This document shows positions 1 to 64,000 of a stretch of DNA of 64,000 nt, piece after piece. The notes beneath the pieces were generated by a model. It saw only the letters and a program-made list of their open reading frames with translations, did not search any database and was not told the DNA's origin. The position numbers and the translations under genes are program-made. The DNA is from Altibacter sp. (GTDB lineage Bacteria; Bacteroidota; Bacteroidia; Flavobacteriales; Flavobacteriaceae). The stretch is taken from positions 62,001 through 126,000 of the forward strand of contig NZ_JAIOHK010000035.1 in NCBI RefSeq assembly GCF_019913785.1, in the 5' to 3' direction. Positions within the stretch are counted from its first letter, which is position 1. Every line of letters starts with the position of its first letter.

Positions 1-489
1 GAGCACATTGATGATTTAGAGGATTGGTCTTCAAAATTTCAATCACCATTGCAACATTTAGAACACAATTTGCATGGCTGGGTAGCATTTTTTGTTATTC
101 CAATATTTGCACTTGCCAATGCTGGAGTGCTCATTGATAGCTCTGCGTATATAGATACAGCATTAGTCACTAATATTATTATTTGTTTTGTACTAGGCAA
201 ATCCCTCGGAATTACGTCCATGGTAATGTTTGCTAAAAAGCTTAAATTAATAGAAATTCCCACAGACATTAATTTCAATCAAATTTTAGGAGTTGCTTTT
301 TTAGCAGGAATTGGATTTACCATGGCAATTTTTATAGCTAGTTTAGCATTCGTTTCTACACCAGAATATATAGATTCTGCTAAGATAGGAATACTCATCG
401 GGTCTTTTATTTCAGCGATAATTGGTTATCTTGTACTTAGGTTTTCTAAAAGTCCAAAACCGGCGGACGAAGGTTTAAATAATAATTAA
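1..489 (+). CDS. nhaA: Na+/H+ antiporter NhaA, C-terminal part (5' end outside window)
   Basis: The reading frame is open from base 1 and its start lies upstream; 162 residues are visible, while whole NhaA proteins have roughly 380-440. The visible part starts with a hydrophilic linker (HLEHNLHGWVAFFVIPIFAL) that is characteristic of NhaA before transmembrane helix IX, followed by about four hydrophobic helices and a short charged tail ending at 489. NhaA exports Na+ in exchange for H+ at the inner membrane and protects against salt and alkaline stress. The MscS gene starts 6 bases downstream, so the two are probably cotranscribed at the head of a stress cluster. Identification is confident; the missing N-terminus cannot be judged. 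Confidence 0.93.
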   Translation, partial: EHIDDLEDWSSKFQSPLQHLEHNLHGWVAFFVIPIFALANAGVLIDSSAYIDTALVTNIIICFVLGKSLGITSMVMFAKKLKLIEIPTDINFNQILGVAFLAGIGFTMAIFIASLAFVSTPEYIDSAKIGILIGSFISAIIGYLVLRFSKSPKPADEGLNNN

Positions 490-495
490 TTTTTA

Positions 496-1578
496 ATGCA
501 AGAGCTTTTCAACATACACAAACTCGATATTATTTATGGTATAATTGTCATCACTGTAATTCTGGTTTTGCGGTTATTAACCAATAAATTACACCACTGG
601 CTCGCCAAAGAAAAACAGAAAAAGTTTCCCGGAGAACCATCAAGGCCTTTAAATTTATTAAAACGTCTTCTCAATACATTGTGGATTGTTTTAGGATTGA
701 TAGCATTGACTTTTCTCATTGTAGATGAAAGTCAACAGAACAACTTAGCCGATGATTTTAAAACAGTACTCTATATAGGTGTTGTATTAGCACTTACCGT
801 GATTGCTGCGACAACCGCCAATATGTGGTTTAAGCACGATATTCAAAAAAAGATAGAAACCGAGCAAGACCCAACCAGTTTTAAGTTTCTAAGATACGTA
901 GTCCTTGTTGGTATTTATTTCATTGGTATTATGCTTAGTCTGTTGGCCTTTCCTTCCTTAAAAGGTGTTGCTCAAACCGCTTTGGGTGGGGCAGGAGTTA
1001 TGGCTCTTATTGCGGGTTTTGCAGCACAAGAGGCACTGTCTAATGTCATAGGGGGTTTATTTATTATTACTTTTAAACCTTTCAGAATTGGAGACCTCAT
1101 TAAAATTACGGATGCCATGGTAGGCAGGGTGAATGACATTACTTTGCGGCATACTGTAATCCGGAATTTTGAAAATAAGATGATCGTAATTCCTAATGCG
1201 ATAATCAACAAGGAAAAACTCATAAATTATGATATGGGTGAACTTAAGTGTTGCGAACGTATTGAGATCGGAATATCGTATGACAGTGATATTGATTTGG
1301 CAAAAAAAATAATGCAAGAAGAATGTGAAAGACATCCGCTTATTTTAGACAATCGCACAGAATTAGAAGTGCAAGAAGGAAAACCAATAGTGAGGACAGC
1401 GCTAACACAACTTAATGACTCATCAATGACAATTAGAGCTTGGACTTGGGAAAGAAATTACAGCGATAGTTTTCAACTTAAAATTGACGTATTAGAAAGT
1501 ATTAAAAAACGATTCGACAAAGAAGGTATAGAAATCCCATTCCCATACCGAACCGTAGTAATGAAAAAAGACAAATAA
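496..1578 (+). CDS. MscS-family mechanosensitive ion channel
   Basis: 360 residues. The first half contains about four hydrophobic segments (around residues 12-27, 52-72, 88-106 and 130-152). They precede the pore-lining helix and start of the beta domain that define MscS: GGAGVMALIAGFAAQEALSN, then GGLFIITFKPFRIGDLIKI near residues 160-200. The C-terminal cytoplasmic alpha/beta domain follows. MscS channels open under membrane tension and release solutes on hypo-osmotic shock. The gene sits 6 bases after the NhaA stop and 24 bases before a universal stress protein, so an ion/osmotic operon is likely. The ATG at 496 fits this spacing. Gating properties cannot be inferred from sequence alone. 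Confidence 0.93.
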   Translation: MQELFNIHKLDIIYGIIVITVILVLRLLTNKLHHWLAKEKQKKFPGEPSRPLNLLKRLLNTLWIVLGLIALTFLIVDESQQNNLADDFKTVLYIGVVLALTVIAATTANMWFKHDIQKKIETEQDPTSFKFLRYVVLVGIYFIGIMLSLLAFPSLKGVAQTALGGAGVMALIAGFAAQEALSNVIGGLFIITFKPFRIGDLIKITDAMVGRVNDITLRHTVIRNFENKMIVIPNAIINKEKLINYDMGELKCCERIEIGISYDSDIDLAKKIMQEECERHPLILDNRTELEVQEGKPIVRTALTQLNDSSMTIRAWTWERNYSDSFQLKIDVLESIKKRFDKEGIEIPFPYRTVVMKKDK

Positions 1579-1602
1579 TGTATAAATTAAAATATTTCAA
1601 AA

Positions 1603-2421
1603 ATGAAAAACATCATTATACCAATCGACTTTTCGCAACAATCTGAATTTGCATTGCAAACTGGTGCCATTTTAGCCAAGAAGCACGACGCCAAACTTCA
1701 TGTGCTCCATATGTTAGAGCTTTCCGATTCTTTAATCTCACAATCTCATACAGCAAATAAAAACGAAATGTTCTTTTTATTCGCGTTGGCAAAAAAGAGT
1801 TTTGAAGAATTTCTGGACAAAGATTACCTAAATGGGATAGTAGTTGAGCCTATGATTAAGCGCTATAAAGTGTACAATGAAGTAGATCTTGTAGCCAAAG
1901 AGGTCAATGCAGATTTAATTATTATGGGATCTAAAGGCCTTACTCCTCAGGATGGTATATTTGCCGGTTCAAATGCTGAGAAAATGGTGCGAAACAGTAA
2001 GACTCCCGTACTAATCGTTAAACAAGAACCAAAAGATTTTGACCTAAAAAATGTAGTCTATGCCACAAGTTTAGAAACCGACAGCATTCCTGCATATAAG
2101 AAAGCGGTACATTTATTTTCCACCTTGGGAAGTAAACTCAATCCCGTATATGTTAATAGACCGTTTAATGGCTTCTTAAGTTCAAGAGAGTTTAATGATA
2201 AGCGGAACGCATTTGCACTAGCAGGTGGAGCCGAAAAGGTCGACTTTATTGCCGGACACACCGTGGAGGATGGTTTAATTCAATATGCTGAAGCAACGAA
2301 TGCAGATTGTATTGCAGTGAGTACTCACGCAAGAAAAGGATTGAATCATTTTTTAAAGGGAAGTATTTCTGAAGACCTTGCAAACAGTGCAGAGTTGCCT
2401 GTTATAACATTTAAATTGTAG
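1603..2421 (+). CDS. Universal stress protein, tandem UspA domains
   Basis: 272 residues, a double-domain Usp (single-domain forms are about 140-150). The N-terminal domain starts with the usual beta strand (KNIIIPIDFSQQSEFAL). It carries the ATP-binding signature G-2X-G-9X-G-S/T as MGSKGLTPQDGIFAGSNAEK near residues 110-130, so this domain probably binds ATP. The second domain repeats the fold and ends THARKGLNHFLKGSISEDLA, a related but altered loop. Usp proteins are soluble cytoplasmic proteins induced by starvation, oxygen limitation and other stresses. This copy follows nhaA and mscS directly; two further double-domain Usp genes lie at 20426 and 21376. Confidence 0.93.
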   Translation: MKNIIIPIDFSQQSEFALQTGAILAKKHDAKLHVLHMLELSDSLISQSHTANKNEMFFLFALAKKSFEEFLDKDYLNGIVVEPMIKRYKVYNEVDLVAKEVNADLIIMGSKGLTPQDGIFAGSNAEKMVRNSKTPVLIVKQEPKDFDLKNVVYATSLETDSIPAYKKAVHLFSTLGSKLNPVYVNRPFNGFLSSREFNDKRNAFALAGGAEKVDFIAGHTVEDGLIQYAEATNADCIAVSTHARKGLNHFLKGSISEDLANSAELPVITFKL

Positions 2422-2515
2422 AGTAAATTTTACCTGCATTTTTGAAAGGCTAAATCTCTAAACAGCATTGATTTTTCAGAGGATAATGATTTTTTATTAC
2501 TAAAGTGAATTAAAT

Positions 2516-3595
2516 ATGAGTAATACTGAAGCAGCCTTAAAAGAACGTATCAAAGAGCTCACCTGTCTTTATGAAGTCTCCTCAATTATCGTTAATGCAG
2601 ATGCGGCAGCAATGGTGGAAACAATCCGTGCCATTGCATTAAGTTTAAAAAAGGGATTTCAGTTTCCAAATGATACAGAGATTGCTATCGAAACACCCAT
2701 TGAGAGTTTTCAAACGGGGACTATAAACCATGAAAAGTGTATAACGTCCAATCTTATTATTTTCAATAAAATTGAAGGAAAAATTATAGCTTCCTACAAT
2801 AATTCTGAATCTTTATTTCTGAAAGAAGAGCAGCCTTTGCTGGACAACGTTTCAATTAAATTAGGCAACTTATTGGAGCGTATCGAAATTCAGAAAAATG
2901 AAACCTCCTTGAAGAGGCAGATGGAGCGGGCAGATCGGTTAGGGATTTTAGGTGAGATTACCGCCGGCATCGCCCACGAATTAAATACCCCTCTAGCCAA
3001 TATTCTTGGCTTTGCAGAATTACTGAAGGAGGATCATAAAAAAGATGATCGGGCATCGGGTGATATAGACAAAATTATTCAGAATGCTATTTTCTCTCGT
3101 GAAGTTGTAAAAAAGCTAATGTTCTTTGCCTGTGAAATGCCCCAGGAGATGAAGAAAGTCAATATCGTACCGAGCATTAAAAGTGCTATTGCATTACTCG
3201 ATGCCACATTCAAAAAGGCCGAAGTAAAGTATATCGTAAAAATTGAAGATGAAGCACTTTTTTTGAAGGCAGATATCATACAACTTACCCAAATTATATT
3301 TAATTTGACCATCAACGCTATTTACTTCTCTCCGAAAAATGGACTCGTCACTATTGAAGCCCTCCAGACAAATAATCATATTGTTTTAAAAATTTCAGAT
3401 GAAGGTGCCGGACTTTCAGATGAAGCCTTGGAGAAAGTGTTTCAACCGTTTTTCACAACCAAACCTACCGGAGATGGCTCAGGACTAGGCTTGAGCGTTG
3501 TCCACGGGATTGTGGCAAGTCACAATGGTTCTATCGTTGCAGAAAACAACCCAAATAAAGGGGCTACTTTTACAATAAAACTTCCAAAATCTTAA
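2516..3595 (+). CDS. Soluble sensor histidine kinase (NtrB-like)
   Basis: 359 residues with no transmembrane segment. Residues 1-130 form an N-terminal input region, possibly GAF-like, that I cannot assign firmly. Then come a HisKA dimerisation helix with the phospho-acceptor His154 in GEITAGIAHELNTPLANILG, and an HATPase_c domain with its N box (NLTINAIYFS), G1 box (ISDEGAGLS) and G2 box (GDGSGLGLSVVHGIV). The lack of membrane segments means it should sense a cytoplasmic signal. It lies 15 bases upstream of the sigma-54 response regulator gene and almost certainly phosphorylates that protein. A 94-base gap separates it from the upstream Usp gene, which could house its promoter, though I see no clear one. 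Confidence 0.93.
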   Translation: MSNTEAALKERIKELTCLYEVSSIIVNADAAAMVETIRAIALSLKKGFQFPNDTEIAIETPIESFQTGTINHEKCITSNLIIFNKIEGKIIASYNNSESLFLKEEQPLLDNVSIKLGNLLERIEIQKNETSLKRQMERADRLGILGEITAGIAHELNTPLANILGFAELLKEDHKKDDRASGDIDKIIQNAIFSREVVKKLMFFACEMPQEMKKVNIVPSIKSAIALLDATFKKAEVKYIVKIEDEALFLKADIIQLTQIIFNLTINAIYFSPKNGLVTIEALQTNNHIVLKISDEGAGLSDEALEKVFQPFFTTKPTGDGSGLGLSVVHGIVASHNGSIVAENNPNKGATFTIKLPKS

Positions 3596-3610
3596 TATTT
3601 TAGACACGAG

Positions 3611-4939
3611 ATGCAGCTTAAAAAAGAGAACATATTAATAGTAGATGATGATATCAACATATTAGAGCTGCTACAACGGCACTTACAATCTTGGAACTAT
3701 CATACGTACAAGGCAATTTCGGTAAAGGAAGCCGTTCAAATTTTAAAAGACACTAAAATTGATTTGCTTATTACAGATCTGAAAATGCCAGAGATTGACG
3801 GTACAGAGCTTATCAAGTTTGTGTCAGAACATTATCCTAAATTACCCAAACTAGTTGTAACTGGCTACCCGTCGGTTCAAGATTCTTTAACGGCTATAAA
3901 ATCTGGTGTCGTGGCCTATTTAACCAAGCCGTTTACTAAAGATGAGTTGGGACAAGCTATTGATAAATCTTTAGAAATTAAGAACGATTCTAAAACCGTA
4001 TTATCGAAGACTGAGACACGAAGAGATAAGGGTTATGACGAAATCATAGGCAACTCAGAAAAGATCAATGATGTTATTCAAATCATTGAACGTGTTAAGG
4101 ATAATAAGGCTACAATATTTATTAAAGGCGAAAGTGGTACGGGAAAAGAGCTGGTAGCACGTGCTATACATTATCAAGGTAAGTTCTCTAGAGCACCGTT
4201 TATTGCCGTAAACTGTGGTGGTATTCCTGAAAACTTACTAGAATCTGAGCTATTCGGCTACACAAAAGGCGCTTTCACAGGAGCAGAAAAAAACCGCGAT
4301 GGTTTTTTTCAGGCAGCAAATGGCGGTACTATTTTCTTAGATGAGATTGGTAATGCCTCCACAGCGGTACAATCACGTCTATTGCGAGTACTTCAGGAAA
4401 AAGAAGTGGTTAAAGTAGGCGCTCAAAAAGCAGAAAAGGTAGATCTGCGTATCATTGCTGCGACTAACAACGACTTACAGGAAATGATTAAGAAAGGAAG
4501 CTTTAGAGAGGATCTTTACTACCGTCTTACAGTAGTTGAGATTCACGTAGCCCCTCTTAGGGAGCGGAAAGAGGATATTCCGTTATTGGTAGAGAAATTC
4601 CTTTTTAAATATGGGGTAGAGTATAAAGATCGTTTTATCAAAATAAGCCCTGAGGCTTCGGCAATTTTACAAAGGTATGATTGGCCCGGGAATATTCGTG
4701 AATTGGAGAATGTGATTCAGCGATCTGTTATCATGAGTGATAGAATAATAGACGTGGAGCATCTACCGGATTCCTTAAAATTTACGATAGATTTTCCAAA
4801 TGATGAATTCCTTCCGCTGAAGGAAATAGAGAGACGGTATATTCAAAAAGTGCTTAACGCCACAAATAACAACAAAACTAAAGCCGCTGAAATTTTGGGT
4901 ATCGATCGTAAAACTATTCGGCAAAAACTTTCAGAATAA
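3611..4939 (+). CDS. NtrC-family sigma-54-dependent response regulator
   Basis: 442 residues in the classic three-part layout. The receiver domain (about 1-120) has phospho-acceptor Asp56 in LLITDLKMPEIDG and the switch lysine in LTKPF. The AAA+ domain (about 145-375) has Walker A GESGTGKELVARAIH, the sigma-54-contacting loop GAFTGA, Walker B IFLDEIG and arginine-rich sensor segments. A Fis-type helix-turn-helix (NNNKTKAAEILGIDRKTIRQ) ends the protein. It should bind upstream sites and drive ATP-dependent open-complex formation by sigma-54 RNA polymerase. It is paired with the kinase gene just upstream. The sigma-54 promoter match at 5077-5092, right after this gene, is a likely target. Confidence 0.95.
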   Translation: MQLKKENILIVDDDINILELLQRHLQSWNYHTYKAISVKEAVQILKDTKIDLLITDLKMPEIDGTELIKFVSEHYPKLPKLVVTGYPSVQDSLTAIKSGVVAYLTKPFTKDELGQAIDKSLEIKNDSKTVLSKTETRRDKGYDEIIGNSEKINDVIQIIERVKDNKATIFIKGESGTGKELVARAIHYQGKFSRAPFIAVNCGGIPENLLESELFGYTKGAFTGAEKNRDGFFQAANGGTIFLDEIGNASTAVQSRLLRVLQEKEVVKVGAQKAEKVDLRIIAATNNDLQEMIKKGSFREDLYYRLTVVEIHVAPLRERKEDIPLLVEKFLFKYGVEYKDRFIKISPEASAILQRYDWPGNIRELENVIQRSVIMSDRIIDVEHLPDSLKFTIDFPNDEFLPLKEIERRYIQKVLNATNNNKTKAAEILGIDRKTIRQKLSE

Positions 4940-5022
4940 GCAGTTTGTAGTGGTACATTTTTCCTCAGTTGGGTAATTCTATACCATTCTCTTTTTACTC
5001 TTTCTTTTCTGTAAATACACAC

Positions 5023-5046
5023 AAACCCTGATTCAGCAAGGGTTTT
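5023..5046 (+). terminator. Possible weak terminator after the response regulator gene
   Basis: A 7-bp inverted repeat, AAACCCT (5023-5029) and AGGGTTT (5039-5045), with a 9-base loop, is followed by a T-rich stretch. It lies 84 bases after the response regulator stop codon and just before the sigma-54 promoter match, which is where a transcript end would be expected. The stem is short and only moderately GC-rich, so the call is tentative. Confidence 0.4.
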
Positions 5047-5076
5047 GTTGTTTCTACACATTTCTGGCACACCCAA

Positions 5077-5092
5077 TGGCATATAGATTGCC
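5077..5092 (+). promoter_or_regulatory. Sigma-54 (RpoN) -24/-12 promoter
   Basis: The sequence TGGCATATAGATTGCC matches the sigma-54 consensus TGGCAC-N5-TTGCW at the invariant GG and GC with the required 10-base spacing. It deviates only at the sixth base and the last base. It lies 30 bases upstream of the ATG of the small cysteine-rich ORF at 5122, a typical distance for a -12 element, and 137 bases after the gene for an NtrC-type activator. A further TGGCAC at 5065-5070 has no matching -12 element. I did not see an equally good site elsewhere in the cluster, but the search was by eye. Confidence 0.65.
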
Positions 5093-5121
5093 TTTAGTAC
5101 ATTAAATAATAACAAGGTACT

Positions 5122-5301
5122 ATGAAATCAAATGCATTCAATATTTGTCCCGCTTGTATCTATAGAGATACCTGTGTACTAACCACTCAAAAAAGCCAAG
5201 TATGGTCTTGTAGTGAGTATGATGAATTAGCCCCCGAAACACGGGTTGAGCTGGCACATTTAAGTGCTAAAAAAGTCCAGCCTGAATTGGCGATGGCATA
5301 A
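5122..5301 (+). CDS. Small cysteine-rich protein (59 aa), unknown function
   Basis: The ATG at 5122 opens a 59-codon frame closed by TAA at 5301. The protein starts MKSNAFNICPACIYRDTCVL and contains four cysteines (9, 12, 18 and 30) in the arrangement C-x2-C-x5-C-x11-C. That could ligate a zinc ion or a small Fe-S cluster. The C-terminal half (residues 31-59) is charged and probably helical. It is the first gene behind the sigma-54 promoter match, with two more tiny ORFs and glutamate dehydrogenase following in the same direction. I do not recognise a named family. Coding is supported by position, cysteine spacing and the lack of any competing ORF. Confidence 0.6.
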   Translation: MKSNAFNICPACIYRDTCVLTTQKSQVWSCSEYDELAPETRVELAHLSAKKVQPELAMA

Positions 5302-5319
5302 CTTTTAAAACAGTGAGAA

Positions 5320-5466
5320 ATGATTTTTAACAATCTAGAAACGTTCCTTATCGGAAACAAAGAAAAGCGAACCAAACTAAAATTTGATACAGTACGTACA
5401 AGCCCTTATAGGTTTGCGAACAAGCGTCACATAAGAAACAGAGGCTTGATTTACAATCCATTTTAA
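5320..5466 (+). CDS. Small basic ORF (48 aa), unknown
   Basis: ATG at 5320 to TAA at 5466, 18 bases after the cysteine-rich ORF. The product starts MIFNNLETFLIGNKEKR and ends RNRGLIYNPF; it is strongly basic (many Lys and Arg) with no cysteine, signal peptide or membrane segment. Its place between two other tiny ORFs in one apparent transcription unit makes it a plausible small protein or leader peptide. Length alone cannot exclude chance, and I recognise no family. Confidence 0.4.
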   Translation: MIFNNLETFLIGNKEKRTKLKFDTVRTSPYRFANKRHIRNRGLIYNPF

Positions 5467-5477
5467 ATAAATGTAAT

Positions 5478-5594
5478 ATGAAATCTATAGAAATAGGTAA
5501 TACCCTTCAAAAATCTGAAATCAAGAAACCAAGAAACAAGTATATCATAGAAAAGCATCGAGAGAGAAGTATTGTCAATCGTCTTTTCAAATAA
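5478..5594 (+). CDS. Small basic ORF (38 aa), unknown
   Basis: ATG at 5478 to TAA at 5594, 11 bases after the preceding tiny ORF and 38 bases before glutamate dehydrogenase. The product starts MKSIEIGNTLQKSEIKK and ends RERSIVNRLFK; it is Lys/Arg-rich and probably helical. It shares the MKS opening with the cysteine-rich ORF upstream but no other similarity. It may be a real small protein of the sigma-54-driven unit or just a chance frame in the leader of the dehydrogenase gene. Confidence 0.35.
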   Translation: MKSIEIGNTLQKSEIKKPRNKYIIEKHRERSIVNRLFK

Positions 5595-5632
5595 TCACAA
5601 CTAATAAAAATCCGCAATAACGGTATATAATT

Positions 5633-6937
5633 ATGACAACGATAACAGCAAAAGTAAACAATAATAAAAAGAAAGCAGCTTTAAAAGGTATGATGGATAA
5701 TGTGATGGAACAATTTAACAGCGCCGCAGATCACATTGAGCTTCATCCAAATATCCGAAAGATATTGAGTATTACTAACAACGAGATTGTCGTTCACTTT
5801 CCGGTAAAAATGGACAATGGTGAAGTAGAAATTTTTACAGGATATAGAGTGCAGCACAATAATGCCTTAGGTCCTTATAAAGGTGGTTTACGTTATCATC
5901 CTACGGTTGATATAGACGCCGCCAGAGCACTTGCTATGTGGATGACCTGGAAATCATCGTTAGCGGGATTGCCTTATGGTGGTGGTAAAGGTGGTATCCA
6001 ACTGGATCCCTCAAAATATTCACAGGGCGAACTAGAACGCATTACGCGTAGGTTTACATTTGCACTTGCCGATAATATTGGACCCGAACACGACATTCCT
6101 GCTCCCGATGTAAATACAAACAGCCAAACAATGGCTTGGATTGCAGATACTTATATGAGTACAAGACCTCCGGCCGAACGCACTGCAAATCAGCACGTGG
6201 TTACTGGTAAACCTGACGGTAGCGGCGGGCTAGAAGGTCGTGATCGCGCTACCGGGTATGGAGTATTCTTGAATATTAAATTCTGGGCAGATCGGAATAA
6301 AGTATCGCTTAAAAATAAAAAATTCATCGTTCAAGGATTTGGTAACGTAGGGTATTGGGCTTCTCATTTCTTAGAAAAAGAAGGAGCGAAATTAGTCGCC
6401 GTTCAAGATGCTTTTGGAAGTATTAGAAATACGAATGGAATTAAGGTTGAGGATTTGTTCAACTATACAAAAGTTAATAACGGAAGTATCGCAGGATTCC
6501 CAGAAGCTTTTAATCTTGACAATGAGAAATTTTTTGCCTCCGAATGTGATATCTGTATTCCCGCAGCACTCGGTAATCAAATCACTAAGGACAATGCTCC
6601 AAAAATAAAAGCCCGTCTTATCGCCGAAGGTGCCAACGGCCCTACCAATGTGGAAGCTGAGAAAATTTTATTGGAAAGAGGAATTACCATTATTCCGGAC
6701 ATTTTGTGTAATTCCGGTGGTGTTGTAGGAAGTTATTTTGAATGGCTACAAAACCGCAATGGGGAACTTTGGCAACTTGATGATGTAATAGCCAAGCTTG
6801 ATAAGAAGATGAAAGAATCTTTTGATAAAGTGTATGAATATGCAGAACGAGAAGGAATGGATCTACGCACCGCAGCCTTCTGTATCGCGATAAAGCGTAT
6901 AGAGAAAGCGTATATACAAAGAGGGATTTTCCCTTAA
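5633..6937 (+). CDS. gdhA: Glutamate dehydrogenase (hexameric, Glu/Leu/Phe/Val family)
   Basis: 434 residues, the usual length of the hexameric class. It interconverts glutamate and 2-oxoglutarate plus ammonium. The substrate-binding lysines are present in PYKGGLRYHP (Lys83), MTWKSSLAGL (Lys107) and LPYGGGKGGI (Lys119), as is the conserved PAPDVNTN segment. The Rossmann motif VQGFGNVGYWASHFLE starts the coenzyme domain. Cofactor preference (NAD or NADP) is not certain from the motif. It follows the sigma-54-linked tiny ORFs and precedes an Rnk-like gene by 15 bases, so it may be part of a nitrogen- or stress-controlled operon, consistent with the NtrC-type regulator nearby. The ATG at 5633 gives the expected N-terminus. 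Confidence 0.95.
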   Translation: MTTITAKVNNNKKKAALKGMMDNVMEQFNSAADHIELHPNIRKILSITNNEIVVHFPVKMDNGEVEIFTGYRVQHNNALGPYKGGLRYHPTVDIDAARALAMWMTWKSSLAGLPYGGGKGGIQLDPSKYSQGELERITRRFTFALADNIGPEHDIPAPDVNTNSQTMAWIADTYMSTRPPAERTANQHVVTGKPDGSGGLEGRDRATGYGVFLNIKFWADRNKVSLKNKKFIVQGFGNVGYWASHFLEKEGAKLVAVQDAFGSIRNTNGIKVEDLFNYTKVNNGSIAGFPEAFNLDNEKFFASECDICIPAALGNQITKDNAPKIKARLIAEGANGPTNVEAEKILLERGITIIPDILCNSGGVVGSYFEWLQNRNGELWQLDDVIAKLDKKMKESFDKVYEYAEREGMDLRTAAFCIAIKRIEKAYIQRGIFP

Positions 6938-6952
6938 TAGTAAAATTTAAAA

Positions 6953-7381
6953 ATGAATATCATGAAATACGGAAGTTTAATAATAGAAAAGAAAGAGTAT
7001 GTCTACATAAAGCGCATACTCAATATCTCTGGCTATGCTGAAGATTTTGAAACACAAAAGTCTTTGCAAAGATTGAGCGAAGAAATTAAGAATGCTCAAA
7101 TAGTTGATGAAGCCGATATCCCAGACGATGTCATTCGTTTTGATAGTAAAGTTATGGTGTATTCTGAAAATGGTTGGGAGAAAACAATTCAATTAGTTAT
7201 ACCATCAGAAAAAAACACCAAGCAAGACAAGATTTCAATCTTAACCCCTATGGGTGCTGCACTTTTTGGGTATTCGGAAGGAGATTCGATCGAATGGGAT
7301 TTTCCGTCGGGCAAACAGCTAATAAAAATTGTGGCAGTTTCACAAGATGTAAATCAAAAGAAAACAGAGCTACCTATTTAA
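6953..7381 (+). CDS. Rnk-like / GreA-GreB C-terminal domain protein
   Basis: 142 residues. The N-terminal 60 residues form a short helical pair (FETQKSLQRLSEEIKNAQIV). The C-terminal part is the FKBP-like Gre domain (DDVIRFDSKVMVYSENG, then ISILTPMGAALFGYSEGDSI). The overall size and the short coiled coil resemble Rnk, the nucleoside diphosphate kinase regulator that binds in the RNA polymerase secondary channel, more than full GreA (about 158 residues). It lacks the long acidic-tipped coiled coil needed for transcript cleavage, so it may compete with Gre or DksA-type factors rather than rescue arrested polymerase. It lies between glutamate dehydrogenase and two coiled-coil genes. A second start, ATG at 6962, is possible. 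Confidence 0.85.
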   Translation: MNIMKYGSLIIEKKEYVYIKRILNISGYAEDFETQKSLQRLSEEIKNAQIVDEADIPDDVIRFDSKVMVYSENGWEKTIQLVIPSEKNTKQDKISILTPMGAALFGYSEGDSIEWDFPSGKQLIKIVAVSQDVNQKKTELPI

Positions 7382-7392
7382 AAATTTAAAAA

Positions 7393-7821
7393 ATGAAAAC
7401 CATACAGACCGAAATTTATCAGCATGACACTGATGTAGATGTAACTCATAAAATCAACTCGATAGAATTGGACAATTGGATCAATCATCTCAAATACATC
7501 AAAAAAGAGTTGAACAATTTAATTGGACTTTGTGGAGAAGACCTAAATCAAAAGTTGGATGATGAAAGTGTACTTCAAAAATTTAAGAAGAAAGGTGTTG
7601 AAAATGATGCCCTGCTAAATGTACTTCATAAATATATGAGTGCAAGAAGAGATATTATCGAATGTGAAGATACGCAATGTGATATGGTTTACATAACCGA
7701 ACACGAAAGCTACCGAAGAAACTATTTGTATCACTTAGATAAATATAGAAGGCTGAAAGATGAGTTTTTCAGTAAAGTGCAGGGCAAATTTACCTTGCTG
7801 GATATGACCACGTTACCTTAG
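7393..7821 (+). CDS. Coiled-coil protein A of a three-member family, unknown
   Basis: 142 residues, soluble and largely helical, with no signal peptide. The recognisable pattern is an opening helix ELDNWINHLKYIKKELNNLI, a middle segment LQKFKKKGVENDALLNVL, and a closing segment EHESYRRNYLYHLDKY followed by RLKDEFFSKV. The same three-block pattern occurs in the next gene and in the gene at 22362, so these are probably diverged paralogues. It begins 11 bases after the Rnk-like gene and ends 5 bases before the next family member, which argues for one operon. I recognise no named domain. Scaffold or adaptor roles are guesses only. Confidence 0.75.
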   Translation: MKTIQTEIYQHDTDVDVTHKINSIELDNWINHLKYIKKELNNLIGLCGEDLNQKLDDESVLQKFKKKGVENDALLNVLHKYMSARRDIIECEDTQCDMVYITEHESYRRNYLYHLDKYRRLKDEFFSKVQGKFTLLDMTTLP

Positions 7822-7826
7822 TTCAT

Positions 7827-8216
7827 TTGGAAATCGAATTGACATACAAAACCAACGAACATAGAAGACTTTGCATTAAAAAAGATCTTATCGAGTTAAG
7901 TCAATGGATTGATACGCTGTCCAATATTAATGTGGAGCTAGGCTATTTGATACTAATTGAGAAGCAGCTCCTTAAGGAAAATAGCATTGATGTTGACCTC
8001 CACAATTTTCGAAGAAAGAATACCTTGCTAATGGGAATGCTATGCAGGTACGAACAAGAATTGAAAACGGAGTATGAATACGGGAAAATAGAATACAATG
8101 TGACACGGGCGAAAGAACACGAAAAAAAACGGGATATCAATGTCGAATTCATCCAAGAATTTATGCAACTTAAAAAAAGAATATACACTAAGTTATGTAA
8201 GTATCAACGTAAATAA
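7827..8216 (+). CDS. Coiled-coil protein B of a three-member family, unknown
   Basis: 129 residues starting at TTG 7827; no ATG is available before codon 70, and the frame cannot extend far upstream without running into the previous gene. The protein shows the same blocks as its neighbour: LSQWIDTLSNINVELGYLI, then LHNFRRKNTLLMGMLCRY, and EHEKKRDINVEFIQEF followed by LKKRIYTKL. It is rich in Lys, Glu and Leu and predicted to be helical and cytoplasmic. Only 5 bases separate it from gene A, so translational coupling could explain the non-ATG start. A 68-base gap then leads to the aconitase gene. Function unknown. Confidence 0.68.
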   Translation: MEIELTYKTNEHRRLCIKKDLIELSQWIDTLSNINVELGYLILIEKQLLKENSIDVDLHNFRRKNTLLMGMLCRYEQELKTEYEYGKIEYNVTRAKEHEKKRDINVEFIQEFMQLKKRIYTKLCKYQRK

Positions 8217-8284
8217 TGAATTAAAGAAAAAGAAAGAGTTTAATTTTCTTTATATTTATAGAGACCTGTAAAATTTTAGCAACT

Positions 8285-11065
8285 ATGAAATTGGATATAA
8301 TTACTTTTAAAAGCAGTTTAAACATAGAAGGAGTAAAACACGATATCATAAGTCTCGAAAAAGTTGCCGAAACCTATCCACAGATCATAAAATTACCGTT
8401 TTCAATTCGGATTTTATTGGAAAACGCCTTGCGGAACTACGATGGCTTTTTGGTAACCGATGCACATATCGAAAACTTGATAAATTGGAATCCTAAAGGA
8501 AGCGATACTTCCATACCCTACAAGCCGGCAAGAGTTCTCATGCAGGACTTTACAGGCGTTCCGGCTGTAGTAGACATTGCAGCAATCCGTTCGGAAGCGA
8601 TCCGCAAAGGGAAGGACGGTGCAAAGATAAATCCAAAAGTACCGGTGGATCTGGTAATTGATCATTCGGTTCAGGTAGATTTTTTCGGAACCGACTACGC
8701 CTACAAAAAGAATGTGGAGTACGAATACAAGCGTAACAGCGAACGCTACGAACTGTTGAAATGGGCGCAGAATGCCTTTGAAGATTTTGCCGTCGTACCA
8801 CCGGGAATGGGTATCTGTCATCAGGTAAACCTCGAATATTTGGCAAAAGGTGTTGTTGCACGGGACGGTTGGGCCTATCCAGATACCTTGGTCGGTACCG
8901 ATTCACATACTCCTATGGTAAATGGTATTGGAGTTGTTGGTTGGGGTGTTGGAGGTATTGAGGCAGAAGCGGCATTATTAGGCCAGCCTATTTATTTTTC
9001 CAGTCCCAAAGTGATCGGATTGCAATTAAAAGGAAAACTCCCTGAAGGTATAACAGCTACCGACATGGTACTCGAAATCACGAACCGAATGCGAAAATAT
9101 GGCGTAGTGGGTGATTTTGTGGAAGTGTTCGGTGATGCCCTCGACCATTTATCGGTACCGGATCGTGCGACCATTGCTAATATGTCTCCCGAATTTGGCT
9201 GTACCATTACTTATTTTCCGATTGACGATCAGACGCTTCGGTATATGAAAAATACCAATCGCGATCAAAAGCAAATAGATTTAGTGGAACAATACTGTAA
9301 AAACAATCTGTTATGGCGAACAGGAGAAGAGCAGATGGCCTATTCGGATGTGCTAACCGTAGATTTGTCCACATTACAACCTTCCCTCGCCGGACCTAAG
9401 CGTCCGCAGGACAAAATTTTAGTTAAGGACTTGAAAAACCAATTTGGAAATCTTCTAAAAGAAATGCACGGGAGGGAGTATATACCGCTGGAAGAACGTG
9501 AAACCTGGTATGCCGAAGGAGGTTCGGGTACCCGCTTCAACAAAAGGTTTCGAAACCAAAAAGTGGCGGACAATATAGAAGTAGCGGTGCAGAAAGATGC
9601 TTCTTTGCACTCCGTTCGAATCAGTAAAGGCAATCAAGAATATGCACTTAGTGACGGTTCTATCGTAGTGGCGGCTATTACTTCGTGTACCAATACTTCC
9701 AACCCCTCAGTGATGCTAGGCGCTGGATTGGTGGCAAAAAAAGCGATAGAAAAAGGCCTAGATGTAAAACCATGGGTAAAGACTTCCTTGGCGCCCGGCT
9801 CCAAGGTAGTGACTAATTATTTACAACGTGCAGGTCTTCTGCAACACCTTGAAGCACTGAAATTTCACGTGGTGGGTTACGGCTGTACCACCTGTATTGG
9901 CAACTCGGGTCCTTTGCCACCACATATCGAAAAAGCCATAGATGAATGCGATCTTGTTGCCGCTTCGGTACTGAGTGGAAATCGGAACTTCGAAGCCAGG
10001 ATTCATCCCAAAATACGAATGAACTTCTTGGCATCGCCCATGTTGGTGGTTGCTTATGCAATTGCCGGACGTGTGGATATCAATCTATTAGATGAACCAC
10101 TGACACAGGATGTTAATGGGCGAGATGTATTTTTAAAGGATATCTGGCCTACACAACAAGAAATTCAGGAGGCTATCGAAAGCGCAACGACCAAGGAAGA
10201 TTATGCGCAAGAATATGCTGTGATATTTGATGGAGAAGAACAATGGCAAAACCTACCCGCACCGACAGGATTGGACTATGATTGGAAAGATGATTCTACC
10301 TATATCAAGGAAATTCCATTCTTCAAAAATATTAGTGAGATACCGGAACCTTTGCAAAACATAACAAATGCTAGAGTGCTGATGAAATTGGGAGATTCGG
10401 TCACTACCGATCATATTTCGCCTGCAGGCTCCTTTTCCGAGGAGAGTCCGGCAGGACAATATCTCAAATCGTATGGAATTGAACGATCAATGTTCAATTC
10501 ATATGGTTCACGCAGGGGTAATCACGAAGTGATGATGCGGGGTACCTTCGCCAATGTGTATATCAAGAATGACATCGCTTCAAAACAAGGCGGTTTTACG
10601 ACCTATTTTCCCGAAAACAAGGAAATGAGCGTGTACGATGCAGCGATGAAGTATGTAGAAAATAATACGCCCTTGATAGTACTCGCAGGCAGTGAGTACG
10701 GTTCGGGATCTTCTCGTGACTGGGCGGCAAAAGGTGCCAGCTTATTGGGTGTAAAGGCGGTCATTGCCAGTTCGTACGAACGTATCCACCGCTCCAATTT
10801 GGTGGGAATGGGTGTTTTGCCCTTGAAATTCAAAGAAGGGGAAAATGCCAACAGTTTAGGGCTCTCCGGACAGGAAACCATGTCCATTACCGGAATTGAA
10901 GGAGGTCTAAAGCCGGGCAAGGAACTCGATGTAACCGCTCGTAAAGAAGACGGTACGGAAATTAAGTTCAAAGCATTAACCCGCTTGGATTCGGAAATAG
11001 AAGTCGAATACGTAAAACATGGGGGTATTTTGCAATATGTGCTTCGGCAGTTTTTAGAAGAATAG
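8285..11065 (+). CDS. acnA: Aconitate hydratase, AcnA/IRP type
   Basis: 926 residues, within the 890-930 range of the AcnA/iron-regulatory-protein class. It isomerises citrate to isocitrate via cis-aconitate with a [4Fe-4S] cluster. The cluster ligands are visible as Cys468 in SCTNTSNPS and Cys534 and Cys537 in GCTTCIGNSGPL. The swivelling C-terminal domain carries GSEYGSGSSRDWAAKG. My general knowledge is that flavobacteria often rely on a shorter mitochondrial-type aconitase for the TCA cycle, so this may be a second, stress-related enzyme; that would need the rest of the genome. Sampled stretches of the gene look more GC-rich than the coiled-coil genes just upstream, which could reflect conservation or a different origin. 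Confidence 0.96.
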   Translation: MKLDIITFKSSLNIEGVKHDIISLEKVAETYPQIIKLPFSIRILLENALRNYDGFLVTDAHIENLINWNPKGSDTSIPYKPARVLMQDFTGVPAVVDIAAIRSEAIRKGKDGAKINPKVPVDLVIDHSVQVDFFGTDYAYKKNVEYEYKRNSERYELLKWAQNAFEDFAVVPPGMGICHQVNLEYLAKGVVARDGWAYPDTLVGTDSHTPMVNGIGVVGWGVGGIEAEAALLGQPIYFSSPKVIGLQLKGKLPEGITATDMVLEITNRMRKYGVVGDFVEVFGDALDHLSVPDRATIANMSPEFGCTITYFPIDDQTLRYMKNTNRDQKQIDLVEQYCKNNLLWRTGEEQMAYSDVLTVDLSTLQPSLAGPKRPQDKILVKDLKNQFGNLLKEMHGREYIPLEERETWYAEGGSGTRFNKRFRNQKVADNIEVAVQKDASLHSVRISKGNQEYALSDGSIVVAAITSCTNTSNPSVMLGAGLVAKKAIEKGLDVKPWVKTSLAPGSKVVTNYLQRAGLLQHLEALKFHVVGYGCTTCIGNSGPLPPHIEKAIDECDLVAASVLSGNRNFEARIHPKIRMNFLASPMLVVAYAIAGRVDINLLDEPLTQDVNGRDVFLKDIWPTQQEIQEAIESATTKEDYAQEYAVIFDGEEQWQNLPAPTGLDYDWKDDSTYIKEIPFFKNISEIPEPLQNITNARVLMKLGDSVTTDHISPAGSFSEESPAGQYLKSYGIERSMFNSYGSRRGNHEVMMRGTFANVYIKNDIASKQGGFTTYFPENKEMSVYDAAMKYVENNTPLIVLAGSEYGSGSSRDWAAKGASLLGVKAVIASSYERIHRSNLVGMGVLPLKFKEGENANSLGLSGQETMSITGIEGGLKPGKELDVTARKEDGTEIKFKALTRLDSEIEVEYVKHGGILQYVLRQFLEE

Positions 11066-11090
11066 TTTAATCATAACAAATAAAATAAAA

Positions 11091-11477
11091 ATGGCCAGAT
11101 CTGTAAATAATAAGGGAGTCATATCCACATCAGATAGACAGATAACCCTGTATTATAATTCCAGATCTCAAAGAGGAAAACAGGCGTTGGCATATGCCCA
11201 GACGCATGGACTTCCTATAGAAGAAATCGATATTTTAAAGACCCCGTTGACGGGTACTCAAATTACCGAACTCGCAAGCCGCTTATCTATTAATATCAAA
11301 GAGATGGTAAATCAGAAACACTACAAATACAGAAGAAAATTTACCTCACAGTGTTTCTCTTCTGAAGATTGGATCACCGTGATTCAGAACCATCCTGAAA
11401 TCATGAAACAACCAATCGCATTGCGTGGTGACAGAACGATTTTAGTAGAAACACCCACGGATATCATTCGGATATAA
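11091..11477 (+). CDS. ArsC/Spx-family thioredoxin-fold protein lacking the active-site Cys
   Basis: 128 residues. The ArsC-fold core begins with RQITLYYNSRSQRGKQALAY at residue 16. In arsenate reductases and Spx this strand-turn reads N-P-x-C-x3-S-R or C-x-x-C; here the cysteine position is Ser26 and the following Arg position is Lys30, so arsenate reduction or disulfide sensing through that residue is unlikely. Other family features remain: the ITELASRLSIN helix, NQKHYKYRR, the WITVIQNHPEIMKQPIAL segment before the cis-proline, and RTILVETP. It follows aconitase by 25 bases. Flavobacterial relatives of this type exist, so the loss may be ancestral. A role as a binding protein, as for Spx with RNA polymerase, is conceivable but unproven. 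Confidence 0.78.
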   Translation: MARSVNNKGVISTSDRQITLYYNSRSQRGKQALAYAQTHGLPIEEIDILKTPLTGTQITELASRLSINIKEMVNQKHYKYRRKFTSQCFSSEDWITVIQNHPEIMKQPIALRGDRTILVETPTDIIRI

Positions 11478-11573
11478 AACCTAGTATTGTGTCCTGTCTC
11501 AATTAGGTAGTTCCTGAAATAACAATTCAATCGGTGAGTCTGTATCGGTTTGGTCATTTTTAGTGAAGTACTA

Positions 11574-11605
11574 AAGGCGGTGAATGCCTTGTCTTATGTG
11601 ATAAG
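11574..11605 (+). promoter_or_regulatory. Tandem small hairpins in the leader of the catalase gene
   Basis: The 248-base gap before catalase contains two adjacent inverted repeats: AAGGC/GCCTT (11574-11578 and 11586-11590) and CTTAT/ATAAG (11593-11597 and 11601-11605). They might fold in the 5' untranslated RNA. No T-tract follows, so they are not a terminator. No protein-coding frame of note is seen in this gap. The structures are short and could be chance. Confidence 0.25.
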
Positions 11606-11725
11606 ATGAGGGATTCATTTTAGTTCCTATTGTAGTATGACTAATATAGAGTGCTATTTGAAACCAACTATTATTAAAACAGAGTGCTTCGTTCAAAGTA
11701 TAAATCATTTTAAAAACTAATAAAA

Positions 11726-13240
11726 ATGAAAGAAAAAAAGTCAAAACTCACAAGACAGACCGGAGCACCGGTCGCGGATAATCAAAACGTACAGACAGCA
11801 GGATCACGTGGACCTATGTTGATGCAGGATGCATGGTTTCTGGAAAAAATGGCAAACTTCGACCGCGAAGTAATACCGGAAAGAAGAATGCATGCCAAAG
11901 GCTCCGGGGCTTTTGGCACTTTTAAAGTTACACACGATATTTCGAAATATACGAAGGCCAAAATTTTCAGTGAAATTGGCAAAGAGACCGAAATGTTCAG
12001 CCGTTTTTCTACGGTTGCCGGAGAAAGAGGTGCTGCAGATGCCGAAAGAGACATCAGAGGTTTTGCGTTAAAGTTTTATACCGAAGAAGGTATTTGGGAT
12101 TTGGTGGGTAATAACACACCGGTTTTTTTCTTTCGCGATCCGCTGAAGTTCCCGGACTTAAACCGCGCTGTAAAACGAGACCCCAAAACCAATTTGAGAT
12201 CTGCCAATAATAACTGGGATTTCTGGACGCTGCTCCCCGAATCATTACATCAAGTGACCATTACCATGAGCGATCGTGGCATTCCTAAAGGCTACCGACA
12301 TATGCATGGTTTTGGAAGTCATACCTTTAGTTTTATAAATAAAGAAAATGTAAGGCATTGGGTAAAGTTCCATTTTGTAAGTCAACAGGGAATCGAAAAC
12401 CTATCAGATGAAGAGGCTGCAAAAGTAGTAGGCATGGATAGGGAATCATCACAAAGAGACCTATTTGATGCCATTGAGAAAAAGGAATTCCCAAAATGGA
12501 AAATGTTTATTCAGGTAATGACCGAAGCACAGGCAAAAACCTATCGATTCCATCCTTTCGATTTGACTAAAGTTTGGTATAAAAAGGATTTCCCGTTGAT
12601 TCCTGTAGGTGAATTTGAGTTGAACAGAAACCCGGAAAACTATTTTCAAGATGTCGAACAGGCTGCATTCAACCCAACCAATATTGTACCTGGAATCGGT
12701 TTTTCTCCTGACAAAATGCTACAGGGAAGATTGTTTTCTTACGGCGACGCACAACGTTATAGATTGGGCGTAAATCACTATCAAATTCCGGTAAATAAAC
12801 CAACATGCCCATACCATTCTAATCATAGAGATGGAACCATGCGTGTAGATGGCAACCATGGTGGCACTTTACATTATGAGCCTAACAGTTATGGGGAATG
12901 GCAGGAGCAGCCGGATACAAAAGAACCGCCTTTAGGCTTGGAAGGAACGGCGTACGCACACAATTTTAGGGATGATGATGAAGATTATTTCACGCAGCCG
13001 GGTGATTTATTTCGGATAATCAAAGCCGATGGAAAAGATGATGTTTTGTTCAAAAATACTGCCGCTCAGGTGGGTGGTGCAGAAAAATTTATACAAATCC
13101 GCCATATCAGAAACTGTTATAAGGCACACCCGGAATATGGAGAAGGTGTCGCAAAGGCACTCGGTTTGACTATGGAAGAAGTAAACAACTTCGATATGAC
13201 GCCCTATGACCGATGGGCTCCGAAACCTACGAAAGTATAG
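11726..13240 (+). CDS. katA: Catalase (haem, monofunctional, small-subunit clade)
   Basis: 504 residues, typical of small-subunit clade 3 catalases. It disproportionates hydrogen peroxide. The distal His56 sits in [20 protein letters not shown], the distal Asn129 in [15 protein letters not shown], and the proximal haem-ligand Tyr339 in [14 protein letters not shown]. No signal peptide is present, so it acts in the cytoplasm. It has its own long leader (248 bases) and is followed by a strong hairpin at 13298-13335, suggesting a separate transcription unit. The neighbouring DsbA-like, pirin and Dps genes support an oxidative-stress context. Confidence 0.97.
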
Positions 13241-13297
13241 GCTGCCTTAATAATTCTAGGTACAGGACACTCCCATGTCTTAGCGGTAAGTGATTTG

Positions 13298-13335
13298 AAT
13301 TTTAATGGGGTTGGGTAACCAACTCCATTAAAATT
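13298..13335 (+). terminator. Long hairpin after catalase (probable terminator)
   Basis: A 17-bp inverted repeat (13298-13314 with 13319-13335) around a 4-base GTAA loop, with a single G-T pair, lies 57 bases after the catalase stop and 45 bases before the next ORF. The outer stem is AT-rich (AATTTTAATGG), so transcription across it gives both a strong hairpin and an internal U-rich 3' flank. It could end the catalase transcript or act as a binding palindrome; the position favours a terminator. Confidence 0.6.
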
Positions 13336-13380
13336 AATTGTCAAAACAATTTACACAAAGCTATAATCGAAATAAAAATC

Positions 13381-13767
13381 ATGAATATGAAAAATTCGGC
13401 TAAAAAGGTAGTGGAAAAAATGTTCGCTGCTTTTGGTAGTGGTGATATAGAAAAACTCGTAGGAACAGTTTCCGACGACACCGAATGGATATATCACGGT
13501 ACGCATATTATTCCTAAGGGATCATTTAAAAAGAAAGCAGGTGTGAGCGCCTTTTTTACTAACATACTCGAAAGAACCGAAATCATCAACTTTGAACCCC
13601 AACAATTTATCGTTGAAGGGAATATGGTTGTAGTGCTAGGCCAAGAACATCAAAAAGTAAAACGATCGGGTAGGGAACTAAAACAAAAATGGGTTCAGAT
13701 ATATACTGTTGAAAACAATTTGATTACAAAAATGGAGGAGTTCGCCGCTTCGGAAGAAGTAAACTAG
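13381..13767 (+). CDS. SnoaL/NTF2-like protein
   Basis: 128 residues in the cone-shaped NTF2-like fold. An N-terminal helix pair (AKKVVEKMFAAFGSGDIEKL) is followed by the strand-rich part VSDDTEWIYHGTH, then FEPQQFIVEGNMVVVLGQE and a final strand carrying the W and the VENNLITKMEEF motif of SnoaL-like proteins. The fold is shared by isomerases, dehydratases and pure binding proteins, so no substrate can be given. It is soluble with no signal peptide. It lies between catalase and the DsbA-like gene, which suggests a stress-linked role. The start could be ATG 13381 or ATG 13387. Confidence 0.8.
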   Translation: MNMKNSAKKVVEKMFAAFGSGDIEKLVGTVSDDTEWIYHGTHIIPKGSFKKKAGVSAFFTNILERTEIINFEPQQFIVEGNMVVVLGQEHQKVKRSGRELKQKWVQIYTVENNLITKMEEFAASEEVN

Positions 13768-13831
13768 CCTGCCATGACCAATTTCATCGCTCGGCTATAG
13801 AGCTTTTCAGAAACAATTAAAAATTAAAATT

Positions 13832-14767
13832 ATGAAAGACGAAACAATACAAAGCAATCCGCTTTTATGCGATATAGAAACCGGAGTGTGTGAAACAACT
13901 GATGAAAAAACAGATTCTTCATCTCAAAGTACAGAACAATCCACAGAAAAATCTGTAAAACTCATTTATTTCACAGATCCTATTTGTTCGTCCTGTTGGG
14001 GGATAGAACCACAATTGCGTAAACTTAAATTAGAATACGGCAACGCTATTGAGATCGAATATCGAATGGGGGGCTTATTACCCGACTGGAGTTATAACAG
14101 CGGTGGTATTGGCAAGCCTTCAGACGTAGCGTCACACTGGGACGAGGTAAGTGTTCACTACGATATGCCTATAGATGGTGATCTATGGCTGGAAGACCCT
14201 TTAGATTCATCTTATCCCCCTTCCATAGCATTTAAAGCCGCACAAATACAAGACAATGAAAAAGCGATTCTATTTCTTCGGAAAATTAGAGAAATGGTTT
14301 TCCTTCAAAAGAAAAATATAGCCAAGTGGCCACATTTAGAAGTGGCGGCTAAAAAAGTAGGATTAAATACAAAAAAGCTAAAAGCTGATTTTGAAAATAG
14401 TGCAAGATCCTTGTTTGAAAAAGATTTGAAATTAGCAAAAGAGATGGGAGTAAGAGGATTTCCAACCATTTTCTTTATAGACGAGGCAGGCAATAAAGAG
14501 ACAGTTTATGGTACCAGACCCTATGCTTTTTACGAAATGGCTATTCTAAAGCTAAATCCGAATGCTACAAAAAGTGAATACAGTAAAAATTGGAAAACAC
14601 TTTTCTCAAAATACACTACGCTCACCGCAAAGGAGTTTTCTGAACTTTCAGGGACTCCGAGAAATGAAAGCGAAAAACAATTAAACGAGCTCGTTGTAGC
14701 AGGAGATTTGGAGAAACGAACCACAAAAAATGGTGCTATTTGGACAAAAAAGAATACCGGCCTCTAA
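13832..14767 (+). CDS. DsbA-family protein, SpxH/FrnE-like
   Basis: 311 residues. Residues 1-42 are a polar, Ser/Thr/Glu-rich extension. The thioredoxin-fold core starts at KLIYFTDPICSSCWGIEPQL with redox pair Cys52-x2-Cys55, then the helical insert typical of FrnE and SpxH (formerly YjbH), and the cis-proline segment MGVRGFPTIFFID. A C-terminal tail (about residues 250-311) looks like a small winged-helix module (LTAKEFSELSGTPRNESEKQ, then GDLEKRTTKNG). There is no signal peptide, so it is cytoplasmic. SpxH is the adaptor that hands Spx to ClpXP in Firmicutes; an ArsC/Spx-fold gene lies 2.4 kb upstream here. That link is suggestive, not shown. Confidence 0.83.
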   Translation: MKDETIQSNPLLCDIETGVCETTDEKTDSSSQSTEQSTEKSVKLIYFTDPICSSCWGIEPQLRKLKLEYGNAIEIEYRMGGLLPDWSYNSGGIGKPSDVASHWDEVSVHYDMPIDGDLWLEDPLDSSYPPSIAFKAAQIQDNEKAILFLRKIREMVFLQKKNIAKWPHLEVAAKKVGLNTKKLKADFENSARSLFEKDLKLAKEMGVRGFPTIFFIDEAGNKETVYGTRPYAFYEMAILKLNPNATKSEYSKNWKTLFSKYTTLTAKEFSELSGTPRNESEKQLNELVVAGDLEKRTTKNGAIWTKKNTGL

Positions 14768-14816
14768 ACAGGGATTAACCGGAATGTATTTAATAAAAAG
14801 TTGAAGTCGATTAAAA

Positions 14817-15692
14817 ATGAGCGCTGTCAAAACATATCAAAAAGTAAATCCTGAAAGGGAGAATGTAAGTTTTGAAATATCTAAAATGGAGGATATTTAC
14901 ACAAATCGGCACGGAAAAGTTGACGTGCCACACAGGCATAACTACTATACGGTTTTAATTATCAATAAGGCAAAGGGACTGCATAAAATCGACTTCAACA
15001 CTTATGAGTTATCCAACAAACAAATTTTCTTTGTAGCACCTGGACAGGTACACCAAGTAATTGAGACAGAAAAATCGTATGGATTTGCAATGACTTTTTC
15101 TAATAAGTTTTTAGCCGAAAACTATATCCCATTGTCGTTTATAGACAGTTTGAATCTCTTTCAAAATTATGGACAGAGTCCACCTTTAACACCAATTAAC
15201 GAACAATTTGAAGTCATCGAGGAGTTTGCAAAAAACATCTTTAAACTCAGCCAAAGTGATGCTAATATGAAGCATTTATCCATAGGTTCATTTTTAAAAC
15301 TTTTGCTTATTGAATGTAATAATATTTGTGCTATCAACCCCATCGAATTAGATATAGATACTACCGGAGACAATCTTATTAGGGCTTTTAAAAGCGCAGT
15401 AAACAAAAACTTTAGAAACGAGCATTCTACTACTTTTTATGCCAATGAGCTCGCTATCACACCCGATCATTTAAACCGAACATTTAGATCAAAAATTGGA
15501 AAAACTGCAAAAGATTATATACAGGCAAGAATAATCACTGAAGCGAAAAGACTAATCTATTTTACCGACTTGACGAATAAGGAGATTGCTTATGAATTAG
15601 GCTTTAATGAGCCCGCCAATTTTAGTGCATTTTTCAAAAAGCACACGAAATTATCTCCTTCAAAATTTAAGAAAATTGAGGTAAGCTACTAG
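14817..15692 (+). CDS. AraC-family transcriptional regulator with cupin domain
   Basis: 291 residues. The N-terminal part is a cupin-type sensor domain (VPHRHNYYTVLIINKAKG, then FFVAPGQVHQVIE). The C-terminal 100 residues form the double helix-turn-helix of the AraC family (YANELAITPDHLNRTFRSKI, then IAYELGFNEPANFSAFFKKH). It lies 49 bases after the DsbA-like gene and 159 bases before the first pirin gene. A 7-bp palindrome in that gap (15784-15801) is a candidate operator. In flavobacteria similar regulators often sit next to pirin or YceI genes, so the adjacent pirin-YceI pair is the likely target; that is inference from proximity. Confidence 0.93.
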   Translation: MSAVKTYQKVNPERENVSFEISKMEDIYTNRHGKVDVPHRHNYYTVLIINKAKGLHKIDFNTYELSNKQIFFVAPGQVHQVIETEKSYGFAMTFSNKFLAENYIPLSFIDSLNLFQNYGQSPPLTPINEQFEVIEEFAKNIFKLSQSDANMKHLSIGSFLKLLLIECNNICAINPIELDIDTTGDNLIRAFKSAVNKNFRNEHSTTFYANELAITPDHLNRTFRSKIGKTAKDYIQARIITEAKRLIYFTDLTNKEIAYELGFNEPANFSAFFKKHTKLSPSKFKKIEVSY

Positions 15693-15783
15693 TTTCATTC
15701 TAAATGTCGGGTTTTCATACGTTTAACCCTCTTTTTCATATTCCATAGGGTCTAAAACTGTCCCATCTTTGTATTAAACAGTT

Positions 15784-15801
15784 AATGCAACGTTTTGCAT
15801 T
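15784..15801. promoter_or_regulatory. Palindrome upstream of pirin and YceI genes
   Basis: AATGCAA (15784-15790) and TTGCATT (15795-15801) form a perfect 7-bp inverted repeat with a 4-base spacer, 51 bases before the pirin ATG. It lies just downstream of a promoter-like CATCTTTG (close to the TAnnTTTG box of Bacteroidota). This placement suits a repressor or activator site, possibly for the neighbouring AraC-family regulator. Confidence 0.4.
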
Positions 15802-15851
15802 GATCAACTGCCTTTCAAAGATGCAGGTTTACCAATTTAATACATTATACA

Positions 15852-16565
15852 ATGAACACTGTTATTCATAAAGCAGAAACAAGAGGACACGCAAATCATG
15901 GTTGGTTAAATTCATACCACACCTTTAGTTTCGCTAATTATTATAACCCGGAAAGAATGAATTTTGGAGTACTGCGTGTCTTAAATGATGACACCGTACA
16001 AGCAGGGATGGGATTTGGTACGCATCCACATGACAATATGGAGATTATCTCCATTCCATTAGAAGGGGATTTAGAGCATAAAGACAGTATGGGAAACGTT
16101 GCCGTAATTAAAGAAGGAGATGTTCAAGTATTGAGTGCCGGTACAGGAGTAACACATTCAGAATACAACAAGAACAAAGACAAGGAAGTGAAATTTCTTC
16201 AGATATGGGTATTTCCCAATAAGAAAAATATAACTCCAAAATATGACCAAATTTCATTAAAAGATATTGAAAAAGAAAATGAATTTTATCAGATACTTTC
16301 TCCAAATAAAGATGACCAGGGCGTTTGGATACATCAGGATGCTTGGTTTCATATAGGAAAATTTACAAAGGAAAAAACGGTAGAACATCAAATTAAAAAA
16401 GCAGGTAATGGTGTCTATGCATTTATTCTTGATGGAGAAGTAGAGATTAATAGTGAAAAACTATCTAAAAGAGATGGAATGGGAATTTGGAATACAGACG
16501 TCATTCGAATAGAGGCAAAAGAAAAAGCTCGTGTACTATTAATGGAAGTACCAATGAGTCGTTAA
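15852..16565 (+). CDS. Pirin family protein (YhhW-like)
   Basis: 237 residues, a bicupin of the YhhW/quercetinase-like pirin group. Metal ligands are visible in the first cupin: FGTHPHDNMEIISIPLEG (two His and a Glu) and GTGVTHSEYN (His and Glu). The second cupin is degenerate, as is common. Some members oxidise quercetin; others act as redox-responsive cofactors. No signal peptide. It is separated from the YceI gene by 41 bases and is probably under the AraC regulator upstream. A second, longer pirin lies at 19368. Confidence 0.93.
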   Translation: MNTVIHKAETRGHANHGWLNSYHTFSFANYYNPERMNFGVLRVLNDDTVQAGMGFGTHPHDNMEIISIPLEGDLEHKDSMGNVAVIKEGDVQVLSAGTGVTHSEYNKNKDKEVKFLQIWVFPNKKNITPKYDQISLKDIEKENEFYQILSPNKDDQGVWIHQDAWFHIGKFTKEKTVEHQIKKAGNGVYAFILDGEVEINSEKLSKRDGMGIWNTDVIRIEAKEKARVLLMEVPMSR

Positions 16566-16606
16566 AAAAATAAGTCAATAGTATTAATAATTTAAAACAA
16601 AGAAAT

Positions 16607-17128
16607 ATGAACAACAACACAAAATGGTCAATTGACAGTACACATTCGGAAATTGCTTTCAAGGTAAAGCATATGATGATTTCAACGGTAACGGGTTATT
16701 TTGAAGATTTTAAAGCAACTGCAAAAACCAACGGTACAGATTTTAACAATGCTAGCCTGGAGTTTAGTGCAAAAACAGCTTCAATAAATACCAAAAATAA
16801 AGACAGAGATACCCATTTAAAATCAGATGATTTTTTCAATTCTGAAAAATTTCCTGAAATGAAATTTGTTTCAAAGTCATTTAATGGAGACAAACTTATT
16901 GGCGATTTAACCATAAGAGACGTTACTAAAGAAATTACGTTAGAAGCCGAATTGAATGGGGTAGCAGTAGACCCTTACGGACAAACAAAGGCAGGTTTTG
17001 AAATACGAGGAGAAGTGAATAGAAAGGACTTTAACTTAACATGGAATGCCGTTACAGAAGCAGGAAGCATTGTAGTTTCCGACAAGGTAAGGCTGGTAGT
17101 CGATGTACAATTTATAAAGCAATCTTAG
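16607..17128 (+). CDS. YceI-family lipocalin-like protein (cytoplasmic form)
   Basis: 173 residues matching the YceI beta-barrel throughout: WSIDSTHSEIAFKVKHMMIS, the HLKSDDFFNSEKFPEMKF motif, GDLTIRDVTKEITLEAELNG, and the C-terminal VSDKVRLVVDVQFI. YceI proteins bind long-chain isoprenoids or similar lipids in a deep barrel and are often induced by stress. Many are periplasmic, but this one has no signal peptide and so should stay in the cytoplasm. It follows a pirin gene, a pairing frequently seen. Binding partner unknown. Confidence 0.93.
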   Translation: MNNNTKWSIDSTHSEIAFKVKHMMISTVTGYFEDFKATAKTNGTDFNNASLEFSAKTASINTKNKDRDTHLKSDDFFNSEKFPEMKFVSKSFNGDKLIGDLTIRDVTKEITLEAELNGVAVDPYGQTKAGFEIRGEVNRKDFNLTWNAVTEAGSIVVSDKVRLVVDVQFIKQS

Positions 17129-17382
17129 ACAAAGAAACGATAACAGCAGCTGTTAAATCCTATCTGAATGCAGGGCATGGTTTGAATTGATCATACTGAA
17201 AGTAATATCAGGAATTTGCCGCGATCATGATCAATATAATGATGCAGTGAAGGTGAAAACCTAGAAATGACGAATGAAGGATGAACAGAATTTTAAAATG
17301 AAAACTGCTAATGATGCGGCAAATAGGATTTTAAAAACGGATAATAAGATAGTATAAGCTATTAATTTAAAAAGAGAAAATT

Positions 17383-18444
17383 ATGAAGGTGATGAAAGCA
17401 GCACGCTGGCACGCAGCGAAAGACATTAGAGTAGAGGATACCCCAATCCCTTCTCCCAACGACAATCAGGTTAAGATCGCAGTAAAATTTACAGGTATAT
17501 GCGGTTCAGATCTGCACGAATACACCCATGGGCCGCAGCTAATCCCGGTGGACAAGCCGTATTCCCTCAATGGACATCAAGGAACAACGACTCTTGGACA
17601 CGAATTTTCCGGAGTAGTTGAAGAAGTAGGCAAGAATGTAAAAAACATCAAAAAAGGAGATCGGGTGACGGTGGAACCTATTTTCAGAAATCCTGAGAGT
17701 CCGTTTGTCACTACCGGAGAATATAACCTTTCGGAACCACTCGGATTTGTAGGGTTGACCTCCAACGGTGGCTTTGCTAAATACGTGGTGGTTGAAGATT
17801 ATATGGTGCATAAAATACCCGACAAGATGACTTTTGAACAAGGAGCTATTGTGGAGCCTGCGGCTGTCGCAGCCTACGCTATCCATCAAAGTGGTATGAA
17901 AATGGGTGACACAATATTGATAACGGGCGCGGGTCCCATTGGTCTGTTAACCGTTCAAGTTGCCGTGGCAATGGGTGCTTCTCAAATATTTGTAACAGAT
18001 ATCTCAGAGAACAGATTAAAAAAGGCCAAAGAAGTTGGTGCTACCCACACTTTTGATGCGAGAGACAAAGACATCCCTAAAAATATCAAGGAGCTGACCG
18101 GCTGTGGTGTTGATGTTTTTATTGATGCAGCGGGTGTTCAAGCTTCTTTTGATACAGGGATTAACAGCCTTCGCAATGGGGGTACGGCGGTCTTGGTCGC
18201 TCTTTTTGCCAAGGAAGTGGTTCACGATGCCTTAAATCATACTTTAAGAGAATTGACCATAAAGGGAACAGCGGCTTATCGCAACATTTTCCCTCAGACC
18301 ATTGCATTGATCAATAGTGGACGACTGCCAGTTGAAAAACTAATCACCAGTGTTATTTCATTGGATGAGATAGTAGAAAAGGGTTTTGAGGCACTTACCA
18401 AAGACCCTTCAGAAGTAAAAATATTGGTTGATATCAGCCGATAG
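17383..18444 (+). CDS. Zinc-type alcohol dehydrogenase, 2,3-butanediol dehydrogenase-like
   Basis: 353 residues of the medium-chain dehydrogenase family. The catalytic zinc ligands are Cys40 (GICGSDLHEY) and His73-Glu74 (LGHEFSGVVEEVG). The NAD(P)-binding motif GAGPIGLLTVQVAVAMG and the family segment VEPAAVAAYA are present, and PQLIP...PYSLNG...GTTTLGHE matches butanediol dehydrogenases. Unusually, the lobe that normally holds four cysteines for the structural zinc (after VEPIF) reads RNPESPFVTTGEYNLSEP, with no cysteine. The enzyme probably lacks the structural zinc but keeps catalysis. A 254-base gap without a clear gene precedes it. Confidence 0.87.
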   Translation: MKVMKAARWHAAKDIRVEDTPIPSPNDNQVKIAVKFTGICGSDLHEYTHGPQLIPVDKPYSLNGHQGTTTLGHEFSGVVEEVGKNVKNIKKGDRVTVEPIFRNPESPFVTTGEYNLSEPLGFVGLTSNGGFAKYVVVEDYMVHKIPDKMTFEQGAIVEPAAVAAYAIHQSGMKMGDTILITGAGPIGLLTVQVAVAMGASQIFVTDISENRLKKAKEVGATHTFDARDKDIPKNIKELTGCGVDVFIDAAGVQASFDTGINSLRNGGTAVLVALFAKEVVHDALNHTLRELTIKGTAAYRNIFPQTIALINSGRLPVEKLITSVISLDEIVEKGFEALTKDPSEVKILVDISR

Positions 18445-18485
18445 TAAAAACAATAACACAAGTATAAAGCTTAAAACTTAAAATC

Positions 18486-18959
18486 ATGACTAAATTAAAT
18501 TCAATCGGATTAAACGTAAATAAATCCAAAGTTCTTGCAGAAAAACTGAATGAACTTTTGGCAGATTATTCCATCTTTTATCAGAATGTTAGAGGATATC
18601 ACTGGAATATTAAAGGAGATAAATTCTTTGAACTACACGATAAATTCCAAGAGCTATACGAAGATTTATTTATAAAAATTGATGAAGTGGCAGAACGAAT
18701 TAGAACACTTGGACATACGCCAAACCACAAATTCTCAATTTATCAAAAAGAGGCAAAAATCAAAGAAAGTTCCGAAGTGGCAGATGGAGTTCAGGATATG
18801 AAAGATACGCTTGAATCATTCAAGATTATCATCACACTTCAACGAGAACTGTTAGACCTATCGGCAGATGCAGAAGATGAAGGAACCAACGCGCTGATGA
18901 GTGATTACATTCGCGAACAAGAAAAATTGGTTTGGATGTATTCTGCGTATTTAAAGTAA
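18486..18959 (+). CDS. dps: Dps-family DNA-protecting ferritin-like protein
   Basis: 157 residues, the standard Dps length. The ferroxidase-site residues lie in YHWNIKGDKFFELHDKFQE and FIKIDEVAERIRTLG, in the expected four-helix arrangement (His, then Asp/Glu, then Asp and Glu). Dps dodecamers oxidise and store Fe(II) with hydrogen peroxide and coat DNA in stationary phase. The N-terminal tail is short, so DNA binding through a Lys-rich tail is uncertain. It sits between butanediol dehydrogenase and HPF genes, fitting a starvation/oxidative programme. Confidence 0.95.
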   Translation: MTKLNSIGLNVNKSKVLAEKLNELLADYSIFYQNVRGYHWNIKGDKFFELHDKFQELYEDLFIKIDEVAERIRTLGHTPNHKFSIYQKEAKIKESSEVADGVQDMKDTLESFKIIITLQRELLDLSADAEDEGTNALMSDYIREQEKLVWMYSAYLK

Positions 18960-19043
18960 TTATTTTATTTGCCATAAAGCCGATTCTGCTTATATTGAAA
19001 GCGTTGCAACAGGCAATGGAGTTAAATATAAAAAAATAAAATT

Positions 19044-19349
19044 ATGCAATACTCAGAGAACATTACAGGAATAAAAATTAACGTTCAGGCGGTAGATATC
19101 ACCATCGAGGAAGATGTGAAGGATAGAATACGCAAATGTGTCACACGCCTTAGTCGGTTTTATGACAGAATAGAATGGGCAGATGTCTATTTAGAAGATA
19201 AATCCGAAAAAAAGACGTTACAAAAGCAGGTGAGTATTCGTTTAGGCATTCCGGGGAATGACCCCTTTGCTTCAGCATATGGAGACAATTTCCATATGCT
19301 GTTGACCGATGTAGAAGATAAATTGAAAAGGCAGTTGGAAAAGCGATAA
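19044..19349 (+). CDS. hpf: Short-form ribosome hibernation promoting factor (HPF/RaiA family)
   Basis: 101 residues, the short form without the dimerising C-terminal domain of long HPF. It shows the beta-alpha fold typical of the family: INVQAVDITIEEDVKDRIRK, YDRIEWADVYLED, the conserved IRLGIPGNDPFASAYGD and the helix LTDVEDKLKRQLEKR. It binds the 30S decoding centre and silences ribosomes under starvation. It ends 18 bases before the second pirin gene. Flavobacteria usually carry another HPF elsewhere; whether this is an extra copy cannot be told from the window. Confidence 0.9.
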   Translation: MQYSENITGIKINVQAVDITIEEDVKDRIRKCVTRLSRFYDRIEWADVYLEDKSEKKTLQKQVSIRLGIPGNDPFASAYGDNFHMLLTDVEDKLKRQLEKR

Positions 19350-19367
19350 ATAAAGCCCTTACTCACT

Positions 19368-20252
19368 ATGTCAAACATCAAGCTAATTATCGAAGAAAGA
19401 GCCGCCAGTATAGGGAAATTCATGGTGGGGCGATTATTGCCATTTAGGCAAAAAAGGATGGTGGGACCTTTCATATATATTGATCATATGGGCCCGGTTA
19501 AATTAAGTGAACGGGAAAATTTTGATGTATTACCACATCCACATATTGGTCTTTCCACCCTCACTTTTTTATTTGAGGGCAGCATCATGCACCGTGATGC
19601 CCTGGGTAACGAAGTGGAAATAAAACCCGGTGCAGTAAATTGGATGACTGCAGGAAAGGGAATTGTGCATTCAGAGCGAACTCCCGAATATTTGCGACAC
19701 TCTCAATTATATATGCACGGTTTGCAAATCTGGGTGGCCCTGCCAAAAGAACTGGAGCAAATGGAGCCTGAGTTTTTTCATATTGAGGCCGAACACATTC
19801 CAAAATGGACAGAAGGAGATCTACAATTTAAACTGGTGGCGGGCGAAGCCTTTGGTAGAAAATCACCAGTTCCGGTATATAGCAAACTGTTTATGTTGGA
19901 AATAAAAAGCAAAAAGACACAGTCTATAAATATTGGTGATCAGTTATATGGTGAATCGGGTTTGTATATACTTGAAGGGGCCATTGAAAGTGAAGGAAAT
20001 GTTTATGGCCCCAAACAACTATTAGTGGCTAAGGACAGCACCCTTTGTGAATTTACCATTCAGGAAAATAGTACTATATATATTTTTGGTGGGGTACCTT
20101 TTCCCGAAGAACGATTTATTGATTGGAACTTTGTTTCCTCCAGTAAAGAGCTTATCGAAGAAGCCAAGCAGAAATGGAAGGTACAGTTATTTTCTAAAAT
20201 TGAAGGAGACGAAATTGAATTTATTCCCTATCCGTCACCGATTAAAAAATAA
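19368..20252 (+). CDS. Pirin family protein (second copy, longer form)
   Basis: 294 residues with both cupin domains. The N-terminal pirin signature FIYIDHMGPVKLSE is followed by metal-ligand motifs LPHPHIGLSTLTFLFEG and GKGIVHSERTPE. The C-terminal cupin (LYILEGAIESEGNVYGPKQ, then FGGVPFPEERFIDWNFV) matches the longer pirin class (about 290 residues). It differs from the YhhW-like pirin at 15852, so the two are not recent duplicates. It follows HPF by 18 bases and so may be cotranscribed with it. Enzymatic activity is uncertain. Confidence 0.93.
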   Translation: MSNIKLIIEERAASIGKFMVGRLLPFRQKRMVGPFIYIDHMGPVKLSERENFDVLPHPHIGLSTLTFLFEGSIMHRDALGNEVEIKPGAVNWMTAGKGIVHSERTPEYLRHSQLYMHGLQIWVALPKELEQMEPEFFHIEAEHIPKWTEGDLQFKLVAGEAFGRKSPVPVYSKLFMLEIKSKKTQSINIGDQLYGESGLYILEGAIESEGNVYGPKQLLVAKDSTLCEFTIQENSTIYIFGGVPFPEERFIDWNFVSSSKELIEEAKQKWKVQLFSKIEGDEIEFIPYPSPIKK

Positions 20253-20425
20253 ATTGATAATGGTAAAAAATTGTATCGACTATCACCGTGATAGACTCAT
20301 AAATCAAAGTTTTCTTTTAATGCTTCAGAATATTGTGAGGCAATAATTATATTGCAATAGCAGCCTTCAACAAGGCTAAAAAACAGAACCTCTTAATAAC
20401 TATTTGTATTTAATACTAGCAAGAC

Positions 20426-21271
20426 ATGAAACATATTATTATTCCCACCGATTTTTCCGATAACGCATATAATGCGATTACATATGCCATGCAACTTTTT
20501 AAAGACGCGGAAACTAAATTTTATCTGCTTCACGCTATTAGTGCACCCATTTTTCAAGTGGAATTTTCGGTGCAAGGCAAGAGCCAGGTGGGGCAAGGAG
20601 ACCCTGACCAAGAAGAGGTGTTAGCACAATTAAATGAACTAGTAGCACGGTTACAGGAAGAATTTAAAAATCCTAAACACAGCTTTGAGACTCGGGCACC
20701 CTTTATTAGTTTGATCGATGCAATTCTTATACTGAGCCAAAAAGAAAAGGCCGATCTGGTAATCATGGGAACACAGGGTGTTACCAACGCCAAAGAAATT
20801 ATCTTCGGCACCAACGCTACGCAGGTTATCAAAAGGACAAACTGCCCGGTTATAGCCGTACCTTCAGGGTTTGAATATGATCCGCCAAAGACCATACTAT
20901 TCCCTACGGATTATGAAATCGATTATGACAAAGATCAAATGCATCAGCTCTTGGACATCGCCAAAAAGCATAATTCGCGTATAGATGTGTTACATATTTC
21001 CTCAGGTTACGACTTAAATGAAGAAGCACTTCAGAATAAGCAAAAACTAAAAGATTTTCTTTCTCCGACGGACCTTATTTTTAACGACTTGCCTAAGCAA
21101 GAGGTTCTTGAGGGTATCAATCAATTTCAAAATGAGAAGGCTATTGACCTTTTGGTCATGGTACGCAACAAACGTACTTTTTTCGAACGCTTGTTTGTCG
21201 CACCGATCATAAAAAAGATTGGGTTTTTTATCGACATTCCATTTATGGTTATTCCGTACGATAATAAATAA
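20426..21271 (+). CDS. Universal stress protein, tandem domains
   Basis: 281 residues. Domain 1 opens with KHIIIPTDFSDNAYNAITYA and has the ATP-binding signature as MGTQGVTNAKEIIFGTNATQ (G-2X-G-9X-G-T), so ATP binding is likely. Domain 2 (from about residue 152, PPKTILFPTDYEIDYDKD) keeps the fold but lacks the signature and ends with VRNKRTFFERLFVAPIIKKI, a pattern frequent in flavobacterial Usp tandem proteins. The next gene encodes a similar Usp (shared KNPKHSF and PPK-IVFPTD segments), so this is a tandem duplication. The 173-base gap upstream may hold its promoter. Confidence 0.93.
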   Translation: MKHIIIPTDFSDNAYNAITYAMQLFKDAETKFYLLHAISAPIFQVEFSVQGKSQVGQGDPDQEEVLAQLNELVARLQEEFKNPKHSFETRAPFISLIDAILILSQKEKADLVIMGTQGVTNAKEIIFGTNATQVIKRTNCPVIAVPSGFEYDPPKTILFPTDYEIDYDKDQMHQLLDIAKKHNSRIDVLHISSGYDLNEEALQNKQKLKDFLSPTDLIFNDLPKQEVLEGINQFQNEKAIDLLVMVRNKRTFFERLFVAPIIKKIGFFIDIPFMVIPYDNK

Positions 21272-21375
21272 TAAATAAGCTTTATTGCTTTCAGAAAAAA
21301 TGAATGCTACATGATTTTTGTCATTTCAACGCGTATAAGATCATCGTATTTTAACCAAGAATTAAAGTTACTACT

Positions 21376-22227
21376 ATGGAAAAAAGAATATTGTTACTTA
21401 CGGATTTTTCAAAGAATGCCCTTAATGCGATAAAGTATGCGCTGAGTCTTTATTCGGATAGCGAATGTACTTTTTATTTGCTGTATACGAATTATGTAGA
21501 TGGATATCCAATTGACAATCCCACCTTTAGCCTTTCGGGACAACGGACTTATAATATTAAAGTGCCAAAGACGGAAGATCGGTATGAAGAGCTAATGCAA
21601 GAGCTCCAGCTCTATCGCAAAAATCCAAAACACAGCTTCCAAACCTTAGCTGCCAACAATGCACTACTTGAAAGCGTAAAAGATGCGATTGCAGCATATG
21701 ATATTGATATTATAGTGATGGGAACTAAGGGCTTGACAAGTTCAAGAACTGTAGTTTTTGGAAGAAACACCATTACTATAATGGAAAAAGTAACGGAATG
21801 TCCTGTATTGGCGATTCCTGAAGACGTTGAGTTTACACCCCCAAAAGAAATAGTGTTCCCAACCGATTTTAAAAACCCGTTTAAACGAAGGGAACTCAAT
21901 TATATGATCAATATAGCACAAATGCATAATGCAGATATACGGGTGCTACACGTAAAAGAATCGGCCGAATTGAACAAGCTACAACAAGGCAATAAAGAAT
22001 TGTTGGACACCCTTCTTAAGGGTGTAGGTCATAGTTTCCACGAATTGGAAGAAATGACGGTACGTGCGGGGATCAATGCTTTTGTCGATAGTCGAGGCAG
22101 TGATATCCTTGCTTTTGTCAATCAAAAACACAACTTTTTTACTAAAATAGTGTCAAAACCATTGGTTGCGGAACTAGGGAACCACTCACGTGTTCCGGTA
22201 CTTGTATTAAGATATCGTATTAAATAG
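21376..22227 (+). CDS. Universal stress protein, tandem domains (duplicate of upstream Usp)
   Basis: 283 residues, similar along its length to the preceding Usp: LLLTDFSKNALNAIKYAL at the start, YRKNPKHSFQTLAAN in the middle, and PPKEIVFPTDFKNPFKRREL opening domain 2. The nucleotide-binding loop is altered to MGTKGLTSSRTVVFGRNTIT, with Arg where the other copy has Thr, so ATP binding may be weaker or lost. It ends VNQKHNFFTKIVSKPLVAEL, the same tail type as its neighbour. The pair probably diverged after local duplication, and one member may act in a heterodimer. Confidence 0.92.
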   Translation: MEKRILLLTDFSKNALNAIKYALSLYSDSECTFYLLYTNYVDGYPIDNPTFSLSGQRTYNIKVPKTEDRYEELMQELQLYRKNPKHSFQTLAANNALLESVKDAIAAYDIDIIVMGTKGLTSSRTVVFGRNTITIMEKVTECPVLAIPEDVEFTPPKEIVFPTDFKNPFKRRELNYMINIAQMHNADIRVLHVKESAELNKLQQGNKELLDTLLKGVGHSFHELEEMTVRAGINAFVDSRGSDILAFVNQKHNFFTKIVSKPLVAELGNHSRVPVLVLRYRIK

Positions 22228-22361
22228 AGGAAACCGGAGCGACAATATCCCACAAGGAGCATATGGGTTGTAGTGCGGGCATTAGAGTATAATACGCCTT
22301 TAATTTTCTATGCCGTATTTCAACTGAAACTATACCGAACGACAATCATAATTTTAATCAA

Positions 22362-22790
22362 ATGGAAAATAATCATACAACTTTGAGCCGACCTCGAAAA
22401 ATTGAGAAGCTTCATTGGCATATACAACATTGGAAATCGGACCTACAGTTTTTAGAAGATGAGATCATCTTTGTTGAACAGTTGTTGAACTCCAATATTT
22501 TTGAATCCAACAAGTCTGGTATGTCCGATAAATTAGAGGACTATCTAACGCGGCTGGCAACTTTCAACGATCGTAAAACAAAGGTGAGACTGCTAATTTC
22601 AAAACACGAAAACCAGCTAGGTACAGTCATGGAAAGCACGAACGACAACGTCATTACCGATTTTCACCATAGGCACGACGACCTCGAGCTGGAAGTCTTA
22701 GATTGTACGGATAATTTTAAAAGCTTGAAGGCCGAAATCTTTAATTTTGTTAGTGGTATCTTGAAAAATCGAAAATCAAATACTGATTGA
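22362..22790 (+). CDS. Coiled-coil protein C of a three-member family, unknown
   Basis: 142 residues, the same length as the gene at 7393. It shows the family blocks: LHWHIQHWKSDLQFLEDEII, LATFNDRKTKVRLLISKHE, and HHRHDDLELEVLDCTDNF followed by LKAEIFNFV. It is helical and soluble, without signal peptide or cysteine motif. It closes the plus-strand stress cluster, ending 2 bases from the stop codon of the convergent FUSC gene. The first block with its conserved Trp is the clearest link to the two relatives 14 kb upstream. Function unknown. Confidence 0.7.
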   Translation: MENNHTTLSRPRKIEKLHWHIQHWKSDLQFLEDEIIFVEQLLNSNIFESNKSGMSDKLEDYLTRLATFNDRKTKVRLLISKHENQLGTVMESTNDNVITDFHHRHDDLELEVLDCTDNFKSLKAEIFNFVSGILKNRKSNTD

Positions 22791-22792
22791 TA

Positions 22793-25018
22793 TCATTTCT
22801 GCTTCACAGATGCAGCCAATTTTAGCATCTTATTACTTAAGGAAAACAGCCATTGCAGTTGCTCCCAAACCAAATGGGCCTCTTGAAGATTGCGCAGGTT
22901 TTGTTTTCCCCTAGTTTCTAATTTCTTGAATGCTAACGAATTGGATGTGAGCATCTGTTCCTCAAAAAGAAGATCGCTTTCAGAAGCGTCCAATGCACTA
23001 TCGCAATTCTTGTCATTCAGGCACTGGAGTACCTTGTCCAAGTTTTCTGCTATATTTTTTGTTACCATCTTGAACCGTTCAGATGCCTCAGTAGTTTTAT
23101 GGTGCTGTATGTAAGCACTTAAAGAAGCCAAAGAAGCCAAAAAGTTATGGTTCAAGACCACCAGTTCATAGTTTATGTCCATATCATGTTGTTTGGACTT
23201 GGGCTCCTGTGCCATACGTTGAAAAGCCGCATTTAGATTGGAGGTTTCCAAAAAAGCATGCTTACGCGCTATATTGTAAACGGTCGGAATGTTTCCTTTT
23301 TGCTGATAATATGACGAAATTTTATGGAGGAAATCTTTGTTTGCTTTTACACTCTTTTCGATACTTTTATTTATATCAACAAACTCCCAAGTAGGCCATA
23401 GCCACCGCATGGCCACATAAGACAAGCCGGCTCCCACAAGCGTGTCCAAAATGCGGAATTTTATCACGGTCAGCACATCGGGCTGCAAAATAGCATATAT
23501 GAAAATGACACTCAATGTGACAAAGGTCGCGGACGCCTTGTAGTTCTTTTGTACCATGGAGAAGGCGATGACCAACGATACTACTCCTAAAGCTCCATAA
23601 ACATACGGATTCTGTATCAAATATACCATGCCAACGGCGATTGCCCCACCAATCAGCGTACCGATGATACGGTCCTTTGCTCGGCTCTTTGTAAGACCGT
23701 AGTTAGGCCGCATAATTACGATAATGGTCAGTAAAATCCAGTACGGATTTTGAAGCGGGAATACGGAACCCAGCGCATAACCAATCATGACCGTAACTGC
23801 CAGTCGTAGTGAATGTCTAAAAATGGTGGACTTAAAACTAAAATTCCTTACCAATAGTTTAGGGTCATATTCTTGTGGTGCTACAAAGCGTTTGGCGACC
23901 TTTCTATCGATAAAATCCACCTCTCCTAAGTTTGGCTCGTCCAACAACCATTTTATTCTTTTTATTTTTTTGAACTGCTTTTCCTGATATTCGAGTAAAT
24001 TTTGAATCATTAGATATTCCTCGTAATCCAGCGTTTCAGGCAGTGCTGCTATTTCAAGTCGTATATCTTCAAAACATTGACTTAGATTGTCGTTCTTGGG
24101 TAATTTTTTTCTATCATTTCCAGCTTCGGAAATCATGTGCAATTGGTGCGACATTTTGAAAATCAGATTCTGAAATAATCTAATGTATTGAGGATGGGCA
24201 TTAAAGAGCTTATCCATACGACTGTAATTTACCGGATTGGCGATGGCTGTTTCCATCATTTCCACTAATTGCACGAATATCAAGAGCCGTTTATCCTGAT
24301 AATTTGACCAGCCGGAAGTCTTTTTGGAAAGAATTAGAATCTCTCTCAAGGTAGCGTGGTTTTCGGTAAGTTCGCTTTGTAGTTTTAGAAGTTTGGACTG
24401 CAATTTTTCACGGTCTCCATGAGGATCAACTAATTTTCCCCGTGTTTCAATAAACTCGGCTGTAAGCACATAGGTTTCAGACAACAATTCTTCGGTTTCT
24501 GCCTTCGGATTTAGACGATGCCAAATCTTGGCCAATAGTAAATACCAAAGTCCACCTACACCTATCAATAAAGCATATTGGTAGATTTTCAGTTCTTCTG
24601 AATCGTGTGCAAAACTAAGTACCAAGGCTAAAAGGCCCGAAAAACTGATGAGCGAGGCCCGAAAGCCATAAACCGAAATAAATGCAATGCCAAAAGCAAG
24701 AATACCCAAAACGGGAAGAGAGAGCCACGTTTCATAATGCAGATATCCTCCTATAAAACTGACGACCATGACCAATGCGGCAGAAATAAGAATGCCTGTT
24801 TTTTTATGTTGAAAACTACCACTGACATCGCTGGGTGAACTCCAAAAGGCACCGAAGCAGAGTGCCAAGCCAATTTCAAAATATCCTAGTTGTATACCCA
24901 ATACGATGGGAAGGGTAACCGCAATTCCCATAAGAATGGCCCTTGAAAAACTAGTGCTTTTCAAGAACTGCTGCAATTCCTTAAAATTTTCAGAAACAAA
25001 AAGTGCGACTGTACTCAA
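22793..25018 (-). CDS. FUSC-family inner-membrane protein (YccS/YhfK-like)
   Basis: 741 residues with the duplicated layout of FUSC proteins. An N-terminal block of about six membrane helices (residues 25-160) starts with ILMGIAVTLPIVLGIQLGYF. A cytoplasmic helical region (about 165-390) follows, then a second membrane block (about 395-520) containing the family signature RLAVTVMIGYALGSVFPLQN, PYWILLTIIVIMRPNYGLT and AKDRIIGTLIGGAIAV. Relatives include the p-hydroxybenzoate efflux component AaeB and plant aluminium-activated channels; this is probably an aromatic-acid or small-anion transporter. The start is TTG at 25018; no in-frame ATG occurs before an upstream stop. Confidence 0.88.
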   Translation of the reverse strand: MSTVALFVSENFKELQQFLKSTSFSRAILMGIAVTLPIVLGIQLGYFEIGLALCFGAFWSSPSDVSGSFQHKKTGILISAALVMVVSFIGGYLHYETWLSLPVLGILAFGIAFISVYGFRASLISFSGLLALVLSFAHDSEELKIYQYALLIGVGGLWYLLLAKIWHRLNPKAETEELLSETYVLTAEFIETRGKLVDPHGDREKLQSKLLKLQSELTENHATLREILILSKKTSGWSNYQDKRLLIFVQLVEMMETAIANPVNYSRMDKLFNAHPQYIRLFQNLIFKMSHQLHMISEAGNDRKKLPKNDNLSQCFEDIRLEIAALPETLDYEEYLMIQNLLEYQEKQFKKIKRIKWLLDEPNLGEVDFIDRKVAKRFVAPQEYDPKLLVRNFSFKSTIFRHSLRLAVTVMIGYALGSVFPLQNPYWILLTIIVIMRPNYGLTKSRAKDRIIGTLIGGAIAVGMVYLIQNPYVYGALGVVSLVIAFSMVQKNYKASATFVTLSVIFIYAILQPDVLTVIKFRILDTLVGAGLSYVAMRWLWPTWEFVDINKSIEKSVKANKDFLHKISSYYQQKGNIPTVYNIARKHAFLETSNLNAAFQRMAQEPKSKQHDMDINYELVVLNHNFLASLASLSAYIQHHKTTEASERFKMVTKNIAENLDKVLQCLNDKNCDSALDASESDLLFEEQMLTSNSLAFKKLETRGKQNLRNLQEAHLVWEQLQWLFSLSNKMLKLAASVKQK

Positions 25019-25143
25019 TTCAGACGGTTTGATTTCAAAGATAGGGTTTATTGCAAGACAGCTTCTATCTTAATAAAGCAAATATTCAGTACAGGTGGAA
25101 GGTCTTTTAAAATAGGAAAGGTAATTGGTACGTTGTTATTTTC

Positions 25144-26163
25144 TCACCTAAATCTTGTTTCATATGAAGCTTTTATGTTTATAACGACTTTGCCTTTAGT
25201 GCGTCCCTTTTTAACGTACAGCAAGGCATTTAATGCATCCGATAAGGGAAATACTTTGTCAATATTTGTTTTTACTTTTCCTGCTTCCACTAGTTCGGTT
25301 ATTTCACTAAGTTGCTTCGCATTGGCGCGCATAAGAACCAGGCTGTAATAGGCTGATCTCTGCTTTATTTGTTTTGTTATTTTTCGTCTTTTCCAGGCTA
25401 GAAATAATTGCGCAATTTTAGGAAGCTTCATTCTGTTGGCAGTTTCTTTGTCTACAGGACCTACAAGCGTTATTACCTTTCCGCCATTTTTAATCACTTT
25501 AAAAGCATCCTCGGTATATTGCTTACCAAGCGTGTCTAAAACCATATCAACGTCTTTAACTACAGTTTTATAGTCTTCGGTTTTATAATCGATTACCCTA
25601 TCAGCACCTAGTAATTTTACCCATTCCACATTGTCTGTACTTGTTGTTGTGTACACATAGGCACCTTTCGATTTTGCATACTGTATAGCGAATGAACCAA
25701 CACCTCCAGAACCTGCATGAATTAATATTTTGTCGTTTGCCTTTAATTTTCCACGCTTCATCGATTGGATTGCCGTGAGTCCTACCAAAGGTAAACTGGC
25801 TGCTTCTTCAAAAGTCGTGTTCTTTGGTTTTAAACTAATCAAATTTTGATTGACAGCTACAAATTCTGTGAAGGTTCCTTGTGTGTTAACGTTAGAATAT
25901 ACTTCGTCTCCAATACTGAAATGAGCTACATTGACACCTTTTTCTATTATAATTCCACTAACATCATATCCTAGGGTTGCCGGCAATTTAAATGTACGTA
26001 CCCTTTTTAATTTTCCCTCAACAACTTTAATATCTAAAGGGTTTACGCCGGCAGCATAGGTTTCTATTAGCACCTCATCTTTGTTGATGCTTGGTTTTTC
26101 GACTTCTGTAATAATAATGTTATTCGAAACTTCTCCGTAAGCTGTAAATTGTATGGCTTTCAT
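25144..26163 (-). CDS. NADP-dependent quinone-oxidoreductase-like MDR enzyme
   Basis: 339 residues of the zinc-free medium-chain dehydrogenase branch. The N-terminal GroES-like fold starts MKAIQFTAYGEVSNNIIITE and includes the family motif AAGVNPLDIKVVEG. The nucleotide-binding motif is HAGSGGVGSFAIQYAKSKGA, followed by DVDMVLDTLGKQ. Catalytic zinc ligands are absent, which is normal for quinone or enone reductases of this group. They reduce reactive carbonyls or quinones with NADPH, fitting a detoxification role beside the other redox genes. It lies 11 bases after the GreB-like gene on the minus strand, so the two are probably cotranscribed. Confidence 0.92.
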   Translation of the reverse strand: MKAIQFTAYGEVSNNIIITEVEKPSINKDEVLIETYAAGVNPLDIKVVEGKLKRVRTFKLPATLGYDVSGIIIEKGVNVAHFSIGDEVYSNVNTQGTFTEFVAVNQNLISLKPKNTTFEEAASLPLVGLTAIQSMKRGKLKANDKILIHAGSGGVGSFAIQYAKSKGAYVYTTTSTDNVEWVKLLGADRVIDYKTEDYKTVVKDVDMVLDTLGKQYTEDAFKVIKNGGKVITLVGPVDKETANRMKLPKIAQLFLAWKRRKITKQIKQRSAYYSLVLMRANAKQLSEITELVEAGKVKTNIDKVFPLSDALNALLYVKKGRTKGKVVINIKASYETRFR

Positions 26164-26174
26164 TTTATTTACTT

Positions 26175-26675
26175 TTAATACTCAATACTAATTATTTCTA
26201 AAATAACTTCATTCTCGGGTAATTTGAGTTGTACTCGATCTCCAATTTTTTTATTTACCACTGTTTTTGCCAGTGGTGATAGAAATGAAATTTTTTCTTT
26301 TGCTATGTCAGCTTCATCAACACCAACTATTTGAAATTTCCGCAACAAGGTAGTTTTCAAATCTTTCAAAGTTATTAGGGCTCCAAATCGGACTTCATCT
26401 TTGTTCAAATGGTTTAGGTCGACAACTTTGGCCGAAGCAATTCTATTATCCAATTGTAAAATTTTGGCGTTGATAAAATTCCTTGAAATTCGCAACTCAT
26501 TGTCTGAAGTACCGGATAAATTCGCTTTTTCCTTTATTAATCCTTTTCGTTCTTTCAATAGGGCATCTAATCCAACTTGTGTCACATAATTCACCGTGTT
26601 TTCAGGTAAATGTGCTCTTGGCGGGACAAAAGGAATGTCTTCCTGATCTTCTTCTTTTACAAATCCTCTGCTCAT
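26175..26675 (-). CDS. GreA/GreB-family transcription factor (GreB-like)
   Basis: 166 residues. The N-terminus MSRGFVKEEDQED, then IPFVPPRAHLPE, is typical of the flavobacterial GreB-like group. A helical-hairpin region (residues 35-85) leads to an FKBP-like C-terminal domain (FGALITLKDL, then KISFLSPLAKTVVNKKIGDR). Gre factors enter the RNA polymerase secondary channel and stimulate cleavage of backtracked RNA. The hairpin tip here reads SGTSDNELRISRNF; whether the acidic tip residues needed for cleavage are complete is unclear. It is a second Gre-fold protein in the window, besides the Rnk-like one at 6953. Confidence 0.88.
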   Translation of the reverse strand: MSRGFVKEEDQEDIPFVPPRAHLPENTVNYVTQVGLDALLKERKGLIKEKANLSGTSDNELRISRNFINAKILQLDNRIASAKVVDLNHLNKDEVRFGALITLKDLKTTLLRKFQIVGVDEADIAKEKISFLSPLAKTVVNKKIGDRVQLKLPENEVILEIISIEY

Positions 26676-26835
26676 TATTTAACGATGTTAGACTTTTTTA
26701 AATTCTTTTTTACTTAGTTCCAAAAATTTTATCTCAAGCTCCAATAGTAGACTATTAATTAGAGGGATAACCATCCTCATTTTTGCTTACTCATGTACCC
26801 GAATACCTCTTCAGGAATCTTCACAAAAGCTATGG

Positions 26836-27441
26836 TCACATTTTTTTTGGAGGAATAATATATGTTAATGTCACTACAAATATTAGCCCTAATGCTAGTT
26901 TGAAATTGATAAAAATTAAGAAGAAAGCAATTACTTCTATAAGCGGGCCCTTTAACCAACTTATAATGTCTTCTTTTCTTAATTCTTTAACGGTTCTTTC
27001 GGTTTTGTATAACCCGCTTTTGAATATAGCATAATAATGAAGCCATCTAAATGTTACTGCTTTTATGAAGTAAGCACCAACTAATAACATGGTTGCAGTT
27101 TCTTGATTATGACCCTGTCCAAGTAATGCAGTTGGATAAACAATAAGCGAAAGGGAGAATAAAAACAATAGATTTAACCAAATAAAAGGAGTATCTACCG
27201 CTTTCATTTTACTAAAAAGAAGATGGTGATTAAATAAGTGTACAGCTATTACCAAAAAACTGATCGCATATGGAATTAATTGAGGAATCAGGTTTTCGAG
27301 CAGTTCAAAAATTGAATATTCTTTAGTTAAAAAATCTTCTGGAATTTCGAATGCCATAACCAAAATGGTTATTAAAATAGCAATGACACCATCGCTAAAA
27401 TTTTCCAATCTAGCCTTGTCTATAATATGCTTCTTTTTCAT
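26836..27441 (-). CDS. TMEM175/DUF1211-family potassium channel-like protein
   Basis: 201 residues with about six membrane helices. The defining signature is in helix 1: RLENFSDGVIAILITILVMA (R-x3-FSDG). The bacterial family forms tetrameric K+-permeable channels from single six-helix repeats. Histidines in helix 3 (HLFNHHLLFSKM) and a polar C-terminal helix match the family. It stands alone, 160 bases before the GreB-like gene on the same strand, with a 249-base gap upstream. Ion selectivity cannot be confirmed from sequence. Confidence 0.88.
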   Translation of the reverse strand: MKKKHIIDKARLENFSDGVIAILITILVMAFEIPEDFLTKEYSIFELLENLIPQLIPYAISFLVIAVHLFNHHLLFSKMKAVDTPFIWLNLLFLFSLSLIVYPTALLGQGHNQETATMLLVGAYFIKAVTFRWLHYYAIFKSGLYKTERTVKELRKEDIISWLKGPLIEVIAFFLIFINFKLALGLIFVVTLTYIIPPKKM

Positions 27442-27636
27442 ATAATATTCAACTACTCTATTTTAATATTTCTTTTACCAATGAATATTTTAAGTGCGAT
27501 TTTGTTGCCGATTTTTTATCTCATACTACCTTCTTTGTTGTATCTAAAAAGAGTAAGTCTCAAAACCTTAGACAAGCCATTGTAAATTGGATTTTTGAGA
27601 AATAATTTCCAATTGAATAAGAACAATATACAAATA

Positions 27637-27670
27637 AAGAGGCTATTCACTTGTTGTGAGATAGCCTCTT
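27637..27670 (-). terminator. Strong intrinsic terminator after the GlcG/HbpS-like gene
   Basis: On the minus strand a 14-15 bp stem (27656-27670 with 27637-27650, one bulged base) closes a 5-base loop and contains AAGAGGCTAT/ATAGCCTCTT. It is followed on that strand by TTTATTTG. It starts about 20 bases after the stop codon of the gene at 27691. Stem quality and the T-rich flank make it a convincing rho-independent terminator. Confidence 0.75.
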
Positions 27671-27690
27671 GAGTAATAAAATTCTAAGTT

Positions 27691-28089
27691 TTAGATTGCT
27701 TTGGCCCCGGCTTCTGCAACTGTGTGGTCATTTTCAACTGAACTTCCGCTTACACCTATGGCCCCTATTATTTCGCCGTTTCCGGTTTTAATTGGAATAC
27801 CTCCCGGAAAAGTAATAAGTCCATTGTTTGAATGCTCGATATTATATAAAGAGCCTCCGGGTTGTGATAGCTCACCGACAATTCCGGTATTCATATCAAA
27901 ATAACGGGCTGTTTTTGCCTTTTTGATAGAAATATCAAGAGACCCTAACCAAGCGCCGTCCATACGACCAAATGCTACTAAATTTGCCCCTGCATCTACC
28001 ACGGCAATATTCATCTTGGTGTCTATTGCGATCGATTTTTGTTTTGCTGCTGCAATTGCTTTTTCTGCTTGCGCCAATGTAATGTTCAT
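27691..28089 (-). CDS. GlcG/HbpS-family haem-binding-like protein
   Basis: 132 residues, the normal length of this family. It begins [20 protein letters not shown] and carries the family blocks [41 protein letters not shown] and the end [12 protein letters not shown]. HbpS binds haem and senses redox stress in Streptomyces; many GlcG-type members have no proven role. This protein has no signal peptide. It lies 100 bases downstream of the formaldehyde dehydrogenase gene on the same strand; similar pairs with dehydrogenases are common, so a detoxification role is plausible. Confidence 0.9.
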
Positions 28090-28189
28090 AATTTTCTATT
28101 TTAATATTAGTGTGATGCAAATATACCAGCAGTACTGTGGCATCTTGTTACTAAAACGGCTCAATAACTTATGAAAAAAGGTCATAACA

Positions 28190-29377
28190 TTAGGCTATCA
28201 TGCCGTGTGGGTCGATAACAAACTTTTTAGCGACTCCGCTGTCGAATGCCGCATAGCCTTTTGGGGCATCTTTCAGACTTATCACTTCTACATTTACAGC
28301 CTTAGCAATATCAATTTTATCGTACAATATGGCATTCATCAATTGCTTATGATATTTCATTACTGGTGTTTGTCCTGTATGAAAAGAATGGGATTTTGCC
28401 CATCCCAATCCGAAACGGATTTTCAGACTTCCTTGCTGTGCAGCTTCATCCTTTGCTCCCGGGTCTTCAGTTACATACAGACCGGGAATACCAATTTGAC
28501 CACCCGCTCTGGTTATCGCCATAGCCTGGTTTAACACAATAGCCGGCATTTCTTTTCCAGCATTGGCACCATGCCCACTAGCTTCAAAACCTACACAATC
28601 AACGAAACAATCTACTTCGGGGATACCAACGATCATCGCTATTTGTTCTTCAACAGGAATGCCATTGGTCAAATTAATGGTTTCACAACCAAAGGTTCTA
28701 GCATGCGCTAGACGCTCTTCATTAAGATCACCTACAATAACTACAGCTGCACCTAATAATTGACAACCCGCAGCACAGGCCAGTCCTACTGGTCCTGCTC
28801 CAGCAATATATACAACCGAACCAGCGGTTACACCTGCCATAACCGCTCCATGAAATCCGGTTGGTAGAATATCGGAAAGCATCGTCAAGTCCAATATTTT
28901 TTCCATGGCTTGATCCTTATCGGGAAATTTTAATAAGTTAAAATCGGCATAAGGCACCATTACATACTCTGCTTGACCTCCTATCCAACCTCCCATATCA
29001 ACATATCCATAAGCCGCTCCCGGACGATCTCCGTTTACATTTAAACAGATGCCAGTTAAACCGGTTTTGCAATTTCTACAACGGCCACATGCAATGTTAA
29101 AGGGTACAGAAACCAAATCTCCTTTTTTAATAAACTCAACGTCTCGGCCCAATTCTATAACCTCTCCAGTGATTTCATGGCCCAATACCAATCCCTTTTC
29201 GGCCGTTGTTCTACCTCTCACCATATGCTGGTCTGAACCACAAATATTAGTGGCTACTATCTTTAAGATAACACCGTGTTCACACTTTCGATCTCCCAAT
29301 GCTAGCTTGGGATAGTCTATTTCCGTCACTTCTACTTTTCCTGGTCCCATATAGGAGACGCCGTGATTTTTACACAT
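28190..29377 (-). CDS. fdhA: Glutathione-independent formaldehyde dehydrogenase
   Basis: 395 residues, matching the Pseudomonas-type FdhA (about 398). Catalytic zinc ligands: Cys46 (TNICGSDQHM) and His67-Glu68 (LGHEITGEV). The structural-zinc cysteines 97, 100, 103 and 111 are all present (CGRCRNCKTGLTGIC). Further family marks are GAAYGYVDMGGWIGGQAEYV, SDILPTGFHGA and VDCFVDCVGFEASGHG. It oxidises formaldehyde to formate with tightly bound NAD; the relatives also dismutate aldehydes. It faces the AraC gene 160 bases upstream, which is on the same strand, and precedes the GlcG-like gene. Confidence 0.95.
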   Translation of the reverse strand: MCKNHGVSYMGPGKVEVTEIDYPKLALGDRKCEHGVILKIVATNICGSDQHMVRGRTTAEKGLVLGHEITGEVIELGRDVEFIKKGDLVSVPFNIACGRCRNCKTGLTGICLNVNGDRPGAAYGYVDMGGWIGGQAEYVMVPYADFNLLKFPDKDQAMEKILDLTMLSDILPTGFHGAVMAGVTAGSVVYIAGAGPVGLACAAGCQLLGAAVVIVGDLNEERLAHARTFGCETINLTNGIPVEEQIAMIVGIPEVDCFVDCVGFEASGHGANAGKEMPAIVLNQAMAITRAGGQIGIPGLYVTEDPGAKDEAAQQGSLKIRFGLGWAKSHSFHTGQTPVMKYHKQLMNAILYDKIDIAKAVNVEVISLKDAPKGYAAFDSGVAKKFVIDPHGMIA

Positions 29378-29537
29378 AATTGTCTTATTTTATTAAGGTT
29401 AATAAATAATTTCCATTGAAAGTTACAATTAAACTTTTGGCAATTACTTATGAAAAGAGGTCAATAATTATGAAAAGGGTCTAATGTCCTAAATTTAGAG
29501 AAGTATTAATTATATAGGCAATGAATAGGGTAGTGTA

Positions 29538-30374
29538 TTAGCAGACTTCTTTTGGACTAACACCGAATTTATTTTTAAAGGCGGTACTGAAGTTTGAGAG
29601 GTTATTGTATCCAAATTCCAAGTATATCTCAGATGGCTTACAAATTCCTTCTTCTAAGAGTCTTTTGGCTTTTAAAAGCCTTTTGTCATGAAACCATTTT
29701 CCCGGTGATACGTTATACTCTTTAAAAAAATAACGCTTAAAAGTCGAGAGGCTCATATTGCAGAGGAACGCTATTTCTTCCAATTTTAGGTTAGAGTGTA
29801 TCTTGCTATCGATCAAAATTTTAAAGGGTGAGCTTTTATTAACTATCAATGAATGTAAATAAAACTCAAATTTTCTTCCGTATTTTTGAAGCAGATAAAG
29901 CAATAACTCTTCAAATTTCACCGCAAGTAAATTTTCCATAAAAACGGGTGGAGCATTGCTTATTGTGGATAGTGAATTTAAATACGATGTGATGTATGCA
30001 TCATTTCTTATAATAAAATAGGGCGTTTCGTCCTTTAGTGGTTCTTTATTTTCGGCATGTCTTTCTAAAAATTCCTTAAGTTTTCTATCTGAAAAAAAGA
30101 AGAGTTTGCAATAGTAAATTGCTTCGGTGTCTAACAATTCTGTCCAAAGCCAGTTCCCTTTTTTAAGCAATAGCGATTGGTCTTTATTTACCGCAATCGC
30201 TGTACCTGCAAAGTGAACTTGTTTTTTGCCAACTTGTAAAAAGCTAAACATATTCATTCCTAAATTGACTTTGCTTTTTACAACATCATGGGTCATCTTA
30301 AAATCATACACAAACAAATCGGGAGTTTTTTTATGGTCCTTTATGTAGATTTCTGGTATGTTTTCTATTGGCAT
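29538..30374 (-). CDS. AraC-family transcriptional regulator
   Basis: 278 residues from ATG at 30374; a TTG at 30395 would add seven residues. The N-terminal sensor part is of the ExsA-like beta-rich type (VYDFKMTHDVV, then LGMNMFSFLQVGKKQVHFAG). The C-terminal domain has two helix-turn-helix units (LEEIAFLCNMSLSTFKRYFF and YLEFGYNNLSNFSTAFKNKF) ending FGVSPKEVC. It is directly upstream of the formaldehyde dehydrogenase gene on the same strand and may control it. Its effector is unknown. Confidence 0.92.
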   Translation of the reverse strand: MPIENIPEIYIKDHKKTPDLFVYDFKMTHDVVKSKVNLGMNMFSFLQVGKKQVHFAGTAIAVNKDQSLLLKKGNWLWTELLDTEAIYYCKLFFFSDRKLKEFLERHAENKEPLKDETPYFIIRNDAYITSYLNSLSTISNAPPVFMENLLAVKFEELLLYLLQKYGRKFEFYLHSLIVNKSSPFKILIDSKIHSNLKLEEIAFLCNMSLSTFKRYFFKEYNVSPGKWFHDKRLLKAKRLLEEGICKPSEIYLEFGYNNLSNFSTAFKNKFGVSPKEVC

Positions 30375-30474
30375 TTGGTATTTTTCATCTTGCAATTAAC
30401 AGTGCGTAGTTGAGAGGCGACAAATTAATTGCGTTGAGTTTTCGGTTAACAAGGTACTTAATTAAACGCAAAAA

Positions 30475-30498
30475 CGGTCCAGGAATATACCGGGACCG
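30475..30498 (-). terminator. Terminator after the AhpD-like gene
   Basis: On the minus strand CGGTCC (30498-30493) and GGACCG (30480-30475) form a GC-rich stem with a 12-base loop, followed by TTTTTG. It lies 55 bases after the stop of the gene at 30553 and before the AraC gene at 29538, so it separates these two minus-strand units. Confidence 0.65.
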
Positions 30499-30552
30499 CG
30501 ATTGCTTTTATAATCTCTAGGTTGATTTTTTGTAAAATTGGTTGCGTTATTT

Positions 30553-31095
30553 TTAATTTTCCACTAATGGAAAGTCAACATCTACTTTGGTCAGCGCATG
30601 GGCATAGTTAGTAAATGTAATAGCGATTACTACCGCAATAAAGTCCATAAGGGCCTTCGCATCGTATCCTTGATCAAAAAAGGATTCTCTAACATCAGCA
30701 TCAATATGTCCTGCTTTCTCGGCAATTTGTTTTGCCATAGTGGTAAGCACTTTTAATTTTGGATCCTTGATTGTGGCATTTCTCAGTTCAACCGTTTCGG
30801 CATCTGAAAATCCGTTCATTTTAGCAATTGCCGTGTGTGCAGATTTGCAATAGGTACAATTATTAACTTGAGATACGGCAAGTTTAATCGCTTCAATTTC
30901 TTTGTTTGAGAAGCTACCTTTTCCTGCATTTCCCGAAAAGGTTAGGAAGTTATCTAATGCATTGCTGGAATAACCAATAGTTGCATATAAGTTAGGAACC
31001 ATTCCTAATTGGGCATTTAATTGATCAAAGAGTTTTTGGCTTTTTTCATTAACATCCTTTTTTGTTGGTACTGAAATTTTTGTTACATTTTTCAT
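30553..31095 (-). CDS. Carboxymuconolactone decarboxylase/AhpD-family protein
   Basis: 180 residues. The AhpD active-site motif is present as NNCTYCKSAHTAIAKMNG with Cys80-x2-Cys83 and His87, preceded by the usual helix SFSNKEIEAIKLAVSQV. AhpD-type proteins are peroxidase-linked thiol reductants; this single-domain form resembles uncharacterised alkylhydroperoxidase-like proteins of similar length. The conserved GMVPNLYATIGYS at the N-terminus fits that subgroup. Cytoplasmic. The AraC gene 82 bases upstream on the same strand is a candidate regulator. Confidence 0.92.
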   Translation of the reverse strand: MKNVTKISVPTKKDVNEKSQKLFDQLNAQLGMVPNLYATIGYSSNALDNFLTFSGNAGKGSFSNKEIEAIKLAVSQVNNCTYCKSAHTAIAKMNGFSDAETVELRNATIKDPKLKVLTTMAKQIAEKAGHIDADVRESFFDQGYDAKALMDFIAVVIAITFTNYAHALTKVDVDFPLVEN

Positions 31096-31177
31096 GATAT
31101 ACTGTTTTTAATGATTTATTAATTATCTACAGTACAAATGTAAGCTGGAAGGGAGCTTAGAAGGTAATCAATACTAC

Positions 31178-32017
31178 CTACTTTGTTGGCAATACTTCCC
31201 GGTTCCGGAATTTTTGTGGAGAATTACCTTCTTGTTTACGAAAAAAGCGACTAAAACTTTGTAGGTCTGAAAACCCTAAATCAAAACCTATTTCGGAAAT
31301 AGACTTTTCAGAATAAATTAGTAATCGTCTTGCCTCAAGCATTATTCTGTTTTGAATGAATTGCTGAGGCGTTGTAGCGCCATATTTTTTAAATAGGTTG
31401 GAAAGGGTTTTTGGTGATTTAAACAACAAAGCTGCATACTCCGTCACCGTGTGCTTGGTTTTAAAGTGTTGTTCTACCAGATAATTGTATTCTCTTATGG
31501 CATCTATGCTCTGTGTTCTAAGTTTTGACACCATATTTTGTTCTTTATAAATACGTGTACATAAAATTAGAAGCCGCTTTAGCATCATCTGCAACATTTC
31601 CAATTGTAAATTATCTCTGGATTTCATCTCGATATATAGCATCTTAAACAAAGTTGTTAGCACATCAATGTGGTTTTCATCGAGTTTTATGATAGGAACC
31701 GTAGAAGCGCCATAATATAATATGCCTTTGCATCCTACCTCGATATCGTGATCCACCACGCAGTAAAATGTCCTATTCCATTTAATTAGTGTCGCCTGTA
31801 TTATTTGATCTACCCTAATAGTATGAAACTCCGTCAAGCTTATAATGTCATTCGCGTTAAAAATATAGTCAATCGCGTCTATATTAATCTTATTGTTATC
31901 GGTCTTGAACCAAATAAGTAATAACTCACTTTGTTTGGATTCATTAAGTATTTTGGCGTATGATTTGTCGATGTCAACAATCTCCAGATATTCACTGTTT
32001 TGACCTGTAAATTTCAA
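31178..32017 (-). CDS. AraC-family transcriptional regulator (TTG start)
   Basis: 279 residues. The first 180 residues are a poorly conserved sensor domain (NANDIISLTEFHTIRVDQII resembles cupin-type AraC sensors). The C-terminal helix-turn-helix pair reads VTEYAALLFKSPKTLSNLFK and SEIGFDLGFSDLQSFSRFFR. TTG at 32017 is the only workable start: an in-frame stop lies five codons upstream and the next Met is about 150 residues in. The leader contains two direct repeats and an inverted repeat (32049-32111), a likely autoregulatory site. The AhpD-like gene downstream is its probable partner. Confidence 0.88.
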   Translation of the reverse strand: MKFTGQNSEYLEIVDIDKSYAKILNESKQSELLLIWFKTDNNKINIDAIDYIFNANDIISLTEFHTIRVDQIIQATLIKWNRTFYCVVDHDIEVGCKGILYYGASTVPIIKLDENHIDVLTTLFKMLYIEMKSRDNLQLEMLQMMLKRLLILCTRIYKEQNMVSKLRTQSIDAIREYNYLVEQHFKTKHTVTEYAALLFKSPKTLSNLFKKYGATTPQQFIQNRIMLEARRLLIYSEKSISEIGFDLGFSDLQSFSRFFRKQEGNSPQKFRNREVLPTK

Positions 32018-32048
32018 GTTTTTCTTGTTTTATAAATGTGAATCATTC

Positions 32049-32111
32049 TATAGTGTATAAATATACCGACTTCTCACTATTTTTTTGGATATGAGAAATT
32101 TTATAGTGTAT
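32049..32111. promoter_or_regulatory. Composite repeat region upstream of the AraC regulator gene
   Basis: Two identical 10-base direct repeats TATAGTGTAT (32049-32058 and 32102-32111) are 53 bases apart, about five helical turns. They flank an inverted repeat TTCTCA (32071-32076) and TGAGAA (32092-32097). It lies 32-94 bases upstream of the AraC-type gene start on the minus strand. AraC-family proteins commonly bind paired direct repeats, so this is a good candidate operator. Confidence 0.5.
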
Positions 32112-32171
32112 TTTTGGATCCAAAATGAACGAATATTAATTAGACGACGCGTAGGGCTGGCATCGGAGGAC

Positions 32172-32864
32172 TCATTGAGAAATGCGCAATTTCAGTATCT
32201 TCAACATCACATTTTCGGTTATTCGGTCGCACTTGCTAAAACCAAACTCAAAAATATTTTTATCGTTTGTTACTTCGTAAAGTTTTTCTTTTAGCATTTC
32301 TTTGGCGCGATACAGCCGTACTTTTACATTGGCGATACTTATATCCAAGGCAATACTAATTTCTTTCAAGCTCATTTCTTCCACTTCTTTTAGTATATAA
32401 ACCGTTTTATATTTTATGTCTAAATGATCTATCGCATTTTCCAATAATTGTTTTGCTTCATTCCGAATCATTTTCTCCTGCGGATTTAATTGTTTACTGT
32501 CTGGAATTTCCAGAATTGTATTGGGTCTTAGATTAGTTAATTGTTCGTTTAAATGAACTAATTTCCCTTTTTCCTTTAAGCGAGCCAACGCCTCATTTAT
32601 TCCTATTCGAATAAGCCATGTGGAAAATGAAGATGCTAATTTGAATTGATACAGTTTAGTAAAGGCTTTTAGGTAGCTATTCTGCATTATATCTGCTATC
32701 TCAGCCTCGTCTTTTAAATATGTTCGAATAATTCGATACAATTTTTGATTATTTCGTCTCACCAAAATTTCGTAGAGCTCTTTCTCTCCAGCCAGAATAC
32801 GCCTTATTACTTCCGATTCTTTTATTGTATGAGTATTAGAATCATGCATCTTAATAGCTTCCAT
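32172..32864 (-). CDS. ECF-type sigma-70 family RNA polymerase sigma factor
   Basis: 230 residues. Region 2 is seen as EILVRRNNQKLYRIIRTYL, the core-binding DEAEIADIMQNSYLKAF and SFSTWLIRIGINEALARL. Region 4 reads LDIKYKTVYILKEVEEMSLK, then SIALDISIANVKVRLYRAK. A C-terminal tail of about 35 residues (IFEFGFSKCDRITENVMLKI) is found in a known subgroup of ECF sigma factors without an adjacent anti-sigma gene. No anti-sigma factor is seen here. It is divergent from the DoxX-like gene across 120 bases, and that gene may be its target. Confidence 0.93.
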   Translation of the reverse strand: MEAIKMHDSNTHTIKESEVIRRILAGEKELYEILVRRNNQKLYRIIRTYLKDEAEIADIMQNSYLKAFTKLYQFKLASSFSTWLIRIGINEALARLKEKGKLVHLNEQLTNLRPNTILEIPDSKQLNPQEKMIRNEAKQLLENAIDHLDIKYKTVYILKEVEEMSLKEISIALDISIANVKVRLYRAKEMLKEKLYEVTNDKNIFEFGFSKCDRITENVMLKILKLRISQ

Positions 32865-32888
32865 AGTTCTTTGTGTTTTGCTTTAGAT

Positions 32889-32926
32889 AAGGATTCAGAA
32901 AAAAAGTTACAAAAATTTGTATCCTT
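32889..32926. promoter_or_regulatory. Nested inverted repeats between sigma factor and DoxX-like gene
   Basis: In the 120-base divergent region, TACAAA (32908-32913) and TTTGTA (32916-32921) form an inner repeat with a 2-base spacer. An outer pair AAGGAT (32889-32894) and ATCCTT (32921-32926) overlaps it by one base. Such nested symmetry in a divergent promoter region suggests a shared operator. The AT-richness of the region raises the chance of coincidence. Confidence 0.3.
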
Positions 32927-32984
32927 TTTAATTATCTGCTATCAAAAGAGTAAACAAATTTATAAATAATTAAAAAGTAAAATT

Positions 32985-33362
32985 ATGGATTCGAACGTGC
33001 AATTAGTAAGAAACCTGTTAAAGTATACCTTTGGCTTAGTGCCAATAGTTGCAGGATTAGACAAATTTACAAACATTTTAACCGACTGGAGTCAATATAT
33101 TTCTGAAGGCTTTGCAGCAATTCTTCCTTTTGAACCGGCTACCCTAATGATGATTGTAGGTATAATTGAAATTGTTGCCGGTATTCTTGTGCTAACAAAA
33201 ACAAAGTTTGGAGCATATGTGGTTTCCGCCTGGTTGGTGGTTATTGCATTAACATTACTGTTTAGCTGGAGTTTTGTAGATGTTGCGGTAAGAGATTTGG
33301 TTATGGCTATAGCCGCTTTTTCATTGGCTAAATTATCTGAAAACAATTTAAGTAGAGGTTAA
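32985..33362 (+). CDS. DoxX-like small integral membrane protein
   Basis: 125 residues with four hydrophobic segments (about 8-24, 45-65, 72-92 and 98-117). The opening LKYTFGLVPIVAGLDKFTN with its positively charged residue after the first helix, and the segment ATLMMIVGIIEIVAGILVLT, match the DoxX/DUF417-like superfamily. Members modulate oxidoreductase complexes or redox stress, but function is rarely known. It is divergent from the ECF sigma factor gene and is the last gene before the housekeeping block. Confidence 0.75.
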   Translation: MDSNVQLVRNLLKYTFGLVPIVAGLDKFTNILTDWSQYISEGFAAILPFEPATLMMIVGIIEIVAGILVLTKTKFGAYVVSAWLVVIALTLLFSWSFVDVAVRDLVMAIAAFSLAKLSENNLSRG

Positions 33363-33543
33363 TGTACAGTTGTGATCTTAAATTCATCACCTAATGTTAA
33401 ATTATAACGTGATATTTCTAAACCAGTAATAAACCCCTCAACATGAAGAGTTTTTTTTGTTTTAAACCTCCTTAAAAAAATCTTCGCTTTCGTTCACGGG
33501 TTAAGTTTAAAATATATATATTGGGCTTCCACTTACTAAAACT

Positions 33544-33930
33544 ATGGAAGAAAAAATAAAATATGAGATGGAGTTTCCGATACATGTATCTCCTTCTCTT
33601 TTATACCAATATATTTCTACCCCAAGCGGGATGAGCGAATGGTATGCCGATAATGTTAACTCTAGAGGTGAGTTTTTTACCTTTATTTGGTCTGAAAGTG
33701 AAGAAAAAGCCAAATTATTAGGGAAGAAAAGTGGCGAACGTATCAAGTTTCGATGGGTTGAGGATGACGACACCGACTACTATTTTGAGATGCGCATTCA
33801 GGTAGATGAAATTACCAAAGACGTCTCCTTGATGGTAACCGATTTTGCTGAAGAAGATGAAATTGAAGAAGGAAAAATGCTTTGGGAAAATATGATTTCC
33901 AATCTGAAACAGATATTGGGATCTACCTAA
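33544..33930 (+). CDS. START-like domain protein (flavobacterial conserved)
   Basis: 128 residues. The sequence has the helix-grip layout of the START/AHSA1-like superfamily: EFPIHVSPSLLYQYISTPSG at the start, a central strand region with GMSEWYADNV, and a long C-terminal helix GKMLWENMISNLKQIL. It is a short cytoplasmic protein conserved across Bacteroidota next to the PabC-like gene, as here. Ligand unknown. Its 3' end is followed by an intrinsic terminator whose T-tract touches the next start codon. Confidence 0.88.
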   Translation: MEEKIKYEMEFPIHVSPSLLYQYISTPSGMSEWYADNVNSRGEFFTFIWSESEEKAKLLGKKSGERIKFRWVEDDDTDYYFEMRIQVDEITKDVSLMVTDFAEEDEIEEGKMLWENMISNLKQILGST

Positions 33931-33947
33931 AAAGTTATAGAATATAG

Positions 33948-33955
33948 TATCTTTG
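33948..33955 (+). promoter_or_regulatory. Bacteroidota -7 promoter element before the PabC-like gene
   Basis: TATCTTTG fits the TAnnTTTG -7 consensus of Bacteroidota sigma-70 promoters. It lies 31 bases upstream of the ATG at 33987. No good -33 TTG was found at the usual spacing of about 19. The start of transcription would fall inside or just before the terminator stem at 33957-33980. Confidence 0.5.
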
Positions 33956-33956
33956 C

Positions 33957-33986
33957 ACCGTCCCGTACAAAAGGGACGGTTTTTTT
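33957..33986 (+). terminator. Intrinsic terminator abutting the PabC-like start codon
   Basis: An 8-bp GC-rich stem ACCGTCCC (33957-33964) and GGGACGGT (33973-33980) with an 8-base loop is followed by six T (33981-33986). The ATG of the next gene starts at 33987. It follows the START-like gene by 26 bases and must end that transcript, yet it overlaps the leader of the following gene. Confidence 0.75.
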
Positions 33987-34820
33987 ATGCTCAATCTCAA
34001 CGGGAAGCTAATTTCATCATCTGAAATTTCAGAAAACAGAGGACTACTGTATGCCGATGCACTCTTTGAAACCATAAAAGTGTCTGCCGGAAAACTATTT
34101 TTTTGGGAGGATCATTACTTCAGATTAATGGCTTCGATGCGAATTTTACGAATGGAAATCCCCATGAATTTCACCATGGAGTATCTGGAGGAGCAAATTC
34201 AGAAGACCTTGCAAGAAACAGATAAGTCACAAGCGTATCGAGTGAAAATTTTGATATGGCGCAAATCCGGAGGGAAGTATAGGCCGCACACCAATGATAT
34301 TGAGTATCTGATTTCGTATGAAAAACTGGAAAATCCATTTTACACCCTCAGTGATCGTCCCTATACAGTTGAATTGTTCAAAGACTATTACGTTAATTCG
34401 GGCCTGTTGTCTACCCTTAAATCAACCAGTAAAACGATCAACGTATTGGGTAGTATTTTTGCCAAAGAAAACGATTTTGACAATTGTTTATTGCTGAATG
34501 AAAACAAACAGGTTATTGAAGCATTGAATGGAAATTTATTCCTAGTGTCCGGTTATAAAATAAAAACCCCTCCTTTATCCGACGGTTGCCTAAACGGAAT
34601 TATACGAAAACAACTCATCGCTATTATTGGGCAACTACCAGATTATATATTGGAAGAAGCTTCGGTCTCGCCTTTCGAACTTCAAAAAGCAGACGAATTA
34701 TTTATTACCAATACCATTGTTGGAATTCAACCAGTTACCAAATACCGTAAAAAAGAATTTGTAAACCTTGTCGCAAAGGACCTATTGGCAAAATTAAATG
34801 TAAAAGCTCGCTTGGGTTAG
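33987..34820 (+). CDS. Class IV aminotransferase (aminodeoxychorismate lyase-like)
   Basis: 277 residues, the usual size for PabC-type class IV PLP enzymes. Family features: SENRGLLYADALFETIKVSA near the start, WEDHYFRLMASMRILRMEIP, the PLP-lysine region LKSTSKTINVLGSIFAKEND, and the phosphate-cup segment IEALNGNLFLVSGYKIKTPP, then LNGIIRKQLI. Aminodeoxychorismate lyase makes p-aminobenzoate for folate; branched-chain or D-amino acid transaminases share the fold, so the substrate is not proven. The gene meets YqgE tail to tail with a 4-base overlap of stop codons (34817-34820). Confidence 0.85.
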   Translation: MLNLNGKLISSSEISENRGLLYADALFETIKVSAGKLFFWEDHYFRLMASMRILRMEIPMNFTMEYLEEQIQKTLQETDKSQAYRVKILIWRKSGGKYRPHTNDIEYLISYEKLENPFYTLSDRPYTVELFKDYYVNSGLLSTLKSTSKTINVLGSIFAKENDFDNCLLLNENKQVIEALNGNLFLVSGYKIKTPPLSDGCLNGIIRKQLIAIIGQLPDYILEEASVSPFELQKADELFITNTIVGIQPVTKYRKKEFVNLVAKDLLAKLNVKARLG

Positions 34821-35377
34821 TTGTAAATAGGATTCTCAGGGGCATTTGACCAAATGACATAATCGCCGCCAAATTCGATCATTTTTTCCTTCCAAAAGTT
34901 GTCATAGGATTTTCCAATGATGTCATTTTTGTAATTGTTAGGTACAACCACCCAACTATTTACTTCGAGTTCTTGCTCCAGTTGTTGACTTTCCCATCCT
35001 GAATACCCTAAAAAGAAACGGATCTGGTCTTCATGTAATGCGTCTTCTTGAAGCAATCCGGTGATCGCATTGAAATCACCACCCCAATAAATCCCGTTTG
35101 AAATTTCGATACTGTCGGGAATAATTTCAGGGATTCTATGTATAAAATAAAGATTGTCTTGCTCAACGGGCCCTCCATTATAAACGCGTAGGTTTGAATT
35201 GACCTCCGGGATGAAGTCTTTCAGCTTGTATTCTAAGGGTTTATTGAGGATAAAACCTACGGATCCTGTTTCGTTGTATTCTGCCAATAGCACGACCGAT
35301 CTGTTGAATGAAACATCACCAATGATAGATGGTTCAGCAACGAGAAGTACTCCTTTGGTTGGTTTTAATGAAGTCAT
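34817..35377 (-). CDS. YqgE/AlgH family protein
   Basis: 186 residues, full length for the family. The N-terminal signature KGVLLVAEPSIIGDVSFNRS is followed by VGFILNKPLEYKLKDFIPEV, YNGGPVEQDNLYFIHR and RFFLGYSGWESQQLEQELEV, then NSWVVVP. The family is widespread and conserved but has no established biochemical role. It is convergent with the PabC-like gene, sharing bases of the stop codons, and lies next to HU, an arrangement common in flavobacteria. Confidence 0.95.
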   Translation of the reverse strand: MTSLKPTKGVLLVAEPSIIGDVSFNRSVVLLAEYNETGSVGFILNKPLEYKLKDFIPEVNSNLRVYNGGPVEQDNLYFIHRIPEIIPDSIEISNGIYWGGDFNAITGLLQEDALHEDQIRFFLGYSGWESQQLEQELEVNSWVVVPNNYKNDIIGKSYDNFWKEKMIEFGGDYVIWSNAPENPIYN

Positions 35378-35464
35378 CTATAGAGTTTATCGAATTAAAT
35401 CTAAGTATTAATTTCCGAAAAAGCAACAGATTGCTTTTAAACTATACTTTATTTCAATAAAAAA

Positions 35465-35488
35465 CCCTTCCAAATGGAAGGGTTTTTT
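35465..35488 (-). terminator. Bidirectional terminator downstream of HU
   Basis: CCCTTCC (35465-35471) and GGAAGGG (35476-35482) form a stem with an AAAT loop. It is flanked by six A on the left and TTTTTT on the right, so it can work on both strands. For the minus-strand HU gene it begins 22 bases after the stop codon. Confidence 0.8.
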
Positions 35489-35509
35489 GTCAAATTCGTT
35501 TGCGCAAAA

Positions 35510-35782
35510 TTAGTTTACACTTTTTGCTAAGTCAGAACCTGCTTTAAATTTAACTACTTTTTTAGCAGCAATTTTAATAGTTTTTCCAGTTTGAGGGTTT
35601 CTTCCTTCTCTGGCAGCTCTTTTAGATACTGACCAAGATCCGAAACCTACTAATGATACTCTGTTTCCCTTCTTAAGAGATTTCTGTACATTTCCTAAAA
35701 AGGACTCTAATGCTTTTTTTGCAGCTGCTTTAGTGATTCCGGCACTCGCGGCCATTGCATCGATTAAATCTGATTTGTTCAT
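35510..35782 (-). CDS. HU-family nucleoid DNA-binding protein
   Basis: 90 residues, the standard HU length. The N-terminal helices MNKSDLIDAMAASAGITKAA are followed by GNRVSLVGFGSWSVSKRAAR and the DNA-binding arm GRNPQTGKTIKIAAKKVVKF with the conserved RNPQTG and tip proline region. It bends and packs DNA as a dimer. It has a clear promoter (35833-35862) and a strong terminator, so it is a single-gene unit. Confidence 0.97.
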   Translation of the reverse strand: MNKSDLIDAMAASAGITKAAAKKALESFLGNVQKSLKKGNRVSLVGFGSWSVSKRAAREGRNPQTGKTIKIAAKKVVKFKAGSDLAKSVN

Positions 35783-35832
35783 AGTTTACTGTTTAAATTA
35801 AATTGTTGGTTAAACTTCAATTAATTGCTCTA

Positions 35833-35862
35833 CAAATTTAATCGGATTATCGGTTCATGCAA
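35833..35862 (-). promoter_or_regulatory. Bacteroidota-type promoter of the HU gene
   Basis: On the minus strand a TTG (-33 box, 35862-35860) and TAAATTTG (-7 box, 35840-35833; consensus TAnnTTTG) are separated by 19 bases, the preferred Bacteroidota spacing. The -7 box ends about 50 bases before the HU ATG at 35782. This is the best sigma-70 type promoter match in the window and supports the taxonomic assignment. Confidence 0.75.
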
Positions 35863-35965
35863 GGAATGACGCGGGAAATCGCCATATTTGTTAATAACTT
35901 AGAGCCTTTGTTAATAAAGAATGCGATTTTTTCTGAATTTTAACGAAATCAATAGCAGTAAGGCT

Positions 35966-36913
35966 TTACAACATTTTAGCAGCGTCATCGAATGAATAAC
36001 CGTTCAATAGATCGCGAATTGCCATTTTTCGCTTTCCGGCTAACTGCATTTCCTCAATATATAGGTAGCCATTCTTTACCGAAATTTTCATTTCCTTTTT
36101 AGTCGCTGTAATGCTTCCAATTTCGTCTTGATGGGACGCAATAACTACAGTTGCATGGTGAATTTTTACCACCAACTCTTCTGCGCCATTTCTAAGTAAG
36201 GACCAGGCACCGGGATAGGGGGAAAGGCCTCTTATAAAGGTGTCGATCTTTGCTGCAGCTTGTTTCCAATCGATTCTGGTATTCTCTGTATGAAGTTTTG
36301 GGGCTTCTTTTAAATGGGTACCCTGCTTCTGTACTTGTGTGACAACAGGCCCTTTTTCCAGTAATGAGACCGTTTTCAGCACCAATTCACTTCCCAAGTG
36401 CATCAAGGTGTCGTGAAGGGTTCCTGCCGTTTCATTTGGTGATATAGCCACTTCATCTTGTAAAATAATTTCTCCGGTATCAATCTTGTCATCGATAAAG
36501 AAGGTGGTGACTCCGGTTTTGGTTTCGCCATTGATGATGGCCCAATTAATAGGAGCAGCCCCTCTATAATTGGGCAATAAGGATGCATGCAGGTTAAAGG
36601 TGCCATATTCGGGTAGGCTCCAAACCACCTTTGGCAGCATTCTGAAGGCCACTACAATTTGCAGATTGGCATTTAGCCCTTTTAGTGCTTCCAAAAAAGC
36701 AGTATCCTTTAAATTGGTTGGTTGTAATATGGGAAGCGCTTGGGAGAGCGCATATACTTTTACAGCCGAAGGCCTTAATTTACGTCCCCGTCCCGCCGGC
36801 TTGTCTGGAGCTGTGATCACGCCAACAATGTTTTTTCCTTCTTCCACAAGTTTTTGTAGCACCCCAACGGCAAAGTGGGGAGTCCCCATAAAAACGATTC
36901 TAATGTCTCTCAT
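35966..36913 (-). CDS. fmt: Methionyl-tRNA formyltransferase
   Basis: 315 residues, normal length. It formylates initiator Met-tRNA using 10-formyltetrahydrofolate. The catalytic region NLHASLLPNYRGAAPINWAI holds the Asn and His and the SLLPxxRG loop, and the catalytic Asp is in FIDDKIDTGEII. The N-terminal IRIVFMGTPHFAVGVLQKL is the Rossmann start and the C-terminal barrel is present (LSPYPGAWSLL). It overlaps the RecQ stop by 4 bases (ATGA), so recQ and fmt are translationally coupled. Confidence 0.97.
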   Translation of the reverse strand: MRDIRIVFMGTPHFAVGVLQKLVEEGKNIVGVITAPDKPAGRGRKLRPSAVKVYALSQALPILQPTNLKDTAFLEALKGLNANLQIVVAFRMLPKVVWSLPEYGTFNLHASLLPNYRGAAPINWAIINGETKTGVTTFFIDDKIDTGEIILQDEVAISPNETAGTLHDTLMHLGSELVLKTVSLLEKGPVVTQVQKQGTHLKEAPKLHTENTRIDWKQAAAKIDTFIRGLSPYPGAWSLLRNGAEELVVKIHHATVVIASHQDEIGSITATKKEMKISVKNGYLYIEEMQLAGKRKMAIRDLLNGYSFDDAAKML

Positions 36914-38811
36914 TTGTTTCGGTAAAATTGATTTTTGGAATTCCTCCTAATCTTTTCGGCATCCAATAACAATTGCAATACATGCACGATCTTAGCTTCG
37001 GTAAAAGTAAGCCTTTCTGAAATTTCCCTCGAATTCAATTCCTGTTCTTCCAATAAATGTAGTATCGCGTCTGCAATAAGCTTCACTTCTTTTTTGGTCG
37101 CCTTTGTATCTTGTGATGCACAAACACTGCATATACCACAGGGAGGCACTTCGGTCTCCCCAAAATAACGAACCAATTGAACACTTTTACAATCATTTGA
37201 ATTTTCAACGTAATTCAAAACAGAAGCTACCTGACTTGCTTTTTTCTCGTTTAGATTGGTTACCTCTTTCGCAATAATGTTAATGGTCTTATCATCTTCA
37301 CGAGGCACTAAAAAGCTAAGAGTTGCATCGGTTTCATATAAGGTGAGCTCCAACAATTGATCGCGTTCAAATAACTTAAGGGTTTCAATAATCCGTTTTA
37401 TGGATTGGCCGCTCTTGGAGGCTACGAGTTCGAGATTGATAAAAGTAGGCGTGTCGAAGATCCCGCTGTACAAACGAAGGATGGTCTTTCCAATAACCGA
37501 TATAGCAGGGTCTTTGCTGAAATATTGAAGGAGTACTTCGGAAGATACTAAAAACTGAAGCTTCGATTTTCGTCCAAACTCCTGTGATAGTTGAAGGACT
37601 CCCAATCGGTCCAACGCATTTAACCCATTATAAGTGCGCAAGGTGTTGAGTTGGTAAGTCTGGCAGAATTCTGTAAAACTGAAATTGTGTTCCGTAAATT
37701 CACCCTCCCCATATGGAATCTGAAAATAGTTGTTTAACGTGCGATACAGCTTTTTTAAATCTTTTGCCGAAGCCAATGAATCGACAAATTGTTTTCTTAC
37801 CAGCAACTTGTCATATTCGTTGAAGAGGATGACCGCAACGGCATAAGCACCATCCCTACCGGCCCGACCCGCTTCTTGAAAGTAACTCTCCAGACTTTCC
37901 GGGAGTTGGGTGTGAATCACGTATCGAACCGTTGGATGATCAATACCCATTCCAAAGGCGTTGGTGGCTACCATGGTTTTCACCTTGTTCGATTTCCAGT
38001 TTGCAAGTCGCGTTTGCTTATCGTTTTTCGAGATACCACCATGAAAATACGTACTGCTAATACCTAGACTGTTTAGCTCATTGGCTGTTTCAACAGCCGC
38101 ACTTCGGCTGCGCACATACACTATGGCCGATTCGGTATTCGACTTTAATAATTGCTGCATTCGATAGAGTTTGTCATTTTCGAAACACACCTGATACGAA
38201 AGATTTTCGCGCACAAAGGATTGTTTGTAAACTCCCGGAAGTTCCATCTGTAGCTGTATAATGGTATCTTGTAGGACTTCGGGAGTTGCTGTGGCGGTAA
38301 GGGCAATAATTGGTATCAAGGGATGCAGTTCCCGCAGCAAATGGATATTTTTATAAGCCGGCCTAAAATCATTCCCCCATTGCGAAATACAGTGCGCTTC
38401 GTCTACTGCGATTAAATTTACATTCATATGGCGTATCGCATTTTGCACCATTTCCTGCTGAAGTCGTTCCGGGGAGAGGTATATGAACTTATAATTACCG
38501 TAAATGGCATTGTCCAAGGCTGTTCGCAATTCGTCAATAGAAATACCGCCGGTAATACTCATGGCTTTTATGCCTCGTTCCTGAAGACTTTTAACCTGAT
38601 CGTTCATTAGAGCCACCAAAGGAGAGATTACCACACCTATGCCTTCCATCGCCATCACCGGAATTTGAAAACAGAGTGATTTCCCGCCACCGGTTGGTAG
38701 CAATGCCACCGTGTCTTTTCCGTCCATCACAGAAGAAATAATCTCTTCTTGCATGGGTTTGAAGGAAGTGAAACCCCAATACTTTTCTAGTATGCTTAGC
38801 GGTGTATTCAC
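36910..38811 (-). CDS. recQ: ATP-dependent DNA helicase RecQ
   Basis: 633 residues, close to E. coli RecQ (609). Walker A is LLPTGGGKSLCFQIP (Lys44), the DEAH box sits in LIAVDEAHCISQWGNDFRPA, and motif VI is YFQEAGRAGRDG. The zinc-binding subdomain shows CKSVQLVRYFGE, then CGICSVC. The C-terminus ends in a short winged-helix-like segment (ISERLTFTEAKIVHVLQLLL) and not an obvious HRDC domain. It unwinds DNA in recombination repair. The start is GTG at 38811, overlapping the upstream ATPase stop as GTGA; it also overlaps fmt by 4 bases. Confidence 0.95.
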   Translation of the reverse strand: MNTPLSILEKYWGFTSFKPMQEEIISSVMDGKDTVALLPTGGGKSLCFQIPVMAMEGIGVVISPLVALMNDQVKSLQERGIKAMSITGGISIDELRTALDNAIYGNYKFIYLSPERLQQEMVQNAIRHMNVNLIAVDEAHCISQWGNDFRPAYKNIHLLRELHPLIPIIALTATATPEVLQDTIIQLQMELPGVYKQSFVRENLSYQVCFENDKLYRMQQLLKSNTESAIVYVRSRSAAVETANELNSLGISSTYFHGGISKNDKQTRLANWKSNKVKTMVATNAFGMGIDHPTVRYVIHTQLPESLESYFQEAGRAGRDGAYAVAVILFNEYDKLLVRKQFVDSLASAKDLKKLYRTLNNYFQIPYGEGEFTEHNFSFTEFCQTYQLNTLRTYNGLNALDRLGVLQLSQEFGRKSKLQFLVSSEVLLQYFSKDPAISVIGKTILRLYSGIFDTPTFINLELVASKSGQSIKRIIETLKLFERDQLLELTLYETDATLSFLVPREDDKTINIIAKEVTNLNEKKASQVASVLNYVENSNDCKSVQLVRYFGETEVPPCGICSVCASQDTKATKKEVKLIADAILHLLEEQELNSREISERLTFTEAKIVHVLQLLLDAEKIRRNSKNQFYRNK

Positions 38812-39353
38812 TGTTTTGGGGTCAGTTGAGAAAGAATATAATCTGCCCTGCTATCTACATTTCCAACAGGCACTTCCTTGACGTGATATCCGTATTTTCG
38901 ATATCCTTGCAGCAGGTAGTGATAGATTTTTTCGGCCTCTTCGAAAGATTCGTAGCGTTCGTTGTCCTGCTCATAAATATCCTCCCAGGGGGGTAATAAG
39001 AAAACGGTATCGTACCGATGGGTCGTGCAGGTTCTGTAGAAGTAATCGGGATAACGAGACTGGATATAGTCCATATAGGCCGTCACATCGGGCATTCCTC
39101 TGTCGTAGAATAAAAATGGAATTCGGTGTAAACTACCCTCATTGAATTGTTGTAACCGGCCTTCCAATAACTTCTGACTAAAGAGCAGGGGGTTTTCCAG
39201 AAACAATTGCTCTATTCCTTCTTTTTGCGCTGTTTTGATAACGTCTCTGGAGATCTCATGCATACAAACATATCCTTGTTCTTCCAAATGTGATATCAAG
39301 GTGGTTTTTCCGGAACCAGGTCCGCCGGAGATCACAATTCTTTTAGTTTTCAA
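38808..39353 (-). CDS. P-loop AAA family ATPase/kinase-like protein
   Basis: 181 residues. The P-loop GGPGSGKTTL (residues 10-19) follows KRIVIS; downstream EISRDVIKTAQKEG and the phenylalanine-rich RIPFLFYDRGMPDVTAYMDY (Asp-Arg-Gly) match the AAA_28 / NadR-like nucleotide-kinase group. A lid-like segment YDTVFLLPPWEDIYEQDNER follows. The substrate is unknown. The start is TTG at 39353; an in-frame stop lies two codons upstream, leaving no ATG option. It is the first gene of a coupled operon with recQ and fmt. Confidence 0.87.
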   Translation of the reverse strand: MKTKRIVISGGPGSGKTTLISHLEEQGYVCMHEISRDVIKTAQKEGIEQLFLENPLLFSQKLLEGRLQQFNEGSLHRIPFLFYDRGMPDVTAYMDYIQSRYPDYFYRTCTTHRYDTVFLLPPWEDIYEQDNERYESFEEAEKIYHYLLQGYRKYGYHVKEVPVGNVDSRADYILSQLTPKQ

Positions 39354-39402
39354 GCGTTACAATTTTGTACAAAGTACGTAAATATTATTGAGACCTAAAG
39401 TG

Positions 39403-39410
39403 TATCTTTG
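39403..39410 (+). promoter_or_regulatory. -7 promoter element before the DUF493 gene
   Basis: TATCTTTG matches the Bacteroidota -7 consensus TAnnTTTG and lies 26 bases before the ATG at 39437, in the divergent region between the ATPase and DUF493 genes. The -33 element is not obvious. Confidence 0.5.
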
Positions 39411-39436
39411 CGCTGCTCTTAATCTTTGAATTGCGA

Positions 39437-39727
39437 ATGAAACAAGACAAGAAAACCACCGAATTCTACACGCGTTTAAAACAACAACTTACCGATGATA
39501 CTACCTGGCCGGCACCGTATCTGTACAAGTTTATAGTTCCGGCCGACCTCGAGAAGATCGCCGAAATAGAAGCAATTTTTAACGGAACTGGTGCCGTTAT
39601 TCAAACGCGGGACTCTTCAAAAGGGACTTATACCAGTGTTTCAATCAAAGTAGAGATGCATTCCCCTGAAGCTGTTATCGAGAAATATCTTGAAGTTTCT
39701 AGCGTCGAAGGGGTTATTTCTTTATAA
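39437..39727 (+). CDS. DUF493 family protein (YbeD-like)
   Basis: 96 residues from the ATG at 39437; a TTG two codons earlier is in frame but less likely. The sequence follows the DUF493 pattern: an N-terminal helix, WPAPYLYKFIVPADLEKIAE, the strand TRDSSKGTYTSVSIKVEM and the end VIEKYLEVSSVEGVISL. E. coli YbeD has an ACT-like ferredoxin fold suggesting a regulatory role, but function is unknown. It is followed 65 bases later by the DUF4290 gene, and the pair with murA is a conserved flavobacterial set. Confidence 0.9.
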   Translation: MKQDKKTTEFYTRLKQQLTDDTTWPAPYLYKFIVPADLEKIAEIEAIFNGTGAVIQTRDSSKGTYTSVSIKVEMHSPEAVIEKYLEVSSVEGVISL

Positions 39728-39792
39728 ATTTAGTATTTTGCATGACAGAATTACTTCAGAAGTACAAACCCTCCTTTTTTAATTAATATATT

Positions 39793-40446
39793 TTGATAGA
39801 AAATTTAGAATACAACACCGAACGACCTCATTTAATGATACCTGAATACGGTCGTCATATTCAGAAAATGGTAGACTATGCCATTTCAAAAGAAGACAAA
39901 GAAGAACGTAATAAAGTAGCCAAAAGTATTATCGCGGTAATGGGGAATTTAAACCCACACTTACGCGATGTGCCCGACTTTCAGCACAAACTTTGGGATC
40001 AACTTTTTATGATTTCCGATTTCAAACTGGATGCAGACTCACCTTATGAGATTCCTTCTCGTGAAGAATTGATGCAACGTCCTGAACCGTTGGAATACCC
40101 TCAAAACTTTCCTAAATATCGTTTCTACGGAAATAATATCAAGCGCATGATAGACGTAGCCAATAGCTGGGAAGATGGCGACATGAAAGATGGCTTGGTA
40201 TTGACCATTGCCAACCACATGAAGAAGTGTTTCCTTAATTGGAACAAGGACACGGTAGAAGACGACGTGATCTTCAAACATTTATTTGAACTTTCAGATG
40301 GTAAGATCAATCTTAAGAATAGCGATGAAGACCTTTCCAAGGCGCACGATTTATTGAAGAGTAAAAAACGATTCAGTAGCAGCAGCAGCAGTAGTGCTTC
40401 AAGTAAGAAGAACTACAAAGGCAATCGCAACCGCAAACGATATTAA
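39793..40446 (+). CDS. DUF4290 domain protein (Bacteroidota-specific)
   Basis: 217 residues. The opening EYNTERPHLMIPEYGRHIQK and the block WDQLFMISDFKLDADSPYEI are typical of this Bacteroidota-restricted domain; further conserved parts are YPQNFPKYRFYGNNIKRMID and ANHMKKCFLNWNKDTV. The C-terminal 25 residues are a Ser-run followed by a basic tail (KNYKGNRNRKRY), possibly RNA-binding. The start is TTG at 39793, close to the conserved region, with no nearby ATG. Function unknown. It lies 17 bases before murA, suggesting cotranscription. Confidence 0.88.
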   Translation: MIENLEYNTERPHLMIPEYGRHIQKMVDYAISKEDKEERNKVAKSIIAVMGNLNPHLRDVPDFQHKLWDQLFMISDFKLDADSPYEIPSREELMQRPEPLEYPQNFPKYRFYGNNIKRMIDVANSWEDGDMKDGLVLTIANHMKKCFLNWNKDTVEDDVIFKHLFELSDGKINLKNSDEDLSKAHDLLKSKKRFSSSSSSSASSKKNYKGNRNRKRY

Positions 40447-40463
40447 CCTCCCTATAACGCAGT

Positions 40464-41777
40464 ATGGAAACTTTTCAAATTGAGGGCGGTCACAAACTAA
40501 AAGGTGAAATACGTCCACAGGGTGCAAAAAATGAAGCGCTACAAATTCTTTGTGCCGTTTTGTTAACCCCTGAAGAAGTGATTATTGAGAATATTCCGGA
40601 TATCAGAGATGTTAACAAACTCATTGAAATCTTAGGGAATTTAGGAGTCAAAACCCAAAAGCTGGCAAAAGGGAAATACGCATTTCGATCGGATGCACTC
40701 AACCTAGACTATCTCGAATCTGAGCTGTTCAAGCAGGAGGGAAGTTCGCTTCGCGGGTCTATTATGATTGTTGGACCCTTACTGTCTCGCTTCGGAAAGG
40801 GATATATCCCTCGTCCCGGTGGTGATAAAATTGGGAGACGTAGGTTGGATACCCATTTTGAAGGATTTATAAAACTGGGCGCTACCTTCCGATATAATAA
40901 AGAAGAGCGATTTTACGGAGTAGAAGCTCCTAATGGACTTACGGGTACCTATATGTTGTTGGACCAAGCTTCAGTAACAGGGACTGCTAATATTGTTATG
41001 GCTGCCGTTTTAGCAAAAGGAACGACTACTATCTACAATGCCGCTTGCGAACCCTATTTACAACAGTTGTGCAAAATGCTGAATTCCATGGGTGCTAAAA
41101 TTAGCGGCGTGGGATCCAATATGTTGATAATTGAAGGGGTGGAGCGATTGGGAGGCTGTACGCATCGCGTCTTGCCCGATATGATCGAGATTGGAAGTTG
41201 GATTGGGTTAGCAGCTATGACCCGCAGTGAAATTACCATTAAAGATGTGAGTTGGGAAAATCTAGGACTGATTCCGGATACCTTTCGGAAATTGGGGATC
41301 ACACTGGAAAAGCGAGGAGACGATATTTATATTCCATCGCAAGAAAGCTATGAGATACAAGGTTATATCGATGGCTCTATTCTTACGGTAGCCGATGCTC
41401 CTTGGCCGGGTTTTACACCCGATCTTTTAAGTATAGTACTCGTGGTATGTACTCAGGCCAAAGGCAGTGTTTTGATTCATCAAAAAATGTTTGAAAGCCG
41501 ACTCTTCTTTGTTGATAAATTAATAGATATGGGCGCCAAGATTATTTTGTGTGACCCTCATAGAGCAACGGTCATTGGGCATAACTTCGAATCCAACCTC
41601 AAGGCGACAACTATGGTGTCACCCGATATTAGAGCAGGAATATCCTTGTTGATTGCAGCACTTTCTGCACAAGGAATCAGCACGATTCACAACATTGAAC
41701 AAATTGATAGAGGGTATGAAAATATAGATGAGCGCCTTCGAGCTATTGGCGCAAAAATCACTCGAATAGAATCTTAA
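40464..41777 (+). CDS. murA: UDP-N-acetylglucosamine 1-carboxyvinyltransferase MurA (Asp in place of active-site Cys)
   Basis: 437 residues, full length. MurA adds enolpyruvate to UDP-GlcNAc in the first committed step of peptidoglycan synthesis. Conserved parts: GGHKLKGEIRPQGAKNEAL, RGSIMIVGPLLSRFGKG, and the C-terminal DIRAGISLLIAALSAQG. The catalytic loop, normally PGGC-x-IG with Cys115 (E. coli numbering), reads PGGDKIGRRRLDTH, with Asp121. In other bacteria the Cys-to-Asp change keeps activity and gives fosfomycin resistance. It shares a strong terminator with the convergent gene downstream. Confidence 0.96.
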   Translation: METFQIEGGHKLKGEIRPQGAKNEALQILCAVLLTPEEVIIENIPDIRDVNKLIEILGNLGVKTQKLAKGKYAFRSDALNLDYLESELFKQEGSSLRGSIMIVGPLLSRFGKGYIPRPGGDKIGRRRLDTHFEGFIKLGATFRYNKEERFYGVEAPNGLTGTYMLLDQASVTGTANIVMAAVLAKGTTTIYNAACEPYLQQLCKMLNSMGAKISGVGSNMLIIEGVERLGGCTHRVLPDMIEIGSWIGLAAMTRSEITIKDVSWENLGLIPDTFRKLGITLEKRGDDIYIPSQESYEIQGYIDGSILTVADAPWPGFTPDLLSIVLVVCTQAKGSVLIHQKMFESRLFFVDKLIDMGAKIILCDPHRATVIGHNFESNLKATTMVSPDIRAGISLLIAALSAQGISTIHNIEQIDRGYENIDERLRAIGAKITRIES

Positions 41778-41785
41778 TAAAAAAA

Positions 41786-41808
41786 GCCTCCAACTGGAGG
41801 CTTTTTTT
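41786..41808 (+). terminator. Bidirectional terminator after murA
   Basis: GCCTCCA (41786-41792) and TGGAGGC (41795-41801) form a GC-rich stem with a 2-base loop, flanked by A-run and TTTTTTT (41802-41808). It starts 8 bases after the murA stop, and the T-tract reaches into the end of the convergent gene at 41807, so it serves both strands. Confidence 0.85.
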
Positions 41809-42400
41809 ATTGTGCTTTTCTATTCTTGTTAATCTCGTCTTGTAGTTTCCTTCCTAATTGTTGAAGTTCCTCCAAACTTTTTTGTCGGTGAATGTCAAAG
41901 TCCAACTCTACTTCATCCAGTTTTTTACGAGCTGCCTTGGTTAATGCATTACTACTTTTATATCTATAAACAAAGAACATCATTCCGGCCAGCAAAAAGA
42001 GGATGATACCCCACATAATTGCATTGTATGTAGACTTTTTGGTAAACATTCCAAAAAACTCAATTCCGTCTTCTTTCTCCTTGGATAAAAGCAGGCTTTC
42101 TTGAGTAGCTTTCAGATCCTGGCTTAATGAGGCGATCTGTTCTTTTTGGCTTTCAATTTCGGTTTGAATGGTTTCAATAGTAGTTTCCAAAGCGGCCACC
42201 GAATCTAAAATATTCTTTCGAAGCAGGTGCAATTTTGCCTTTGAAATTACTTTGAATTCCTGATAGCTGTTCGATTTATCAATCACATTGACAAATTGCG
42301 ATTCCAGGCTATTTGGATTGGATTCTTGAGTTTCTTCTTGAGCCGTCAGGGAAAGTACGATAAAAAGTATGGGGAGTAATGCAGCTAATTTTCTTTTCAT
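41807..42400 (-). CDS. Signal-peptide, coiled-coil, single-TM protein, unknown
   Basis: 197 residues. A signal peptide (MKRKLAALLPILFIVLSLTA, cleaved near QE) leads to a periplasmic helical region. It contains a long coiled coil (residues about 55-110, AALETTIETIQTEIESQKEQ). One membrane helix follows (IMWGIILFLLAGMMFFVYRY, about 128-147), and a C-terminal cytoplasmic helix (KKLDEVELDFDIHRQKSLEE) ends the protein. Homologues in flavobacterial genomes are often labelled tRNA methyltransferase by error; no methyltransferase motif is visible. The topology suggests a link between periplasm and cytoplasm, role unknown. Confidence 0.8.
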   Translation of the reverse strand: MKRKLAALLPILFIVLSLTAQEETQESNPNSLESQFVNVIDKSNSYQEFKVISKAKLHLLRKNILDSVAALETTIETIQTEIESQKEQIASLSQDLKATQESLLLSKEKEDGIEFFGMFTKKSTYNAIMWGIILFLLAGMMFFVYRYKSSNALTKAARKKLDEVELDFDIHRQKSLEELQQLGRKLQDEINKNRKAQ

Positions 42401-42489
42401 GATTCAGAGTTAGGTTTGGTCTCGTTACTTAACACTGCAAGAGTAGAAAAATTGTAGAAAACTACCCAAAAATTGAACTCAATTAGATT

Positions 42490-42732
42490 TTATTTAACAG
42501 AAACCAATTCGTCATTATAACAAAAATTAAGAGCACCTGAGGGACATTTCTTAACCTGCGCAATAATACGTTCGGTTTCAGCACCATCGAGATCAATCCA
42601 TGGAATTACACTTGTTTTAAAAACTTCAGAGAGGCCTTTGGCACACTTTTCGGCGTGAATGCATCTTTTGGGCTCGAATGTCACGGTAATTTCACCGTTA
42701 GTGAATTCATTGTCATAGGTTTCCATAAGCAT
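42490..42732 (-). CDS. YjdI-like mono-cluster [4Fe-4S] ferredoxin
   Basis: 80 residues. The Fer4_19 pattern is visible: ITVTFEPKRCIHAEKCAKGL with two cysteines, VIPWIDLDGAETERIIAQVK, then a final KKCPSGALNF with the fourth-type cysteine-proline. Such small proteins probably carry one Fe-S cluster, but electron partners are unknown. It is a single gene between the coiled-coil membrane protein and the photolyase gene. ATG at 42732 or 42726 could be used. Confidence 0.85.
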   Translation of the reverse strand: MLMETYDNEFTNGEITVTFEPKRCIHAEKCAKGLSEVFKTSVIPWIDLDGAETERIIAQVKKCPSGALNFCYNDELVSVK

Positions 42733-42831
42733 AAATTTGGGGGTTATGTAACTACCTTATAATCAATTTAGTCGATAAATATATGTAATTTATCTAATAA
42801 ATTAACAAAATATTTAGAAAATTCCTACAAA

Positions 42832-44136
42832 TTAATTTTGCAAGGCTATTTTATAGGTTGCCAACGCACGGGTTCTGGCCTCCTTGTGATCCACTATTTT
42901 TGAAGGATAATCTTCAGTATCAAACTCTTGCACCCACCTTTTGATATACTTATAATTTTTATCAAATTTTTCAAGTTGGGAGCTTGGGTTAAAGATCCTA
43001 AAGTAAGGAGCGGCATCTACACCACTTCCGGCAGCCCATTGCCAATTTCCAACATTGCTCGATAGTTCGTAATCCAAGAGCTTCTCCGCGAAATAGGCTT
43101 CCCCCCACCGCCAATCGATCAATAGATGTTTACATAAAAAACTGGCAGTTAGCATTCGAACGCGATTGTGCATATAACCTGTTTCCTTCAATTGCCGCAT
43201 TCCGGCATCTACAAGAGGGAATCCTGTTCTACCTTCTTTCCAGGCGGTAAATTCAGTTTCATTGTTTCTCCAAGAAATTCGATCGTATTTTTTTCTGAAG
43301 GCATTTTCTACTGTTTCAGGGAAATGCCATAGGATTTGCATAAAGAATTCCCGCCAGATGAGTTCTTGCCAAAACACTTCATTTTTTTCCGCTATAGCGT
43401 ATTTCATCGCTTCGCGAACACTGATTGTTCCAAATCGCAAGTGCGGACCCAGACGTGATGTACTTTCCAAGGCAGGGAAGTTTCTGGTTTCCTCATAATT
43501 CTGAATACTTGCTGAAGAAAGATCGTAGCTTGGCACTTGAATCTTTGAAAGTTCAAACCCCATATCCTCTATGTGTATATTCGTTGATGGATTTATCGGA
43601 AGCAGATTTCCAACCAATGGTTTTGTGTCGTACACCCTGAGATGTGTGTGCTTCGAAAATTTGGCTTTCCATTTTTTCATATAGGGTGTATAGACCACAT
43701 AGGGAGAAGCATCCGCTTTTGCGATTTCATCCCTTTCGAAAACGACCTGATCCTTGAAACTTAGAAATTCGATTCCTTTTTTAGAGAGTAGCGCTTTCAC
43801 TTCGGCATCACGTTTTATAGCATATGGTTCATAGTCGTGATTGGTAAAAACACTTTTTATAGTATAGTGCTTCAGTAATTCTTCGAATATCTCGGACGGT
43901 GTACCTTGATAAAGGAGCAAATCACTTCCGTGTACTTGCAGGTCTTTCCGTATATTTTGTAGCGTTTTAAAAATAAAACTGACCCGTGCATCATTTTTTG
44001 GGAGATCCTCTAAAATTTCGGTATCGAAAATAAATAGAGGCAGGACTGGCAAATGACCTAGCAATGCCCAATACAAACCGGCATTGTCGTCTAAGCGAAG
44101 ATCCCTTCGGAACCAAAAAATAGATATATCATTCAT
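42832..44136 (-). CDS. phr: Deoxyribodipyrimidine photolyase (cryptochrome/photolyase family)
   Basis: 434 residues from the ATG at 44136. An upstream in-frame Met at 44235 would add a 33-residue hydrophobic stretch not found in the family, so it was rejected. The antenna domain starts MNDISIFWFRRDLRLDDNAG. The FAD domain has GRTGFPLVDAGMRQLKETGY, HNRVRMLTASFLCKHLLIDW and NVGNWQWAAGSGVDAAPYFR with FNPSSQLEKFD. These match class I CPD photolyases, which split pyrimidine dimers with light. A cryptochrome role is less likely. Confidence 0.93.
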   Translation of the reverse strand: MNDISIFWFRRDLRLDDNAGLYWALLGHLPVLPLFIFDTEILEDLPKNDARVSFIFKTLQNIRKDLQVHGSDLLLYQGTPSEIFEELLKHYTIKSVFTNHDYEPYAIKRDAEVKALLSKKGIEFLSFKDQVVFERDEIAKADASPYVVYTPYMKKWKAKFSKHTHLRVYDTKPLVGNLLPINPSTNIHIEDMGFELSKIQVPSYDLSSASIQNYEETRNFPALESTSRLGPHLRFGTISVREAMKYAIAEKNEVFWQELIWREFFMQILWHFPETVENAFRKKYDRISWRNNETEFTAWKEGRTGFPLVDAGMRQLKETGYMHNRVRMLTASFLCKHLLIDWRWGEAYFAEKLLDYELSSNVGNWQWAAGSGVDAAPYFRIFNPSSQLEKFDKNYKYIKRWVQEFDTEDYPSKIVDHKEARTRALATYKIALQN

Positions 44137-44353
44137 ATCACAAAAATATGATTGTTTAACATATATTATAAAAATATAAACAAGAATTATAATAAACTTA
44201 ACAACAATATGTCTCCTTTTCCGGCATACAACCAATCAGCAACTGAGATGTCATTTTTGAAAAGGTGCAAGGTGCTACTTCGAACTGCATCGTTAAGACA
44301 GGTGATACATTCTAATTTAAGTTTTTGTTAACTTTTAGAAGCAAGGGTTGTTG

Positions 44354-44361
44354 TAACTTCG
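44354..44361 (+). promoter_or_regulatory. Possible -7 element before the DUF2911 gene
   Basis: TAACTTCG resembles TAnnTTTG with one mismatch, 32 bases before the ATG at 44394. A TTTG at 44324-44327 is farther than the optimal spacing. The rest of the 257-base region between the photolyase and this gene shows nothing else I can support. Confidence 0.3.
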
Positions 44362-44393
44362 TGACACGTTAAAAACTTTAAAAATTTACACCT

Positions 44394-45236
44394 ATGAAAA
44401 AACTATTTCTTTTAGTTTGTGTAGCTCTTGTTTCGGTAGGAGGCTATGCTCAAATACAAACACCAGCACCCAGTCCTTTTCAAAAAATTGAACAGAAAGT
44501 GGGATTGACCGATGTAACTCTGGAGTATTCCCGACCTGCCATGCGAGGTAGAGTTATTTTTGACGGTCTTGTTCCTTATGGAAAAATTTGGAGAACCGGG
44601 GCAAACGCCAATACAAAAATCACCTTTAGTGATGAGGTTACCATTGGTGGAAAAACACTAAAAGCAGGAAGTTATGCGATTTACACAAAACCCAATGCCG
44701 AAAACTGGGAAGTGATGTTTTATAGCGATGCGAGCAACTGGGGTACCCCACAAGAGTGGGACGATGCCAAGGTTGCGGCTACCGTTAAGGCACAGGTATA
44801 TCCAATGCCAATGAACATTGAATCTTTTACCATGTCTTTTGACGATATCACCAACGATTCAGCTGTACTTGGGATCCTTTGGGAAAAAACCTATGTTGGG
44901 GTTCCTATGAAGTTCAATACCGATAAAAAAGTGGCAGCAAGTATCGATCAGGTGATGAGCGGTCCCGGCGCGAACGATTATTATGCAGCAGCAGTGTATT
45001 ATTTAGAATCGGGCAAGGATATTAACAAGGCTAAGACTTGGATCGATAAGGCGGTTGAATTGCGTTCCGATGCCTTTTGGTATTTCAGACAACAATCCCT
45101 TATTTATGCAAAATCGGGAGATAAAAAAGGTGCTATAAAAGCAGCTCAGAAATCATTAGAAATGGCGAAAGCTGCGGGTAATGACGATTATGTAGCCTTA
45201 AATCAAAAATCTTTAAAGGAGTGGGGAGCGATGTAA
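44394..45236 (+). CDS. DUF2911 domain secreted protein with TPR-like tail
   Basis: 280 residues. A signal peptide (MKKLFLLVCVALVSVGGYAQ) is followed by the DUF2911 domain: LEYSRPAMRGRVIFDGLVPY, GKIWRTGANANTKITFSDEV, KAGSYAIYTKPNAENWEVMF. The last 100 residues look like TPR helices (AAAVYYLESGKDINKAKTWI, DKKGAIKAAQKSLEMAKAAG). DUF2911 proteins are common in Bacteroidota and have no assigned function. It should be periplasmic. The gene stands alone between a long upstream gap and a terminator at 45270. Confidence 0.92.
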   Translation: MKKLFLLVCVALVSVGGYAQIQTPAPSPFQKIEQKVGLTDVTLEYSRPAMRGRVIFDGLVPYGKIWRTGANANTKITFSDEVTIGGKTLKAGSYAIYTKPNAENWEVMFYSDASNWGTPQEWDDAKVAATVKAQVYPMPMNIESFTMSFDDITNDSAVLGILWEKTYVGVPMKFNTDKKVAASIDQVMSGPGANDYYAAAVYYLESGKDINKAKTWIDKAVELRSDAFWYFRQQSLIYAKSGDKKGAIKAAQKSLEMAKAAGNDDYVALNQKSLKEWGAM

Positions 45237-45269
45237 AATTGCTTACACCTTAAAAATGTCTACTCAAAG

Positions 45270-45294
45270 GCCCCGGAATTCCGGGGCTTTTTTT
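45270..45294 (+). terminator. Strong intrinsic terminator after the DUF2911 gene
   Basis: GCCCCGG (45270-45276) and CCGGGGC (45281-45287) form a GC-only stem with an AATT loop, followed by seven T. It lies 33 bases after the stop codon. Confidence 0.9.
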
Positions 45295-45447
45295 ATGGTT
45301 TGGAATCAAAGACTATAAATAAGGAAGTTCAATGCACTAATTTTTTAGTTGTCAAACCATTGTTGAAGTAATGGTAAAATAAAGTATCTTAGTTATGCAA
45401 AAAATCAGAAATCATTTCTGAAAGCTAACAACCTAAACTATTTTTTG

Positions 45448-46008
45448 ATGATTGTTTTACTTATTTTATTGGGTGTAGTACTTATTATTGGGCTTTTACT
45501 AATTAGTGTTTTTAATCGTTTTGCAAAGAACAGGAATTTAGTGAAAGATGCTTGGAGCAATGTTGATGTTGCTTTGAAAAGGCGCTATGACCTTATTCCG
45601 AATTTGGTGGAAACGGTCAAAGGGTATGCGGCACATGAAAAATCTACTCTGGAAGATGTAATTAATGCCCGAAATGCAGCGATGCAGGTTCCAAAAGGAG
45701 ATATCAATTCGCAAATCAAAGCCGAAAACCTACTACAAAGTGCCCTCCGTAGTATTTTCGCATTGAGTGAAGCCTATCCCGACCTAAAAGCAAATGTGAA
45801 TTATTTGGATTTGCAGGCTAAGTTGAATGAGATAGAAGAAAATCTGGAGCGAAGTCGGCGTTATTACAACGGTTCTGTACGCGAAAATAATACCTATGGA
45901 GAAAGCTTCCCCGGAGTATTGTTTATAGGCGTTTTTAACTACCAGCACTTCGACTATTTTGAAACCGATCAGGCAAGCAAGGAGAATGTGAAAGTAGATT
46001 TTTCATAA
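45448..46008 (+). CDS. lemA: LemA family protein
   Basis: 186 residues from ATG 45448; the TTG one codon upstream is less likely. An N-terminal membrane helix (IVLLILLGVVLIIGLLLISV) is followed by the LemA helical domain: AWSNVDVALKRRYDLIPNLV, VKGYAAHEKSTLEDVINARN and LEENLERSRRYYNGSVRENN-like segments. It is likely anchored in the inner membrane. The DUF2207 gene follows by 82 bases, a conserved pairing. Role in envelope biology is suspected but unclear. Confidence 0.95.
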   Translation: MIVLLILLGVVLIIGLLLISVFNRFAKNRNLVKDAWSNVDVALKRRYDLIPNLVETVKGYAAHEKSTLEDVINARNAAMQVPKGDINSQIKAENLLQSALRSIFALSEAYPDLKANVNYLDLQAKLNEIEENLERSRRYYNGSVRENNTYGESFPGVLFIGVFNYQHFDYFETDQASKENVKVDFS

Positions 46009-46090
46009 GTTAGGAAAGACCTACATATGTAGTTCAAATTTTTAAGGTATCCCCGTTATTCATTAGGATTTCAATTTTAAACCTATAACG

Positions 46091-47785
46091 ATGATAAGAA
46101 TTGTATTTGTTCTATTAGCGCTTATTATATTTCCCAAAAGTTTTTCGCAGGATTTTGACGTGGATTATTGTAAGGTGGATATTTATATTCACAAGGATGG
46201 TTATTTTGACGTGGTCGAAAACTATGATCTTCGATTTAAAATTCCAAAACATGGAATTTACCGAAACATCCAAACAAATTACAAGCTGCTTACTTCCGAA
46301 GGAGAACAGGAAACGAGAAGAATTAAGATAAGCGATATAGAAGTTCCGGGCTACAAATTTGAAGCCCCTTTTTCCTTCGAACAAAAGCTAAGCGACAATC
46401 TGCAAATTAAAATAGGTGACGCCAATGTAACCTTGGTAGGTCCTCAGCATTACGAGATTAAGTATCGAGTGACCAATGCGTTTCTACACGAGGACAACCG
46501 AATTGTATTTTATTGGAACATAAAACCCGATGGGTGGTGGGCAGTATTTAAAAAGATAGATTTTACCATACACCTCCCCGAAGGAATTTCGTTGGGTAAT
46601 GAAGATATATTCGTGTATAGTGGAAATACCGGTACCGAGCAGATCAGCACCGAAATTGGCGTTTCCAATGAAAATGGGGTGATCACAGCCAGAAGTTTTC
46701 CAAATTTTGTATCCTATGCCGGCCAAAGCGTGACGGTATTGGTCAACCTGCCACCCAATTCGGTGAAAGAGATCAAACCCCTCTGGCCGTTTTGGACGCA
46801 ACACGGGTGGTTGTTAGTTATTGGCGCATTGCTAACCGGTTTTTATCTGGTTTGGAGAAGATTTGGAAAGGATGACCGGGTAATCGCAGCTTCCAGTTAT
46901 TATCCACCGCAGCAAATGGATCCGGCCATGGCCGGCTATTTAATAAATGATCGCGAAGATACTTCCGACCTAATTTCGCTAATTCCGTATTGGGGATCGA
47001 AAGGCATTATTACCATGCAAGAAATACCTAAAAAGAATTGGTTTTCGAAGAGCGATACCAAATTGACACGAATCAATGCCTTACCCGAAAATGCCCCGCT
47101 ATACGAGCAAAAAATATTCAAAGGTCTGTTTGGGAGTACGAACTCCGCGAGTAAAAAAGAAGTACTTGTGAGCAGTCTTAAGGACTCCTTCTATACCACC
47201 ATGACCAGTGCTAAGACTATCTTAAAGAAAGAGGCGCAGCAGTACTATGAGCCTAAATCAGAAAAGGTTAAAAAAATTAGCTTAGCAGCGCTTATTCTAT
47301 GGCCTATTTTGTTGGTGCCGCCTGTTTTGTTTATGTGGGGTGTATTTGCTGCCGTTATGGTAGTGGTCACTTGTGTCTTTCTTTTGTTTATGAACAACTT
47401 TATGGCCAAGAAGAATGCCAAGGGAAATAAAGTCTTGTCCGAATTAAAAGGGTTTAAACGTTTTATCAAAGTGTCTGAACAAGGTAAGTTGAAAATGCTG
47501 TTACAAGACGATCCTGCGTATTTTGAAACTACCATGGGCTATGCATTGGCATTTAATATGTTCGATAAATGGGCTGCTAAATTTGACGCCCTCAATGTAC
47601 AACCTCCCGAATGGTATAGTTCGACATCCTATAGTTCGATGAATATGAACAATTTTTCACAATCCTTTTCCAGTTCCATGTCATCGGCAAGGTCTACCAT
47701 GGTAAGTTCGCCATCTAGTAGTTCATCTGGCGGGGGTGGCTCCTCAGGCGGTGGCTTTGGTGGCGGCGGTGGCGGCAGTTGGTAA
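46091..47785 (+). CDS. DUF2207 membrane protein with Gly/Ser-rich tail
   Basis: 564 residues. A signal peptide (MIRIVFVLLALIIFPKSFSQ) leads to the DUF2207 extracytoplasmic domain (KVDIYIHKDGYFDVVENYDL, KIPKHGIYRNIQTNY). One membrane helix lies near residue 238 (GWLLVIGALLTGFYLVW), and a second membrane pair near residues 395-435 (ILWPILLVPPVLFMWGVFAA). The tail is Ser-rich then Gly-rich (ending GGGGGGSW). It is paired with LemA, as often seen, and probably forms an envelope complex with it. The glycine tail is typical of this family. Confidence 0.93.
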   Translation: MIRIVFVLLALIIFPKSFSQDFDVDYCKVDIYIHKDGYFDVVENYDLRFKIPKHGIYRNIQTNYKLLTSEGEQETRRIKISDIEVPGYKFEAPFSFEQKLSDNLQIKIGDANVTLVGPQHYEIKYRVTNAFLHEDNRIVFYWNIKPDGWWAVFKKIDFTIHLPEGISLGNEDIFVYSGNTGTEQISTEIGVSNENGVITARSFPNFVSYAGQSVTVLVNLPPNSVKEIKPLWPFWTQHGWLLVIGALLTGFYLVWRRFGKDDRVIAASSYYPPQQMDPAMAGYLINDREDTSDLISLIPYWGSKGIITMQEIPKKNWFSKSDTKLTRINALPENAPLYEQKIFKGLFGSTNSASKKEVLVSSLKDSFYTTMTSAKTILKKEAQQYYEPKSEKVKKISLAALILWPILLVPPVLFMWGVFAAVMVVVTCVFLLFMNNFMAKKNAKGNKVLSELKGFKRFIKVSEQGKLKMLLQDDPAYFETTMGYALAFNMFDKWAAKFDALNVQPPEWYSSTSYSSMNMNNFSQSFSSSMSSARSTMVSSPSSSSSGGGGSSGGGFGGGGGGSW

Positions 47786-47862
47786 TTTTGCTAGTGCATC
47801 GTTCCTAGCACCTAAAGCAGGTAGTTTCAGCCTAAATTTCAAGAGAGGCAGAACAATTAAAA

Positions 47863-48375
47863 CTATCTTTTTCCTATTTTTTTAATTGCTTTCCGGATCA
47901 TTTTTTTTAGATCCCTGTCTTCAGTATAAAGGACAATCCCTGAACGTTTTAGTGCAGCAGGGGAGTAGATGTCTTTTTCCTGATACTCGTTAAGATCCAT
48001 ATGGCTAATGTTCTCGGCATTAAATTCTAACACCAACGCTTCCAGTTCGGGGTTCTTTTTAAGATCCAAGACCAGTCCTTTCTTTTTGTCGTATATCAAT
48101 CCGAAACGGATCATGCACTTTGGACTGCAGGAATTTTTGTCAAAACTCTTAGTCCCATCTATATCGGCCGAATCAGAGCTTTCGATTACTGTATAACCAT
48201 CCAAAATAATTTTATCGATCACCAATTGGACTTTATCTTCCTTTGTTTCGGTGTTTTTATACTTCAGAATCCATGCCTTGTTATCGGGCTGAAAAGCACA
48301 TTCTCCTTTACCGGTATGTTGGGCAAGGCCTATTCCGAAGCAAAGCAAGCACAGTATAAAAGTAATTTGTTTCAT
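47863..48375 (-). CDS. Secreted protein of unknown function (170 aa)
   Basis: 170 residues from ATG 48375; the longer frame starts at a TTG two codons upstream. A signal peptide (MKQITFILCLLCFGIGLAQ) suggests export to the periplasm. The mature part contains AWILKYKNTETKEDKVQLVI, a cysteine pair in SCSPKCMIRFGLIYDKK and a basic C-terminus (KKMIRKAIKKIGKR). The two close cysteines, plus Cys in TGKGECAFQP, could form disulfides. I do not recognise the family. It is convergent with DUF2207 and has no obvious partner. Confidence 0.7.
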   Translation of the reverse strand: MKQITFILCLLCFGIGLAQHTGKGECAFQPDNKAWILKYKNTETKEDKVQLVIDKIILDGYTVIESSDSADIDGTKSFDKNSCSPKCMIRFGLIYDKKKGLVLDLKKNPELEALVLEFNAENISHMDLNEYQEKDIYSPAALKRSGIVLYTEDRDLKKMIRKAIKKIGKR

Positions 48376-48522
48376 TGCCAATGGGTATTATATCCCAAAA
48401 GCATAAGGGTAGAATAAAAGTACAAAAGTGTAGATAGGGCTAAAGCGAAGATACTTAAAAAAATTGTAGGAATTTAAAAGTGATTTAAAAAAATGTAGGA
48501 ATTATTTGATAGTCAAATCTTT

Positions 48523-49167
48523 CTAAACTTTGGCACTCACTTTTTTGGCGATTAGAACCGTATGTTTTTCTGAAGTGTTTTCACTTCGCTTATAATCGAA
48601 TTCCATTCGGTGTAGGATATCGAAATGATGTTTTCTCAATGCATCGACTAGAAAGGAAGTCGTATAGTAATAGAAATATACCTTGTCTCCTGTGCTCCCT
48701 GTTTTATAACCCGATTTAGCGTAATCATCATCTAAAAAACTAAGGTAAAGAATGCCGTTATTTTGTAAAAGATGAAAACTATCTGAAAGTAATTTTGAAA
48801 CCTCCTTTTTCGACAAATAAGGTATACAGAAGCCACACATCATACCATGGAAGCCTGGAGGAAGCGATATTATACGCTTTGCATCCATCACTTGAAAGGC
48901 AGCAGTAGGACTGTGTTTTTTGGCAAGTCTGATCATGTTAGGCGCATTGTCTATCCCCAGCATATTGAAATCAGGTCGCTTCTTCAATAGGTATTTTGTA
49001 ATGTTTCCGGGGCCGCAACCAATATCTAGGATGTTGGGATGTGCTTCCGAGATCAGTTCGCAAAACAGATCGTACGAATCGTTATACAGCTCGAGGTCCA
49101 TAAATTTCTCGGCGTACAAATCGGCGATCTTGTTCCAGGTGTTGGTAGTTTCTTTACTGCGATCCAT
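48523..49167 (-). CDS. Class I SAM-dependent methyltransferase
   Basis: 214 residues. Motif I for SAM binding is ILDIGCGPGNITKYLLKK (near residues 45-62), motif II AAFQVMDAKRIISLPPGF follows, and NNGILYLSFLDDDY is motif III. The N-terminal TTNTWNKIADLYAEKFMD is common in small-molecule or ubiquinone-type methyltransferases. The substrate is unknown. It is in the same direction as the short membrane protein and the sodium symporter upstream, separated from the former by 21 bases. Confidence 0.92.
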   Translation of the reverse strand: MDRSKETTNTWNKIADLYAEKFMDLELYNDSYDLFCELISEAHPNILDIGCGPGNITKYLLKKRPDFNMLGIDNAPNMIRLAKKHSPTAAFQVMDAKRIISLPPGFHGMMCGFCIPYLSKKEVSKLLSDSFHLLQNNGILYLSFLDDDYAKSGYKTGSTGDKVYFYYYTTSFLVDALRKHHFDILHRMEFDYKRSENTSEKHTVLIAKKVSAKV

Positions 49168-49188
49168 TAGCTGATTCGGATAGATAAG

Positions 49189-49533
49189 TTATTCGTTAAA
49201 AATAATGCGAAGCAACACAATTATAACCCCTATCACAAAGAGCGTGGTAAACAGTAACTTATTGTATTTTGCCAACCAATTCGGCAGAAAAATATCAAAA
49301 TTTGCCTTGTCAGAATTGGAATACTTTCTCGCCAACAACGTAAGTGGACAGAACATCTTAAATAGTAGTAAAACAAGTCCTTCGCCAAGCACTAGTCCTA
49401 TGGCAATCCAAGTGTAAATGGTAACCTGATTTCGAATGCCACTATAGAGTACATAAAATATGGCTATTACAAAAAACAACCAGATTAGCGTATGTACTAG
49501 CTTTATAGTTAAGAGTTTGCTGGATGGATTCAT
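49189..49533 (-). CDS. Small membrane protein (DUF2784-like)
   Basis: 114 residues with four hydrophobic segments (about 8-30, 38-58, 90-111 and a short one around 60-70). The motif KMFCPLTLLARKYSN at the end of helix 2 resembles the CPLT motif of DUF2784 proteins. Function unknown. It lies between the sodium symporter and a methyltransferase gene on the same strand, with gaps of 50 and 21 bases, so cotranscription is plausible. Confidence 0.72.
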   Translation of the reverse strand: MNPSSKLLTIKLVHTLIWLFFVIAIFYVLYSGIRNQVTIYTWIAIGLVLGEGLVLLLFKMFCPLTLLARKYSNSDKANFDIFLPNWLAKYNKLLFTTLFVIGVIIVLLRIIFNE

Positions 49534-49583
49534 TTTTCTACTATTTTACGCAAAAAAATTATAACAGCGACTATTCGTTGGAC

Positions 49584-51287
49584 CTACTTTTCAGCTGTGC
49601 CGTTTTTCATAACGGTCGCCTGTAATAAAAATGCCATGGCCATTACCGTAACACATCCCACAAAGTTAAGCCATAAATAGGGAAGGTTGATGATTTCAAA
49701 TTCATCCATTAAGTACAGACCAATCACCAAGGCTTGATTAATTAGAGCCGCTATAAAAACAGCATTGCCTTTGATATACTTAAAGAAAAAGGCCAGAAGG
49801 AAGACCCCTAATATATTTCCGTAGAAAATCGAGCCGATTATATTCACCAATTGGATAAGGTTGTCAAACAAATTGGCGAAGCAGGCTACTAAAATCGCCA
49901 TGACACCCCACAAAAGTGTAAACCACTTGGAGGCACGCACATAGTGCTTATCATTTCGTATGCCTACATTCCGGGCATAGAGATCCATAGTAGTTGTGGA
50001 GCCCAAGGCATTCAATTCGGATGCTGTGGACGACATGGCTGCACTTAGTATTACCGCCAATAGGAGTCCGATAAGCCCCCTGGGTAGGTTTTCTAATATG
50101 AAATGCACAAAGACGTAGTCCTTATCGTTGGTTTCGGCGTCGGGATTGGCCTTTTTGATCACAGCCTTGGACTGCACTCGCAATTCGTCCTCCGTTATAT
50201 TTATGATCTGTATCTCTTCTTTCAGTAATTCTTTTTCGGAAGCATCCTCAGTTCGCGAAAATTCCAACTGTTTGGTGATGAGTTGTTCGTCCAGAGCCAT
50301 TTTTTCGGAAACCAAATCCTGATACTCCTGTGCATAGGGCGAAGCCATCACATCTTTTACCGCCGCCGGATTAAAATGCAGCGGTGAACTGTTGAATTGA
50401 TAGAACACAAAGACCATGATCCCTACTAAGAGGATAAAGAACTGCATAGGTACCTTCATAATGCCGTTGAAGATAAGCCCCATCTGACTCTGTTTTACAG
50501 ATTTCCCCGAGAGGTAGCGCTGCACCTGACTTTGATCGGTTCCAAAGTAGGAGAGGGCTAGGAAGGTACCGCCAATAATACCGCTCCAAAAGGTGTATCG
50601 GTTATTAAAGTCGAAGGAAAAATCGAGGATCTCCATTTTTCCGTTCGCCCCGGCTATTTCCAAGGCATTGGAAAGTGAAATATCGAGTGGTAGGTAATTC
50701 AGAATTAATAAAAAGGCAATAAACATACCCGCAAAGATCACCGCCATTTGTTGTTTTTGAGTAACGCTAACGGCCTTGGTGCCACCGCTCACCGTATAGA
50801 TAATCACTAAAATTCCAATGATGATATTGAGGTAGATCAAATTCCATCCCAGCACCGCAGATAGAATAATCGATGGCGCAAAAATGGTAATTCCTGCAGC
50901 CAAGCCACGTTGTATTAAAAAGAGGATGGCCGTTAGGGTTCGCGTTTTTAGATCGAATCGCGTCTCCAGATATTCGTAGGCCGTAAATACTTTTAATTTA
51001 TGATAAATAGGAATGAACACCAGACAGATCACCACCATTGCAATAGGCAGTCCAAAATAGAATTGCACAAAGCCCATCCCGTCGTGAAAGGCCTGTCCCG
51101 GAGTAGAAAGGAAGGTTATGGCACTCGCCTGAGTTGCCATAACACTCAGTCCTATGGTCCACCATTTGGCCTCATTGCCACCCTTGAGGTAGTCGGTTAC
51201 ATTTTTACTGCCACGGCTTTTATAGGTGCCGTACAGCACAATAAACAGGAGGGTACTCCCAAGTACAATCCAATCGATTTGTTGCAT
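49584..51287 (-). CDS. Sodium:solute symporter (SSS family)
   Basis: 567 residues, about 13 membrane helices. Family signs: GTYKSRGSKNVTDYLKGGNE near the start, WTIGLSVMATQASAITFLST (helix 1 sodium-site region), TYFGTDQSQVQRYLSGKS-type segment SYFGTDQSQVQRYLSGKSVK, and a later AVILSAAMSSTASELNALGS. A hydrophilic, Glu/Lys-rich insert of about 75 residues (roughly 295-370) interrupts the helices. The substrate is unknown; the PIG-L neighbour suggests a sugar-derived or amide compound. It begins 1 base after the stop of a 36-residue membrane protein. Confidence 0.93.
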   Translation of the reverse strand: MQQIDWIVLGSTLLFIVLYGTYKSRGSKNVTDYLKGGNEAKWWTIGLSVMATQASAITFLSTPGQAFHDGMGFVQFYFGLPIAMVVICLVFIPIYHKLKVFTAYEYLETRFDLKTRTLTAILFLIQRGLAAGITIFAPSIILSAVLGWNLIYLNIIIGILVIIYTVSGGTKAVSVTQKQQMAVIFAGMFIAFLLILNYLPLDISLSNALEIAGANGKMEILDFSFDFNNRYTFWSGIIGGTFLALSYFGTDQSQVQRYLSGKSVKQSQMGLIFNGIMKVPMQFFILLVGIMVFVFYQFNSSPLHFNPAAVKDVMASPYAQEYQDLVSEKMALDEQLITKQLEFSRTEDASEKELLKEEIQIINITEDELRVQSKAVIKKANPDAETNDKDYVFVHFILENLPRGLIGLLLAVILSAAMSSTASELNALGSTTTMDLYARNVGIRNDKHYVRASKWFTLLWGVMAILVACFANLFDNLIQLVNIIGSIFYGNILGVFLLAFFFKYIKGNAVFIAALINQALVIGLYLMDEFEIINLPYLWLNFVGCVTVMAMAFLLQATVMKNGTAEK

Positions 51288-51288
51288 A

Positions 51289-51399
51289 TCAGGCGTAGTG
51301 TTGCATTAAAAAATAAAAAAGCACAATGTACAGGGCATTAAATAGCAACACCAGCGTGTACTTCCATTTCCAGACGAATTTTTGTTTTTCTTCGGTCAT
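51289..51399 (-). CDS. 36-residue membrane protein, putative symporter partner
   Basis: ATG at 51399 to TGA at 51289. The product starts MTEEKQKFVWKWKYTLVLLF and continues with one hydrophobic helix (YTLVLLFNALYIVLFYFLM) and a short tail QHYA. A positively charged cytoplasmic end before the helix suggests N-in orientation. It lies 1 base after the PIG-L stop and 1 base before the symporter ATG, so all three should be translated from one message. Small subunits are known for some SSS transporters (DUF4212 type), but this sequence is shorter and not obviously of that family. Real coding is supported by the packing. Confidence 0.7.
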   Translation of the reverse strand: MTEEKQKFVWKWKYTLVLLFNALYIVLFYFLMQHYA

Positions 51400-51400
51400 A

Positions 51401-53899
51401 TTAGTTTCCCAAGGACAATAGATTAGCAAACAGGCGATAGGCACCCGGAACCCCGGCAGGGAGCTCTCTAAAGAAGCTCAGTCCTGTGTAAATATAATGT
51501 CCTTTTCCGTATTTGGCCACCAATAGCGAACCTTTTGTTTGGGGATAGCCTTTGTCGTGCATTCCCAAAATAGGGGTAAAGGCAGGATCCCACTCACCCG
51601 GGAAATAAAGTCCGCGCTCCTGCACCCAGTTCTTAAAATCGTTTTGAGTGATCTTGTTGGGCGAATTGAGTACGGTGTGATTTGGGGCTAAGATTTCTAC
51701 TTCTGAATTTTCATCGGTAACGCGATCGCGTGAAAGTTTAAGAGGTAAAGGACCTAATTCGGTATCATTCATGCCGCGACTGGTATTGTACTGAAGCAGT
51801 AGTGTCCCGCCATTATTTACATATGTATTGAGTTCGGTTTGTTTGAAATCCAATTCGGGTACCGTGTTGTAGGCGCGTATGCCCACCACGATAGCGTCAA
51901 ATTGTTTTAAATTTTCTGAAGTTATTTCTGAAGGAAGAATCGTAGTCACCGTATAACCAATTTGCTTCAGACTTTCCGGTATTGCATCCCCGGCACCGTT
52001 AATATAGCCAATATGCTGTCCCTTTTTCTGAATATCAATATGTACCACTTTTGCTTCCGAAGGCAATAGCACACTTTGAAACGGAATATGATCATAATCG
52101 ATGGTCACCAGTTCGGTATCGTAATAGGCATCACCTACTTGTACCAAGGGTTTTATATAGCCATCGTGCTGCTCCTTGGGTGGTTGTACCGTAAAGATGA
52201 CCGTTTGTTGCTGCCCCTTTTGTGAAATGCTAAAGCTGTGTTGCGCAGGTGTCACCACCCAGCCACTTGGATGTTGCAGTATTACGGTTCCGCTGATATT
52301 GTCTCGGCCCGCCCGTACGATTACAGGAATCTCTTTGGCATCGTTGGAGGCAAAAATGAGTACTTTTTCTGAAATAGCTGAAGTCACTTCAGGCAACACT
52401 TCGAAAGGGCGATACACTTCACCGGCTACCGGGTCATTGTACTTGTACACGATATTTCTTTCATAACTAATTTGCCTTCCATCAATAGTCATATAAAAGG
52501 TTACCGGAAATTGGTTGGTACGCTCAGGCACACCTATAAGACTTTTGTCATCTACCCGATACATCCCTAGTGTTCCCTTTTTACTCAGCCAATACGGAGC
52601 ACTATATTCGGTTCCTGAAAACGTTTGCTCAACACTTTCAAGCGAATACGACTTATTATACGGCAGGGGAGTAGCCATTAATGAATTTGGAAAGGCGATC
52701 ACAGTAGAGTTTACCGAATTAAGTGTCATGGAAACTTTCGAACGATTGATTGCTTCAATAGTGACTTTTACTTCTCCTTTGGGCGCAACGGTTTGTTCAC
52801 TTGCAACGGCTTCTAAATACAAACCTGTACAAGCCGCGATAATGTTCTTAATGGCTTCCAGCTTCACCGTTTTCCAATGTCCTTCGGGAAGTTTACGAAT
52901 AAGATCAAAGGCTTGTAATAATTTTGGAACACTAGCCGAAGGATTTGTAAAATCGAATTCTTTTTCCACTTCAGCCAAAAGTACTCCAATAGGGGCACCT
53001 CCCTCCAAACGCGTCCAAGTGGTGTTAATTCCGTCGAATAAATTCCCTTTTTCGGAAGGAAAATCACCTTTTAAGAATTCCAAGTATTCAGTCTGACGAC
53101 CACGTGAACCCGTACTTCCGAAGCCTTGCGATTTGTGCATACTCCGACTCAAGGAGGCAATTTCACCATTGGACAAACCAAGGGAAGGGTAGTAGCTCCC
53201 GGTTTCAACTTCCACGAGATTGGTCTTGTCGGCTTTGTCAAAATTCTCCTGACTTCCATAGAACCACCATGAGGTGTTGAAGAAGAGTCGTTTCGGTTGC
53301 CAAATACCAAATTCTTTAGCGGTTTCGGGATATTTTGTGGCATCACCCACCAGGTCAAAGGCATCAAAGCTCAACATGGCCGAAGAAGTGTGGTGTCCAT
53401 GAGTACTGCCCGGACTGCGATGATCAAATCTGTTTACAATAATATCTGGTTTAAATTTTCGGATGGCACGAACAACATCGCTCAGAACTTCATTTTTGTT
53501 CCAAATATCTAGTGTTTCATCAGGGTGTTTGGAGTACCCGAAGTCGTTGGCACGGGTAAACAATTGTTGCCCGCCATCGGTACGACGTGCCGCCAGAAGC
53601 TCTTGCGTCCGGATCACGCCAAGTAATTCTCTAATCTCGGGACCTACCAAATTTTGTCCTCCATCACCACGGGTCAACGACAGATAGGCGGTACGCGCTT
53701 TTACGTCGTTGGAGAGGTAGGAGATAAGCCTCGTATTTTCGTCATCCGGGTGTGCTGCAATGTACAAGGCCGAACCGAGGAAGTTTAACTTTTGCAGTTC
53801 GTGGTATATTTCGGAAGCGGTTGGTTTTGAAGGCTGTTGGGCAAATAGGGAGGTAATACAAAGCAATAAAAAGAATAGAGGTGCCGTACGTATGCGCAT
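51401..53899 (-). CDS. Secreted PIG-L/LmbE-family deacetylase with large C-terminal region
   Basis: 832 residues from ATG 53899; a Met 16 codons upstream was rejected because the signal peptide (MRIRTAPLFFLLLCITSLFA) starts here. The PIG-L zinc motif AHPDDEN (His50, Asp52, Asp53) follows LGSALYIA, and the second zinc histidine lies in STHGHHTSSAML. The remaining 550 residues include beta-rich segments and a GATase-like end (FDAIVVGIRAYNTVPELDFK, GGTLLLQYNTSRG). PIG-L enzymes remove acetyl groups from N-acetylglucosamine derivatives. Export to the periplasm and coupling to a sodium symporter suggest processing and uptake of an N-acylated substrate. Confidence 0.92.
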   Translation of the reverse strand: MRIRTAPLFFLLLCITSLFAQQPSKPTASEIYHELQKLNFLGSALYIAAHPDDENTRLISYLSNDVKARTAYLSLTRGDGGQNLVGPEIRELLGVIRTQELLAARRTDGGQQLFTRANDFGYSKHPDETLDIWNKNEVLSDVVRAIRKFKPDIIVNRFDHRSPGSTHGHHTSSAMLSFDAFDLVGDATKYPETAKEFGIWQPKRLFFNTSWWFYGSQENFDKADKTNLVEVETGSYYPSLGLSNGEIASLSRSMHKSQGFGSTGSRGRQTEYLEFLKGDFPSEKGNLFDGINTTWTRLEGGAPIGVLLAEVEKEFDFTNPSASVPKLLQAFDLIRKLPEGHWKTVKLEAIKNIIAACTGLYLEAVASEQTVAPKGEVKVTIEAINRSKVSMTLNSVNSTVIAFPNSLMATPLPYNKSYSLESVEQTFSGTEYSAPYWLSKKGTLGMYRVDDKSLIGVPERTNQFPVTFYMTIDGRQISYERNIVYKYNDPVAGEVYRPFEVLPEVTSAISEKVLIFASNDAKEIPVIVRAGRDNISGTVILQHPSGWVVTPAQHSFSISQKGQQQTVIFTVQPPKEQHDGYIKPLVQVGDAYYDTELVTIDYDHIPFQSVLLPSEAKVVHIDIQKKGQHIGYINGAGDAIPESLKQIGYTVTTILPSEITSENLKQFDAIVVGIRAYNTVPELDFKQTELNTYVNNGGTLLLQYNTSRGMNDTELGPLPLKLSRDRVTDENSEVEILAPNHTVLNSPNKITQNDFKNWVQERGLYFPGEWDPAFTPILGMHDKGYPQTKGSLLVAKYGKGHYIYTGLSFFRELPAGVPGAYRLFANLLSLGN

Positions 53900-53955
53900 A
53901 ATTACTTCTTTGAATTTTATGGTACTTCCAAAGATACCCAAAATCAAAAAGTAGT

Positions 53956-54522
53956 TTAATCTATTGGCTGTTCTTTAACATTTTTATCGTCGTCCAATAA
54001 AAACTCATTAATTTCATCGGGCTTTATCACGCTTACTCCTTTTTGAAGCATAAGACTATTCGGGTAGGTGATTAGCTCACCTTCTGTAGTTTTTACAATT
54101 AGGTGAAAGGTTTTAATATCTTCAATGATGCCTTCATAGGGAAATTCCTTGTCGTGTACCTTTATATAATCACCAATTTTATAAGGAAAGGTAAAAAACA
54201 TAATCACACCGCTGGTAATATTACTTAGGATGGACCATTGTGCAAATAAGGCTACACCAATTACGGCGAAAACCGAAGACATAACAAAACCCAAGTCGGC
54301 AAACTCAACTCCCCATATAAGGAAGAGTCCAAGAACCAATAAGAAAATGGTAAGAAAGTCTATATATTTTAGTATGAGTCCGGTACGGTGCTCTACCTTT
54401 TCAGACTTCTTCGCAAAGCGTTTTACCAATCTAATTAAGATCCATCGCAGGATAACAAAGAAGAGTACGTGTGCTCCTGTTTGTACCATTTGAAGTAGGT
54501 GATTATCGAAAAATTCTTCCAT
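53956..54522 (-). CDS. Small MscS-domain membrane protein
   Basis: 188 residues. Three to four hydrophobic helices (about 15-35, 50-70 and 73-90) are followed by the MscS beta domain: QWSILSNITSGVIMFFTFPY, KIGDYIKVHDKEFPYEGIIE and TYPNSLMLQKGVSVI. It lacks the longer C-terminal vestibule of MscS, so it is a short MscS-like channel or relative. Its ATG directly follows the stop codon of the lipoprotein gene (TAAATG), indicating tight coupling. A second MscS gene is at 496. Confidence 0.92.
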   Translation of the reverse strand: MEEFFDNHLLQMVQTGAHVLFFVILRWILIRLVKRFAKKSEKVEHRTGLILKYIDFLTIFLLVLGLFLIWGVEFADLGFVMSSVFAVIGVALFAQWSILSNITSGVIMFFTFPYKIGDYIKVHDKEFPYEGIIEDIKTFHLIVKTTEGELITYPNSLMLQKGVSVIKPDEINEFLLDDDKNVKEQPID

Positions 54523-55461
54523 TTAGTTTAGCCCTAATGAGTCGCGTAAAGCTACATATTTATTACTATTCTTTGTCCAGTATGCAGATCGAATCGATTT
54601 AATTTTCGTTGCCGTAGTCTTTAAACGAAGCGTGTCTTTTGGGTCGGTGGCATTGGTTTCTTCCCACTTTTCGATCTCGTACGGGAAAACACTTTTAAAA
54701 TAGATTGTTAACTGTCGTTGCAACTCGGGATAATTGATGGCATACACAGTCAACGAATCTCCTTGTTTCAACGAGGCATAGGCCGGATAGGCCATAGGGG
54801 TTTTGTGTAGCAACCGTATGTATTCAAGAGAAGGGATCACAGAGATATCTCCCGTTGGTAACTCTTCCGGATTCAGTCGAATGAGATTCCACAACTCATT
54901 TTCTAACCAAGTTTTCGGTAAGCTGAATGTCTGATCTGCCTCTCCTTCAAAATACGAATGCGACAGCACCTCAAAAGCGGCTTTATTGTTAAGCTGAATA
55001 TATGCCTGACCACACCATTCTTGTACCGAGTTACTAACTTTTAATGCGTGTTGCTGCGTATTCACCGGGTTAAACGTACTGGTCATAATAGAATAGGGAT
55101 AAATTCCGGTCAAGAAGTTTTTTGTGCTGTTGAGTTTGAGTACAGGAATGTTTGATTCGGACGCATTGTTGGCCTTTACCTGGGCTTCGGCTAAAAAATC
55201 TTCGGTTACAAATATGTTCACTGCCGTCCCTGCTCGTAATTCTCCATATCGTTCTTGCACAAGCTCATAGGAAGTGATTTCTGCCGTACCGTCAAACCAA
55301 TACGCCTTAAATTGCTCACTCACATTTCGCATCTTGGTTTCTTTGATGACTGCTTTTTTTTCTGAAATGCCTTTGTCCAATGCACTCTTTTCGGAGGAAT
55401 CGCAGGAAAATAGCAATAGCGGAAGCAGCAGTAGCATTCCAATAGAATTGTGAAATTTCAT
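54523..55461 (-). CDS. Putative lipoprotein of unknown function
   Basis: 312 residues from ATG 55461; a Met seven codons upstream gives a poorer signal peptide. The N-terminus MKFHNSIGMLLLLPLLLFSC ends in a lipobox-like LFSC, so Cys20 is probably acylated. The mature protein has conserved-looking parts SEQFKAYWFDGTAEITSYEL, HALKVSNSVQEWCGQAYIQL and PAYASLKQGDSLTVYAINYP. Homologues are sometimes mislabelled septum formation inhibitor Maf because they adjoin the maf gene, as here. It follows maf by 13 bases and is fused in position to the MscS gene. Confidence 0.8.
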   Translation of the reverse strand: MKFHNSIGMLLLLPLLLFSCDSSEKSALDKGISEKKAVIKETKMRNVSEQFKAYWFDGTAEITSYELVQERYGELRAGTAVNIFVTEDFLAEAQVKANNASESNIPVLKLNSTKNFLTGIYPYSIMTSTFNPVNTQQHALKVSNSVQEWCGQAYIQLNNKAAFEVLSHSYFEGEADQTFSLPKTWLENELWNLIRLNPEELPTGDISVIPSLEYIRLLHKTPMAYPAYASLKQGDSLTVYAINYPELQRQLTIYFKSVFPYEIEKWEETNATDPKDTLRLKTTATKIKSIRSAYWTKNSNKYVALRDSLGLN

Positions 55462-55495
55462 ATTCAATTTATTTTGGAGCAAAAATACTACAAAA

Positions 55496-56083
55496 TTAAC
55501 GCTTTGCCAGAGCCATTAACGTTTTGTAAACAAGATGTGTTGGCAGGCCCATTACATTAAAATAAGAGCCTTCCAAACGTTCCATGGCAATATAACCAAT
55601 CCATTCCTGTACCCCATAACTCCCTGCCTTGTCGTAGGGTTGATAAGTGTTGAGGTAATAGTCAATCTCGGCCTCCGAAAGCGGTTTAAACCATACTTTG
55701 GTCGTGTCGTGAATGGTTTCCTGAAATTCTTTTCCGGTGAAACACACCGAAGTAATTACTTCGTGCATCTCGTTACTCAAATTTTGAAGCATTTGTTTGG
55801 CTTCTTCGTAATTTTTTGGTTTTCCTATCGCTTTTCCATCCTTCCAAACAATGGTGTCGCTGGTAATCACCATATCCCTTTCAGAAAGATCGGTAAAGGC
55901 GGAAGCTTTTAGTTGAGAAAGATAGTCGGTAATTTCCGAAGCTTTTAACGATTCGGGATAGGTTTCTTCTATCTCCCTTACCTCAATGGTAAAGTCTAAA
56001 TCCAATTCTTTAAAAAAGGCCTGCCTTCTGGGTGAGCCCGAAGCGAGTATGATATTGTATTTTTTTAATGCTTCTCGTAACAT
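55496..56083 (-). CDS. maf: Maf-family nucleotide pyrophosphatase
   Basis: 195 residues, full length. The signature ILASGSPRRQAFFKEL is at the start, followed by ITSDTIVWKDGKAIGKPKNY (catalytic Asp), EVITSVCFTGKE and YDKAGSYGVQEWIGYIAMER with the final NVMGLPTHLVYK. Maf proteins hydrolyse non-canonical or modified nucleoside triphosphates and may delay cell division. It lies 9 bases after the UbiA gene on the minus strand and is part of a conserved flavobacterial run. Confidence 0.96.
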   Translation of the reverse strand: MLREALKKYNIILASGSPRRQAFFKELDLDFTIEVREIEETYPESLKASEITDYLSQLKASAFTDLSERDMVITSDTIVWKDGKAIGKPKNYEEAKQMLQNLSNEMHEVITSVCFTGKEFQETIHDTTKVWFKPLSEAEIDYYLNTYQPYDKAGSYGVQEWIGYIAMERLEGSYFNVMGLPTHLVYKTLMALAKR

Positions 56084-56092
56084 GGATAGTGT

Positions 56093-57010
56093 TTAGTGTT
56101 CAATATTTATTAAAGGGTACAACCACATCGAGCTAATTCCTAAAAACATGATCACTTTCAGCAAGTTTGAGAGTAACACAAAATCCTTAGGATTTATCGC
56201 GCTCCATGCTCTTGTAACAAAGTAGAGCAACGGTCCCACAATCAGCACTAAAAAGTAGATCACCATTAATTGTGAATCATATAAATGGAGGTACATATAA
56301 TAAACTACACAGCAGATAGTGAAAACACCTAAAATAAAAACCAATGTAGTGGTTCGTTTTCTTCCAATGGCAATAGGAAGGGTATTCAAGCCACCGTTCT
56401 TATCTCCGTTGATATCCTGTATATCCTTTACGATCTCTCGAATAAGGTTGAGGAGAAAGGCAAAAAGAGCATAGGCCAGAACTATCTTAAAAATTGCTAA
56501 TTGTGACGACTGATTTTCGGCCGTGATGGCAGGAAGCAAGTCGAATAAGCCCACAATAAGCAAACTCATGGCAACTAGGCCTGAAACTAGCAAATTTCCT
56601 ACAATCAGTATTCCTTTTAAGTAGGAAGCATATACATATAATAAGGCTGAAATTACTATGAATAAGGCTGCAAATCCGGGTCTTCCAATGGCATTCGACA
56701 AATAAAATCCAATCCCAACACCAAGCACCGTTAGTGCGATATACCATCGATTGGCAATTTTCTCACCCACCATTTTACCTATTAACACCTTGTCCGGCTT
56801 GTTAATGCGATCAATATCTACATCGTAAATGTCATTAATGATATTTCCACCCGCGGCTATACACAGTGTAGCGATGACCAAAAGGACAAATCCTAAGGTG
56901 CTTAAACTGCTAGCTGAAATACTCGGTTGAAAAAGTGCAAATTTTACAAAAATCTGAGAAAGTGCGATGAGTAGTAAGTTTACCGGACGGACAAGTTTTA
57001 AAATACTCAT
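56093..57010 (-). CDS. UbiA-family prenyltransferase (geranylgeranylglycerol-phosphate type)
   Basis: 305 residues with about eight or nine membrane helices. The first Asp-rich motif is NIINDIYDVDIDRINKPDKV (NDxxDxxxD); the second is REIVKDIQDINGDKNGGLNT (DxxD). These bind the prenyl diphosphate through Mg2+. The family label in flavobacterial genomes is geranylgeranylglycerol-phosphate geranylgeranyltransferase, but the acceptor in bacteria is not proven here. It lies between the KdsC-like and maf genes with 9-base gaps. Confidence 0.92.
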   Translation of the reverse strand: MSILKLVRPVNLLLIALSQIFVKFALFQPSISASSLSTLGFVLLVIATLCIAAGGNIINDIYDVDIDRINKPDKVLIGKMVGEKIANRWYIALTVLGVGIGFYLSNAIGRPGFAALFIVISALLYVYASYLKGILIVGNLLVSGLVAMSLLIVGLFDLLPAITAENQSSQLAIFKIVLAYALFAFLLNLIREIVKDIQDINGDKNGGLNTLPIAIGRKRTTTLVFILGVFTICCVVYYMYLHLYDSQLMVIYFLVLIVGPLLYFVTRAWSAINPKDFVLLSNLLKVIMFLGISSMWLYPLINIEH

Positions 57011-57019
57011 ACCAAATAG

Positions 57020-57553
57020 TTAATCATATTTTGCACTGGCACTGCCATTGCTTATCCATTTGCCTTGTACCTTTAACACCTGCTCGATAACGTCGCGAAC
57101 ACAGCCCTTTCCACCTTTTTTGTGAGAGACATATTTTGAGATCTCCTTGATCTCCGGCACCGAATCCTGTGGGCAACAAGGCAATCCTACTTCTTGCATC
57201 ACATATAGATCTGGTATGTCATCACCCATAAACAATACATTTTCGCGTTTCAGCCCATTGCTTTTTAGATACTCCGTCAAGGTTTCTGTTTTGTGATGGG
57301 CTCCAAGAAAGATATCGGTAAGGCCAAGACCTTCCAGACGCTTACGGACTCCTTCGTTGGTACCTCCCGAGATAATACAGACCCTATAGCCTTGTTCGTG
57401 TGCTTGCTTTAACGCAAATCCATCCTTGGTGTTCATGGTGCGATACATTTCGCCTTGCGTGGTGATTAAGATAGTCCCGTCGGTGAGGACACCATCCACA
57501 TCGAATACAAAGGTAGTGATGTGTTGCAGGTACTCTTTATAACTTTTTTCCAT
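57020..57553 (-). CDS. HAD phosphatase, KdsC-like
   Basis: 177 residues, the usual KdsC length (about 170-190). The HAD catalytic motif is FVFDVDGVLTDG (Asp18, Asp20), motif II is CIISGGTNEGVRKRLEGLG, and motif III VLFMGDDIPDLYVMQEVGL completes the site. KdsC dephosphorylates 3-deoxy-D-manno-octulosonate 8-phosphate for lipopolysaccharide, and relatives use other sugar acids. It overlaps the DUF2520 gene by 17 bases, so the two are translationally coupled. Confidence 0.93.
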   Translation of the reverse strand: MEKSYKEYLQHITTFVFDVDGVLTDGTILITTQGEMYRTMNTKDGFALKQAHEQGYRVCIISGGTNEGVRKRLEGLGLTDIFLGAHHKTETLTEYLKSNGLKRENVLFMGDDIPDLYVMQEVGLPCCPQDSVPEIKEISKYVSHKKGGKGCVRDVIEQVLKVQGKWISNGSASAKYD

Positions 57554-58301
57554 ATTTGGTTCGAATCGCTTCCGTTAATTGTCGATACAGTGCTAAATGT
57601 TCACTGTCCCGTAACAAATGTAAATGTTTTTCAATTGTTTTTTGGTCATTGCGTTTTGCGGGACCCGTTTGCGCTTCAGAAGGGGATAAGCCTAGTATTT
57701 TACTGCTTGTTTCTGAAATGAGCGGTTGTAAAAGCTCGAATGCTATGTTATTTTCTGAAAGAATTTCATGTCCAATCGCATACATATGATTCACAAAGTT
57801 ATTGACAAAGACGGCTGCTAGGTGGAGTTTCGCGCGTTCTTCGGAAGTTATTTCAACCACCTTTTCAGAAATATAACCACCTAGTTTTTTGAGCAATACC
57901 ACGTCCGAAGGATTTGCTGCTTCTACACAGATTGGTATTTCAGTAAAATCGACCGCCCTTTGTTTTGAAAACGTTTGCAAGGGATAAAATACCCCTTTTC
58001 TGTTTCTATCTGAAAGCACCTCCATCGATACCCCTCCCGAAGTGTGAACTACAAGTTGGTTTTTAAAGGGCAATGAACTCGAAAATGCCGCGATTGCATC
58101 GTCCGTTATACCAATGATGTATACATCGGCTTCGACAATTTCTGAAAGTTTATGGGTAAATGGAATTGTGTTAAATGCCGCTGAAACTGCACTTTCACTT
58201 CTGTTATATATCTGTACTACAGCAACATAAGGCTGTTTATGTAAGGTATTACATAAATTGTAATTTACATTTCCGAAGCCTAGAAATACAACGCGAATCA
58301 T
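57537..58301 (-). CDS. Rossmann-fold and DUF2520 domain protein
   Basis: 254 residues. The N-terminal NAD(P)-binding fold reads IRVVFLGFGNVNYNLCNTLH (GxGxxN variant), then AVVQIYNRSESA, and YIIGITDDAIAAFSSSLPF. The C-terminal DUF2520 helical domain starts near EERAKLHLAAVFVNNFVNHM and ends SEAQTGPAKRNDQKTIEKHL. It resembles NADP-dependent hydroxyacid dehydrogenases in overall layout; substrate unknown. It is the first gene of the minus-strand run that leads through KdsC-like, UbiA, maf and onward, and is divergent from the haemoglobin gene across 59 bases. Confidence 0.92.
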   Translation of the reverse strand: MIRVVFLGFGNVNYNLCNTLHKQPYVAVVQIYNRSESAVSAAFNTIPFTHKLSEIVEADVYIIGITDDAIAAFSSSLPFKNQLVVHTSGGVSMEVLSDRNRKGVFYPLQTFSKQRAVDFTEIPICVEAANPSDVVLLKKLGGYISEKVVEITSEERAKLHLAAVFVNNFVNHMYAIGHEILSENNIAFELLQPLISETSSKILGLSPSEAQTGPAKRNDQKTIEKHLHLLRDSEHLALYRQLTEAIRTKYGKKL

Positions 58302-58360
58302 ACGACGAAGGTAAAAACTTTTTTATGGTTATATTTTAAAATATACAATAACTTTATAGA

Positions 58361-58777
58361 ATGAAATCTACACAAGAACGACAGGATATTAAAAACCGAA
58401 ACGATATTTTTCTTTTAGTTTCTACTTTTTACGGAAAGGTGCGAAAAGACGCTTTGTTAGGACCAATTTTTAATGGAGTTATTACCGATTGGAAACATCA
58501 TTTGGAACATTTAACCGATTTCTGGGAAACCAATCTGTTCTTTGCAAAGACCTATAAAGGAAACCCAATAGAAAAGCATATTGAGGTGGATAAGAAGTTT
58601 GACGGGAAGATCAACGAGCTGCATTTTGGCACCTGGATAAATTTATGGTACCAGACTATCGACGCATTATTTGAAGGAGAAACCGCTCAAATAGCGAAGA
58701 ACAGGGCTCGAAACATGGCGAGTCATATTCATATTCATATCTTTCAAGCAAGGAACAAAGGTGTAAATGAAGTATGA
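58361..58777 (+). CDS. Group III truncated haemoglobin
   Basis: 138 residues. Group III features are visible: FLLVSTFYGKVRKDALLGPI (B helix with Tyr in FYGKV), HHLEHLTDFWETNLFFAKTY, and the proximal-histidine region LHFGTWINLWYQTIDALFEG, where the haem-ligand His lies in ELHFGTW. Such globins bind O2 or NO and may help respiration or NO detoxification. It lies 66 bases upstream of the cytochrome c assembly gene in the same direction, which suggests a shared link with respiration. Confidence 0.92.
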   Translation: MKSTQERQDIKNRNDIFLLVSTFYGKVRKDALLGPIFNGVITDWKHHLEHLTDFWETNLFFAKTYKGNPIEKHIEVDKKFDGKINELHFGTWINLWYQTIDALFEGETAQIAKNRARNMASHIHIHIFQARNKGVNEV

Positions 58778-58819
58778 ATTCCTTAACAATTTTAAGTAGT
58801 TAGAATGATAGTAATTACT

Positions 58820-58827
58820 TAAATTTG
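58820..58827 (+). promoter_or_regulatory. -7 promoter element before the cytochrome c assembly gene
   Basis: TAAATTTG matches the TAnnTTTG -7 box and lies 16 bases before the ATG at 58844, giving a very short leader of about 10 bases. No clear -33 TTG is seen at 19-20 bases upstream. Confidence 0.45.
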
Positions 58828-58843
58828 CACCAAAATTCGCCTC

Positions 58844-61800
58844 ATGCAAAAGAAAATAGCTGCTGTCCTTTTTTCCACTCGTCTCACCGCTGTTTTATTT
58901 CTTGTTTTTGCCGCTGCGATGGCCACAGGAACCTGGCTTGACCGGTTTGCAGAAACGTCTCCAACTCCGCTTACCAGGGAACTTATCTACAATGCCTGGT
59001 GGTTTGAAGCCATTATGGGGATCTTCGTGATTAACTTTGTAGGAAACATTTTTAAATACCGGCTTTTAAGAAAAGAAAAATGGGCAACCTTGTCCTTACA
59101 CCTAGCCTTTATTTTAATATTGATAGGTGCCTTTGTCACGCGTTATATCGGATTTGAAGGAGTAATCAGTATTCGCGAGGGAGCCACCGAAAACGTTATG
59201 TTATCGGACGAAACCTATGTGACAGCATTTATTGATGGAGATTATAAAATTGATGGGGTGCCACAACGGCGCAAGGTAGATCCAAAAAAAGTACGCCTTT
59301 CAGAGCGCTTGGATAACGATTTTAAAATTACGACCGATTATAACAAAAAACCGGTCACCATCACCTATAAAGACTTCTTTAAAAATGCCAAGGAAGGATT
59401 GGTCCCTTCCGATACCGGGGAAGAATACCTTAAAATTGTGGAGGCCGGTGATGGTACACGACATGAACACTGGATTAAATTAGGGGAAGTTACAGATATT
59501 CACAACATCCTTTTTGCAATAAATAAACCCACTCCGGGAGCCATAAATATTACCTATTCGGAGGATGGAAGTTATAGTCTTGAAACTCCTTTTGAGGGTA
59601 GTTTTTTGAGAATGGCCGACCAAGAAGAGGGACGGGTTGTCAAGGATAGTACCCAGCCGCTAATGCTTCGGTCGTTGTATCAATTGGGAGGAATGTCCTT
59701 TGTGATTCCCGAACCGGTGACCAAAGGAGCCTACGGCATTGTTCCTGCGCCAAAAAATGAACCTACCAACCAGGACGCCTTGATTTTGGAAGTAGCTTCA
59801 GAAGGAAAAACTAAAACTGTCGAATTACTGGGAGGAAAGGGCTCCAGACCGGATCCTACACTAGTAGAAATAAACGACTTGAAAGTCTATCTTACCTACG
59901 GTTCTAAAACGCATGATTTGCCTTTTAGTATTACACTTAACGATTTTATTGCCGACAAATATCCCGGAACGGAAAAGGGCTATTCCGCCTTTAGAAGTAA
60001 GGTGACGATCAATGATTCGGACAAGGAATTCTTCGATTACGAAATTTATATGAACCATGTACTGGATCACAAGGGGTACCGTTTTTTTCAATCGGGTTTC
60101 GATCCCGATGAGAAAGGGACCATACTTTCGGTAAACCACGACTGGTGGGGCACTTGGATCACCTATTTTGGTTATTTCTTATTGTATTTTGGACTGATGG
60201 CCATCCTCTTTGACAAGAATACCCGCTTTGCCTCGTTGAAAAATACGTTGGAAAAGGTGAAAAAGAAAAAATCGAAGTTGTTGCTTTTCTTGCTTGTATT
60301 GTTCTCCGCCTCAGGTTTTGCACAACAGGATCAGTTAAATCCGAAGCACAGCAAAGCCACCAAAACGCAAATTGATTCGGTGATTAAAGCGAATATAGCT
60401 TCCAAGGACCATGCAGCCAAATTTGCGCAGCTTATCATTCAGGATAACGGACGTATGAAGCCCATCAATACGTTTGCCAGTGAATTACTTCGGAAAGTCA
60501 GTAAAAAGAACTCCTACGAAGGACTAGATGCCAATCAGGTGTTTCTTTCCATGACCGAATTCCCTTCCCTGTGGTCACAAGCGCCCATTATTGCCTTAAA
60601 ACGTGGTAATGACAGTATACGCCATGTGGTGGGGGTACCCGATGACACCAAATATATTTCGCTTTTAGATCTTTTTGATGAAAAAGCCAATTATAGACTA
60701 GAGCCCTATCTGGAAGCCGCTACCAAAAAAACCAATCCCAATCAGTTTGAAAAGGATTTTATCAAGGCACACGAGAATTTTTATATTCTGAATCAGGCAC
60801 TGAGTGGGAGTATTCTGAAAATATTTCCGCTACCCAACAACGAAAACAACAAATGGGTTTCGTACCCTGAGTTGAACGAGGCGAATTTCACCGGAATGGA
60901 TTCAACGGTCACAAGAACCATCCTTCCTATTTACTTTCAATCGCTTCGCGAGGCCAGAAAAACTGGGGATTATTCCGAAGCCGAAGAAATTTTGGGCGGC
61001 ATTACCAAGTTTCAGAAAAAACACGGTAACCAAGTAATGCCTTCAGAAAATAAAATAAAGGCGGAAATCATTTATAATAAAGTCGATCTATTTAATCGTC
61101 TTTACAAGTATTTCGCAGTGCTGGGAGCGCTGATGTTTATGTTTATCATCATGCAGATCTTTACCGAAGCAAGGATGGTTAATAGGGTCGTCTCGGTTTT
61201 CAAATATAGTATCTGGGTACTATTTATCCTAATGACCCTCGGCCTTGCGGTGCGTTGGTACATTAGTGGCCATGCGCCCTGGAGCGATGCCTATGAGTCG
61301 GTTATTTATGTGGGGTGGGCTACGGTCTTCTTCGGACTGGCATTTGGAAGGAAAAGTGACCTTACCGTAGCGTCCACTGCTTTTGTGGCCTCCATCATCC
61401 TTTGGGCGGCGCATCTTAACTGGTTGGATCCGGCCATTGCGAACCTACAACCTGTTTTAGATAGTTATTGGTTGATGATCCACGTGGCGGTGATTGTAGC
61501 GAGTTACGGGCCGTTTACATTAGGGATGATTTTAGCGGCTACCTCCTTATTGCTGATGTTGATGACTACCAAAAAGAATTTTAAACGAATGGACCTCAAT
61601 ATTAAAGAGCTCACCATTATTACCGAATTGTCTTTGACAGTTGGTTTGGTGATGTTGACCATTGGTAACTTCCTTGGTGGGATGTGGGCCAATGAGAGCT
61701 GGGGACGTTATTGGGGTTGGGACCCCAAAGAGACTTGGGCTCTGATTAGCATTATGATTTACGCCTTCGTCATCCATATGCGACTGGTACCCGGGTTGCG

Positions 61801-62014
61801 CGGTAGATGGTTTTTCAATGTGATGGCGCTGTTTGCGTATGCGTCCATTATGATGACTTATTTTGGAGTGAACTTTTATCTGAGTGGATTACACTCCTAT
61901 GCGAGCGGTGATGCTCCGGCAACGCCAACTTTTGTGTATTACGTTGTTGCCTTTGCCTTTGTATTGAGTATGGCGGCCTATTTTAGATACCGAAAGTTTT
62001 ATATTTCAAAATAA
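58844..62014 (+). CDS. ccsBA: Fused cytochrome c biogenesis protein CcsB-CcsA (System II)
   Basis: 1056 residues. The N-terminal third is ResB/CcsB-like: three membrane helices ([20 protein letters not shown], then around 52-68 and 78-100), a large periplasmic domain (about 105-430) and a further helix. A middle region (about 480-730) has a signal-like helix and periplasmic domain. The last 300 residues are CcsA: several helices with the haem-handling WWD segment [20 protein letters not shown] and conserved histidines. The fusion attaches haem to apocytochromes c at the outer face of the inner membrane and is usual in Bacteroidota. Confidence 0.95.
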   Translation: [1056 protein letters not shown]

Positions 62015-62025
62015 AGGTGGCTACC

Positions 62026-63672
62026 TTAAACCAACTTGTCCAGGTGATTGAGCTTTTCTAATAAAGCTCCCTGAATACACACCACCGATGGTTTTGGAAT
62101 GCCGTCAGAATCGTGAGGCCAAGTACTTGTTAGTGTTTCCAGTGAACCCGATTGTTCTCCGGGATGCTGTACACTTAGAAATAAGGTTTTATAATCTGGC
62201 GAAAACCACGGCCCTGTAAGTTCGGCATCCATAGGTGCACTGGCAATTTGAATGATCTTTCCGGCATCTTCCCCATGGCGTATCAAAACAAAAAGCCCAT
62301 TGTTCTTAAATTCAACATACCAGGGCCGCTTCGGGGTATTCATCCTGCTACCGCTGATATCTGATGTAAACCAAAGATTTCCTGCTAAGTCGAAGACCAG
62401 ATTGTCCGGACAGCTAAAACCACTTTCAGGGCCACCGGTAACCAAGGCTTCGGCGGTAAAGGTTAACGCATCGTATTGATTATTCGTTTCAACAATCTTA
62501 AGGATGCTTCCGTGGTGGTCATTGGTTTCGTAACTATTGGTGAGGGCTATCACCACATGTCCGGTCAAGGGGTCGATCTCAATATCCTCAGGGCGAGCTT
62601 GGGGCGTGGCCCCCACTAAACGAGCGGCTTCTCGGGCTCTGATTAGGACTTCGGTTTGGTCTTTAAAGCGTTGCTGAAGTACCGGCTGGGCGTTGTAATC
62701 CAACGAAATCCATTTTCCATTGACGGTATCGGCTGCATACAACGTACCTTCTTTCAAAGAACCGGGTTTGGAGCCAATAAATTTATAGATATGCTGATGT
62801 TCCATATCATCTCCAGTATAGGCAACAATGCGCTTGTCTTCCAATTCAACCAATGTACAGCATTCATGTGCCATACGCCCCAAGGCAATATGTTTCATTG
62901 CGTTTCCGGTAATTGGGTCTACTTCAACCACCCAGCCATAATGTTCGGTAGGGTAGTTGTAGAATTTTTCCCAGCCAATATAGCTGTCCTCATGAGAAGG
63001 GTTGTTCACTTCATCGAAAAGGGTTTCTCCGTAATAATCTTGGTAATTTTCTTCGCAGGTGAGGATGGTTCCCCAAGGGGTGATCCCTCCGGAACAGTTG
63101 CTGTGCGTGCCTATAACGGTCTTAGCTCCTTTGATAGGGGTATCCCAGTTGAGAGCAATTTCGGTTTTTGCTGTGATTCGTCGGTTTAAGGGGTCATTTG
63201 GAATGATATACCAGGCTTCATTTTTTTTCTGAATCCGAATGATACTTCCGCCCAGTTCGTACATTTCTTTGTCAACCTGCTCTAGAGTACGTTCATCACC
63301 GCGACGATAACCGGAAACAAACAAACGATTTACCGCTTCGTGATTCACCCAAAGGAGTCCGTCATTGCCCTCTTCATTTAAAGGAATAAAGCAGGTAAAG
63401 TCGTTGTCAAACCCAAAGGTGTCTTTGTCGCTAATAGGGTCTCTCCATTTGATAAGGGTGTTATAGTTCAAGGTTTCGGCCAATTCCAGATTGTCCGAAC
63501 TGATAGGTTTTATGCCCTTTAGCACAACCGATTTTAACTGTTGTATCCTGGTTGAAGCGACTTCGGCTAAATTGGTTACCCTGTTTCTACAGCCAATGTA
63601 TAAGGAGGGAAGTAAGATAGTACCTGCAGCTCCCTTTCCTAAAAGCGATAGAAAACTTCTGCGTTGAATCAT
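62026..63672 (-). CDS. PhoX-family (DUF839) phosphatase, Tat-exported
   Basis: 548 residues. A twin-arginine leader (MIQRRSFLSLLGKGAAGTIL) directs folded export; a following Cys in YIGCRNR could make it a lipoprotein. The PhoX/DUF839 beta-propeller motifs include GFDNDFTCFIPLNEEGNDGL, LLWVNHEAVN, NCSGGITPWGTILTCEENYQ, GRMAHECCTLVELEDKRIVA, YTGDDMEHQHIYKFI and SGFSCPDNLVFDLAGNLWFT. PhoX uses Ca2+ and Fe ions to release phosphate from organic esters. It is convergent with the cytochrome c assembly gene (11-base gap). Substrate range not known. Confidence 0.93.
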   Translation of the reverse strand: MIQRRSFLSLLGKGAAGTILLPSLYIGCRNRVTNLAEVASTRIQQLKSVVLKGIKPISSDNLELAETLNYNTLIKWRDPISDKDTFGFDNDFTCFIPLNEEGNDGLLWVNHEAVNRLFVSGYRRGDERTLEQVDKEMYELGGSIIRIQKKNEAWYIIPNDPLNRRITAKTEIALNWDTPIKGAKTVIGTHSNCSGGITPWGTILTCEENYQDYYGETLFDEVNNPSHEDSYIGWEKFYNYPTEHYGWVVEVDPITGNAMKHIALGRMAHECCTLVELEDKRIVAYTGDDMEHQHIYKFIGSKPGSLKEGTLYAADTVNGKWISLDYNAQPVLQQRFKDQTEVLIRAREAARLVGATPQARPEDIEIDPLTGHVVIALTNSYETNDHHGSILKIVETNNQYDALTFTAEALVTGGPESGFSCPDNLVFDLAGNLWFTSDISGSRMNTPKRPWYVEFKNNGLFVLIRHGEDAGKIIQIASAPMDAELTGPWFSPDYKTLFLSVQHPGEQSGSLETLTSTWPHDSDGIPKPSVVCIQGALLEKLNHLDKLV

Positions 63673-63764
63673 GCTATGAATTTTAATCGAATCGTAGTGG
63701 TTTCAAAAGTACAATTTCTATCTAAAATTGGTCTTAAGGCTATTTTAAAATTTGCTTACATAAT

Positions 63765-63795
63765 AAAAGGACACACATAAGTTGTGCATCCTTTT
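63765..63795 (-). terminator. Probable terminator after the last (partial) gene
   Basis: An imperfect inverted repeat pairs AAAAGGA (63765-63771) with TCCTTTT (63789-63795). An inner CACA/TGTG pairing and a small bulge extend the stem. It lies about 35 bases after the stop of the partial minus-strand gene at 63830, and the minus-strand flank TTTTATTATG is T-rich. The remaining 63673-63829 bases show nothing else. Confidence 0.5.
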
Positions 63796-63829
63796 ATCTT
63801 AGTTGAATTAGGGTAGGTTATATTGAGGG

Positions 63830-64000
63830 TTAATTATAGATATAATCGGGTTGGTTATCGACCATGAGGTAATCTTCCTGAATGTGTTCGCTGATCTCTA
63901 ATTTATGATATAATTCGGTAGTTAAATGTTCTATTTCTGCTTCGGTGGTTTTTAACTTTCTCGCTATTTTTGAGTTCTCTTTCCCTTCAGAAATATATTG
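63830..64000 (-). CDS. LuxR-type helix-turn-helix protein, C-terminal part (5' end outside window)
   Basis: The minus-strand frame is open from base 64000 to a TAA at 63830, giving 56 visible residues. They contain a LuxR-like recognition segment: YISEGKENSKIARKL, followed by KTTEAEIEHLTTELYHKLEI. This matches the E-G-x-S/N-x-x-I-A-x-x-L pattern of GerE-type domains. The tail (EHIQEDYLMVDNQPDYIYN) is acidic. The N-terminal domain, which would tell whether this is a response regulator, is outside the window. Confidence 0.7.
   Translation of the reverse strand, partial: QYISEGKENSKIARKLKTTEAEIEHLTTELYHKLEISEHIQEDYLMVDNQPDYIYN

Follow-up and report, generated by a model that had tools for sequence, protein, structure and literature searches.

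An open reading frame of 36 codons before its stop lies on the minus strand of an Altibacter sp. contig, with a PIG-L deacetylase gene before it and a sodium symporter gene after it. Does this frame encode a protein, and if so, which neighbour does the product serve? The window is the whole stretch of 64,000 nucleotides that was analysed, and the features needed to follow the argument are these.

51289 to 51399, minus strand: small single-pass membrane protein P0001, 36 aa (ORF translation, tblastn, selection, AlphaFold)
49584 to 51287, minus strand: SSS-family sodium:solute symporter P0002, 567 aa (Pfam SSF 1.3e-39; TIGR00813 over cut-off; model and Foldseek)
51401 to 53947, minus strand: PIG-L deacetylase P0003 (PF02585 5.1e-14; signal peptide-like N-terminus by eye)
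51397 to 51403, minus strand: PIG-L/small gene junction, TAA-T-ATG (sequence; translational coupling likely)
51285 to 51291, minus strand: small gene/symporter junction, TGA-T-ATG (sequence and gaps in relatives; coupling likely)

Read from 51399 to 51289, the minus strand translates as MTEEKQKFVWKWKYTLVLLFNALYIVLFYFLMQHYA followed by a stop; the plus strand frame of the same interval is interrupted by stops. The earlier note had the coordinates and the 36 residues right, and translation places the gene on the minus strand. Its description of a charged N-terminus and a single membrane helix agrees with the translation and with the AlphaFold model, which consists of one helix, residues 12-35 (mean pLDDT 87.9). 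The junction sequence likewise contains the one-base gap reported on either flank: the PIG-L stop TAA (51403-51401) is followed by one base and the small-gene ATG at 51399, and the small-gene stop TGA (51291-51289) by one base and the symporter ATG at 51287. Judging by this spacing, PIG-L, the small gene and the symporter probably form one transcription unit.

Selection on the frame was assessed from 42 independent close pairs of homologues, which gave a dN/dS of 0.089 (JC-corrected; raw pN/pS 0.070/0.503) and differences by codon position of 130, 41 and 328. With the frame shifted by one or two bases, the same pairs give a raw pN/pS of 0.89 and 2.16. The low in-frame ratio compared to the shifted frames indicates that the protein is under purifying selection, and in this frame only. 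We conclude from these substitution patterns that the ORF is a real, conserved protein-coding gene.

A tblastn search with the 36 residues, a check that the earlier note had proposed, finds a match at E<=1 in 255 of 299 genomes of the family. To score loci, we counted an ORF of 25-110 aa that contains a hydrophobic helix and ends -45 to +100 nt from the symporter start, at the 279 loci holding the symporter N-terminus (L310, which lacks it, was left out). By script, such an ORF is present in 267 of the 279; inspection adds L045 (where it lies ~370 nt away), L267, L296 and L301, giving 271/279. The loci come from several sets. Those chosen through the small gene itself, from ranked tblastn matches (L001-L090), score 89/90, and the named loci, the best 80 of 583 relatives and found via the symporter, 80/80. 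A search of the phylum (296 genomes, 115 with the symporter at E<=1e-60) supplied 30 loci and 60 places (L231-L290), the latter a subset picked by hand from the non-family matches; these score 29/30 and 55/60. The last set (L291-L309) was selected because tblastn with the 36 residues had missed the small gene; it derives from 20 symporter-holding family genomes, of which 19 loci were readable, and scores 14/19. At the loci found through the symporter only (L121-L309), the ORF is present at 178/189 by script and 181/189 after inspection. Some genomes, that of the window included, contribute more than one locus (258 distinct symporter sequences among 264 rows), and L280-L282 are doubtful members. 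At L014 and L163 the wrong ORF was picked automatically; they remain part of the 267 and of the gap distribution and are excluded from the covariation, tree and topology/helix-face sets.

As a control, the same ORF test was run on two further SSS types in this family and returned 2/30 and 7/30 (9/60), and by eye these ORFs are without the motif. The claim of the earlier note that such tight packing is rarely accidental is thus supported by the 255 matching genomes and by a slot filled at 271 of 279 symporter loci versus 9 of 60 controls. It had also stated that the absence of a conserved ORF in relatives, or an accumulation of stops, would refute its reading; the ORF is instead kept at nearly all loci. 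The spacing is also kept, since the gap between the small gene and the symporter falls between -13 and +16 nt at 256/267 loci, with +1 (78), +3 (39), -4 (37), -1 (20) and 0 (18) the most frequent values (the gap of L303 was set by hand).

Among 89 distinct proteins of the family, N21 and Y24 are invariant, and W10, Y14, L18, F28, Y29 and M32 are found in at least 90%. In relatives with small genomes, the protein often has no more than 28-33 residues and commonly keeps a core resembling Y....N..YW..FY..M. Beyond the family, the sequences diverge strongly (mean column identity 27% across 117 members), so the assignment of distant members used position together with the motif. A profile built from 88 family members places 30 of 57 non-family candidates higher than the top-scoring of 965 decoys, 38 above their 99th percentile and 45 above the 95th; the remaining 12 are not separable by sequence. 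Comparison of these loci shows that the small gene is kept directly before one kind of SSS symporter across the Bacteroidota. Other symporters can also have a hydrophobic ORF upstream, as the 9 of 60 controls illustrate, which would allow a chance or leader ORF without protein function. We reject this explanation as most improbable in view of the frame-specific purifying selection, the two residues invariant in 89 members, the occupancy of 271/279 loci and the control SSS loci.

P0002 has both the SSF model match and the fold expected of an SSS symporter. Its predicted structure is of moderate confidence (mean pLDDT 70.8) and by our own assignment contains 13 membrane helices, the long helix 150-198 being taken as two; there is no 14th helix at the C-terminus. 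We take its topology to be N-out, C-in, as is general for 13-helix SSS proteins. Foldseek matches the model to SiaT, NIS, SMCT1 and SGLT2, the latter from SGLT2-MAP17 complexes. The symporter was not found in the plasmid records that we searched. The SSF match is split into two stretches, which lie either side of a confidently predicted hairpin (10-residue pLDDT means 82-94) that the topology would place in the periplasm.

50124 to 50375, minus strand: helical hairpin, symporter residues ~305-388, between TM8 and TM9 (two matched stretches; model)

For P0003, translation more likely starts from the ATG at 53899; the protein has ~830 aa, and the PF02585 match is confined to its N-terminal part (46-174). 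PIG-L may provide the symporter with a de-N-acetylated substrate or with acetate.

Which of the two neighbours is the partner can be judged from their co-occurrence with the small gene. Among the 299 family genomes, 246 match both symporter and small gene, 20 the symporter only, 9 the small gene only and 24 neither (Fisher p 2e-16, a value that ignores the kinship of the genomes). Of the 20 symporter-only genomes, 16 of the 19 readable loci do have a diverged copy of the small gene. The competing proposal is that the partner is the exported PIG-L or another membrane protein, and that the small gene sits in the operon for expression only. The small gene does follow PIG-L in most loci, including 90/90 of those chosen by the small gene, where it lies between PIG-L and symporter. 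Against this, at 25 of 164 loci (the doubtful L280-L282 among them) the small gene is retained next to the symporter and the fetched flank gives no match to PIG-L, and the 9 genomes with a small-gene match only have that match weakly (E 0.008-0.7). The lasting partner is therefore most likely the symporter; from gene order and co-occurrence, the small gene is bound in position to the SSS subfamily more than to PIG-L, and we regard PIG-L or a third protein as an improbable partner.

Covariation adds little to this choice. Mean-field DCA (259 pairs, Meff 132) ranks s32-T220 as the top small protein-symporter pair and 8th overall. With PIG-L added to the alignment, s32-T220 is the top inter-protein pair (robust z 9.7) and exceeds all 73,590 PIG-L-symporter pairs (best 8.3). 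The fraction of pairs at z>5 is 0.0023 for small protein-symporter, 0.0022 for small protein-PIG-L and 0.0015 for PIG-L-symporter. As the first two are nearly equal, the overall signal does not single out the symporter, and covariation with PIG-L as dense as this is a point in favour of PIG-L. A tree-aware test of correlated change at s32-T220 (15 pairs: 5.5 the same way, 0.9 the other way, 8.6 no difference) is not significant (median p 0.125, range 0.03-0.45), and T220 ranks 2nd of 374 columns. The top 10 DCA pairs agree in membrane side (rho 0.86, p 0.0015; second model 0.64, p 0.02), the top 20 do not significantly (rho 0.26) and the top 30 reach 0.33-0.38, the agreement then fading; several list lengths were tried, and PIG-L blocks reach 0.45 in top-20 lists. 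We consider the covariation weakly suggestive, a hint that neither carries nor refutes the proposal of a subunit. No fusion of small protein and symporter was noticed in passing among the loci looked at.

K+R residues are more numerous before the helix than after it in 257 of 265 proteins, equal in 8 and fewer in none, which by the positive-inside rule places the N-terminus in the cytoplasm (N-in). The conservation moment of residues 10-33 is 11.56 at 100 degrees compared to 3.82 +/- 1.90 for shuffled columns (p 5e-5), and at the other angles tried (60-180, steps of 10) it never exceeds 5.8. By this measure one face of the helix is conserved, as expected for a helix that lies against a partner.

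Conserved face of P0001 helix 12-35, minus strand gene 51289 to 51399: W10, Y14, V17, N21, Y24/I25, F28, M32

We searched for known families to which the protein might belong. The 117 members have no Pfam match below E 0.001 (best 0.0014; 11 families at E<=0.03) and no NCBIfam match below E 0.001 (best 0.0028; 17 families at E<=1). TIGR03647, DUF4212 and DUF3311, which we take to be small subunits of SSS transporters whose models are presumably present in the searched libraries, are absent from those 17 NCBIfam and 11 Pfam families. Membership of DUF997/YhdT was rejected (PF06196 is not among the 11; hhalign probability 0.3%), as was membership of DUF485/YjcH (PF04341 is not among them either; 1.5%). 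Homology to MAP17 was also rejected, as PF15807 is not among the 11 Pfam families and no MAP17 chain occurs in the 3 PDB profile matches at E<=10. We found no description of the small-protein family in the literature, a search that covered open-licence papers, and a conserved gene of such size is not represented by any model in the curated libraries searched.

Known systems nevertheless offer useful comparisons. In E. coli, yhdT lies directly upstream of the SSS gene panF and overlaps it, and yjcH overlaps the start of actP, also an SSS gene, by 4 nt; both encode small membrane proteins. They differ from P0001 in length (80 aa for YhdT, which is of another family, and 104 aa for YjcH) and in having two hydrophobic stretches by eye. 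Deletion of yhdT resembles loss of panF, and the gene overlap makes a polar effect likely (PMC5120140). Tiny subunits with one helix are also known from other membrane complexes, as in KdpF and CydX, whose partners, a P-type ATPase and a quinol oxidase respectively, are not sodium symporters; both are named as small membrane proteins in PMC10903887. The precedent for the proposed mechanism is MAP17 (PDZK1IP1) of human SGLT2, a single membrane helix on a transporter of SSS fold and needed for its activity; the helix contacts TM13 in SGLT2-MAP17 structures, and co-expression of MAP17 greatly enhances SGLT2 activity (PMC10803289). MAP17 is an animal protein, and it packs on TM13, a 14th helix that P0002 lacks. 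It is also larger than 36 aa. By analogy with these systems, the small protein would join the small accessory proteins of SSS symporters, here as a single helix that matched none of the known families.

We suggest that P0001 is probably a single-pass accessory subunit that packs sideways on the 13-helix symporter and stabilises or activates it in the manner of MAP17. The earlier note had proposed an accessory subunit of the SSS transporter; a conserved coding gene tied by position to an SSS subfamily stands from that proposal, and we infer the binding and the effect on transport. The protein would be an inner-membrane microprotein with its N-terminus in the cytoplasm and its C-terminus in the periplasm, only a few residues beyond the helix. 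Its translation would immediately precede that of the symporter, probably through termination-reinitiation where stop and start codons overlap or nearly touch, and such coupling would mean that the two proteins are made together. The conserved aromatic/Asn face may then pack on the outside of the symporter as a permanent subunit, which would stabilise or activate the transporter as the MAP17 helix does SGLT2. With its gene kept directly before one kind of symporter, the single-helix protein is probably an overlooked small subunit of that transporter.

A more specific version, which we consider doubtful, is that the protein is a detached 14th helix that completes the 13-helix symporter in trans at the position of SGLT TM13. 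In its predicted orientation and in C-terminal placement the small protein would correspond to that helix. Compared by profile with the terminal helices of 14 SGLT-like symporters from relatives, it ranks 4 of 84 windows with a probability of 10.6%, which is not significant and no evidence of descent, and three windows elsewhere outscore it. Were this version true, the extra helix of SSS proteins would be an exchangeable regulatory module that bacteria and animals have in common in principle.

The accessory subunit has to be weighed against a role in biogenesis, in which the small protein would help the symporter to insert or fold, take part in its quality control, or control its translation through coupling, without belonging to the finished transporter. 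The order of the genes, small then symporter, with near-touching codons, fits this, as does the loss of the small gene in some lineages that keep the symporter. A pure coupling peptide, however, would need neither a conserved helix face nor a dN/dS of 0.089, and a general chaperone is not expected at one SSS type but not at two others. We judge biogenesis unlikely, and keep the accessory subunit as our preferred reading.

If the proposal is right, an apparently undescribed one-helix partner family, spread through the Bacteroidota, would be added to the SSS symporters, a superfamily to which the human transporters for glucose, iodide and choline belong. The function of such partners is established for MAP17 and unsettled for bacterial YhdT; a partner of 36 aa, together with natural lineages that lack the gene, makes its role experimentally tractable.

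Eight of the 279 loci lack the small gene (L230, L262, L276, L277, L279, L294, L299 and L309), a pattern that we count as about five separate losses. L276, L277 and L279 belong to one genus of family f85, and L278, from another f85 genus, keeps the gene; L294 and L299 are of one genus, and L309, L230 and L262 are single loci. The loss at L262 may be local, as the gene is present at L258, a locus from that genus. A fused replacement helix was looked for in the symporter C-termini of 7 of the 8 loci and rejected, with no extra helix found (L299 runs off its locus). Retention of the symporter after loss in these few lineages speaks against an obligatory subunit and shows that the small protein is dispensable in some settings, and the lineages may serve as natural knock-outs.

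At several loci outside the family (L240, L246, L248, L251, L252, L257, L263, L265 and L268), the one-helix ORF is preceded by another small hydrophobic ORF of ~50-70 aa, by eye probably with two helices, which lies 105-365 nt ahead of the symporter start; a Pfam search with four of them gave no match below E 0.1. At L283-L288 and L290 (f84) and at L289 (f111), the small gene lies at the symporter with no PIG-L found in the flank, and the small proteins of these loci end in or near NLP, NQP or NMP.
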